DNA of 41,578 nucleotides. Origin: Actinomycetes bacterium. GTDB lineage: Bacteria > Actinomycetota > Acidimicrobiia > Acidimicrobiales > RAAP-2. Below are positions 1 to 41,578 of the stretch, in pieces. The notes under the pieces are model-generated. The model had not been told where the DNA came from. It did not search any database and saw only the letters and a list, made by a program, of their open reading frames with translations. Where the stretch lies: NCBI GenBank assembly GCA_021810205.1, contig JAJZJC010000023.1, positions 1 through 41,578 on the forward strand, given 5' to 3'. The first letter of the stretch is position 1; each line of letters begins with the position of its first letter. Both the position numbers and the translations under genes were made by a program.

Positions 1-1861
1 CGATCTGGCGCTCGAAGACGAGCGACGAGAGGACGCCAGCGAGCACCGAGGGCTCGGCACCCGCCAGCACATCGTCGCTCAACGCCTCGGCCACGAGGAG
101 GTCGCACTCGTGGTAGATCCGGGAGAGCTGTACGCCGCGCGGCCTGAGGCGCCAGTCGTCGACGTACCCGAGCTCCTCGAGCACCGCGAGCCGGCGACCG
201 AGATGCTCGGCGAGCGCGTCGCCCGTTCGCGCCTCACGCCGGCGCCTGCGCGCTGCGGGTCGGCGATCGTCGGCGACCTCGCCACCGGCGCTCCGGCGAG
301 CCGTGTCGGCCTGCCACTGCGCGAAGGAGCGGCGCAGGATGTCGAGGGCGACGGGGCGCTCGAATCGGCGAACCAGGTTCACCGCGAGGTTGTAGGTCGG
401 CCGGAAGGACGAGCGCAGGTCCGGCGGGGGCGCGACGGCGACCCGCGCCATCTCGGAGACCGGGGTCTCGGGGGTCCACAGCACGACGGCGTGGCCCTCG
501 TGGTCGAGTCCACGGCGTCCCGCCCGCCCCGTCAGCTGCGCGTACTCGCCCGAGGTGAGCGGCGCGCGACCCGCGCTGCCGTACTTGTCGAAGCGTTCGA
601 TGACGACGGTGCGCGCCGGCACGTTGATACCCAGCGAGAGCGTCTCGGTCGCGAACACCACTTGGAGGAGCCCAGCGGCGAAGCACTCCTCGACCGTCTC
701 GCGGAACGCCGGCACCAGTCCGGCGTGGTGCGCGGCGATGCCCGACGTGAGCCCCTCCAACCAATGGTCGTAGCCGAGCACCTCGAGGGCGTCGTCGCTC
801 AGCTCCTCCACGTGGCGCTCGGCGATGCGGCGGATCTCGGCGCGCTGGGGCTGGTCTGCGAGCCGGAGCCCGTCGTGGAGGCACTGGGTGACCGCGTCGT
901 CGCAGGAAGCTCGGCTGAAGATGAAGACTATGGCGGGCAGCAGCTCTCGATCGTCCAGCGCTTCGACGAGCTCGGTGCGGCGAGGGGCGCGGAATGCCAG
1001 ACGCGGCCCGCGGCGGTCACCGCGCCAGCGGGGCGGCGGCGCGGACTGCGCCATGCGGCGAGCGACAATGTCGAGCCGCACGGCGTCGCCCCCTGGCCGA
1101 CCGTCCGAGAGCAGTGGCAGCAAGGTGGTGCCTTCCTCCGCTGTGCCACCTGCACGATGGTGGACGGCGAGATGGTGACGGAGCACGACCGGGCGGCGGC
1201 GTTCGACGACGACCGAGGTGGGACCTCGGACAGCGGTGAGCCAGTCGCCCAGCTCCTTTGCGTTCGAGACGGTGGCAGACAGGCATACGAAGGAGACGCT
1301 TGGCGGGCAGAGGATCAGCACCTCCTCCCAAACGCCGCCGCGGTAGGGGTCCTGGAGGTAGTGCACCTCGTCGAGCACGACGGTGCGGAGCCCCGCGAGA
1401 AGCTCGGAGCCTGCGAGGAGCATGTTGCGCAGGACCTCGGTGGTCATGACCACGACCGGCGCGTCCGGCCGTACGGCCGCGTCTCCGGTGAGCAGGCCCA
1501 CGCGTGTGGCGCCGTGGGCGGCCGCCAGCTCGGCGAACTTCTGGTTCGACAGTGCCTTCAGCGGGGTCGTGTAGAAGGCCTTCTGTCCCGCCCGCAGTGC
1601 CAGGTCGACCGCGTACGCTGCCACGAGCGTCTTGCCCGAGCCGGTTGGTGCGGAGACGAGGACCGACCTGCCCGCTTCCACGGCGTCGAAGGCCTCGAGC
1701 TGGAAGGGGTCGGGAGCGAAGCGGAGCGAGCGCAGAAACTGCTGGCGTGCCGAGGCGCTCTCGCGCTCGCCGTAGCGCTGCGCGGCGCCCAGCGCCCGTT
1801 CGCGAGGCGCGGGTGGGCGGTCTGGCGCGGGATCCCGCGCCCGACTGTCGGGCCGCGACAT
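1..1861 (-). CDS. helY: HelY-like Ski2-family DEVH-box RNA helicase (C-terminus cut by window edge)
   Basis: The minus frame opens with ATG at 1861-1859 and stays open to base 1, giving about 620 residues of a protein usually near 900. Visible helicase motifs, in order: Walker A TGSGKT (about residues 73-78), TTEVLRNM, the Walker B box DEVH (164-167), SAT, then in the second RecA domain HHAG, FATETLSLGINVPA and QLTGRAGRRG. This is the Ski2/Mtr4-like superfamily 2 pattern, known in actinobacteria as HelY, an ATP-dependent helicase probably acting in RNA processing or decay. The start overlaps the tatC stop as TGATG, so translation is probably coupled to tatC. The C-terminal accessory domains lie outside the window. 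Family assignment is secure; the exact substrate is not known from sequence. Confidence 0.93.
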   Translation of the reverse strand, partial: MSRPDSRARDPAPDRPPAPRERALGAAQRYGERESASARQQFLRSLRFAPDPFQLEAFDAVEAGRSVLVSAPTGSGKTLVAAYAVDLALRAGQKAFYTTPLKALSNQKFAELAAAHGATRVGLLTGDAAVRPDAPVVVMTTEVLRNMLLAGSELLAGLRTVVLDEVHYLQDPYRGGVWEEVLILCPPSVSFVCLSATVSNAKELGDWLTAVRGPTSVVVERRRPVVLRHHLAVHHRAGGTAEEGTTLLPLLSDGRPGGDAVRLDIVARRMAQSAPPPRWRGDRRGPRLAFRAPRRTELVEALDDRELLPAIVFIFSRASCDDAVTQCLHDGLRLADQPQRAEIRRIAERHVEELSDDALEVLGYDHWLEGLTSGIAAHHAGLVPAFRETVEECFAAGLLQVVFATETLSLGINVPARTVVIERFDKYGSAGRAPLTSGEYAQLTGRAGRRGLDHEGHAVVLWTPETPVSEMARVAVAPPPDLRSSFRPTYNLAVNLVRRFERPVALDILRRSFAQWQADTARRSAGGEVADDRRPAARRRRREARTGDALAEHLGRRLAVLEELGYVDDWRLRPRGVQLSRIYHECDLLVAEALSDDVLAGAEPSVLAGVLSSLVFERQI

Positions 1862-2631
1862 CAACGCCGGAAGAGCTTCCCGACGCCGATCGCGGCGAAG
1901 TAGAAGACGATGAGCGGTGCCCCGAGCGCGCACATGGAGAACGGGTCGGAGCTCGGCGTGAGCACGGCGGCAGCGACAGTGATGCCGATGACTGCCCATC
2001 GCCAATGGCGAAGGAGGGTTGCCGGCGATACCACGCGGGCGAGCTGCAGGGCGACCAGGACGACGGGGAACTCGAAGGTCAGCCCGAACAGCACCATCAA
2101 CAAGAGGATGAGGGTGAGGTAGGAGTTCGGGTTCAAGAGCTCGTGGACGCGGTTCCCGCCGATGTCGATGAGCCAGCCCATCGTGTGTGGCAGGACGACG
2201 TAGACGATCGCGCAGCCGAGCAAGAAGAGCACGATGGACGCCATCACGAAGGGCACGGCGTAGCGCTTCTCGCTGCGTCGGAGGCCGGGCGTGATGAAGC
2301 GCCAAAGCTCCCACAGCACGACCGGCGACGCGAGGACGGCGCCCCCGAAGGCGGCCATCTTGATGCGCAGCGTGAGCTGTGTGGTCGCGCCCGTCGCGTA
2401 GAAGGTGCAGCTGTGCGCGTGCGCCAGGTGGATCTGGCAGAAGGGGTGGCTCAGCACCGTGAGCATCGATGTGTAGAACAGTGCCGCCGCGCACGCGGCG
2501 ACGATGAACGCGACGACGGCGACGACCAAGCGACGTCGCAGCTCGCCGAGGTGCTCGCCGATGGTCATCGCGTCAGGCCCTGGTCGCCTGGGTCGTGTCG
2601 TGGGCGCGCGCCCGGTCAGGGGAAGCGACAT
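1861..2631 (-). CDS. tatC: Twin-arginine translocase subunit TatC
   Basis: TatC is the multi-spanning membrane receptor of the Tat pathway, which exports folded proteins bearing an RR signal peptide. The 256-residue protein has the diagnostic N-terminal EHLGELRRRL just before the first membrane span, and six hydrophobic segments with the conserved FVMASIVLFLLG and LTFEFPVVLVAL regions. A second ATG 21 codons in (MTIGEHLGELRRRL) is an equally plausible start and would match the usual family N-terminus better. It lies 1 nt downstream of the tatB-like gene and overlaps helY, so the three are probably one transcript. Length and topology are normal for the family. Confidence 0.95.
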   Translation of the reverse strand: MSLPLTGRAPTTRPRRPGPDAMTIGEHLGELRRRLVVAVVAFIVAACAAALFYTSMLTVLSHPFCQIHLAHAHSCTFYATGATTQLTLRIKMAAFGGAVLASPVVLWELWRFITPGLRRSEKRYAVPFVMASIVLFLLGCAIVYVVLPHTMGWLIDIGGNRVHELLNPNSYLTLILLLMVLFGLTFEFPVVLVALQLARVVSPATLLRHWRWAVIGITVAAAVLTPSSDPFSMCALGAPLIVFYFAAIGVGKLFRR

Positions 2632-2632
2632 G

Positions 2633-3040
2633 TCAGTTCAGCGTGGGATCGTCGACTGCGAGGCGCTCGAGATCGACGTCGGCACCCTCGGCACGGCCAC
2701 CGGCGGTGGCGTGGCCGAGTGGGGATCCACGGCCCGTCGGGGGACCCACCGGCCGGCCGGTCACCGCGGCGTCCTCGGCGAGGTCGACGGCGCCCGGCGA
2801 TCCGTCCGCGAGCTCGTTCAGCAACGTGATCGGCGAGCGCGCGTAGCGCACGATGTCGCGCCCGGTGGGCAGGTCCGGCATCGTCTGGCGAAGCTCGCCG
2901 TCGATGCGTTGAGAGAAGGTGCGCACCTTCCCCCAGGCGGCACCGAGCTGGCGGGCGACCTCGGGAAGGCGCTTGGGGCCGAGCAGGACGATCGCCACCA
3001 CGAAGATGATGATGAGCTTTGTCGGGCTGAGGTCCAGCAC
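2633..3040 (-). CDS. tatB: Twin-arginine translocase TatA/TatB family protein, TatB-like
   Basis: The protein starts VLDLSPTKLIIIFVVAIVLL, a short N-terminus followed by one membrane span, then the hinge GPKRLPEVARQLG and an amphipathic helix. The LGP hinge and the long charged tail with GELRQ resemble TatB more than TatA, which usually has an FG hinge, so it may recruit substrate with TatC. I chose the GTG at 3040-3038, giving 135 residues; a longer reading frame extends upstream to 3145 but adds only low-complexity sequence before the domain. There is no Shine-Dalgarno sequence, but TAGACT lies 8 nt upstream of the GTG, as in leaderless genes. No separate tatA is seen in the window. Confidence 0.88.
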   Translation of the reverse strand: MLDLSPTKLIIIFVVAIVLLGPKRLPEVARQLGAAWGKVRTFSQRIDGELRQTMPDLPTGRDIVRYARSPITLLNELADGSPGAVDLAEDAAVTGRPVGPPTGRGSPLGHATAGGRAEGADVDLERLAVDDPTLN

Positions 3041-3048
3041 GCGGGGCG

Positions 3049-3054
3049 AGTCTA
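3049..3054 (-). promoter_or_regulatory. Possible leaderless -10 hexamer of tatB
   Basis: TAGACT on the minus strand, 8 nt before the GTG start, with no Shine-Dalgarno sequence and no good -35. It fits the TAnnnT leaderless pattern seen at several starts in this window. Confidence 0.4.
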
Positions 3055-3150
3055 CAGGGGGTCCGGGGGTCCGCCATCGGGCGCGCCGCGACCGGACGCC
3101 AGCCTCGCGCGCCTCGGGCAGCCGAGGCGTGTCACAGGCGTTCACGCCGG

Positions 3151-3216
3151 CCGCTGCGCCAGGAGCCGCTGCGCCAGGAGCCGCTGCGCCAGGAGCCGCT
3201 GCGCCAGGAGCCGCTG
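3151..3216. repeat. 15-bp tandem repeat, four exact copies plus a partial copy
   Basis: The unit CCGCTGCGCCAGGAG occurs at 3151-3165, 3166-3180, 3181-3195 and 3196-3210 without a mismatch, followed by CCGCTG. It begins 5 bp beyond the lepB stop codon and fills most of the lepB-tatB spacer. Because the unit is a multiple of three it is open in all frames without a stop, but it belongs to no recognised protein. Confidence 0.97.
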
Positions 3217-3220
3217 GGTG

Positions 3221-4000
3221 TCAGAAGAACCGCCAGCGCCCGGGCGGCCAGATGATGAGAAAGACCTTCCCCACGATGTAGGAGGACTTCACCGGTCCCC
3301 ACGTCCTCGAGTCGCAGGAGTTGATCCGGTTGTCGCCCATGACGAAGTAGTCGCCCTTGGGGACGGTGTACGGCGCCGTCATCGACGTGTAGGTGTGCGG
3401 TCCCTTGGGCAGCCACGGCTCGGCCAGGAGCTTGCCTGTGATGTACACCTGGCCGTGCTTCGCCGAGACGGTCTGGCCGGGCAGGCCGATCACGCGCTTG
3501 ACGAGGTCCGGGACGATCGGGCCCCCGCAGTCCTCTGCGGGCGGGCGCTTGAAGACGATGATTGTGCCCGGGTGGATCGTGCCGTAGATCTTGTTGACGA
3601 CGATCCGGTCCCCTGCCTTCAGGGTCGGCCACATCGATGTCGACGGAACGTAGAAGGTCTCGAGCACGAAGGTTCGCACGAGGAACGCCGCCACGAGGGC
3701 GATGACGATGATGACCGCCCACTCGGCGATCCAGCCGTGGCGATGCCGGCGCCGGTGCCGCGCCCCCTGGTGTCGCGCGCCGTCGCCGGCTCCGTGCACG
3801 TCGGAAGCCCCCGACGCCGCTGTGGTCGCTGTGCCGTGGGGCCCACCGGCCGCCGCCGCGCTCCCGCCGTATGGCGCGCCGTCCAGTTCGAGGGTCGTGC
3901 GGCTCTCGCCGGACGCCGCTTCCTCAGGGGGCGCCCCGCCGAGCGGGGCCCCGCCGACCGCCGGGTCGTCGGAGGCGTCGTCGGGCGGTTCTTGGCTCAC
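3221..4000 (-). CDS. lepB: Signal peptidase I
   Basis: Signal peptidase I removes signal peptides from exported proteins at the outer face of the membrane by a Ser-Lys dyad. The 259-residue protein has an unusually long cytoplasmic N-terminus (residues 1-89, rich in Gly, Ala, Pro, Asp, then Arg and His), one membrane span (about 92-112), box B VPSTSMWPTL with nucleophile Ser122, box D KRVIGLPG with general base Lys168, and box E GDNR. No second span is evident; it ends with the short WPPGRWRFF. The start is GTG at 4000-3998; TAGCCT lies 9 nt upstream. It sits between pafA and the tat genes on the same strand, so co-expression with export functions is likely. Confidence 0.96.
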   Translation of the reverse strand: MSQEPPDDASDDPAVGGAPLGGAPPEEAASGESRTTLELDGAPYGGSAAAAGGPHGTATTAASGASDVHGAGDGARHQGARHRRRHRHGWIAEWAVIIVIALVAAFLVRTFVLETFYVPSTSMWPTLKAGDRIVVNKIYGTIHPGTIIVFKRPPAEDCGGPIVPDLVKRVIGLPGQTVSAKHGQVYITGKLLAEPWLPKGPHTYTSMTAPYTVPKGDYFVMGDNRINSCDSRTWGPVKSSYIVGKVFLIIWPPGRWRFF

Positions 4001-4009
4001 GGGGGTCCG

Positions 4010-4015
4010 AGGCTA
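4010..4015 (-). promoter_or_regulatory. Possible -10 hexamer close to the lepB start
   Basis: TAGCCT on the minus strand ends 9 nt before the lepB GTG. The spacing would give a very short or absent leader. No Shine-Dalgarno sequence is visible at this start. Confidence 0.3.
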
Positions 4016-4106
4016 CAAGGTGCTCCGTGCAAACGCCCGGCATCCCGAGTCGGCCGGGCCGGTGCGCCGGTACGTGGACGGGCACGCCAGCGGTCCGCCG
4101 GGCACG

Positions 4107-5465
4107 TCAGAGCGACGCGATGAGCCGCTCGACCCGGTCGTCGTGGGAGCGGAAGGGATCTTTCAACAGCACCGTGCGCTGCGCCTGGTCGTTCAATTTC
4201 AGATGGACCCAGTCGACGGTGAAGTCTCGGCGCCGCTCCTTGGCGCGCCGCACGAATGCGCCGCGCAGACGTGCACGGGTGGTCTGCGGCGGCTCGGTCA
4301 TCGCCGCCGCGATGGCCGAGTCCGTGCACAGCCGGTCCATCTGCTCTCGCGACTGGAGCTTGTAGTAGAGGCCCCGGGAGCGGTCGACGTCGTGGTACAT
4401 GAGGTCGACGAGGGCCGCCTTCGGGTGGGACAGCGGGACCCCGTGACGCTCCCGGACCTGCTCGATCAGCCGGTACTTGGACACCCAGTCGCACTCGCGC
4501 CACAAAGAGAGCGGGTCGGACTCCAGCCCCTTCAGGCAGTGCTGCCACATGTCGAGCGCCCGTTCCTCCTCGGGCCCGAGCCCGTGGCGGTCTCTGAAGC
4601 GCAACGCTCGCTCGAGGTACTCGCCCTGGATGTCGAGGGCCCGCATCTCACGTCCGTTGGCCAGGCGCACGCGGCGCTGGCAGGTGATGTCGTGGCTGAT
4701 CTCGCGGATCGCCCGGATCGGGTTCTCGAGCGTCAGGTCCCGCAGGACGGTACCGGGGTCCTCGAGCATGGCGAGCACGATGCTCGTCGCCCCGGTCTTC
4801 AAGAACGTGGCGTACTCGCTCATGTTGGAGTCGCCGACGATGACGTGCAGCCGGCGGAAGCGCTCGGCGTCCGCGTGCGGCTCGTCCCTCGTGTTGATGA
4901 TGGGGCGGCTGCGGGTCGTCGCCGACGACACGCCCTCCCAGATGTGCTCGGCTCGCTGGCTGATGCAGTAGACGGCGCCACGGGCGGTCTGGAGCACCTT
5001 GCCCGCGCCCGCGTAGACTTGACGGCTCACGAGGAACGGGATCAGCACCTCGGTATAGCGGTTGAAGTCGTCGTTCCGTTCCGTCAGATAGTTCTCGTGG
5101 CACCCGTAGGAGTTGCCGGCGGAGTCGGTGTTGTTCTTGAACAGGTACACCTCGCCGCGGATGCCCTCCTCGCGCAGCCGAGCCTGCGCGCCCGACACGA
5201 GCTGGGAGAGGATCCACTCTCCCGCCTTGTCATGGGTGACGAGGTCGCTGATGCGGTCGCACTCTGGCGTCGCGTACTCGGGGTGGCTGCCGACGTCGAG
5301 ATAGAGACGGGCCCCGTTCTCCAAGAAGACGTTCGAGGATCGTCCCCAACTGACCACCCGGCGGAAGAGGTAGCGGGCGACCTCGTCGGGGCTGAGCCGG
5401 CGCTGACCGCGCAGGGTGAACGTGACGCCGTACTCGTTCTCCAGGCCGAAGATGCGTCGGTCCAC
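4107..5465 (-). CDS. pafA: Pup--protein ligase PafA
   Basis: PafA joins the C-terminal glutamate of Pup to lysine side chains of target proteins using ATP. From the GTG at 5465-5463 the protein is 452 residues, the usual length. It begins [14 protein letters not shown], the glutamine-synthetase-like ATP-binding start, and carries [17 protein letters not shown] (containing the expected catalytic Asp), [17 protein letters not shown], and [19 protein letters not shown], all shared with Dop. The reading frame remains open far upstream through prcA in another frame, but homology starts only here. TACGGT lies 6 nt before the GTG and no Shine-Dalgarno is present, so a leaderless transcript is possible besides read-through from prcA, 47 nt upstream. 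Lacking the Dop loop insert and starting FGLENEYGV, it is PafA rather than a second Dop. Confidence 0.97.
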
Positions 5466-5471
5466 GTGGCC

Positions 5472-5477
5472 ACCGTA
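5472..5477 (-). promoter_or_regulatory. Possible leaderless -10 hexamer of pafA
   Basis: TACGGT on the minus strand, 6 nt before the GTG start, in the 47-nt prcA-pafA gap. No Shine-Dalgarno sequence is present. Confidence 0.4.
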
Positions 5478-5512
5478 GTGCCGCGGGGCCGCTGTGGAAC
5501 CGCACGGCGGGG

Positions 5513-6301
5513 TCAGCTCGGGGGCTCTTCGGGCGAGGTGTCGCTGACCGCCGCCTGGTCGTCCTCGCCACCCGAGGTGCGCACCGTGCCCTCGCCTGCA
5601 GGTGCCGAGGTATCGCCGCCGCCGACGCCGAAGGCGGCCTCGAGCTCTCCGTTGGTCACGCGACGGAAGGCTCGTCGGCCGTTGGCGCGGCTGAGCAGCG
5701 CCACCTCGAGGTCGCCAGGACCGAGCGTGCGGCCTGGGCCCGCGAGCGCGCTGACCGCCGCGCGGATGGCGGTCAGCAGGTCGCGGTCGGCCCGCCAGTC
5801 GGCCGCTACGCGCTCGGTGATGGTCTCCGCGTCCCCGCCGAGCACGGCGAAGCGGTCCTCGTCGGTGATGGTCCCCTCGTAGGCGATGTGGTACAGCTGG
5901 TCGTTGCGTCCCGCAGTCCCGAGCTCTGCCACGAGGATCTCGACCTCGAGCGGTTTCATCTCGTGCGTGAAGACGTTGCCGAGGAACTGCGCGTAGAGGT
6001 TGGCGAGCGAGCGGGCGTCGACGTCCTCCCGGCTGAAGGCGAAGCCCTTGGTGTCGGCGTGGCGTACGCCGGCGACCCGCAACTGGTCGTACTCGTTGTA
6101 CTTGCCGACCCCGGCGAACGCGATCCGGTCGTAGATCTCGCTGATCTTGTGCAGCGAGCGTGAGGGGTTCTCGGCCACGATGAGGACGCCATCGGCGTAC
6201 ACGGTGGCGATGAGCGAGCGCCCGCGAGCGATGCCCTTCTGGGCGTACTCCGCCCTGTCCTTCATCACCTGCTCGGGCGCGACGTAGAACGGCATGGTCA
6301 T
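5513..6301 (-). CDS. prcA: Proteasome alpha subunit PrcA
   Basis: PrcA forms the outer heptameric rings of the 20S core and gates entry. The 262-residue protein starts with [20 protein letters not shown], the typical actinobacterial alpha N-terminal segment, and lacks the catalytic Thr. It keeps the proteasome fold signatures [14 protein letters not shown] and [20 protein letters not shown]. The last 40 or so residues are low-complexity and acidic (Gly, Asp, Ser, Glu). The start overlaps the prcB stop by ATGA (6298-6301), giving translational coupling and equal subunit output. Mpa docks on this ring through its C-terminal tail. Confidence 0.97.
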
Positions 6302-7122
6302 GCCGGCTCACCTCCGCCCGTGACGCCTCCCGTCGGCTCCCGCTCTGCGTGTTTTCGGGCGATGAGGGTGTTGAACCGATCGGCGACCTCTGGCTCGGGC
6401 ACCTCTGCATAGCCGTCTGCGGTCACGACGGCCACGATCGGGTAGATCCCCCGCACGACATCGGGACCCCCGGTCCCTGCATCCTCGTCGGCCGCCTCGT
6501 AGAGGGCCTGGACCGCCAGCTCCACCGCATCGCTCCGGGAGAGACCCTCGCGATACCCCAGCTTGATCGTGGTCCGTGCGTCCCGTCCGCCCGAGCCGGT
6601 CGCCTGGAAGTCCGCTTCCTCGTAGTGGCCGCCGGTGACGTCGTAGGTGAAGATGCGCCCGGTCGCGCGCGCCAGGTCGTAGCCGGCGAACAGCGGCACG
6701 ACTGCCAGGCCCTGCATCGCGAGCGGCAGATGCTGGCGCACCATCTGGGCGAGCTGGTTCGCCTTGCCCTCCAGGCTGAGCGTCACGCCCTCGACCTTCT
6801 CGTAGTGCTCGAGCTGGGTCTGGAAGAGCCGGACCATCTCGACGGCGAAGCCTGCAGCGCCTGCGATGGCGACAGCGGAGTAGCGGTCGGCGGGGAAGAC
6901 CTTCTCCATCGCCCGGTGGGCGATCGAGTGGCCTTCGGTCGCGCGGCGGTCGCCCGCCATGACGATGCCCTCGGCGAAGCGCAAGGCGGCCACGGTGGTC
7001 GCATGTCGGACCGACGGCGCGAGCTCGTGGCCCTGGGAAACCGTGGGCAGCCCGCTGCGGCGCAGCAAGGCGGAGAAGTCGGGGCCGGGGTCTTCGGTCG
7101 GGGGGAAGAGTGGGAGCGCCAC
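6298..7122 (-). CDS. prcB: Proteasome beta subunit PrcB (proprotein)
   Basis: PrcB supplies the proteolytic N-terminal threonine nucleophiles of the core. The 274-residue precursor has a propeptide of 41 residues ending in SVRHA, followed by TTVAALRF, so Thr42 should become the mature N-terminus after self-cleavage. [13 protein letters not shown] with the conserved GDRR context, and the SGGRDA segment, support a catalytically active subunit. The start is GTG at 7122-7120, 6 nt after the pup stop codon. The C-terminal tail is Gly and Glu rich. Together with prcA and pup it forms the tightly packed core of the operon. Confidence 0.97.
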
Positions 7123-7128
7123 TGGCGG

Positions 7129-7326
7129 CTACTGCCCGCCCTTCTGCACGTAGTTGCGCACGAACTCCTCGGCGTTGTCCTCGAGGACCTCGTCGATCTC
7201 GTCCATGAGATCGTCCAGCTCGGCCTTGATCTTGTCCCCGCGCTCGGAAGTGGCCGGAGCGTCGTCGGCGACCTCGGTCTCGGTGCGAGCCGGCGCGCTC
7301 TTGCGCTTCCACTCTCGTTCAGTCAT
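7129..7326 (-). CDS. pup: Prokaryotic ubiquitin-like protein Pup
   Basis: Pup is the small disordered tag attached to proteins destined for the proteasome. The 65-residue protein is highly charged, has a predicted helical segment GDKIKAELDDLMDEIDEVLE that binds the Mpa coiled coil, and ends VQKGGQ. The C-terminal GGQ means Dop must deamidate Gln to Glu before PafA can ligate it, as in mycobacteria. A GAGG element just before the ATG may serve as a ribosome-binding site. It lies between dop (69 nt upstream) and prcB. Confidence 0.97.
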   Translation of the reverse strand: MTEREWKRKSAPARTETEVADDAPATSERGDKIKAELDDLMDEIDEVLEDNAEEFVRNYVQKGGQ

Positions 7327-7395
7327 TGCCTCGTCCCCTCATGACACTCGCTCCCCTGTCGAGAACCATCGGCACGATCCTCGCTCGCAGTGCCC

Positions 7396-8886
7396 TCATG
7401 CGCTCAGCTTCTCCAGGAGCTGAGCCGGGGTGGCACTCGCGTCGAGCAACGCCTGCGTATGCGCTGCCGTGCCCCTCAAGGGATCCATCATAGGGACGCG
7501 GCGCAGCGGATCGGTCCCGAGGTCGAAGACGAGCGAGTCCCAGTTGGCGGTGACGACCGCGTCGGGCCAGCGGGTGAGGCACTGGCCACGGAACCATGCG
7601 CGGGTCTCCGCCGGCGGGACTGTCACCGCCCGGACGACCGACTCGTCGTCGACGAGGCGTTCGAGGCCGAGCCTGGCGTACAGCGAGCGCTCTGGACGCA
7701 GGTCGTGGTACTGGAGGTCGAGCGCCGCCAACCGCCCGTCGCTCCAGCCACAGCCGTGACGTTCACGGTAGGCCTCGACGAGCTTGCGCTTGGCCACCCA
7801 GTCGAGCTCGTGATCGAGGCTGGCGGGGTCCTGCTCGAGGCCGTGCAGGACGTGCTCCCAGCGTTCGAGGACCTGCTCGGCGACGTGCTCGTTGCCGAGG
7901 CAGGCCAGGCCGAAATGGTCCGCGTACTTGCGCGCGGCGGTGTAGAGCTCCCACTGGATCCCGAGCGCGGTCGCCGTCGAGCCGTCGGCCATGGTGATCG
8001 GACGTTCGAGCGAGAGGTCGGTGGACACCTCGTGCATCGCTCGCACCGGATCGGCCGGGGTGAGGTCCCTGGACGGCGCGACGTCGTCTTCGACCATGGA
8101 GAGCACGAGCGAGGTCGTGCCGATCTTCAAGAAGGTGGCGATCTCCGAGAGGTTGGCGTCGCCCACGATGACGTGCAGGCGCCGGAAGCGGCGAGGGTCG
8201 GCGTGCGGCTCGTCTCGGGTGTTCACGATCGGGCGCTTCAAGGTCGTCTCGAGCCCGATCACCTCCTCGAAGAACTCGGCGCGCTGGGAGATCTGGAAAT
8301 GGACGCGGTCGCGGTCGAGGGCCGGAGTCTCCGCGCCGACCTTGCCAGCGCCCGCGTACAGCTGACGCGTGACGAAGTGGGGCACGATCGCTGCAGCGAC
8401 CTTGGTGAACGGGACGTCGCGGTCCATCAGGTAGTTCTCGTGGCAGCCGTAGGAGTTGCCCTTGCCGTCGGAGTTGTTCTTGTAGACGACAGGGGTCGGC
8501 GCGTCGGGGAAGAGCTGCGCGGCGGCGCGCATGGAGCGGCGAAGCACCTCCTCGCCTGCTTTGTCGTACAGGACGCAGGTGAGCGGGTCCGCGCACTCGG
8601 GCGAGGAGTACTCGGGATGCGCGTGGTCGACGTAGTAGCGGGCGCCGTTGGTGAGGACCGTGTTCGCCAGGTGAGTCTCGACGACCGGCGCCATGGTGCC
8701 TTCACGCGAGAACCCCCGTGCGTCGTTCGCCGGTGTCTCGTCCTCGAAGTCCCACCCGGTGCGCCGGTCCGCCTGCGTCGCGTAGGCGTTCACGAGGAGC
8801 GAGGACGCGGTGATGGGGTTCCCGTCCCCACCGGGAACGTGGATGCCGTACTCGGTCTCGATCCCGCAGACCTTCACCGTGGCCAC
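7396..8886 (-). CDS. dop: Pup deamidase/depupylase Dop
   Basis: Dop deamidates the C-terminal Gln of Pup and also removes Pup from substrates. The 496-residue protein begins VATVKVCGIETEYGIHVPGG, a PafA-like ATP-binding start, and has the Dop-specific stretch after it (NPITASSLLVNAYATQ) plus the shared [31 protein letters not shown] and [18 protein letters not shown] motifs. It is about 45 residues longer than PafA in this window, as is usual. The start is GTG at 8886-8884 with TAGGGT 6 nt upstream and no Shine-Dalgarno, so a leaderless transcript is plausible although mpa ends only 20 nt upstream. Confidence 0.97.
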   Translation of the reverse strand: MATVKVCGIETEYGIHVPGGDGNPITASSLLVNAYATQADRRTGWDFEDETPANDARGFSREGTMAPVVETHLANTVLTNGARYYVDHAHPEYSSPECADPLTCVLYDKAGEEVLRRSMRAAAQLFPDAPTPVVYKNNSDGKGNSYGCHENYLMDRDVPFTKVAAAIVPHFVTRQLYAGAGKVGAETPALDRDRVHFQISQRAEFFEEVIGLETTLKRPIVNTRDEPHADPRRFRRLHVIVGDANLSEIATFLKIGTTSLVLSMVEDDVAPSRDLTPADPVRAMHEVSTDLSLERPITMADGSTATALGIQWELYTAARKYADHFGLACLGNEHVAEQVLERWEHVLHGLEQDPASLDHELDWVAKRKLVEAYRERHGCGWSDGRLAALDLQYHDLRPERSLYARLGLERLVDDESVVRAVTVPPAETRAWFRGQCLTRWPDAVVTANWDSLVFDLGTDPLRRVPMMDPLRGTAAHTQALLDASATPAQLLEKLSA

Positions 8887-8892
8887 GGTTCG

Positions 8893-8898
8893 ACCCTA
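8893..8898 (-). promoter_or_regulatory. Possible leaderless -10 hexamer of dop
   Basis: TAGGGT on the minus strand, 6 nt before the dop GTG and inside the 20-nt mpa-dop gap. No Shine-Dalgarno sequence is present. Confidence 0.4.
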
Positions 8899-8906
8899 CT
8901 GCCTCG

Positions 8907-10700
8907 TCAGAGGTACTGGCCGGTACCGACGCGTTCGATGGCCCGACCGCCGCCCCTGCCGTCACGGTCCTCGCTCATGAGGGTGCGCACGTAGACGATG
9001 CGCTCGCCCTTCTTGCCCGAGATGCGTGCCCAGTCGTCCGGGTTCGTCGTGTTCGGCAGGTCCTCGTTCTCCTTGTACTCCTGGCGGATCGACTCGACGA
9101 GGTCCGCGGTGCGGATGCCGCTTCCCCCACCGGCGATCTCCCGCTTGATCGCGAGCTTCTTCGCTCGACGCACGATGTTCTCGATCATCGCCCCCGAGGA
9201 GAAGTCGCGGTAGTAGAGGATCTCCTTGTCGCCGTTCTGGTAGGTGACCTCGAGGAAGCGGTTGTCGTCGTCGGCGCGGTACATCTCCGACACGGTCGCC
9301 TCGATCATCGCCTGGGCGGCCTTCTCGGGGTCTCCCCCACCGAGGCGCTCGACCTCCTCGGGGTCGAGCGGCAGGTCGGGCCGGAGATAGCGCGAGAAGA
9401 TCTGCGCCGCGGCCTCCGCGTCCGGCCGCTCGATCTTGATCTTCACGTCGAGCCGGCCCGGGCGCAGGATGGCCGGGTCGATCAGGTCCTCGCGGTTGGA
9501 CGCGCCGATCACGATGACGTCGCGCAAGGCCTCGACACCGTCGATCTCGGCAAGCAGCTGGGGCACGATCGTCGACTCCATGTCCGAGCTGATGCCGGTG
9601 CCTCGGGTCCTGAAGAGCGAGTCCATCTCGTCGAAGAAGACGATGACCGGCACGCCCTCTTCGGCCTTCTCGCGTGCTCGCTGGAACACCAGCCGGATCT
9701 GGCGTTCCGTCTCGCCGACGTACTTGTTCAAGAGCTCGGGGCCCTTGATGTTCAAGAAGTAGCTCCTCACGTTCTCGTTGCCGGTCGTCTCGGCCACCTT
9801 CTTGGCCAAGGAGTTGGCGACCGCCTTGGCGATGAGCGTCTTGCCGCAGCCCGGGGGGCCGTAGAGGAGGATGCCCTTGGGGGCCGGCAGGCGGTAGTTG
9901 TTGAACAGCGAGCGGTGCAGGTACGGCAGCTCGACGGCGTCGGTGATCGCGTCGATCTGGGTGTCCAGCCCGCCGACGTCCGCGTAGGTGATGTCGGGAA
10001 CCTCTTCGAGCACGAGCTCTTCGACCTCGGGGCGGGGCAGCTTCTCGATGATCAGCTGGCTGCGGGTGTCCATGAGCAGCGCGTCGCCCGCACGCAGGTG
10101 CACCCCTGCCATCGAGTCCGCGAGCTCGACCACGCGCTCTTCGTCCGCCCGGGCGAACACGAGCACCCGGCGGCTGCCCTCCAAGGTCGCGCCCTCCAAG
10201 GTCTCCTTCAAGGTGACGACCTCACCCGAGAGCTCTCCGGGTCGCGCGAGGACGACGTTCAGCGACTCGTTCAGCACCACCTCGTCGCCCTTCGAGAGGC
10301 CCGCCGGGTCGATGTCGGGGTGGAGGGAGACCCGCATCTTGCGGCCGCCCGAGAACACGTCGACGGTCTCGTCGTCGTTCGCGCCGAGGTAGGTGCCGTA
10401 GGCCGCGGGCGGCTGGGTGAGCTTCTCGACCTCCTCGCGCAGGCTGAGCAGCTGCTCCTTGGCCTGCTGGAGGGTGAAGGTCAGCTTCTCGTTCTGCGAG
10501 ATCGCCTGCGCGAGCTGCCCCTTTGACTCCAAGAGCCGCTCTTCGAGTGCCTGGACGCGCCCCGGGCTTTCTTGCAGCCGGCGTCGCAAGGCACGGACTT
10601 CCTCCTCGGCCGCGGTGAGCCGCGCGAGGAGGAGCTCGTGCTCAGTGCCAGCATCGCCGTGCCCGTGTTCCTGCTCAGGCGTCGGACTCACCTCCCGCAT
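8907..10700 (-). CDS. mpa: Proteasomal AAA ATPase Mpa/ARC
   Basis: Mpa is the hexameric ring unfoldase that binds Pup and feeds pupylated proteins into PrcAB. From ATG at 10700 it is 597 residues: an N-terminal coiled coil (about 20-85, Glu, Leu, Arg rich) that captures Pup, two OB-type interdomain regions, then the AAA module with Walker A GPPGCGKT (about 281), Walker [10 protein letters not shown], and ILRPGRLD. The conserved [20 protein letters not shown] and the terminal GQYL, the HbYX-like tail that docks on the alpha ring, mark it as Mpa rather than a general AAA protein. An in-frame GTG at 10724 would add eight residues; I prefer the ATG because a GGGG-containing stretch lies before it. 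It heads the minus-strand operon. Confidence 0.96.
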
Positions 10701-10745
10701 GCCGCACCCCGGCGGCCAGTGCACCGCGACTGCCCGCCGCCGCTC

Positions 10746-10751
10746 ACCATA
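10746..10751 (-). promoter_or_regulatory. Possible -10 of the mpa-proteasome operon
   Basis: TATGGT on the minus strand in the mpa-ferredoxin divergent region, about 45 nt upstream of the mpa ATG. No convincing -35 is visible, so this is a single-element guess. Confidence 0.3.
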
Positions 10752-10847
10752 CCGGTGGCGCGGTGCGGCCGCGCGCCACCGGCCGCTGCATCAAGCGGTG
10801 GTCGGGCCGCGTCCCGGGCGTCCGCCGGTTCTCGCGACGCCAGGGGC

Positions 10848-10853
10848 TAGTCT
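10848..10853 (+). promoter_or_regulatory. Possible -10 of the ferredoxin transcript
   Basis: TAGTCT lies exactly 7 nt before a GTG at 10861 that opens a 22-codon ORF, and 120 nt before the ferredoxin start. The spacing is that expected when transcription begins at the GTG. Confidence 0.4.
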
Positions 10854-10860
10854 GTCCTGC

Positions 10861-10929
10861 GTGCCCGGCCCAGGGCGCCAACGTGGCAGCCCCGGTCCAG
10901 GCAGGCCGAGCCGGGACATCCCACCGTGA
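10861..10929 (+). CDS. Possible leaderless upstream ORF (22 codons) before the ferredoxin
   Basis: A GTG-initiated ORF of 22 residues rich in Pro, Gly and Arg, ending in TGA at 10927-10929. It sits 7 nt behind TAGTCT. Its stop overlaps, as GTGA, an in-frame GTG (10926) that would give the ferredoxin a 16-residue N-terminal extension. It resembles no known peptide. It may be a translated leader or chance. Confidence 0.25.
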   Translation: MPGPGRQRGSPGPGRPSRDIPP

Positions 10930-10973
10930 CGGTGGGCCCGCACCCTGCCGACGACGCTCGAGAAAGGCGACGA

Positions 10974-11210
10974 ATGAAGGTCTGGATCGACCAGGATCTG
11001 TGCACCGGTGACGGCCTCTGCGAGGAGATCGCCCCTGCAGTCTTCACCCTGCTCGACGACGGGCTCGCGTACGTGAAGGAGGGCGACGACGTCAAGAACG
11101 AGCCTGGCGGCTCCGCCGGCATGGCGCTCGTCCCCGAGGACCTGGAGGACGCCGTCGTCGAGGCGTCCGAGGAGTGCCCCGGGGAGTGCATCTTCATCGA
11201 GCGAGGGTGA
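10974..11210 (+). CDS. Small iron-sulfur ferredoxin (CxxDxxC type)
   Basis: A 78-residue electron carrier. The cluster ligands visible are Cys10, Asp13 and Cys16 in CTGDGLC and Cys68 in ECPGEC, with an extra Cys72. The CxxDxxC first motif, in which Asp replaces the second cysteine of a classical site, is known from [3Fe-4S]/[4Fe-4S] ferredoxins such as that of Pyrococcus and from actinobacterial single-cluster ferredoxins. The ATG at 10974 has GAAAGG 6 nt upstream and is preferred over an in-frame GTG at 10926. It is divergent from mpa and convergent with trmI. The redox partner is not apparent in the window. Confidence 0.88.
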   Translation: MKVWIDQDLCTGDGLCEEIAPAVFTLLDDGLAYVKEGDDVKNEPGGSAGMALVPEDLEDAVVEASEECPGECIFIERG

Positions 11211-11246
11211 GCCCAGCTCCCTCTGCCCGCCTGGCGCGCCGTGTGG

Positions 11247-12092
11247 TCAGGCCGACGGGTCGGCCGTCGCGTCTGGCGATGACTCGGCCGATACCTCTGC
11301 CACCGGGTCGCGGCGGTGCAACCGGCGAGCCCACGTGAGGAAGCCGGTGTGGGCCACCATTCGGTGGTCCGGGCGGACCGAGCGGGCTTCGATGTGCCAG
11401 GTGCGCTGGAGTACTTCGGTCGTGACGGCGAGCCCGAACGGTGCTGCGTCGAGCACCCGGCGGAGCTCGGCGGTCTGGTTGATGGTCGGCAGGTACGCGA
11501 GCAGGATTCCCCCCGGCCGCAGCGCCCCCGCGGCATGCTCCACCACGCGCCACGGCTCGGGCATGTCCAAGAGGACGCGGTCGAGGCCCAGTTCGTCGAT
11601 GCCCTCGGTCACGTCGCGCGACTCGACGCGGTAGTCGGCGTCGGGGCCGAGCAGCGCCGTGACGTTCGCCCGGGCCCGCGCGGCGAAGTCCTCGCGCAGC
11701 TCGTAGCCGACGACCGAGGCGCCTGCTCGCAGCAGCGCCATGGAGAGCGCGCCCGAGCCGACGCCTGCTTCGAGCACCCGCTGGCCGGGCCCGATGTCCG
11801 CCGCGAGCAGGATCGCCCCCAGGTCCTTGGGGTAGATCACCTGGGCGCCACGGGGCATCTTCAGCACCACGTCCGCCAGGGTGGGCCGTACCATGAGGTA
11901 GCGCCGTCCGGTCGTTCCTGCGACCCAGTCGCCCTCCTCGAGGCCGATGACGTCGTCGTGCGCGACCGACCCGGCGTGGGTGTGGAAGATCGCGCCAGCG
12001 CGCAGCGTCAGGAGGTAGCGGCGGTCCTTCGAGTCGACGAGCAGGACCTGCTCGCCGGCGGTGACGGGTCCCGCAGGTACCGGGGTGCCCAC
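11247..12092 (-). CDS. trmI: tRNA (adenine-58-N1)-methyltransferase TrmI
   Basis: TrmI methylates A58 in the T-loop of tRNA using SAM. From the GTG at 12092-12090 it is 281 residues, matching characterised actinobacterial TrmI. The N-terminal beta-domain is followed by the typical KMPRGAQVIYPKDLG lead-in, SAM motif I LEAGVGSGALSMAL, VGYELREDFA, and the motif IV region DRVLLDMPEPW. The frame stays open to 12209, but that extension is a basic low-complexity run overlapping the upstream gene. TAGCGT lies 7 nt before the GTG and there is no Shine-Dalgarno; the TAG of that hexamer is also the stop codon of the upstream gene. This gene next to proteasome genes is common in actinobacteria. Confidence 0.94.
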   Translation of the reverse strand: MGTPVPAGPVTAGEQVLLVDSKDRRYLLTLRAGAIFHTHAGSVAHDDVIGLEEGDWVAGTTGRRYLMVRPTLADVVLKMPRGAQVIYPKDLGAILLAADIGPGQRVLEAGVGSGALSMALLRAGASVVGYELREDFAARARANVTALLGPDADYRVESRDVTEGIDELGLDRVLLDMPEPWRVVEHAAGALRPGGILLAYLPTINQTAELRRVLDAAPFGLAVTTEVLQRTWHIEARSVRPDHRMVAHTGFLTWARRLHRRDPVAEVSAESSPDATADPSA

Positions 12093-12099
12093 GGTCCCG

Positions 12100-12105
12100 A
12101 CGCTA
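12100..12105 (-). promoter_or_regulatory. Possible leaderless -10 hexamer of trmI
   Basis: TAGCGT on the minus strand, 7 nt before the trmI GTG; its first three bases double as the stop codon of the preceding gene. Confidence 0.35.
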
Positions 12106-12426
12106 CTCGGAGCGGTCTGGCGACGTCGTGATCCGCTCCCCTTGCCAGACGACCTGCGGCGCTGGCCCGCCGCGTCCCCCCGGTTGGTCGCCTTGCCGGC
12201 GCAGCCCACGGCCGCTGCCCCTGCCGGCGCCGTCGTGCACCTCGATCACGTAACGGTCGCCCGAGCGAAGGTGGATACGCGCCGCGCCGTGGTCGCGCCG
12301 GCGGGCGCGTCGCAAGAAGAAGGCCGCGCCGCCGACGGCGAACCAGGCCCAGTGCTCCCCGGACATGGCTCGGCGCATGCCCGAGCGGGTGAGCCAGCGC
12401 AACAGCGAGTCGATGCCACGTCCCAC
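12103..12426 (-). CDS. Small hypothetical protein with one hydrophobic segment
   Basis: A 107-residue ORF beginning with GTG at 12426. It contains a moderately hydrophobic stretch WAWFAVGGAAFFL (about 27-39) followed at once by a basic patch RRARRRDH and the strand-like IHLRSGDRYVIEVHDG; the last 40 residues are low-complexity. It starts 7 nt after the stop of the next small membrane protein gene and ends 10 nt before trmI, so the arrangement argues for a real gene. I do not recognise a family. The C-terminal part could be unstructured. Confidence 0.55.
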   Translation of the reverse strand: MGRGIDSLLRWLTRSGMRRAMSGEHWAWFAVGGAAFFLRRARRRDHGAARIHLRSGDRYVIEVHDGAGRGSGRGLRRQGDQPGGRGGPAPQVVWQGERITTSPDRSE

Positions 12427-12433
12427 TGGCCGC

Positions 12434-12652
12434 TCACACCCGCCGGATCTCGATGACCGAGGACTTCTTCCGGCCGCGGCGCTTGCCCGCGAGGTAGGCG
12501 AGGGTCACCACGGCGATGGCGACCGCGCCCGCGGCGACGAGAGCAGAGGGCACCGCGGCTTCGACGGTCTTCTCCCCCTCGCCCACCACGCGCTGGAAAG
12601 CGGCCTCGAGGTCGGCGCGGGTGATCCGACGGCCGCTGGTCTGGACGCTCAT
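12434..12652 (-). CDS. Small single-span membrane protein, unknown function
   Basis: A 72-residue protein with an acidic amphipathic N-terminal half (ITRADLEAAFQRVVGEGEKT), one membrane span (about AALVAAGAVAIAVVTLAYLAG, residues 36-56) and a strongly basic tail KRRGRKK. A clear Shine-Dalgarno GGAGGGAG lies before the ATG. The charge layout predicts the tail in the cytoplasm. It is in the middle of a run of small genes upstream of trmI. I do not recognise a characterised family. Confidence 0.7.
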   Translation of the reverse strand: MSVQTSGRRITRADLEAAFQRVVGEGEKTVEAAVPSALVAAGAVAIAVVTLAYLAGKRRGRKKSSVIEIRRV

Positions 12653-12717
12653 CGGTGGCTCCCTCCTGGTTCCATGCTGCGCTCCGTCATCACATCGCGT
12701 GAGCTCTCACTGAGCTC

Positions 12718-13083
12718 TCACTTCCCCGAGGCCGAGTCCCGGCGCCGTCGCGCCGCCCCCTTGGTGATCCGCCATGCCGCAAGCGACATGACGACGACGG
12801 CCGCGCCGCACACGATCACGTAGGGCAGCCAGTTCAGGTCTCCGCCGAACGTTGTGCGCACGCGTGTCTGGAGCGCCCGGAGCAACGCGATCAAGAGCAG
12901 CACGAGCCCGGCGCACAGGGTGAAGGATCCGACGATCCCGAACAGCAGGTAGCGGCCGAGACCCTTCAAGGGGCTGAGCGTCTCCTGCTTGATGTAGTCG
13001 ATGACGAGCTGGAGCGCGTCGGTGCCCTGCTTTCGCACGCCGTCGCCGTGCGACGTCGACCTTCCGAACCCCAGTCGTGCCAC
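12718..13083 (-). CDS. Holin-X/phage-holin-superfamily-like two-span membrane protein
   Basis: A 121-residue protein starting with GTG at 13083, AAAGGAG 9 nt upstream. It has two membrane spans, about LLFGIVGSFTLCAGLVLLLIALL and LPYVIVCGAAVVVMSLAAW, joined by a short loop and ended by a basic tail. This matches the small actinobacterial membrane proteins annotated as putative holin superfamily III members; that name reflects sequence profile, not a known lysis role. It leads the short minus-strand cluster that ends in trmI. Confidence 0.72.
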   Translation of the reverse strand: MARLGFGRSTSHGDGVRKQGTDALQLVIDYIKQETLSPLKGLGRYLLFGIVGSFTLCAGLVLLLIALLRALQTRVRTTFGGDLNWLPYVIVCGAAVVVMSLAAWRITKGAARRRRDSASGK

Positions 13084-13089
13084 GCGCTC

Positions 13090-13491
13090 TCAGGCTCCTT
13101 TCGATTCGCGGCCGATGTCCTCGCCCCATGTCGGGCGTGGCGGGGAGCCGCCAGGTCCGCTGAGCCGGGCAGATCTTCCTCCGCTCCCTTCCCTTCCTGC
13201 AAACGCACCAAGCCTTCGGGGCGGCGTTGCCGGACGCGCCGCCCTCGCCGGCGGTCCGAGACGGGATGGGTGGAGCTCGGGGCGCCCGGCCGTCTCGGTG
13301 ACGACGGCCGTGGGTGTGGCCGAGACCCCGCACGCCGCGAGGAACCCACCTTGCATGGTCCCCGCAGGGCTCGCGAAACGCCCGTGGGCCCGTACCTCCC
13401 ACACCGCGCGGCCCCGCGCCGACTCGTCCACGCAGACGATGCCGAAGGTGAGGTCGCCGTCGGGCGGGGCCTGCAGCGCTGGACGCGTCAT
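13090..13491 (-). pseudogene. Probable remnant of a hotdog-fold (PaaI-type) thioesterase
   Basis: From the ATG at 13491 the first 65 or so residues resemble a hotdog thioesterase: a strand-rich start, then RFASPAGTMQGGFLAAC and SATPTAVVT, matching the family pattern in which NPAGTVHGG is followed by the long helix. The expected acidic residue after GGFLAAC is absent and no further strands follow; the remaining 65 residues are Pro, Gly, Arg low-complexity sequence. I read this as a decayed or truncated gene. TAGCGT 7 nt before the ATG looks like an intact leaderless -10. Confidence 0.4.
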
Positions 13492-13498
13492 GGCGACG

Positions 13499-13504
13499 AC
13501 GCTA
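13499..13504 (-). promoter_or_regulatory. Possible leaderless -10 of the thioesterase remnant
   Basis: TAGCGT on the minus strand, 7 nt before the ATG at 13491. It lies back to back with the tkt -10, 23 bp away. Confidence 0.35.
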
Positions 13505-13527
13505 CTGGCGTAGCGGCGGCGACTGGG

Positions 13528-13533
13528 TAGGGT
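13528..13533 (+). promoter_or_regulatory. Probable leaderless -10 of the tkt operon
   Basis: TAGGGT is exactly 7 nt before the tkt ATG and there is no Shine-Dalgarno. This is the cleanest instance of the TAnnnT pattern in the window. Confidence 0.5.
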
Positions 13534-13540
13534 TCTGCCC

Positions 13541-15607
13541 ATGTGCCCTGCCACCTCGCCGGGATCCGCCTCCCCCCCACCGCCGCCGTCCTCGGAGGCC
13601 GAGCTCGAGCAGCTCGGCATCAACGTCGTCCGAGGGCTCGCCATGGACGCGCCCGAGCGCGCCAGCTCCGGGCATTCAGGAACCGCGATGGCCCTCGCTC
13701 CCCTCGCCCACGTGCTCTACACCCGCGTCATGCGCCACGATCCGACGGACCCCGCGTGGCCAGACCGAGACCGGTTCATCCTGTCGAACGGGCACGCCTC
13801 GATCCTCTTGTACTCGATGCTGTACCTGTGTGGCTACGGCCTCACCCTCGACGACCTCAAGGAGTTCCGCCAATGGGGCTCCAAGACGCCGGGCCATCCC
13901 GAGCACCGACATGCTGCCGGCATCGAGGTGACCACGGGGCCGCTCGGTCAGGGCTTCGGCAATGGCGTTGGCATGGGTATCGCCGAGCGCTACCTGCGGG
14001 CACGCTTCGGTTCCGACGTCGTCGACCACCATACCTTCGTGATCTGCGGTGACGGCTGTCTCGAGGAGGGCATCAGCCACGAGGCCGCCTCCCTCGCCGG
14101 CCATCTCGGGCTGGGCCGCCTCGTCTACGTCTACGACGACAACCACATCTCCATCGACGGCCCCACCGAGCTCTCCTACTCCGACGACGTCGCGCAGCGC
14201 TTCGAGGCGTACGGCTGGGACGTCGACCGAATCGGGGAGGTCGCGAACGACACGGGCGCGCTCGAAGCCGCGCTCCGCCGGGCGATGGCCGTCGAGGACA
14301 AACCGTCGCTCGTCATCCTTCGTTCGCACATCGGCTGGCCGTCGCCCCACCTCACCGACACGGCGAAGGCACACGGCAGCCCGTTCGGCGACGCGGAGAT
14401 CCGGGAGACCAAAGAGATCCTCGGCCTGCCGCCAGACGAGACGTTCTGGGTCCCCGACGAGGTGATCGAGCTCTACCGCCGCACCATCCCACGCGGCCGC
14501 GCCATGCGGCGCGAGTGGGAGTCGCGCTTGGAAGCGTGGAAGGGCGACCGTGGTGCGTGGGACGCCGCCTGGGCGGGCAAGGGTGTGAAGGGATGGGAGT
14601 CCACGCTGCCCTCCTTCGAGGCTGGCACGCAGCTCGCCACGCGCAAGGCCGTGAAGGCGTGCCTGGACGCCTCTGCTGCCCTCATCCCCGGCCTTCTGAG
14701 CGGTGCCGCCGACCTGACCGAGAATACGGGCGTCGAGCTCGAGCACGCGAAGCGCCAGTCTCCCGAGCACCCAGGGGGCCGCCAGATCTACTACGGCATT
14801 CGCGAGCATGCGATGGGTGCGGCGATGACGGGCATGGCCCACCACGGCGGCATCGTGCCGATCGGTGGCACGTTCTTCTGCTTCAGCGACTACATGCGCC
14901 CCGCCGTGCGGCTCGCCGCGCTCAGCCGCGCCCACGTCGTCTACTTCTGGACCCACGACTCGGTGGGGCTCGGCGAGGATGGCCCCACGCACCAGCCCAT
15001 CGAGCAGCTCGCGTCGCTGCGCGCGATGCCGGGCCTCGTCGTCGTGCGGCCGGCGGACGCCAACGAATGCGCGCAGGCGTTCCGCCTCGCGATCGACGGC
15101 GAGGAGCCGACCGCGCTGGTCCTCTCCCGCCAGAACCTGCCGGTGCTCGCCGAGACCGCCGAACGGGGGCCGGCAGGGTTGCGCCGCGGGGGCTACGTCG
15201 TGCTCGACGAGCCCGGGGGGCCTGAGGCCGGCCCGCCCGACATCGTCCTGATCGGCACCGGGAGCGAGGTGCACGTCTGCATGGGCGCCGCGGCCGTGCT
15301 CGCCGGGGAGGGCGTGCGGGCTCGCGTGGTCTCGCTGCCGTGCTGGGAGTGGTTCGAGGCCCAGGACCGGGCGTACCGAGCCCAGGTGCTGCCGGCCGGG
15401 GTGCCGCGTCTCGCCGTCGAGGCCGCGTCCTCCTTCGGCTGGGACCGTTACGCCGACGCGACCGTGGGGATCGACACCTTCGGCGCCTCGGCGCCCGGGA
15501 GCCGGGCGCTCGCGGAGTTCGGGTTCACGCCGGCGCACGTCGCCGAGCGCGCCCATGCGCTGCTCGCCTCGCATGGCGAGCCGGACGAAAGAGGAGGACG
15601 CACATGA
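13541..15607 (+). CDS. tkt: Transketolase
   Basis: Transketolase moves two-carbon units between sugar phosphates in the non-oxidative pentose-phosphate pathway with thiamine diphosphate. The 688-residue protein has the substrate and cofactor residues in order: ASSGHSGTAMALAPLAHVLY, NGHASILLYSMLYLCGY, TGPLGQGFGNGVGMGIAE, the ThDP motif starting GDGCLEEGISHEAASLAGH (about 170) and ending YDDNHISIDG, then the pyrimidine domain GIREHAMGAAMTGMAHHGG and THDSVGLGEDGPTHQP. Length is normal. It starts the five-gene plus-strand group and overlaps tal by ATGA, so tal output should depend on tkt translation. Confidence 0.98.
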   Translation: MCPATSPGSASPPPPPSSEAELEQLGINVVRGLAMDAPERASSGHSGTAMALAPLAHVLYTRVMRHDPTDPAWPDRDRFILSNGHASILLYSMLYLCGYGLTLDDLKEFRQWGSKTPGHPEHRHAAGIEVTTGPLGQGFGNGVGMGIAERYLRARFGSDVVDHHTFVICGDGCLEEGISHEAASLAGHLGLGRLVYVYDDNHISIDGPTELSYSDDVAQRFEAYGWDVDRIGEVANDTGALEAALRRAMAVEDKPSLVILRSHIGWPSPHLTDTAKAHGSPFGDAEIRETKEILGLPPDETFWVPDEVIELYRRTIPRGRAMRREWESRLEAWKGDRGAWDAAWAGKGVKGWESTLPSFEAGTQLATRKAVKACLDASAALIPGLLSGAADLTENTGVELEHAKRQSPEHPGGRQIYYGIREHAMGAAMTGMAHHGGIVPIGGTFFCFSDYMRPAVRLAALSRAHVVYFWTHDSVGLGEDGPTHQPIEQLASLRAMPGLVVVRPADANECAQAFRLAIDGEEPTALVLSRQNLPVLAETAERGPAGLRRGGYVVLDEPGGPEAGPPDIVLIGTGSEVHVCMGAAAVLAGEGVRARVVSLPCWEWFEAQDRAYRAQVLPAGVPRLAVEAASSFGWDRYADATVGIDTFGASAPGSRALAEFGFTPAHVAERAHALLASHGEPDERGGRT

Positions 15608-16725
15608 CCAGGCTCCACGAGCTCTACGAGCGCGGTGGACAGAGTCCCTGGGTGGACGACCTGCACCGCGAATGGCTCACCGGCGGGCACCTCCAAGAGC
15701 TGGTCGCCCGCGGGGTGCGCGGCGTGACGTCGAACCCGACCATCTTCGCGAAGGCCATCGAGGCGACCGACGTCTACGACGACCAGTTCAAGGGCCTCCT
15801 TGCTCGCATGAGCTCGGAGGACGCGTACTGGGAGATGGTGGTCGAGGACATCGAGCGCGCGCTCGAGGTCCTGGGTCCCCTCTACGAGTCGAGCCAGGGT
15901 GCCGACGGCTTCGTCTCGCTCGAAGTCGCGCCGTCGCTCGCTCGTGACACCGAGGGCAGCGTCGCCGCCGCGCGATCGCTGCACGGGCGCATCGACCGCC
16001 CGAATCTCCTCGTGAAGGTGCCCGGCACCGCCGAGGGCATCCCGGCGATCCGCCAGCTGTTCTCTGAAGGAAAGAGCGTGAACGTGACGCTCATCTTCTC
16101 GATCGATCGCTATGACGAGGTGGCAGAGGCCTATCTCTTCGGGCTCGAGGCGCTCGCTGCGAGCGGGGTCACCGACCTCTCTGGCGTCCACAGCGTCGCC
16201 TCGTTCTTCGTGAGCCGGGTGGACACCGAGGTGGACAGGCGGCTCGAAGCGCTCGCGGGCGGCGGCGATGCGGTCGGGGACCCCGAGATCCTCGCCCTGC
16301 GCGGCAAGGCGGCGGTGGTCCAAGCGCGTGTCGCGTACGAGCACTTCACGAAGATCTTCTCCGGCCCGCGCTGGGAAGCGCTCACCGCAAAAGGCGCCCG
16401 CGTCCAGCGGCCGCTGTGGGCGTCGACCTCGACGAAGAACCCCGCGTATCCCGATCTGCTCTACGTCGACACGCTGATCGGTCCGGACACCGTGAACACG
16501 ATGCCCGAGCAGACCCTGGATGCCTTCGCAGACCATGGCACGGTCGCGCGGACCGTGGACGCCGACCTCGAAGGTGCGCACCAGGTGCTCGGTGACCTCG
16601 CACGCGTGGGTATCGACATGCGCGATGTGACCGCCACGCTCGAAGCGCAAGGCGTGAGCTCGTTCTCCAAGTCCTTCGACGGGCTGCTGCAGTCCCTCAC
16701 CGACAAGGCGAACGCGATCGCCTGA
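15604..16725 (+). CDS. tal: Transaldolase
   Basis: Transaldolase transfers dihydroxyacetone units between sedoheptulose-7-phosphate and glyceraldehyde-3-phosphate through a Schiff base. From the ATG at 15604 it is 373 residues, the actinobacterial length. Motifs: GVRGVTSNPTIFAKAI near the N-terminus, NLLVKVPGT with the Schiff-base lysine Lys138, and NVTLIFSIDRY. The ATG overlaps the tkt stop and is preceded by AGAGGAGG within the end of tkt. A 74-nt gap follows before zwf. The long frame upstream of this start is only the alternate frame of tkt. Confidence 0.98.
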   Translation: MTRLHELYERGGQSPWVDDLHREWLTGGHLQELVARGVRGVTSNPTIFAKAIEATDVYDDQFKGLLARMSSEDAYWEMVVEDIERALEVLGPLYESSQGADGFVSLEVAPSLARDTEGSVAAARSLHGRIDRPNLLVKVPGTAEGIPAIRQLFSEGKSVNVTLIFSIDRYDEVAEAYLFGLEALAASGVTDLSGVHSVASFFVSRVDTEVDRRLEALAGGGDAVGDPEILALRGKAAVVQARVAYEHFTKIFSGPRWEALTAKGARVQRPLWASTSTKNPAYPDLLYVDTLIGPDTVNTMPEQTLDAFADHGTVARTVDADLEGAHQVLGDLARVGIDMRDVTATLEAQGVSSFSKSFDGLLQSLTDKANAIA

Positions 16726-16799
16726 GCCGTCGGCAGTCGCGAACGGCCCGGTCGGCTGCTGGGCCTGCTCGCTTGACGGTTCTGCCCCCAGCTCCAAGG

Positions 16800-18383
16800 A
16801 TGGACCCAGTGATCTCCTCCGCACCCGACTCCGCCCCGTCTCCCCGGGGCCCCTCCATCGCGCGGCCCCGGTTGGTGGTCCCCCCGTCGCCCAGCGCGCC
16901 TCGCGAGCGGACTCCGCCGCTCGCCCTCGTGATCTTCGGTGCCTCCGGCGACCTCACCTCCCGCAAGATCCTCCCGGCGCTCGCCAATCTGGCGGACCGC
17001 GGTCGTCTAGCGGAGGAGTTCACGGTCATCGGCGTGGCGCGGACCGATTGGAGCGACGAGGAGTTCCGGCGCGCCGCGTTGAAGGACGTGCCATACGCCG
17101 GCGAAGGGTGGCGCGCGCTCGTCGAGCGCTTCCGCTACGTGGCGGGCGAGTACGCGTCGTCCGAGACCTTCGACCGCCTGAAGGAGGTCCTCGCGGAGGC
17201 CGACCAACGCTACGGCACCTCCGGCAACCGTGTGTTCTACCTGGCGACGATCCCCTCGGTCTTCGCCATGATCGCCGAGGCACTGGCCAAAGAGGGGTGC
17301 AACGTCCCGGGTGAAGGCGGGGAGTTCGCCCGATTGGTGGTCGAGAAGCCCTACGGGAGGGACCTGGCGAGCGCGCTCGAGCTGGACGCGGCCGTCCACC
17401 ACGCGTTCGACGAGGACCAGATCTTCCGGATCGACCACTACATGGGCAAGGAGACCGTCCAGAACGTGCTCGCGCTGCGCTTCGCGAACGCCATCTTCGA
17501 ACCCATCTGGAACCGGCGCTACGTGGAGCAGGTGCAGATCACGGTCGCGGAGAGCATCGGCGTCGAGCACCGCGGCGGCTTCTACGAGACCGCCGGCGCC
17601 TTGCGTGACATCGTGCAGAATCATGTCATGCAGGTGCTCGCGCTGACCTTGATGGAGCCGCCGACGGGCATGGACGCGACCCATGTCCGCGACGAGAAGG
17701 TGAAGCTGCTGAAAGCGGTCGACATCCCCACGCCCGACGAGGCGGTGGACAAGTCCGTGCGCGCGCAGTACGTCGCCGGAGTCGTCGACCAAGTCGCCGT
17801 TCCTGGCTACCGGGAGGAGGAAGGGGTCGCGCCGGACTCGACGACCGAGACCTACGTTGCGCTGCGGCTGCGGGTGGAGAACTGGCGCTGGGCAGGGGTA
17901 CCTGTCTACGTGCGCACCGGCAAGCGGCTCGCGGCACGCGTCACCGAGGTCGCCCTGCAGTTCCACAGCGTGCCGTTCTTGGCGTTCGAGGGCGAGCTCG
18001 CGCGCCAGCTCCGGCCGAACACCTTGGTGCTGCGGATCCAGCCGAACGAGGGGATCAGCCTGCACTTCGGGGCGAAGGTGCCCGGCGAGGAGTTCCGCGT
18101 GCAGTCGGTCGCCATGGACTTTCTCTACGACACCGCTTTTCGCGACAATCGCGAGAGCGACGGCTATCCACGGCTCTTGCACGACGCCATGTGCGGCGAC
18201 GCGACGTTGTTCATCCGCACGGACGAAGTGGAGCAGGCCTGGCGCATCGTCGACCCGTACCTCGAAGCGTGGTCGGAGCCCGGTGGCGGGCTGCACTTCT
18301 ACCCGGCCGGAACCTGGGGACCGCACATTGCCGATCTGCTGCTCGAGCGTTCGGGCGACTCGTGGCGGGTGCCCGAGCTATGA
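16800..18383 (+). CDS. zwf: Glucose-6-phosphate 1-dehydrogenase
   Basis: This enzyme oxidises glucose-6-phosphate to 6-phosphogluconolactone with reduction of NADP, the entry to the oxidative pentose-phosphate pathway. The Rossmann signature VIFGASGDLTSRKILPAL is at about residue 44 and the substrate and catalytic site RIDHYMGKETVQN at about 210, with FANAIFEPIWNRRYVEQVQIT and VRTGKRLA downstream. The start is uncertain: ATG 16800 gives 527 residues, a GTG at 16809 has AAGGA 8 nt before it, and a TTG at 16773 is less likely. The N-terminal 40 residues are Pro and Ser rich and not part of the fold. The stop overlaps the fbiC start by ATGA. Confidence 0.96.
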   Translation: MDPVISSAPDSAPSPRGPSIARPRLVVPPSPSAPRERTPPLALVIFGASGDLTSRKILPALANLADRGRLAEEFTVIGVARTDWSDEEFRRAALKDVPYAGEGWRALVERFRYVAGEYASSETFDRLKEVLAEADQRYGTSGNRVFYLATIPSVFAMIAEALAKEGCNVPGEGGEFARLVVEKPYGRDLASALELDAAVHHAFDEDQIFRIDHYMGKETVQNVLALRFANAIFEPIWNRRYVEQVQITVAESIGVEHRGGFYETAGALRDIVQNHVMQVLALTLMEPPTGMDATHVRDEKVKLLKAVDIPTPDEAVDKSVRAQYVAGVVDQVAVPGYREEEGVAPDSTTETYVALRLRVENWRWAGVPVYVRTGKRLAARVTEVALQFHSVPFLAFEGELARQLRPNTLVLRIQPNEGISLHFGAKVPGEEFRVQSVAMDFLYDTAFRDNRESDGYPRLLHDAMCGDATLFIRTDEVEQAWRIVDPYLEAWSEPGGGLHFYPAGTWGPHIADLLLERSGDSWRVPEL

Positions 18384-20686
18384 CGAGCTCCGAACGTGAA
18401 TGGTCCGCCGCCGCGCTCCTCGCAGCCACCGACGAGGTGGTCGTGGCGGCTGCCGGCGCGGTGCGCGACCGGGTGCACGGCACGCGCGTGACGTTCTCGC
18501 CCAAAGTCTTCCTTCCCCTCACCATGCTCTGCCGTGACCGCTGCGGCTACTGCACCTTCGCCAAGGCGCCTGCCCGGCTGGCTGCGCCCTACCTGAGCAT
18601 CGACGAGGTGCTCGAGATCGCCCGTGCCGGGCGAGCAGCCGGGTGCCACGAGGCGCTCTTCACCCTCGGCGAGCAGCCGGAGGCGCGCTATCGCGTCGCC
18701 CGCCAGTGGCTCGACGCGCACGGCTTCGCCTCGACGGTCGAGTACCTCGCGGCCGCGTGCCACGCGGTCATCGAAGAGACGGGGCTCCTGCCGCACGCCA
18801 ATGCCGGTGCGCTCTTGGAAGAAGAGCTCGCGTCGTTGCGCCCGGTGACCGCGAGCCAAGGCATGATGCTCGAATCGCTCGACCCCGAGCTGCCCGCCCA
18901 CCGGCGCGCGCCCGACAAGGTGCCCGCTCGCAGGCTTGCGACCCTGGAGGCTGCCGGACGGCTGGGCATCCCGTTCACGACCGGGATCCTGGTCGGCTTC
19001 GGCGAGAGCAGGGCCGCTCGCATCGAGGCGCTCGAGGCGATCGCTGCCTCGCACCGCCGGCACGGCCATGTCCAAGAGGTCATCGTCCAGAACTTCCTCC
19101 CCAAACCGGGCACCGCCATGGCGGGGCACCCGCCCTGCCCCCCGGCTGAGCTCGTCTGGAGCATCGCCGCCGCCCGGCTCGTGCTGCCCGACGACGTGCA
19201 TGTCCAGGCACCACCGAACCTCTCCGACGATCTGGCGCCGCTGCTCGCGGCCGGGATCGACGACTGGGGGGGTGTCTCTCCCGTCACCGCCGATCACGTG
19301 AACCCCGAGCGTGCGTGGCCGGCGCTCGAGCAGTTGACGGCCGCCACCGAGATCGCGGGGCACACGCTGGCCGCGCGCCTGACCGTCTACTCCCACGTGG
19401 TGCTCGATCCGGAGCGGTGGCTCGATCCGGCGATGCGCTTCCCGGTGCTCGATGCCGCCGATGCCGAAGGGCTCGCCCGCATGGACTCCTGGTGCGCCGG
19501 GGGCAGCGCGCCGCCGCCGTCGCTCGTCGGTGCAGACGACGCGGCGCACGTGGGAGGCAGGCAACCCTCGCGTGCCGCCGGGCCCGTCTTTGAGATCCTC
19601 GCGGGCGTGCAGCGGGGCGAGGAGGTCGGAGAAGACGAGATCGTCACCCTGTTCGCCGCTCGGGGCCCCGAGGTGCGTGCCGTCTGCGAGGTGGCCGACG
19701 AGCTCCGCCGATCGATCGTCGGTGATGAGATCACCTACATCTCGAACCGCAACATCAACTACACCAACGTGTGCACCTACCGATGCCGCTTCTGCGCCTT
19801 CTCCAAAGGGCCGCGCTCGCTGAACCTTCGGGGTGATCCCTACGTGCTCGAGTTCGAGGAGATCACCCGCCGAGTGGCCGAGGCCGACGCGGAGGGTGCC
19901 ACGGAGGTATGCCTGCAGGGCGGGATCCACCCGCGCTTCGACGGCGATTACTACCTCGACGTGCTGCGCGCGGTGAGGCTCGGGTCCGAGCGGATCCATA
20001 TCCACGGCTTCAGTGCGCTCGAGGTCACCGAGGGCGCCCGCCGTCTCGGGGAACCGCTCGAGCACTACCTCGCTCGGCTCCGGGACGCGGGGCTCGCGTC
20101 GCTGCCAGGCACCGCCGCGGAAGTCCTGGACGACGACGTCCGCGCCGTCCTGTGCCCCGACAAGGTCTCCACGGAGGAGTGGCTCGAGGTGCACCGGGTG
20201 GCCCACCGCGTCGGCCTCCGCTCGAACGTCACGATCATGTTCGGCGCGGTGGAGCAGCCACGGAGCTGGGCTCGCCACCTCGCGGCGACCCGGGCACTGC
20301 AGCGAGAGACGGGGGGTTTCGTGGAGTTCGTGCCGCTGCCCTTCGTGCACATGGCTTCGCCGATCTACCTCCAGCATCGCGCGCGCCGTGGCCCGACCTT
20401 CCGTGAGGCACTGCTCATGCACGCCGTCGGCCGGATCGCGTACCGCGGCTTGATCGACAACATCCAGGTGTCATGGGTGAAGATGGGCGTCGACGGGACG
20501 CGCCAGGTGCTGGCGTCTGGGGCCAACGACGTCGGCGGGACCTTGATGGACGAGAACATCTCTCGTGCGGCAGGCGGGAGCCACGGGCAGCGGATCGACG
20601 TCGAAGGGCTCGAGGAGCTCGTCGCACCGCTCGGTCGCCCCTTGGCGCAGCGGACGACGCTGTACACGCGCGCCGTTCCGGCATGA
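18380..20686 (+). CDS. fbiC: FO synthase, fused CofG-CofH radical SAM enzyme
   Basis: FbiC makes the deazaflavin chromophore FO of coenzyme F420 from 5-amino-6-ribitylamino-uracil and tyrosine. The 768-residue protein holds two radical SAM modules: the CofG-like half with CRDRCGYC (Cys51, 55, 58) and the CofH-like half with CTYRCRFC (Cys465, 469, 472), joined by a Gly-, Ala- and Pro-rich linker around 380-400. Other marks are QNFLPKPGT in the first half, and CLQGGIHP, HIHGFSALEV and FVEFVPLPFVH in the second. The ATG overlaps the zwf stop by ATGA and the stop overlaps the next gene the same way, so it is translated in step with both. The fusion is typical of Actinobacteria. Confidence 0.97.
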   Translation: MTSSEREWSAAALLAATDEVVVAAAGAVRDRVHGTRVTFSPKVFLPLTMLCRDRCGYCTFAKAPARLAAPYLSIDEVLEIARAGRAAGCHEALFTLGEQPEARYRVARQWLDAHGFASTVEYLAAACHAVIEETGLLPHANAGALLEEELASLRPVTASQGMMLESLDPELPAHRRAPDKVPARRLATLEAAGRLGIPFTTGILVGFGESRAARIEALEAIAASHRRHGHVQEVIVQNFLPKPGTAMAGHPPCPPAELVWSIAAARLVLPDDVHVQAPPNLSDDLAPLLAAGIDDWGGVSPVTADHVNPERAWPALEQLTAATEIAGHTLAARLTVYSHVVLDPERWLDPAMRFPVLDAADAEGLARMDSWCAGGSAPPPSLVGADDAAHVGGRQPSRAAGPVFEILAGVQRGEEVGEDEIVTLFAARGPEVRAVCEVADELRRSIVGDEITYISNRNINYTNVCTYRCRFCAFSKGPRSLNLRGDPYVLEFEEITRRVAEADAEGATEVCLQGGIHPRFDGDYYLDVLRAVRLGSERIHIHGFSALEVTEGARRLGEPLEHYLARLRDAGLASLPGTAAEVLDDDVRAVLCPDKVSTEEWLEVHRVAHRVGLRSNVTIMFGAVEQPRSWARHLAATRALQRETGGFVEFVPLPFVHMASPIYLQHRARRGPTFREALLMHAVGRIAYRGLIDNIQVSWVKMGVDGTRQVLASGANDVGGTLMDENISRAAGGSHGQRIDVEGLEELVAPLGRPLAQRTTLYTRAVPA

Positions 20687-21795
20687 CCGGGGGCGCGGGT
20701 GGTGGCGAGCCGGACGGGGAGCCACTCGATACCGCGATGAGCGAGCTCGCCGAGGTGATGCCCGGCGCGCCCCGTCCGCCGTCGGACGTGATCGACGCCG
20801 TGTACGACCTCGTCGCCGGTGATCGGGGAGGCTCCGCCACCCGGCGAGAGCTGTTGCGCTCCATGCTCGCCACGGTGTGGGTGCTCGCCGAACAGGAGAC
20901 CGAGATCGGGGACTTGAAGATCGCCGACGCGGCGCTGGCGGAGATGGCCGAGGCGTTCCGTGTCTTCCGTCCCTACCGTGACATCCGCAAGCTCACCATG
21001 TTCGGCTCCGCCCGCACCCTGCCAGCGGATCCCGTCTACGTGCTCGCCAGGGACCTCGCGTCGCACCTCGCCGGCGCCGGCTGGATGGTGGTGACCGGCG
21101 CCGGTCCCGGCATCATGGCGGCAGGGTCGGAGGGTGCCGGCCGCGATCACGCGTTCGGCGTGAACATTCGTCTGCCGAACGAGGAGAGTGCCAACCCCTT
21201 CATCGCCCAGGACCCCAAGCTCGTCGAGATGCGGTACTTCTTCACCCGCAAGCTGATGCTCATCAAGGAGTCCCACGCCTACGCGCTGCTCCCCGGGGGT
21301 TTCGGCACTCAGGACGAGTGCTACGAGCTCCTCACGTTGCTGCAGACCGGCAAGGCCGAACCTGCACCCGTCGTGCTCGTCGAGACGCCGGGCGGAACGT
21401 ACTGGCACGGATGGCGGCGCTTCCTCGACGAGGAGGCCGTGCGGCCGGGCTACGTCTCGCCCGATGACACGGTCCTCTTCAAGGTCGCGAACACGGTGGA
21501 CGAAGCGGCGAGCGAGGTTCTCGGCTTCTACCGCAACTACCATTCGTGCCGTTGGGTGGGAGACCTGCTCGTGCTCCGACTGCACGTCGCGCCATCTGCC
21601 GGCGAGCTGAGAACATTGAACCGCCGCTTTGCCGACATCATCCTCTCTGGGTCGATCCGCCCCGCATCCCCGTTTCCACCGGAGCGATCGGGCAGCGACC
21701 ACCTGGAGCTCGCGCGAGTGGCCTTCCGCTTCGACAAGCTCCACTACGGCCGCCTGCACGTCCTCATCGAGGCGCTGAACGAGTGCACTGGCTGA
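20683..21795 (+). CDS. LOG-family (TIGR00730-type) nucleotide-processing protein
   Basis: The 370-residue protein has a Rossmann-like core with the start KLTMFGSART, the loop MVVTGAGPGIMAAGSEGAG, and PGGFGTQDE (about 204-212), which matches the PGGxGTxxE signature of the LOG/lysine-decarboxylase-like family. Characterised members are phosphoribohydrolases acting on nucleoside monophosphates, including cytokinin precursors. An N-terminal helical region of about 100 residues and a C-terminal extension beginning HSCRWVGDLLVLRLHV are larger than in minimal LOG proteins. Its substrate cannot be read from sequence. The ATG overlaps the fbiC stop by ATGA, so it belongs to the tkt-tal-zwf-fbiC group. 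Confidence 0.85.
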   Translation: MTGGAGGGEPDGEPLDTAMSELAEVMPGAPRPPSDVIDAVYDLVAGDRGGSATRRELLRSMLATVWVLAEQETEIGDLKIADAALAEMAEAFRVFRPYRDIRKLTMFGSARTLPADPVYVLARDLASHLAGAGWMVVTGAGPGIMAAGSEGAGRDHAFGVNIRLPNEESANPFIAQDPKLVEMRYFFTRKLMLIKESHAYALLPGGFGTQDECYELLTLLQTGKAEPAPVVLVETPGGTYWHGWRRFLDEEAVRPGYVSPDDTVLFKVANTVDEAASEVLGFYRNYHSCRWVGDLLVLRLHVAPSAGELRTLNRRFADIILSGSIRPASPFPPERSGSDHLELARVAFRFDKLHYGRLHVLIEALNECTG

Positions 21796-21805
21796 GCTCG
21801 CCGCT

Positions 21806-21827
21806 CGCCACCGCTCGACCGGTGGCG
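21806..21827. terminator. Hairpin between convergent genes
   Basis: CGCCACCG / CGGTGGCG, an 8-bp perfect stem with a 6-nt loop, 10 bp after the LOG-family stop and 24 bp from the end of the ligase gene. It lacks a T-run, so it may be an intrinsic-like terminator for either strand typical of GC-rich actinobacteria. Confidence 0.5.
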
Positions 21828-21851
21828 GACGCTTTCGCGCGTGGTTCTGGA

Positions 21852-23477
21852 TCAGTCCTTGGGGAGCTCGACCTCGACCACTGCGAGACGCCCGGAGGCG
21901 TGATCGGCACGGAGCACCTTCTTGTCGAATTTCCCGACGCTCGTCTTCGGGATCTCTGTCACGAACGCCCAGCGCTCGGGCAGCCACCAGCGCGCGACGC
22001 GGCCGTGGAGGAAGTCGACGAGCTCGGCGGCGCTCGGCGTGCGACCCGGGGCCGGCACCACCACGACGAGCGGTCGCTCCTGCCACTTGGGATCGGGCAC
22101 TGCCACGACGGCGGCCTCGTAGACGTCGGGATGCGCCATCACCTCGTTCTCCAGCTCCACTGAGGAGATCCACTCGCCTCCGGACTTGATGACGTCCTTC
22201 GTGCGGTCGGTGACCTGCATGAAGCCCCGGGGGTCCAGCGTGCCGACGTCACCGGTCCGTAGCCAGCCGTGGTGGAACCTCGCGGGGTCGGGGTCCTTGT
22301 AGTACGACGCGGTCACCCAGGGACCACGGATCTCGAACTCGCCCACCGATACGCCGTCGTTCGCCAGGATCTCGTCGTGGGGGCCGGCGACGCGTACCTC
22401 GATGCCGGGCACCACCCGCCCCGCCTTCGTGCGGTAGTCGAGCTCTTCTTCCTTCGAGGCGCGGGCGGGGGGCACCGCGATGGCGGCGAGCGGGCTCGTC
22501 TCGGTCATCCCCCATCCCTGGGTGAGCGGGATGCCGACGCGTGCCTGGAAAGCCTCGATGAGGCTGCGCGGGACGGCGGACCCGCCGGCGGTCACGTGGC
22601 GCAGCGAAGAGAGGTCTGCGTCCGACGAGGCGGCCGCGCGCAACAGATCGTTCCAGATGGTCGGCACCCCCGCAGACAGGGTCGGTCGCTGCTCGGAGAT
22701 GATGCGCAGCAGGTGCTCGCCCTGCAAGAACATCTGCGGCATGACGAGATCCGCGCCGACCATGTACCCTGCGTAGGGCGTGCCCCAGGCGTTCGCATGG
22801 AACATCGGGACGACGGCAAGGAGCTTGTCGTGCTCGGTCATGCCGATGGACGACGCAGAGGTCACCGCCATCGAGTGCAGGAAGGTCGACCGGTGGCTGT
22901 AGACGACGCCCTTGGGCTGGCCGGTGGTGCCGCTCGTGTAGCACATCGCAGCGGCGTCTCGCTCGTCGAGGTCGGGCCAGTCGTAACCGGGCTCCTCGGC
23001 GGCGAGCAGCTGCTCGTAGTCGAGCGTCGTTCCGAGCGGTGACGTGTCACCAGTGCCGCTCACGATGATCGTCTTCACCGAGGGGATGTCTGCCGCGACG
23101 CGTGCGAGGACCGGCACCAGCGAGGCGTCGACGATGATCACCTTGTCCTCGGCGTGCGAGATCACGTACGCCAGCTGCTCGGGGAAGAGCCGGATGTTCA
23201 GCGTGTGCAGGATGGCGCCCATCGAGGGCACTGCCAGGTACGCCTCCAGATGGGTCTGGTTGTTCCAGCAGAAGCTGCCGACCCGGTCGTCGCGCGAGAT
23301 CCCGAGGTGCTCGAGCGCCGAGGCGAGGCGCTCAGCGCGCTCGCCGACCTGGGCGAAGGTGGCGGTGCGATAGCCGCCGGGCTCCACCGTCACGACCTCG
23401 CTCTCGCCGTAGACGTGCTGACCGTGGCGGAGGATGCCACTGATGAGCAGGGGTCCTTCTTGCATGGTGCTTCGCAT
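21852..23477 (-). CDS. Fatty-acyl-CoA ligase (AMP-forming, FadD-like)
   Basis: A 541-residue ANL-superfamily enzyme that activates a carboxylic acid as acyl-AMP, then forms the CoA thioester. Motifs in order: AMP loop [16 protein letters not shown], the [15 protein letters not shown] region, [35 protein letters not shown] and the C-terminal [10 protein letters not shown] with the catalytic lysine. Its pattern ([21 protein letters not shown]) resembles medium/long-chain acyl-CoA ligases rather than acetyl-CoA synthetase. The ATG at 23477 has GGGGAGG just upstream; an upstream in-frame start to 23585 adds no homology. Substrate chain length is not known. It stands alone, convergent with the LOG gene. 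Confidence 0.9.
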
Positions 23478-23815
23478 CGCGCCTCCCCGTCGTGGTGCCG
23501 GGAACAGCGTACCGGCCGGACACGTCGGGGTTCTTTGCGCCAGGCGTGCCGCTCCGGGGCCTCCAAGGCGCTCGAAGACCTGCACAGAGATCGTGCGCCG
23601 GATCTTCGAGGTGACCAGCCTGTCGCACCTCCTCTACGACTGAACCAGTGAGCGTCCGGCGCGCGGTGCCGCCGGATCGCCAGACCGTTCGGTGACGTGC
23701 CTGAAGAGACGGGATCGCAGAGGTGGGCCCGCCTGACGGGTGCTCGTTGACAGGTCCCCCGGCGCTCGCTCGTGGCGCGGCGGGCGAGGGAGACCGCGGC
23801 TGAAAGGAGGCCTCC
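23478..23815. other. Intergenic region between divergent genes
   Basis: About 340 nt without a convincing gene. A TTGACA lies at 23747-23752 but no -10 follows at the right distance. A short frame ending at 23643 contains EIVRRIFEVTSLSHLLYD, which resembles the C-terminal helix of STAS anti-anti-sigma domains, possibly a remnant. Confidence 0.5.
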
Positions 23816-24760
23816 GTGTCCCTGCGCGTCCTGGGGGTGCTCGCCGGCGGCGTGCTCTGCTCGGTGCTGCTCCTCGCCGGCGTCGCCACGGTGGGGCTCA
23901 CGGCGGTCCTCGGTGGCGCTGCCTCAGGGATCGGCGCCGGCGGCGCGCCGTCGCCCGGGGCGCGCTCGAGCATCCCGCGGGCGTACCTGGCGGCGTTCGA
24001 GGCTGCGGCGGCCAGCTGCCCGGGACTGCCCTGGAACGTGCTCGCGGGCATCGGACGGGTGGAGACCGACTTCGGCGTCGATACACGGACCTCGTCCGCG
24101 GGGGCTGTCGGGCCGATGCAGTTCCTGCCGGCGACCTTCGCGGCGTACGACCGGCCGGTGCCGCCGGGCGGCGTTGCGCCCCCCTCCCCCTACGACCCGG
24201 TGGACGCGGCATGGGCCGCCGCTCGCCTGCTCTGCGCCAACGGCGCGAGAGACGGCGTCGACATTCCCGGCGCCGTCTACGACTACAACCACTCCGAGTC
24301 GTACGTGCGAGAAGTGCTGTCCTACGCGGCCTCCTATGTGAACACAGCGCAGGTGATAGGGGCGCCGAGCACCGTCGCGGCGATCGCCGTCAGCTTCGCG
24401 CTCGACCAGCTCGGCACCCCCTACCGCTGGGGCGCCGAGACACCGGGCGTCGGCTTCGACTGCTCCGGGCTGGCTCAGGCTGCCTACGCCGCAGCGGGCG
24501 TCGTCATTCCCCGTACGTCGGAGGCCCAGTGGACGACACTCCCCCATGTCCCGCTCGCGGACCTCCTGCCCGGGGATCTCGTCTTCTTCGAGCCGGGCGA
24601 GTTCGAGCCCGGGCTCCCGGGGCACGTCGGCATCTACCTCGGGCACCAAGAGATGGTCGATGCGCCCCACGCTGGCGCCGTCGTCCGCATCGAGGATCTG
24701 GCACGCTGGCCCGCACCGATGGGCGCCGCACGGCCCGCCGACCTCACGACTGCTGCGTGA
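23816..24760 (+). CDS. Secreted two-domain cell-wall hydrolase: lytic transglycosylase plus NlpC/P60 peptidase
   Basis: The 314-residue protein begins with a signal peptide or anchor (MSLRVLGVLAGGVLCSVLLLAG). The first domain (about 50-175) is a lytic transglycosylase: NVLAGIGRVETDFG with probable catalytic Glu83, then GAVGPMQFLPATF and the YNHSESYVREV repeat-type motif. The second (about 190-300) is NlpC/P60: RWGAETPGVGFDCSGLAQAAY with Cys216, GHVGIYLG with His270, and VDAPHAG as the third polar site. It should cut both glycan and stem peptide outside the cell. The GTG start has a perfect AAAGGAGG 5 nt upstream. It is monocistronic and converges with gltD. Confidence 0.93.
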   Translation: MSLRVLGVLAGGVLCSVLLLAGVATVGLTAVLGGAASGIGAGGAPSPGARSSIPRAYLAAFEAAAASCPGLPWNVLAGIGRVETDFGVDTRTSSAGAVGPMQFLPATFAAYDRPVPPGGVAPPSPYDPVDAAWAAARLLCANGARDGVDIPGAVYDYNHSESYVREVLSYAASYVNTAQVIGAPSTVAAIAVSFALDQLGTPYRWGAETPGVGFDCSGLAQAAYAAAGVVIPRTSEAQWTTLPHVPLADLLPGDLVFFEPGEFEPGLPGHVGIYLGHQEMVDAPHAGAVVRIEDLARWPAPMGAARPADLTTAA

Positions 24761-24768
24761 GCGCCCTG

Positions 24769-24787
24769 CCGCGGCCGCGGTGCACCG
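24769..24787. terminator. Overlapping GC palindromes between convergent genes
   Basis: CCGCGGCCGCGG (24769-24780) overlaps GCGGTGCACCGC (24776-24787) in the 34-bp gap between the NlpC/P60 and gltD stops. Either could fold into a short hairpin; there is no T-run. Confidence 0.25.
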
Positions 24788-24794
24788 CAGGAGG

Positions 24795-26345
24795 TCAGCG
24801 CATCGCGAGCTGACCGGGTACCACCGGCGCAGGGAGCGCGGTCGTGCCCATGAGCCGGCGGTCGACGGCGGCCGCCGCGGCGCGACCCTCTGCGATGGCC
24901 CACACGATGAGGCTCTGCCCGCGCGCGATGTCACCGCACGCGAAGACGCCCGGCTCGCTCGTCGCCCATGTGGCGTCGACGCTGAGCGAGCCGCGTGCAT
25001 CGAGCTCGAGCCCGAGCTCGGCGACCACCCCGTGTCGCTCGCTACCGACGAAGCCCATCGCCAACAGGACCATGTCGCAGGGCAGCTCGAACTCGCTGCC
25101 GGGGACCGGGGCGAAGACCGGCGCGCCACTGGTCGTGTCGATCGCGACCTCGTGGCCGCGCAGCGACTTGACCGCTCCCGTGCCGTCGTCGACGAGCTCC
25201 GTGGCGGTGACCGAGAAGAGGCGTCGCCCACCCTCTTCGTGGGCCGAAGAGGTGCGAAGGATGATCGGCCACACGGGCCACGGATGCTCCGCGCTTCGCT
25301 GGGACGGGGGCTCGGGAAGGATCTCCAACTGGTGCACCGTCGTCGCGCCCTGACGGTGCACCGTGCCGAGGCAGTCCGCTCCCGTGTCGCCGCCGCCGAT
25401 GATGACGACGTGGCGACCTTTGGCGTCGAACGGCGACTCGCCGAGTGACCCCTCTTGGACGAGGTTCGCCGGCTTCAGGAAGTCGAGGGCGAAGAGGACG
25501 CCACGCAGGTGGCGACCGGGCACCGGGAGGTCGCGTGGCAGGGTGGCGCCGCCCGCAAGGACCACCGCGTCGTGGTCCGCGAGGAGCGAGCGCGCCGAGA
25601 GGACCGTGACGTCGGGGGCGCAGGCGCTGCCGATGCCTCGCCGCTCGCCGGGCTCTGGATGCGAGCTGTCCGGTCCCTGCGTGTCCGGCGGGACGCCTAT
25701 CGACGTCGCGCAGACGAAGGCCACACCTTCGGCCCGCAGCTGTGCGAGACGCCGGTCGAGGACGTGCTTCTCCATCTTGAATTCGGGGATGCCGTAGCGC
25801 AGGAGCCCGCCCGGACGCTCCGCGCGCTCGAAGACGGTCACCGCATGGCCGGCGCGCACCAGCTGCTGCGCGCACGCGAGCCCTGCCGGGCCCGATCCGA
25901 CCACTGCGATGCGCTTGCCCGTCGGGAGCGCCGCGGGCTGTGGCGTGACCCAGCCTTCGCTCCATGCCCGCTCGGCGATCTCGTACTCGAGGCGCTCGAT
26001 GGTCACCGGGTCGTCGTTGATGCCGAGGACGCAGGCTGCCTCACACGGCGCCGGGCAGAGCCGGCCCGTCATCTCGGGGAAGTTGTTGGTGGCGTGGAGG
26101 CGCTCGATCGCATCCGACCAGTCGTCTTTGTAGACGAGGTCGTTCCACTCGGGTATGAGGTTCCCGAGCGGGCACGCGTCGTGGCAGAAGGGGATCCCGC
26201 AGTCCATGCAGCGCGCCCCCTGGTGTCTCGCGAGCTCCTCGGCAAACGGCTCGTAGACCTCCCGCCAGTCGCGCAAGCGCACCGGCACGGGCCGCCGACG
26301 CGGGAGCTCGCGCCGGAATTCCAAGAACCCCGTCGGCTTACCCAT
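24795..26345 (-). CDS. gltD: Glutamate synthase (NADPH) small subunit
   Basis: GltD takes electrons from NADPH through FAD and iron-sulfur clusters to GltB. The 516-residue protein starts [20 protein letters not shown], has an N-terminal cluster region with Cys46, 49, 54, 58 ([14 protein letters not shown]) and Cys97, 101, 105 (CPAPCEAAC), an FAD-binding [15 protein letters not shown] (about 148), a nucleotide site [12 protein letters not shown] and the C-terminal [23 protein letters not shown]. Residues 219-250 form a poorly conserved insert not usual in the family. The ATG overlaps the end of gltB by 8 bp, coupling the two subunits. Confidence 0.97.
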
Positions 26346-29300
26346 GCGCGGCCGCCATCACTGCCTCGTCGACCGATCGACCCTCGAGGATCGCCCGCCG
26401 GGTGAGCTCGAGGACCTGGCGGTAGTCGCGGGGCATGACCTTCACCACGTCCGTGCACGTTGCGTCCCAGTCGGCGAGGAGGCGGGTGCCGACGGAGGAG
26501 CTCGTGGCGTCCACGTGGCGCTCGACGACGTCGCGCAGCCATTCGGCGTCTTCGTCCGAGAGGGCCTCGAGGTCGACGAGCCCCGGGTTCACCCGCGGTG
26601 CGAAGCGGCGGTCCGGGTCATAGACGAACGCCATGCCGCCGGACATCCCTGCGGCGAAGTTCCGGCCGGTCGGGCCGAGGACGACCACCCTGCCCCCCGT
26701 CATGTACTCGCAGCCGTGATCGCCGATGCCCTCGACGACCGCGAGCGCGCCGGAGTTCCGCACGCAGAAACGCTCTCCCACCTGCCCGCGGATGAAGGCC
26801 TCCCCGGCGGTCGCGCCGTAGAGGATGACGTTTCCGGCAATGATCTCCTCCTCGGCGCGAAAGTGCGACGCCGCGGGCGGGCGCAGAACGAGCCGGCCGC
26901 CGGAGAGCCCCTTGCCGAAGTAGTCGTTCGCATCGCCGAAGAGCCGAAGCGTCACACCTCGGGGCACGAAGGCGCCGAAGCTCTGCCCCGCCGAGCCACG
27001 GAACGTCAGGTCGATCGTGCCGTCGGGCAGCCCGTCGCCGCCCCACTTCCGGCTGATCGCCGAGCCGAGGAGCGCGCCGACGCTGCGGTCGCTGTTGGTG
27101 ATCGGCAGCTCGAGGCGCACCGGCGTCTGGCTCGCGATGGCGGGCTCGCACGCCTCGTAGAAGTGGTGGTCGAGGGCTCGGTCGAGGCCGTGGTCCTGCG
27201 CGCGGATGCACCTGCGCGCAGTGTCGAATGGGCCATCTGGCTCGACGAGGATGCCAGAGAGGTCGAGTCCCTCCGCCTTCCAGTGCGATACCGCCTCGGC
27301 GCTCGCCAAGAGGTCCACGCGCCCGATCGCCTCGTCGAGCGACCGCAGTCCGAGAGAGGCCAGGTGCTCACGGACTTCCTGCGCGATGTACTCGAAGAAC
27401 GTCGTCACGAACTCGGGCTTGCCGGTGAAGCGCTTGCGGAGCGTGGGGTTCTGGGTCGCGACACCCACGGGGCAGGTGTCGAGGTGGCACACGCGCATCA
27501 TCACGCAGCCCGACACGACGAGCGGCGCGGTCGCGAAACCGTACTCCTCTGCGCCGAGGAGGGCCGCGATCACCACGTCGCGGCCCGTCTTCATCTGGCC
27601 GTCGACCTGGACGACGATGCGGTCTCGTAGGCCGTTGGCGACGAGGGTCTGCTGGGTCTCGGCGAGGCCGAGCTCCCAAGGGATGCCGGCGTGCTTCAAG
27701 GAGGTGAGCTTTGCCGCCCCGGTGCCGCCGTCGTGTCCTGAGATGAGCACCACGTCGGCGTGGGCCTTCGCCACGCCCGCCGCCACCGTGCCGACTCCGA
27801 CCTCGGCGACGAGCTTCACGTGGACGCGCGCCTCGGGGTTCGCCGACTTCAGGTCGTGGATCAGCTGGGCGATGTCCTCGATCGAATAGATGTCGTGGTG
27901 TGGTGGCGGCGAGATCAGGCCCACCCCGGGCGTGGAGTGACGGGTGCGGGCGATCCAGGGGTAGACCTTGTGCCCTGGCAGCTCACCGCCCTCGCCCGGC
28001 TTCGCACCCTGGGCGATCTTGATCTGCAGGTCGTCTGCGTTGACCAGGTACTCGCTCGTCACCCCGAAGCGTCCGGACGCCACCTGCTTGATGGCGCTTC
28101 GCCGCAGGTCGCCGTTCGGGTCAGGCGCGAAGCGCTCGGTGTCCTCGCCGCCCTCCCCTGAGTTCGAGCGCGCGCCGATGCGGTTCATCGCAATGGCGAG
28201 CGTCTCGTGCGCCTCCGCGGAGATGGCGCCATAGGACATGGCCCCGGTGGAGAAGCGCTTCATGATCTCGGACGCGGGCTCGACCTCCTCTATGGGTATC
28301 GGTCCGTTGTCCGACGGACGAAGGCGGAGGAGGCCTCGGATGGTGGCGAGCTTCTCGGACTGGTCGTCGACGGCGCCGCTGTACTGCTTGAAGATCTCGT
28401 AGCGCTTGGCACGCGTGGCGTGCTGGAGCTTGAAGACCGTGCGGGGATTGAAGAGATGGAGCTCGCCTTCCCGGCGCCACTGGTACTCGCCTCCCACCTC
28501 GAGCTCTCGGTGCGCGCGGGACGTCTTGCGCGCCAAGTGCGCGAGCGAGTGGCGCGACGCCACCTCGGCCGCGAGCACGTCGAGACCGACGCCGCCGATG
28601 CGGCTCGGGGTCCCCGTGAAGTACTCGTCGACCATGTCGGGGTGGAGGCCCACGGCCTCGAAGACCTGTGCACCGGTGTAGGAGGCGACCGTCGAGATGC
28701 CCATCTTCGACATCACCTTCAGCACGCCCTTGCACAGCGCTTTCAGGTACTGCTTTCTCGCCTGGCGTGGCGAGACGCCCTCGAGCTGTCCGTTCGCGAT
28801 CATGTCGTCGATCGTGTCCAGTGCGAGGTAGGGGTTGACCGCCGCGGCGCCGAAGCCGATGAGGAGCGCGACATGGTGGACCTCGCGGGCATCGCCGCTC
28901 TCGACGACGAGGCCGACCTTGGTGCGCGTCCGCTCTCGAACGAGGTGGTGGTGCACCGCAGCGGTGACCAGGAGCGACGGTATGGGGGCCAGCTCCTCGG
29001 TCGAGTTGCGGTCGGAGAGGACGATGAGGTTCGCGCCGTCGGCGATAGCGGCGGAGACCTTCTGTTGGACGTCGGCGAGCGCGCCGGCGAGCGCGGCGCC
29101 ACCTGACGCGGTCGGCGCGCCACGTTGCCCAGCGTCCGCCACCGGGAAGAGGGCGTCGACCGCGAAGGCCTTGAATCCCGGCGTCTCGCCGTGCTCGTTC
29201 ACGTAGACGAGCTTGGCGAGGTCGTCGCGGTCTATGACCGGCTGGGGCACGAGGATCTGGCGACACTGCCCGGGGCCCGCATCGAGCAGGTTGCCCTGCG

Positions 29301-30990
29301 GCCCGATCGTGGCGCCGAGTGAGGTCACGAGCTCCTCACGGATCGCGTCGAGCGCCGGGTTCGTCACCTGGGCGAAGAGCTGGGTGAAGTAGTCGTAGAG
29401 GAGCCGCGGGCGGTCCGAGAGCGCGGCGATGGCCGTGTCGGACCCCATGGAACCGAGGGGCTCCTCGCCTTGTCGTGCCATCGGGCCGAGCACGACGCGC
29501 AGCTCCTCGGTCGTGTAACCGAAGAGCTGCTGGTGCGCCACGACGCTCGCATGCTGCGGCGTGAGCATGTGGCGCGCCGGGAGCTCGTCGAGGTGGACCT
29601 GGTCCTTGGCGAGGAACTCCGCGTAAGGGTGCTCGGCGGCGAGCTCGGCCTTGATCTCGGCATCGTCGACGATGCGTCCCTGCGCGGTGTCAACGAGGAA
29701 CATTCGCCCGGGCTGGAGCCTGCCTTTGTGCAGGATCTTGGCGGGATCGATGTCGAGCACCCCGACCTCGCTCGCGAGCACGACGAGACCGTCGTCGGTG
29801 ACCCAGTAGCGCGCCGGTCGCAGACCGTTGCGATCGAGGACGGCGCCGACGACCGTGCCGTCGCTGAACGCGACGGCTGCTGGGCCGTCCCAGGGCTCCA
29901 TGAGCGACGCGTGGTAGGCGTAGAAGGCGCGGCGGGCCTCGTCCATCGACTCGTGGTTCTCCCAGGCCTCCGGGATCATCATGAGGATGGCATGGGGCAG
30001 CGAGCGGCCGCCGAGGTGCAACAGCTCGAGCACCTCGTCGAAGGTCGCCGAGTCACTGGCGCCCGGCGTGCATATGGGGAAGATCCGCTCGAGGTCGCCG
30101 TCGATGAGCGGCGTGGAGATGAGCGCCTCACGGGCACGCATCCAGTTCCGGTTGCCTGCCAGCGTGTTGATCTCACCGTTGTGCGCGAGGTAGCGGTACG
30201 GGTGGGCAAGTGGCCAGCTCGGAAACGTGTTGGTCGAAAAGCGCGAGTGCACGAGCGCGAGCCCGCTGCAGAAGGTGTCGTCGGAGAGGTCCGGATAGAA
30301 GTCGCGCAGCTGGTGGGAGGTGAGCATGCCCTTGTAGACGAGGGTGCGCGCCGAGAGTGACGGCACGTAGACGTCAGAGGTTGCGTGCTCGAGACGCTTG
30401 CGCACGACGTAGGCGACGCGGTCGAGGGCGATCGGTCCCTCGAGGCCGCGCGCCTCGGCAGATGACCCGGGCAAGGGCACGAGCAAGACTTGCTCGATGC
30501 GCGGGGCGGCTCGCCGTGCGGCGCCCCCGAGCGAGCTCGCGTCGACGGGGACCTCGCGCCACCACAGGTCGGTCATGCCCTCTTCTCGGGCGATCGCCCG
30601 CAGCGTGGCGCGGGCCTTGGCGGCGTCGTCGGCGTCGGTGGGCAAGAAGACGCAGCCGGCGACGTAGCGACCCTTTGCGGGCAGGTCGATGCCGGCTGCT
30701 GCCGCGTGTGCGACGAAGAACTCGTGAGGAACCTGGACGAGGATCCCCGAGCCGTCGCCCGTGTCGATCTCCGCCCCGGACGCCCCGCGGTGGGCCAGCC
30801 GTTCGAGCACGGTGAGCGCGTTCACCACGACGTCGTGGCTCGGCCGGCCGGTGAGGTCGGCCACCATGCCCATGCCGCACGCGTCGTGCTCGAAGCGAGG
30901 ATCGTAGAGCCCACGCCGCAAGCCGTACTGCGTTCCTCTCGGCGCGAGCCGGTCGGCGGGACTGGCGGCGGGTGCCGTCAGAGAGTCCAC
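26338..30990 (-). CDS. gltB: Glutamate synthase large subunit
   Basis: GltB releases ammonia from glutamine and adds it to 2-oxoglutarate. The 1550-residue protein has a short propeptide of 37 residues ending in DA, then [15 protein letters not shown] with nucleophile Cys38 of the glutaminase domain. The central and FMN-binding synthase domains contain [31 protein letters not shown] and [17 protein letters not shown]; the [3Fe-4S] cysteines lie in [21 protein letters not shown]-type sequence at about residues 1160-1171; the C-terminal GXGXG domain includes [14 protein letters not shown]. The start is GTG at 30990; AGGAAGG is upstream but 12 nt away, so the start is only moderately sure. Substrate ammonia tunnels inside the protein. 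It forms an operon with gltD. Confidence 0.98.
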
Positions 30991-31098
30991 GGTGTCGTCG
31001 TCCCTTCCTGCGGTTCGTCGCCTCTTGGCGGGGAGGCGGGGGTTGTCTCGATGCCGAATTGCCGCCTGGGACGACGTTGGCCCTGGAGCAGTCCGACC

Positions 31099-31104
31099 AT
31101 CCTA
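31099..31104 (-). promoter_or_regulatory. Possible -10 of gltBD
   Basis: TAGGAT on the minus strand about 110 nt upstream of the gltB GTG, in the gltB-patatin divergent region. No good -35 is seen. Confidence 0.3.
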
Positions 31105-31178
31105 ACCTTGTCGCGCGGCCGTTCCCGACACCACGCCGGCGACGTCGCCGCAGCGGGGGTGCCGCAGTGGGCGCCCCG

Positions 31179-31184
31179 TAAGAT
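31179..31184 (+). promoter_or_regulatory. Possible -10 of the patatin-like gene
   Basis: TAAGAT lies 6 nt before a GTG at 31191 that opens a short ORF and 58 nt before the patatin GTG. Confidence 0.4.
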
Positions 31185-31190
31185 CTCGAG

Positions 31191-31256
31191 GTGGTGCAAC
31201 CAGCAAGCTGGGCCGGGGTCGGGGGCGCGAGAGTGCGGCGACGTGACAGGCCCTGA
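31191..31256 (+). CDS. Possible leaderless upstream ORF (21 codons) overlapping the patatin start
   Basis: A GTG-started ORF of 21 residues, Arg- and Val-rich at its end, running out of frame through the patatin GTG at 31243 and stopping with TGA at 31254-31256. It follows TAAGAT by 6 nt. Its overlap of the downstream start means translating it could either block or couple to patatin synthesis. No similarity to a known peptide. Confidence 0.25.
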   Translation: MVQPASWAGVGGARVRRRDRP

Positions 31257-32700
31257 GAAGCCTGAGAAGACGGCCGCTCAGAAGGCACAAAAGACGGCGT
31301 TCGTCCTCGCAGGCGGAGGGGCCAAGGGCGCGTTCGAAGCAGGCGCGGTCCGCTACCTGGTCGAAGAACAGGGCATCGTGCCCGACGTGATCACTGCAGC
31401 GTCCGCGGGCGCGCTGTGTGCGGCGGTGCTCGCGCAGGCACGGACGCACCAAGAGATGCTCGCTCGCACGAAGGAGCTCCACGACGACCTTCTCGCGATG
31501 ACGCGTTCGGACCTGCTGTTCGGCAAGCAACCGTGGGTGGCCGAGCTCGACGGGACGCTCTTTGGAAGGGCGATCGACCACTGGGTCGTCGAGCGGACGC
31601 GGCCGGCGATCCCAGGAGAGGGCGCCGAGCGCACCGGCGGTGCCGCTGGAAGCGGTGGGAGCGCGGACATCGGGGCGCGCCCGGTGGTCGCTCGCCGTGG
31701 GCGGGCCATCCGGATTGCCGGGCAGGTCGCCCGTGCCCTGCCGAGCCTCGGCAGGGCCTGGCGCCAGCGCCGTGGCCGAACCGCTTCGCTGCTCACCCTC
31801 GACCCCCTTGCCGAGCGGCTCCGGCGAGGCGGTGGCGGCATCGCCCCGATCGACTTCGCGCTCGTGAGCCGCCCGGGCCTCGACCTGCGGCTCGCGGTGG
31901 TCGCACTGGGCGCTGGCGTGCTGCGCTATGTATGCGGGGACGGCGCAGTCGTCGCCGATGACGCGCGCACGCTGGTCTGCCCCCCTGGCACCGTCGACGT
32001 CGTCGACGGTGTCGTCGCATCGGCGAGCGTGCCGATGCTGTTCCCTCCCCGTCCGATGGCCGGCGACGCCTACGTCGACGGCGGAGTCGTCGAGAACGTG
32101 CCCGTTGCCGCCGCGGCATCGCTCGGCGCGACGCGCATCTACGCGATCCTGGCCGTGCCGATCGATCCACGCGCCGTGCGCCGCGACTTCGAGTCGGCCA
32201 GCGCGCCAGAGGTCTTCATTCGTGCGATCGGGGAGATCTCCTTCGCGGAGCGCCAGCGCGCGAACCTTCGCCCCGCTCTCCCACGCGGCACCGTGGTGAC
32301 CGTGATCGACCCGCGGGTCGACATCGTCGGCCCATTCGACGTCTCTCGGGGGCTCATGCTCGTGAACATGGACTACGGGTGGCTGCGTGCCGCAGACGTC
32401 GTCTCTGACCTCGAACCGCCGTTGCGCCGACGCGCCAACGAGGCGACCGACGCCATCGCGGTCGCGCGCACCCAGGCGTGGCACCGAGAAGAGGAGATGT
32501 GGCTCGCCGGCGATGTCGCCGCCGGCGACCTTTCGGCGCTCGCCCGCTGCAAGCGAGTCGTGCGTGATGCGCTCAGCGAGCGCAAGGGCCTCGGGCTTCC
32601 CGTCCCCCCCGACGCGACTGCCTGGTGGGCGGGGTACGAGGTCCACGAGGGCGAGCCGCCTCGTGGGCTGCCGCCGGACCTTCTCGACGCCTGCGCATAG
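31243..32700 (+). CDS. Patatin-like phospholipase/hydrolase family protein
   Basis: The 485-residue protein carries the patatin features: the oxyanion loop FVLAGGGAKGAFEAGAVRYL, the nucleophile elbow ITAASAGALCAAVL, and the catalytic aspartate in YVDGGVVENVPV. In the elbow the usual GxSxG is AxSxG, with Ala in place of the first Gly. A basic Gly-, Ala- and Arg-rich insert of about 80 residues (about 130-205) separates the two halves. Members hydrolyse acyl lipids; the substrate here is unknown. The GTG at 31243 has no clear Shine-Dalgarno; the open frame extends far upstream but only as non-homologous sequence opposite gltB. It is divergent from gltB. Confidence 0.85.
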   Translation: MTGPEKPEKTAAQKAQKTAFVLAGGGAKGAFEAGAVRYLVEEQGIVPDVITAASAGALCAAVLAQARTHQEMLARTKELHDDLLAMTRSDLLFGKQPWVAELDGTLFGRAIDHWVVERTRPAIPGEGAERTGGAAGSGGSADIGARPVVARRGRAIRIAGQVARALPSLGRAWRQRRGRTASLLTLDPLAERLRRGGGGIAPIDFALVSRPGLDLRLAVVALGAGVLRYVCGDGAVVADDARTLVCPPGTVDVVDGVVASASVPMLFPPRPMAGDAYVDGGVVENVPVAAAASLGATRIYAILAVPIDPRAVRRDFESASAPEVFIRAIGEISFAERQRANLRPALPRGTVVTVIDPRVDIVGPFDVSRGLMLVNMDYGWLRAADVVSDLEPPLRRRANEATDAIAVARTQAWHREEEMWLAGDVAAGDLSALARCKRVVRDALSERKGLGLPVPPDATAWWAGYEVHEGEPPRGLPPDLLDACA

Positions 32701-32730
32701 CGGGACGCCTGGCGAGCGCGTCGGGCCGGG

Positions 32731-33297
32731 CTACTCGCTCGACGGGTCCCGGAGGTGATCGGTCCAACCCCGACCGTCCCACCAGCGCTGCCGGTTGCTG
32801 CCTGCAGGGTCTGGGTACCAGCCTGCGGGCGGGAGTGGCGGCGGCGGCACATTGGCGGGGTATCCGGTGCCGTAGCTGGCGTAGGAGGGCGGCCCCTGCT
32901 GGGGACCGTACGGGTAGGGGGCCTGCTGTGGCGGGTACGACGGGCCACCCTGCGGTCCCCCACCGAAGGGCTGGCCGCCGTAGCGGCCTGTGGTGCCGAA
33001 GGGGTGCGGGCCGCCGCGCGGATCGGCGCCGTAACCGAAGGGCGGCTGCCCGCTCTGACCCGCAGCTGTCCGAGGGAACCGGCGGCGCAGCACGACGAGG
33101 TAGAGCAGGGACGAGACGAGAGCGAGGGGCCACAGCACGAGCCAGCCGACGCCGAGCGTCACACCCCACAGCACCTTGCGACCGGTCGAGAACTGCCAGG
33201 GCGGGCGCCGAGCGACATCGATGATCGCCCAGATCACCGGGACCAACGTCGCCAGCCCGAGCGCGCCGAAGACCGCAAGCCAGTCGTTGCCGGTCAC
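32731..33297 (-). CDS. Membrane protein with DUF2510 C-terminal domain
   Basis: The 188-residue protein has two N-terminal membrane spans (about WLAVFGALGLATLVPVIWAI and KVLWGVTLGVGWLVLWPLAL, plus continued hydrophobic SSLLYLVVL), resembling the PLDc_N-type membrane module. A central Gly-, Pro-, Gln- and Tyr-rich region of about 70 residues follows, then the DUF2510 motif PPAGWYPDPAGS with RWWDGRGWTDHLR. DUF2510 is a short actinobacterial Trp-rich domain of unknown role. The start GTG at 33297 has no clear Shine-Dalgarno sequence. It is convergent with the patatin-like gene and probably its own transcript. Confidence 0.78.
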   Translation of the reverse strand: MTGNDWLAVFGALGLATLVPVIWAIIDVARRPPWQFSTGRKVLWGVTLGVGWLVLWPLALVSSLLYLVVLRRRFPRTAAGQSGQPPFGYGADPRGGPHPFGTTGRYGGQPFGGGPQGGPSYPPQQAPYPYGPQQGPPSYASYGTGYPANVPPPPLPPAGWYPDPAGSNRQRWWDGRGWTDHLRDPSSE

Positions 33298-33358
33298 GAG
33301 GGACCCATCGTCACGAGACAGTGTGGGGCGTCGAGAGCCACCACCCGATGTTATGCGG

Positions 33359-33390
33359 GACCCCGGGTGCCATGAGCGGCACCCGGGGTC
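33359..33390 (-). terminator. Strong hairpin terminator after acsA
   Basis: GACCCCGGGTGCC and GGCACCCGGGGTC form a perfect 13-bp stem around the loop ATGAGC, 30 nt past the acsA stop. No T-run follows on the minus strand, but the stem is among the strongest in the window and it lies in the gap between acsA and the next minus-strand gene. Confidence 0.7.
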
Positions 33391-33420
33391 TGCACATGTC
33401 AGTTGCCGATTCCCCCGATC

Positions 33421-35415
<1,995 letters not shown>

Positions 35416-35425
35416 GGTGCCTCCC

Positions 35426-36076
35426 TCAGTTGAGCGAAGCGCGTGCCGCTGGGAAGCTCATCGGTTTGCCGACGAATAGCACGTGCCGTCCGGCCATGCC
35501 GTTCACGACGCCTGCCGCCGAGGTGTACCAGGCGGCTGCAGCGGTGATGACACCGACCACGCCCCCAGCCTTCACCAGATTCGCTGTGTTGGCAAAATTA
35601 CCGATGAACAAGAGCAGCTCGGTGATCTCAAGGGTGAAGAACACCACCAGGACCGCTTTGTTCACGAACAGGCTCCACAAGAGCATGTAGGTGTTGAAGA
35701 TGAAGAATGCCAGCAGGATCCAACCAAGGTCGTTGGTGACCTGCGTGGCGTTCTTCGCCGCCCCGGCCCCGAGCTCGACGTAGAGGCCGAGGCCGATCCA
35801 GAACCCGCCGTACGTCGAAAAGGCCGTGCAGCCGAAGACGTTGCGGTTCTTGAACTCCCACATGCCTGCCAGTAGCTGGCACGCCCCGCCGTACGCGAAC
35901 GCGTAGCCGAGCCAGTCGTTGCCCGTCCCACGTGTCCACCCGGCGTTGTGCGCCGAGAGGAGGAAGGTGGTCAGGGCGAAGGCGGCGAGCCCGAGCGGTG
36001 CTGGGTCGGCTGCCGTCGGGATGCCGATGATTTCCGTCTGCTGCACGGGTCTGGTCGACTCGAAGGTCGTCGCCAT
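35426..36076 (-). CDS. satP: SatP/GPR1/FUN34/YaaH-family acetate transporter
   Basis: The 216-residue membrane protein has six hydrophobic segments and the family signature in ADPAPLGLAAFALTTFLLS (the N-PAPLGL motif with Asp in first position) and the FNTYMLLWSL segment. Family members carry acetate and succinate, usually with protons. The ATG has GGAGG 9 nt upstream, and the whole is separated from acsA by 10 nt, which supports acetate as the substrate. The unusual length of the upstream region suggests control from the operators described near 36,312. Transport direction and ion coupling are inference. Confidence 0.92.
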   Translation of the reverse strand: MATTFESTRPVQQTEIIGIPTAADPAPLGLAAFALTTFLLSAHNAGWTRGTGNDWLGYAFAYGGACQLLAGMWEFKNRNVFGCTAFSTYGGFWIGLGLYVELGAGAAKNATQVTNDLGWILLAFFIFNTYMLLWSLFVNKAVLVVFFTLEITELLLFIGNFANTANLVKAGGVVGVITAAAAWYTSAAGVVNGMAGRHVLFVGKPMSFPAARASLN

Positions 36077-36092
36077 ATGTGCGGCCCTCCTC

Positions 36093-36114
36093 CCCGCCCG
36101 GCTGTCCGGGCGGG
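36093..36114 (-). promoter_or_regulatory. Hairpin directly upstream of the satP Shine-Dalgarno
   Basis: CCCGCCCGG and CCGGGCGGG form a perfect 9-bp stem with a 4-nt loop. It ends one base before the GAGGAGG ribosome-binding sequence of satP. It could affect translation or mRNA stability. Confidence 0.5.
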
Positions 36115-36240
36115 CTCGCTTGCCATGGGCACATCGATGCCCGGCACGACGGCCGTGGCTGTGCAGCCCCTCACGGGTCCCCCCATTGCGGGCAGCCCCC
36201 CTCTACGGGCAGCACGGCAGCTGCCGACCTGCCACCTGGG

Positions 36241-36269
36241 ATCTTGAAGAAGTTGTTGCGTTCTGGCAA
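36241..36269 (-). promoter_or_regulatory. Probable satP-acsA promoter
   Basis: Minus strand: -35 TTGCCA (36264-36269), a 17-nt spacer, and -10 CAAGAT (36241-36246). The -35 matches five of six consensus bases. Transcription would start near 36234, leaving a leader of about 158 nt that contains the hairpin. Confidence 0.45.
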
Positions 36270-36311
36270 GGTCCCACGAGCACCCCATCGGCGGACGGCC
36301 GCCACGCGTCG

Positions 36312-36385
36312 CCGAACGGTCGATTTTTCACGACGAACGGTCGGTCGGTAGACGAGGAACGGTCGATCGGTAGACGAGGAACGGC
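36312..36385. promoter_or_regulatory. Four LytTR-type direct repeats between satP and the histidine kinase
   Basis: On the minus strand the 9-mers ACCGTTCGG (36312-36320), ACCGTTCGT (36333-36341), ACCGTTCCT (36355-36363) and GCCGTTCCT (36377-36385) repeat at 21, 22 and 22 bp. The published LytTR operator is a 9-bp direct repeat, [TA][AC][CA]GTTN[AG][TG], with 12-13 bp between copies; the first two match it fully and the spacing matches throughout. The adjacent response regulator has a LytTR domain. Confidence 0.6.
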
Positions 36386-36507
36386 GCGATGACCCAGCGG
36401 TGGGCGGCTCGTGGCCGAAGCGTCGTCGGTGCCGGGGCCTGTGGAAGACTGCACGGGCGCGCCACGACGGTGGGTGGGCGAAGACGCGGCGTGCGGGGGT
36501 ACTGGGC

Positions 36508-37683
36508 GTGCGAGTGGCAATTTGGGTCGCGCTGGGGGGCGTCGTCGGCGTCGCCGCGGTCGTCGCGTGGTTCGCGTTGCGAGGTGGCCGCGCCCTGGGC
36601 ACGCCATCGCAGCGCACCACCTTCGAGACGCTCCACACCGCCAGCCAGACCGCCCCGGCGTTGCGCGAGGGGCTGACCACGGCGAGTGCGGAGCGCGCGG
36701 TGCCGCACCTTCGCCGGCTCCTCGGAGCAGGCGTGGTGCTCGCCGACCGAGGGGGCATGCTCGCTGTCGCGGACGTGGACACCACCCACTGCGCCCTGTT
36801 GCAGGAGGCGCTGGAGGCCGCAGTGACCTCGGGGAGGGCGCAGGTGCTCACCACGCGCCAGCTCGCCTGCGGCGACTCGCTCTGCGTCCTCCAAGGCGGT
36901 GTTGTCGTTCCCCTTCGCGTCGACGGGCAGGTGGTGGGGGCGCTCGGGTGCGTGGCGACGGTGGCGTCGGTCGCGCTCACGCGCCTCACCACCGAGGTGG
37001 GCCGGTTCGTGTCCTCCCAGCTCGAGCTGGCCGAGCTGGAGCGTGAGCGGGGCCGGGCGGACCAGGCGGAGCTGCGGTTCCTGCGAGCGCAGATCGCCCC
37101 GCACTTCGTCTACAACGCGCTGACCGCCATCGAGTCGTTCATCCGAACCGATCCCGAGCGGGCCCGCGAGCTGCTGGTGGACTTCGCCGACTTCACCCGT
37201 TACAGCTTCCGCAGCCACGGCCAGTTCGTCACGATGGCTGAGGAGCTGCGGCTCGTGGACACCTACTTGGACCTCGAGCGCGCGCGGTTCGGGGACCGGC
37301 TGTCGGTGTCGATCCGCGTGGAGCCCGAAGTCTTGAGCGTCCTGCTGCCATCGCTGGTCATCCAGCCGCTGGTGGAGAACGCGGTGCGCCACGGGCTGGA
37401 GCCGTCCGAGCGGCCAGGCAGCCTGTCCATCGCCATCACCGACGAAGGTGCCGAGGCGGCAGTGGAGATCGTCGACGACGGCATCGGCGCGGACCCCGTG
37501 CGCCTCGTACGGGTGCTCTCGGGAACCGATCCGAGCGAAGCGGTCGGGCTGCACAATGTGGACGAGCGCCTCCGCGCCGTCTTCGGCGAGGAGTACGGGG
37601 TGCGGATCCACAGCACGCTGGGAGGGGGCACCACGGTCAAGCTGCGCATCCCCAAGCGTCACCGGGCGGCGGTGCCGGCGTGA
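36508..37683 (+). CDS. LytS-type sensor histidine kinase
   Basis: The 391-residue protein from GTG 36508 has one membrane span (about residues 3-25), a GAF-like sensor region (about 35-165, with TFETLHTASQTAPALREGL), and a LytS/His_kinase module: QIAPHFVYNALTAIESF with His199 as the phosphorylation site, then LVENAVRHGLEP and DDGIGADP of the ATPase domain. This RALGTPSQRTTFETLH start resembles actinobacterial kinases found beside acetate transporters. GGGGG is 8 nt before the GTG; a start at 36400 would add about 36 residues. The stop overlaps the regulator start by GTGA. The signal is unknown; acetate or pyruvate would fit the neighbours. Confidence 0.9.
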   Translation: MRVAIWVALGGVVGVAAVVAWFALRGGRALGTPSQRTTFETLHTASQTAPALREGLTTASAERAVPHLRRLLGAGVVLADRGGMLAVADVDTTHCALLQEALEAAVTSGRAQVLTTRQLACGDSLCVLQGGVVVPLRVDGQVVGALGCVATVASVALTRLTTEVGRFVSSQLELAELERERGRADQAELRFLRAQIAPHFVYNALTAIESFIRTDPERARELLVDFADFTRYSFRSHGQFVTMAEELRLVDTYLDLERARFGDRLSVSIRVEPEVLSVLLPSLVIQPLVENAVRHGLEPSERPGSLSIAITDEGAEAAVEIVDDGIGADPVRLVRVLSGTDPSEAVGLHNVDERLRAVFGEEYGVRIHSTLGGGTTVKLRIPKRHRAAVPA

Positions 37684-38501
37684 GCGTGTTGTCGATACTG
37701 GCGGTCGACGACGAGGCGCCGTCGCTCGACGAGCTCTCCTATCTCCTGGCGCGCTCCCCGCTCGTCGGGCGCGTGACCGTCGCGTCGAGCGCGACGGAAG
37801 GGCTCCGGCGTCTGAAGGCCGAGCAGTTCGACGCCGTGCTGCTCGACATCCGCATGCCGGGGCTCGACGGCATGGAGCTCGCACGAGTCCTCGCCCGCTT
37901 CGCCTCTCCCCCTGCAGTGGTCTTCGTGACCGCGCACGAGGACCACGCCGTCGAGGCCTTCGAAGTGGGCGCGGCGGGCTACCTGCTGAAACCCGTCGAC
38001 GCTCAACGTCTCGACCGGGCGCTCCAGCGCGCGGTGGCCCGGCTCGCCGACCGCCCCGAGATCGCCTCGGCGTCCGGTGCGACGGGGGCGAATGGCGCGC
38101 GGGAGGGCGGCGCGCGCGACGAGCCGGCGCGCCACGGGCCGCTCGGACCCGATGGGCACGATGTGGTCGCGGTGGACTCCGGTGCCCGGACCCTTCTCTT
38201 GGCGTTGTCGGACATCGCGTGGGTGGAGTCCGCAGGGGACTATGTCCGGCTACACCTGCGTGACGGTGCCAACTACCTTCTGCGCACGCCGATGGCCACC
38301 CTCGAAGAGCAGTGGGCGGACCGAGGCTTCGTGCGGATCCACAGGGGATTCCTGGTCTCCTTGGCGGACATCACCGAGATCCGGACCGATGGGGCGCATA
38401 CCACCGTCCATGTCGGTAGCCAGGAGCTGACGGTGAGCCGCCGCCACGTGCACGACTTGCGCGATCGGCTCGTGCGATACGCGAGACCCGGCGGTCGCTG
38501 A
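37680..38501 (+). CDS. LytTR-family response regulator
   Basis: The 273-residue protein has a receiver domain (1-120) with acidic pocket Asp10, Asp11 and phosphoacceptor Asp56 in VLLDIRMPG, the conserved TAHEDHA Thr and GYLLKPV Lys, a Gly- and Ala-rich linker, and a LytTR DNA-binding domain (about 160-268) with IAWVESAGDYVRLHL, FVRIHRGFLVSL and ELTVSRRHV. LytTR domains bind pairs of 9-bp direct repeats, which are present just upstream of its partner kinase. The start GTG overlaps the kinase stop. Likely target: the divergent satP-acsA operon and possibly its own operon. Confidence 0.94.
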   Translation: MSVLSILAVDDEAPSLDELSYLLARSPLVGRVTVASSATEGLRRLKAEQFDAVLLDIRMPGLDGMELARVLARFASPPAVVFVTAHEDHAVEAFEVGAAGYLLKPVDAQRLDRALQRAVARLADRPEIASASGATGANGAREGGARDEPARHGPLGPDGHDVVAVDSGARTLLLALSDIAWVESAGDYVRLHLRDGANYLLRTPMATLEEQWADRGFVRIHRGFLVSLADITEIRTDGAHTTVHVGSQELTVSRRHVHDLRDRLVRYARPGGR

Positions 38502-39248
38502 CGCGCCGCGGTGCACGAGGAAGATCTCGCCAAGGAGCTCGCCAACAAGTTCGAGGACCATTGCACACGTGGCGAGCCGCAACAGATTGCGCGCATGGAG
38601 GACGCCAGTGATCTTAAGAGATCCGCCCCGAGGCATGTAGCAGTCCCCGCCTTCGCTGCGTGCGCGCATTCGAGCCCGCACTGCGGCACGTCCGTGCACG
38701 ACTCCCGGATCGCCACGGAAATGTCACACACGAATGCATGCGGTCCGACACATCGCGGACGCGGCGCTTCGATCCTCAACCGACGCTTGCTCGACGTTGT
38801 GCACGCGGATCCTCGCAGGTCGCGGCGTTATGAACGGACATACCGACTTCGATGGATGGGATCGAAGTACACCATGTCGGAGTTGATGTTCTGTTGATTC
38901 TTGCCTCGATTGGCACGACGTCGCTCGGCACCGCTAGGTTTCACGGCGCTGAACGCGAGACGGCAAAGGCGAGAGAACGCCTGCCGGACGCTGACTGCGG
39001 GAGGGGGCGGTACAGAGCGGCGCCCCGACCGTTCGGTGAAGGCAACCGACGACGACACGCAGCCGGGAGGATCAACCCGACCAACGAGGAACGGACCGAC
39101 ACATCGGTCGCACACCCTGCAGCGATGAGCTAGGACGGATCGCGCCTTCCGCGCGCCGTCCGGGGCGTGGATGCATTGGCCGCGGTCCGAAGATCATCGA
39201 CGGGCGGAGGGAGGCGCGTACTCACGCGCCCCGATCACGGGAGGTGCC
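38502..39248. other. Long region without a convincing gene
   Basis: About 750 nt with lower GC in places than the surroundings. Three inverted repeats stand out: GATCT-TAAG-AGATC (38611-38624), ACTTCGAT / ATCGAAGT with a 7-nt loop (38846-38868) and GGACGG-AT-CGCGC / GCGCG-CCGTCC (39133-39161), plus GGCGCGT / ACGCGCC (39213-39230) just ahead of the next gene. Short ORFs here lack recognisable domains. Confidence 0.6.
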
Positions 39249-39902
39249 GTGCGTTCTCGCATCGCACTCATCGCGGCGATTGCCGTAAGCATCATCATTT
39301 GCACCGCTGCTGTCGCGAGCGCGGTGACCCTCACTGCCGGGTCGTTCGCGAGCGGCGCGGCGCATGTAGCGAAGGCGCATGTAGTGAAGGCGCATGTAGT
39401 GAAACGGGAACGGCGAGGCGCCACCCGCGTCGGCCACCGGGCTGCGGCCCGTTCGGCGAAGCCCGGTTCTTCGGGCTTGGTGCGCCATCTGGTCGGAGAG
39501 TTCGAGTGGGCCATGCTGCGTCGGCACCCGATGACGGCGCCGGCACCGGTCGGTGCGCCATCGCCCGAGGCCGCGCCATTGCCGGTGGCACCTGCGTCGC
39601 AACCAGCCGTCGAAGCAGTGTCGTACACAGATGCCACCTCGACGACAACGCCGGATTGGGCGTGCATTCGCTACCACGAGTCGGGCGACAACTACGCGGA
39701 AGACTCCGGCAACGGCTACTCCGGCGCCTACCAGTTCTTGCCGAGCACGTGGAACGAAGCGGTGTCTGGCGCTGGCTACCCGCAGTACGCGAATGGCTGG
39801 GCCTTCGAAGCTCCGCCGGCTGTGCAGAACGCTGCGGCGTTGTGGCTGTACAACGCCGACGGCTGGCAACCCTGGAGCACGCGCTACGTGTGCGGTCTGT
39901 GA
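39249..39902 (+). CDS. Rpf-like transglycosylase-domain secreted protein
   Basis: The 217-residue protein starts with a signal peptide (VRSRIALIAAIAVSIIICTAAVASA), has a low-complexity middle with three HVxKA-type repeats and Pro-Ala rich sequence, and ends in a resuscitation-promoting-factor-like domain (about 135-217): WACIRYHESGDNYAEDSGN with putative catalytic Glu144, YSGAYQFLPSTW and AAALWLYNADGWQPWSTRY. Rpf enzymes cut peptidoglycan and help dormant cells resume growth. No LysM or G5 domain is present. GGGAGG lies 4 nt before the GTG; longer starts would place extra residues ahead of the signal peptide. Preceded by a hairpin. Confidence 0.85.
   Translation: MRSRIALIAAIAVSIIICTAAVASAVTLTAGSFASGAAHVAKAHVVKAHVVKRERRGATRVGHRAAARSAKPGSSGLVRHLVGEFEWAMLRRHPMTAPAPVGAPSPEAAPLPVAPASQPAVEAVSYTDATSTTTPDWACIRYHESGDNYAEDSGNGYSGAYQFLPSTWNEAVSGAGYPQYANGWAFEAPPAVQNAAALWLYNADGWQPWSTRYVCGL
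39360..39404 (+). repeat. 15-bp tandem repeat inside the Rpf-like gene
   Basis: Three units of GCGCATGTAGYGAAR at 39360-39374, 39375-39389 and 39390-39404, with two base changes. It encodes AHVAK/AHVVK/AHVVK, a basic linker after the signal peptide. Confidence 0.9.
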
Positions 39903-39907
39903 GCTGA

Positions 39908-39921
39908 GTCGGCGCGCCGAC
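39908..39921. terminator. Short palindrome between the Rpf-like gene and tRNA-Pro
   Basis: GTCGGCGCGCCGAC, a 14-bp perfect palindrome 6 bp beyond the Rpf-like stop. It could act as a weak terminator or a protein site. Confidence 0.25.
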
Positions 39922-39947
39922 GACTGCACGGCGCGCCCACCTGAACC

Positions 39948-40025
39948 TGGTCGGGCTGGCGGGACTTGAACCCGCGACCTCTTGACCCCCAGTCAAGCGC
40001 GCTAACCAAGCTGCGCCACAGCCCG
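39948..40025 (-). tRNA. tRNA-Pro (anticodon GGG)
   Basis: Minus-strand cloverleaf: acceptor CGGGCTG / CAGCCCG, D-arm GCGCAGCTTGGTTAGCGC, anticodon stem CTTGA / TCAAG around CTGGGGG (anticodon GGG, reads CCC), T-arm GCGGGTTCAAGTCCCGC, discriminator A and an encoded CCA (39948-39950). No long variable arm. Confidence 0.97.
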
Positions 40026-40033
40026 TGTTCGTC

Positions 40034-40154
40034 GGCCCTCCCGGGAGGGCCACAGCGGCCTTTGGCCGTGGAACGAGACTACAGGACCAGCGGGTGTCCT
40101 CCGATCCGGTCACGAGATCGGCGGAGCCCGAAGGCCTGCCAAAGGGTCCTGTAG
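40034..40154. other. Cluster of inverted repeats between tRNA-Pro and the LuxR-type gene
   Basis: GGCCCTCCCGGGAGGGCC (40034-40051) is an 18-bp palindrome; CGGCC-TTT-GGCCG (40056-40068) follows; then CTACAGGACC (40079-40088) pairs perfectly with GGTCCTGTAG (40145-40154), enclosing CCGATC / GATCGG. The outer stem plus inner hairpin could fold as a structured RNA about 76 nt long on either strand. Not a recognised RNA family. Confidence 0.55.
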
Positions 40155-40318
40155 CCCTAATCGCTGAGCCGTCCCCGACCCATGATGTGGGCGTGCACCT
40201 GGCAGACACCATCCGCAGGGGACGCGCGTCGGACGTCAGGTGGACATCGGCGCCGTATGGTCCGCACATGGTCGTCGAGGAGATGAGAGCTCCGTCCCGG
40301 CCGGCTGCCTGGAGCCTG

Positions 40319-40327
40319 TGGTATCTT
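40319..40327 (+). promoter_or_regulatory. Possible extended -10 of the LuxR-type ATPase gene
   Basis: TGG-TATCTT, an extended -10 about 45 nt upstream of the GTG at 40372. No -35 match is apparent, as is usual for extended -10 promoters. Confidence 0.4.
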
Positions 40328-40371
40328 TCCCGCCCCCGGACATCGCGTCCCCCAAGGAAGAGAGCCGCTCC

Positions 40372-41578
40372 GTGAGGTCCACTGCCCGAACCCTCTGCCT
40401 TCCACGGCAGAGCGTGGGCGGGCACATCCCGTCCGATCGCGGGGGTCTTGTTGCTCGCAGTCGTGAGCTCGCTGAGATCGACCACCTGCTGGGCCGCGTC
40501 CGGCGGGCCAGTGCAGGCGCAATCGGGTTCCGGGGTGAGTGCGGCGTCGGGAAGAGCGCGCTCGTCGAGGCGGCCGTCGCTCGGGCTACCGACTTGCGGA
40601 CCGTCCAGATCCGCGGCGCGATCGTGGCGGGCGCTGCCGCTGGACGAGACGTCGTCTCCACCTGGCCGGACCCTCTCCAAGAGCTCGCCGCCCGAGTCGC
40701 AGACCCATCTCCGGAGCAGCCTCGCTTCGCCAGTCCTGGTGCAGGTGCCCTGGCCCGTCGCGCCGTGTCCGCAGTCGTCGTCGAAGCGGCCGCATCCTCC
40801 CTTCGCCGACTGACGGGTGCAGGTCCGCTTCTCATCTCGATCGACGACTGCCAGGTGCTGCCGAGGGAGCTCGTCGTCGCATTGGCAGCCGCAGTCGTCG
40901 GCCCGTTGTGCGACGAGCCTGTCGGGCTGCTCCTGGCCTGGCGGGACACGCCGCATCTCGAGCCCTTCGAGCTGGGTCTCCAAGAGGTGGTCGTCCATGA
41001 GCTCGGCGGCCTTACGGTATCCCAGAGCCGTGAGCTCTTGTCGGCCCACTGTGACAAGCTCCCCGACGACGCGGTGCTCTCCGAGCTCGTGGGCCGGACT
41101 GGCGGAAACCCGCTCGTGTTGCTCGGAGCCTGTTGTCAGCTCACCGTGGCGGAACTCGCCGGATGGCATCCCCTCCCTGACCCGTTGCCGCTCGGTCCGG
41201 CGTGCGCCGACGGGTTCAACGTTGGACGGCTCCTTCCGCCGGCGACCCGACGGACGCTTGCAGTGGTGGCAGCTGGAAGCGCGCCCACCAAGGCGGTGGT
41301 TCAAGCCATGGACCGCGTGGGAGTGACCTTGAGCGACCTGGCTCCGGCGCTCGATGCGGGTGTGGTGTACCAGAAGGGGACGAGGATCGGGTTTCGGCAT
41401 CCGCTCGTGCGAAGTGCAGCGTTCTACGGTGAACCCGCCGACGTTCGCCGAGAGATACGGCGAGCGCTGAGCGACGTGCTCGCGGACGCGGGCGCCATCG
41501 AGGCGAGCGCTTGCCACGCCGGAGCCGATGTCGTCGGTGTCGACGCACTCGCAGCGCGTCGTCTGGCCGAGGCGGCGA
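40372..41578 (+). CDS. LAL-type ATPase/LuxR-family regulator, N-terminal part only
   Basis: The frame from GTG 40372 stays open to the window end, giving about 402 residues. It has an AAA_16-like ATPase: RSRELAEIDHLLGRV, Walker A GECGVGKSAL (from about residue 55), Walker B LLISIDDCQVL, and later ELVGRTGGNPLVLL and RIGFRHPLVRSAAFYG, the latter typical of large LuxR/MalT-like (LAL) regulators and related NTPases. The expected helix-turn-helix lies outside the window, so a regulator role is inference. AAGGA is 13 nt upstream; another GTG 14 codons in is possible. It is divergent from tRNA-Pro. Confidence 0.8.
   Translation, partial: MRSTARTLCLPRQSVGGHIPSDRGGLVARSRELAEIDHLLGRVRRASAGAIGFRGECGVGKSALVEAAVARATDLRTVQIRGAIVAGAAAGRDVVSTWPDPLQELAARVADPSPEQPRFASPGAGALARRAVSAVVVEAAASSLRRLTGAGPLLISIDDCQVLPRELVVALAAAVVGPLCDEPVGLLLAWRDTPHLEPFELGLQEVVVHELGGLTVSQSRELLSAHCDKLPDDAVLSELVGRTGGNPLVLLGACCQLTVAELAGWHPLPDPLPLGPACADGFNVGRLLPPATRRTLAVVAAGSAPTKAVVQAMDRVGVTLSDLAPALDAGVVYQKGTRIGFRHPLVRSAAFYGEPADVRREIRRALSDVLADAGAIEASACHAGADVVGVDALAARRLAEAA

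Follow-up and report, generated by a model that had tools for sequence, protein, structure and literature searches.

A phased array of LytTR-type direct repeats, probably the operator that places acetate uptake genes under a LytS-type kinase and LytTR regulator in Actinomycetota

The control of carboxylate transporters by LytS/LytTR pairs, the direct repeats of LytTR operators, and operators with three repeats are all known. LytTR regulatory systems (LRS) combine a LytTR regulator with an inhibitory membrane protein in place of a kinase, and CrbR, which takes part in the control of acetate use, is a LuxR-type and not a LytTR protein. In the LytST–pftAB system of Bacillus subtilis, the mutagenized LytT operator consists of two 13-nt boxes 8 nt apart, both of which are required for induction (PMC5626966). 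That system shares with the locus described here a LytS/LytTR pair beside a carboxylate transporter (there for pyruvate) and a 21-bp period, and it differs in its target (PftAB rather than SatP–AcsA or MctC), in having two boxes only, and in its phylum (PMC5626966). In Escherichia coli, BtsSR controls yjiY and YpdAB controls yhjX, in agreement with the statement of the original prediction that such pairs control enterobacterial carboxylate transporters; these operators, like ours, serve carboxylate transport and have repeats of 9–11 nt with an 11–13-nt spacer (PMC5552118, PMC4847170). The targets, motif, and phylum of our locus are different, and its arrays reach six sites in related genomes. 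Operators with more than two repeats are described for RcoM and CoxC, which have three direct repeats at the same 12–13-bp spacing; these proteins, however, are one-component CO sensors that use 8-bp repeats of another sequence, CoxC being a repressor (PMC11347149). Finally, CrbS/CrbR resembles our system as a two-component control of acs and acetate use, while in CrbS a STAC domain joins a hybrid kinase to an SLC5 symporter (PMC5715377).

The locus lies in a window of 41,578 nucleotides, by which we mean the whole stretch of DNA analyzed; its source contig is C18 of an assembly (G000) of 3.0 Mb in 177 contigs that is 71.65% complete. On the minus strand, acsA (33421–35415) encodes an acetate–CoA ligase (TIGR02188, 957 bits, cut-off 725) and satP (35426–36076) an acetate uptake transporter of the YaaH/AceTr family (NF038013, 120.9 bits, cut-off 50; PF01184), so that both proteins expected of an acetate uptake and activation operon pass their profile cut-offs. 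Divergently, on the plus strand, a histidine kinase (HK) of 391 amino acids, counted from a GTG at 36508 (36508–37683), has the PF06580 His_kinase and HATPase_c domains by which kinases of the LytS/BtsS/YpdA type are recognized. It is followed by a response regulator (RR; 37680–38501) with a receiver domain (PF00072, 84.9 bits) and a LytTR domain (PF04397, 67.9 bits, over the cut-off), as had been read from the sequence in the original prediction. With a receiver domain in the regulator and a kinase as its partner, the pair is not of the LRS type, and the regulator gene is the only LytTR gene found in the window's genome (72% complete). The regulator model has a mean pLDDT of 84; its nearest full-length structure is ComE (4cbv) and the match of its LytTR domain is 3d6w (TMt 0.83). 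A phmmer search of solved structures with the LytTR domain gave no match at E ≤ 0.1. The reading that we prefer, and consider very probable, is that a repeat array between satP and the kinase gene is the operator of the adjacent LytTR regulator, through which a kinase signal would activate satP–acsA, with the same regulator lineage acting elsewhere at a DUF485–MctC-type operon.

The original prediction described four 9-bp direct repeats at 21–22-bp spacing on the minus strand. As the coordinates confirm, these are ACCGTTCGG (36312–36320), ACCGTTCGT (36333–36341), ACCGTTCCT (36355–36363), and GCCGTTCCT (36377–36385), separated by 12, 13, and 13 bp. The count of four was too low, since a fifth, degenerate site in phase, CGGCGGACGGCCG (36289–36301), carries the 9-mer GCCGTCCGC at 36291–36299, 12 bp satP-ward of ACCGTTCGG. 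Numbered from the satP promoter and scored as 13-bp sites with a matrix built from the family, the minus-strand operator sites are site 1 (36289–36301, 5.8 bits, in 21-bp phase), site 2 (36310–36322, 18.8 bits), site 3 (36331–36343, 19.3 bits), site 4 (36353–36365, 12.4 bits), and the degenerate site 5 (36375–36387, 5.6 bits); sites 1 and 5 are weak and not significant taken singly. The array has the form of a LytTR operator, with 9-bp direct repeats at gaps of 12, 12, 13, and 13 bp that lie upstream of a −35 element and point toward the target, and it departs from the usual two-repeat form in having five phased sites in the window and two to six in the family. GAACGG occurs 18 times on the plus strand of the window, and a spacing of 21 or 22 bp is found among the four of the array only. 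In 5000 dinucleotide shuffles of the intergenic region, none had three phased GAACGG pairs, as the real region does, and two had one pair or more. A loose 10-mer scan of the window with two mismatches showed no enrichment (116 observed against 125 expected), so the signal of the array is its phasing and not the abundance of the motif. Chance or base composition as the source of the array is ruled out by the shuffles together with the conservation described below. Two isolated GAACGG-type sites, at 39026–39035 (minus) and 39089–39094 (plus), precede a transglycosylase (Rpf-like) gene at 39171–39902; they are on opposite strands and unphased, and are probably due to chance. The 5′ leader of satP also holds about two copies of a 17-bp repeat, CCCCCCACTACGGGCAG-like, at 36179–36213.

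A search for the regulator in 150 genomes of the family, a sample of a larger group, found it in 19, the window's included, at 142 bits or more, with a clear break to the other response regulators (57 bits or less among the matches listed). The other 18 genomes gave 19 family loci, one genome (G080) contributing two, L033 and L034. L034 was trimmed to its first 420 bases, before an inserted stretch; L042 is not in alignment A1, nor L034 in A2. The satP gene is divergent from the kinase gene in 18 of the 19 loci, the contig of the 19th ending before satP, and an acetate–CoA ligase match adjoins satP on the same strand in 16, the remaining contigs again ending earlier. In six of these 16 (L033, L034, L038, L039, L040, and L042) the ligase is 42–44% identical to AcsA of the window; the two that were typed are both AcsA (739–740 bits, cut-off 725), and with satP, HK, RR, and array kept, the enzyme has apparently been exchanged while the arrangement was retained.

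The repeats beside this divergent pair behave in the relatives as the original prediction required, the family keeping their sequence and strand, their 21-bp phase, and their spacing from the satP −35. CGARCGG pairs at 20–22 bp number 33 in 18 of the 19 family loci, 31 of them at exactly 21 bp, compared with a mean of 0.009 and a maximum of 1 in shuffled intergenic regions, and none of the 19 loci has such a phased pair on the opposite strand. The exception, L040, has exact cores at multiples of 21. Leave-one-out scoring recovered chains of two to six phased sites (29–88 bits) in 20 of 20 intergenic regions, including that of the window, while 1000 shuffled regions gave chains of at most two sites and 16 bits. 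The conserved core with divergent spacers bears on the extremely improbable alternative that the array is a non-functional 22-bp tandem repeat. A 22-bp tandem repeat at 36330–36384 does take in sites 3–5, and L036 carries near-identical units; yet across relatives it is the core that is kept while spacers differ, the period is 21 bp, and the phase to the −35 is fixed. Duplication accounts for the growth of an array and not for its conservation. The array probably owes part of its length to duplication of units, since sites 3–5 lie within the tandem repeat. In L036 the near-identical tandem operator units are near 178–275 of the intergenic region; together with the window, they suggest that arrays grow and shrink by duplication of units. 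In L034 (G080:C142), the region from array to kinase is more than 1 kb longer than in other loci, by eye apparently a mobile-element insertion, and the kinase stretch from its tblastn match contains a stop.

The promoter TTGCCA-17-CAAGAT that had been proposed to face satP is found as described, on the minus strand, with its −35 at 36264–36269 and its −10 at 36241–36246. CANNATC occurs at the position of the −10 in 17 of 19 intergenic regions and the CC preceding the −35 is kept in 18 of 19; the hexamers of the relatives were located through TTG[CT], so the conservation of TTG[CT] is by construction and that of CC and CANNATC is not. For L039 the −35 script returned a blank in these counts and in the shuffled controls, and the geometry analysis does place its −35. 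On the other side of the array, the sequence TGTGGAAGACT (36440–36450, plus) is a putative −10 region of the HK–RR operon; the expression [TC]GTG[GC][ACG]ANNNT has a match on the right-hand side of the array in all 20 intergenic regions, compared with a mean of 0.46 and a maximum of 3 of 20 in shuffled flanks. Both location rules (the nearest [GA]CAA and the HK expression) were chosen after the sequences had been viewed, and the shuffled controls were run afterwards. Because the conserved element at 36440–36450 falls inside the longer open reading frame, the kinase probably starts at GTG 36508 and not at 36400.

The original prediction placed the array 42 bp or more upstream of the −35. This distance holds for the nearest of the four repeats, and with the fifth 9-mer, which ends 21 bp upstream of TTGCCA, the array begins at 21 bp. 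Counted modulo 21, the first strong site lies 18–19 bp from the satP −35 in 17 of 20 loci, whereas shuffled left flanks give this phase in 0.8 of 20 on average and in 5 at most. The chain includes a site at the position of the window's site 1 in 10 of the 17 relatives with a located −35. In L044, L045, and L046, the distance modulo 21 is 8, shorter by roughly one turn of the helix. This puts a 9-mer about 10 bp from the satP −35 in L044 and L045, which is the distance favored in LytTR regulatory systems (PMC6193735). These data bear on whether the array chiefly autoregulates the HK–RR operon, with satP incidental. The array lies between both promoters, and LytTR regulatory systems of Streptococcus mutans do autoregulate through direct repeats 4–11 bp from the −35 (PMC6193735). 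We nevertheless regard autoregulation as unlikely, since the gap between array and HK −10 ranges from 22 to 171 bp over the 20 intergenic regions while the distance to the satP −35 is fixed in 17 of 20, and since the sites read toward satP with no opposite-strand pair. The combination of a fixed distance on one side and a variable gap on the other indicates that the array is built for satP.

The same geometry speaks to the sign of the control. The LytTR protein CoxC represses through three repeats that overlap the −35 (PMC11347149), and a regulator bound to our array might likewise repress satP–acsA. This is improbable, as no site covers the satP −35, the proximal 9-mer ending upstream of it, on the side where most LytTR activators bind according to PMC11347149; the −10 CAAGAT is also poor, as we would expect of an activated promoter. 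From position and orientation, we infer that the regulator activates satP–acsA.

The operator also tracks the regulator among genomes. The pattern GARCGG-N15-GARCGG was discarded for genome-wide use, having 22 matches against 60 in its reversed control, and a stricter pattern was adopted. With at most one mismatch, this strict operator occurs in 13 of the 150 family genomes, namely, in 12 of the 19 regulator-bearing genomes and in 1 of the other 131; the reversed pattern gave none. SatP homologues (E ≤ 1e-12) are present in 88 of the 150 genomes, among them all 19 that carry the regulator; of the 69 that have a SatP homologue and no regulator, none has the strict operator. Fisher p values for the association are 3.6e-12 and 2.5e-10, statistics that ignore kinship. 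The strict pattern misses 7 of the 19 regulator-bearing genomes, and 17 of the 19 match at two mismatches or fewer; the one-mismatch count is preferred because some two-mismatch matches lie off the array contig and the reversed control gives a few as well. In the window's own genome, the strict pattern at three mismatches or fewer has four matches (two in the array, one each on contigs C4 and C37), the same number as its reversed control, and no further regulon member is therefore claimed. A 21-bp tandem repeat in another genome (G022:C211:12924–13019), GGCCGAACGGTGGCGGGACC-like, mimics the operator and looks unrelated.

The MctC and acetate genes of Corynebacterium are controlled by RamA, RamB, and GlxR. 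On this model, a different factor, for example, an acetate regulator of the RamA/RamB or CRP type, could own the sites, the LytTR pair being a mere neighbor. We judge this very improbable because the sites follow the regulator through the family genomes and because a direct repeat of 13 + 8 bp is the form of a tested LytTR operator.

Outside the family, relatives were collected from the regulator alignment as the best 80 of at least 527 confirmed candidates, mainly from named actinomycetes. Among these best 80 the pair occurs in Mycolicibacterium, Rhodococcus, Nocardia, Gordonia, Streptomyces, Actinomadura, and others; one record labeled Acidobacteria groups with mycobacteria (support 92/86). 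A kinase relative is present in 77 of these 80 loci. The first of two mycobacterial symporters is matched in 75 of the best 80. Matches to the second occur in 74, of which many are cross-matches to the first symporter, and within reach of the regulator SatP is found in 4 and acetate–CoA ligase in 10 of the 80. A matrix made from the satP sites of the family only was used to scan 78 of these loci, with L051 (on the same contig as L050) and L052 excluded. A pair of at least 15 bits at exactly 21 bp is present in 47 of the 78 loci from the best 80. At the other spacings between 10 and 60 bp, 0–15 of 78 loci have a pair, the highest count being at 42 bp, which is 2 × 21, and the next at 18 bp (11 loci); Markov-resampled loci give 0–2. 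This occurrence near the regulator is a further point against another factor as owner of the sites.

The second symporter could be mapped from its start in 39 loci, and in 35 of the 39, again from the best 80 of at least 527, the pair is upstream on the strand that reads toward the symporter, which also argues against autoregulation; in the other four (L083, L091, L111, and L115) no 21-bp pair was found. The pairs sit 290–422 bp before the apparent start of the second symporter. The single operon that was typed, in L058, accounts for such a distance in that locus: NCBIfam assigns the symporter to MctC (914.9 bits, cut-off 670), its apparent start over-extends into a DUF485 gene (9006–9356; PF04341, 128.9 bits), and the pair (8877–8910) is about 100 bp before the DUF485 gene. 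Of the remaining 12 of the 47 pairs, nine are on the same strand, including one before satP in L085 and one between regulator and symporter in L118. The other three (L086:11563, L117:10728, and L121:10001, that of L117 scoring 24 bits) lie on the opposite strand and not at a symporter start; they may mark further targets. L052 has a pair of its own between divergent satP and kinase genes. No pair of 15 bits or more at 21 bp was found in 31 of the 78 loci, including all ten of Micromonospora and Actinoplanes/Winogradskya and four of four of Pseudonocardia; there, either the motif has drifted or the targets are elsewhere. The coupling of the array to SatP–AcsA that the original prediction proposed is supported by family conservation. 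Judged by sequence, SatP–AcsA is one of two candidate target classes; among the loci seen, the other, a DUF485–MctC/ActP-type operon, is the commoner. Eight family loci (L041 and L044–L050) have, beside the regulator, an SSF symporter with a relationship to mycobacterial SSF1, which was not found in the eleven loci of the window's genus (L032–L040 and L042–L043), some of which are short; in that genus, the permease may have been lost or replaced by SatP.

Taken together with the known LytTR systems, these data point to the following mechanism. The kinase would sense carboxylate availability, in the form of acetate, pyruvate, or a linked redox or energy state, and would phosphorylate the LytTR regulator. 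Regulator molecules would then occupy one 13-bp site after another, in 21-bp steps along the same face of the DNA, and fill the array in the direction of the satP −35; there, the weak proximal site would bring a regulator near RNA polymerase and activate satP–acsA. YpdB binds a strong and a weak site sequentially and cooperatively (PMC4847170), which suits an array with a weak promoter-proximal site. SatP would import acetate, and AcsA would then activate it. In other Actinomycetota, the same regulator lineage would use two or more such sites at the DUF485–MctC-type operon, which encodes a monocarboxylate/acetate symporter.

The kinase itself offers some indication of what may be sensed. In its model (pLDDT 73), a single long helix near the N terminus (residues 30–62), which by eye may be a membrane helix, is followed by an α/β, GAF-like sensor region and the kinase core; GanS (6swj) is the nearest solved kinase domain among the matches listed. 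Unlike BtsS and YpdA, the kinase of the window gave no Pfam match at E ≤ 0.001 to an N-terminal multi-TM LytS sensor domain. Foldseek matched the model mainly to kinase domains and multidomain photoreceptors, and none of the matches listed assigned the sensor region; a match to GAF came from one kinase relative only, with a score at the cut-off. Cys157 and Cys162, numbered from GTG 36400, are invariant in the 19-sequence family alignment, and in the 77 kinase relatives (from the best 80 of at least 527) Cys157 is kept in 48 of 53 and Cys162 in 47 of 64 that have a residue there. This conserved C-x4-C pair in the sensor region is possibly related to redox or metal. A broader reading, which we put forward as doubtful, is that an Actinomycetota-wide LytTR system is the main switch for acetate and monocarboxylate entry, with the family array as a filament rheostat and a kinase that senses inside the cell. 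The array of two to six sites, grown by unit duplication, would here carry a filament of regulator, the number of sites would set the threshold and gain of satP–acsA induction, and sensing would be intracellular, through a GAF-like domain with the two conserved cysteines in place of the multi-TM domain of LytS/BtsS.

The conservation of sites and spacing in relatives suggests a widespread, uncharacterized switch of acetate uptake. In open-licence PMC articles, compared by title and abstract opening, the matches listed include no paper in which a LytTR pair controls satP, acsA, or mctC, and none on six-site phased arrays, satP–acsA or DUF485–mctC targets, or an actinomycete-wide link. The regulon and the variable-length array therefore appear undescribed, the family and type of mechanism being known. 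An actinomycete kinase–regulator pair with no described role found gains a probable function, a set of targets, and a DNA code that can be read, an operator through which targets can be predicted with no data beyond the sequence. The acetate transporters SatP and MctC, which are unrelated, are linked under one regulator lineage, and the natural series of arrays with two to six sites is material for studying the cooperation of LytTR proteins on DNA.

Finally, the gene order varies in some Streptomyces loci (L078, L118, and L127), in which RR, symporter, and HK follow one another, so that RR and HK flank the symporter. In Streptomyces coelicolor, a published table has SCO1217 as an orphan kinase and SCO1220 as an orphan LytTR regulator (PMC9739842), and an ArgR study that probed SCO1220–1221 saw no clear shift (PMC3293853). 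By analogy with the flanking order in the three Streptomyces loci, SCO1217/SCO1220 is probably a split form of the HK–RR pair of the window.
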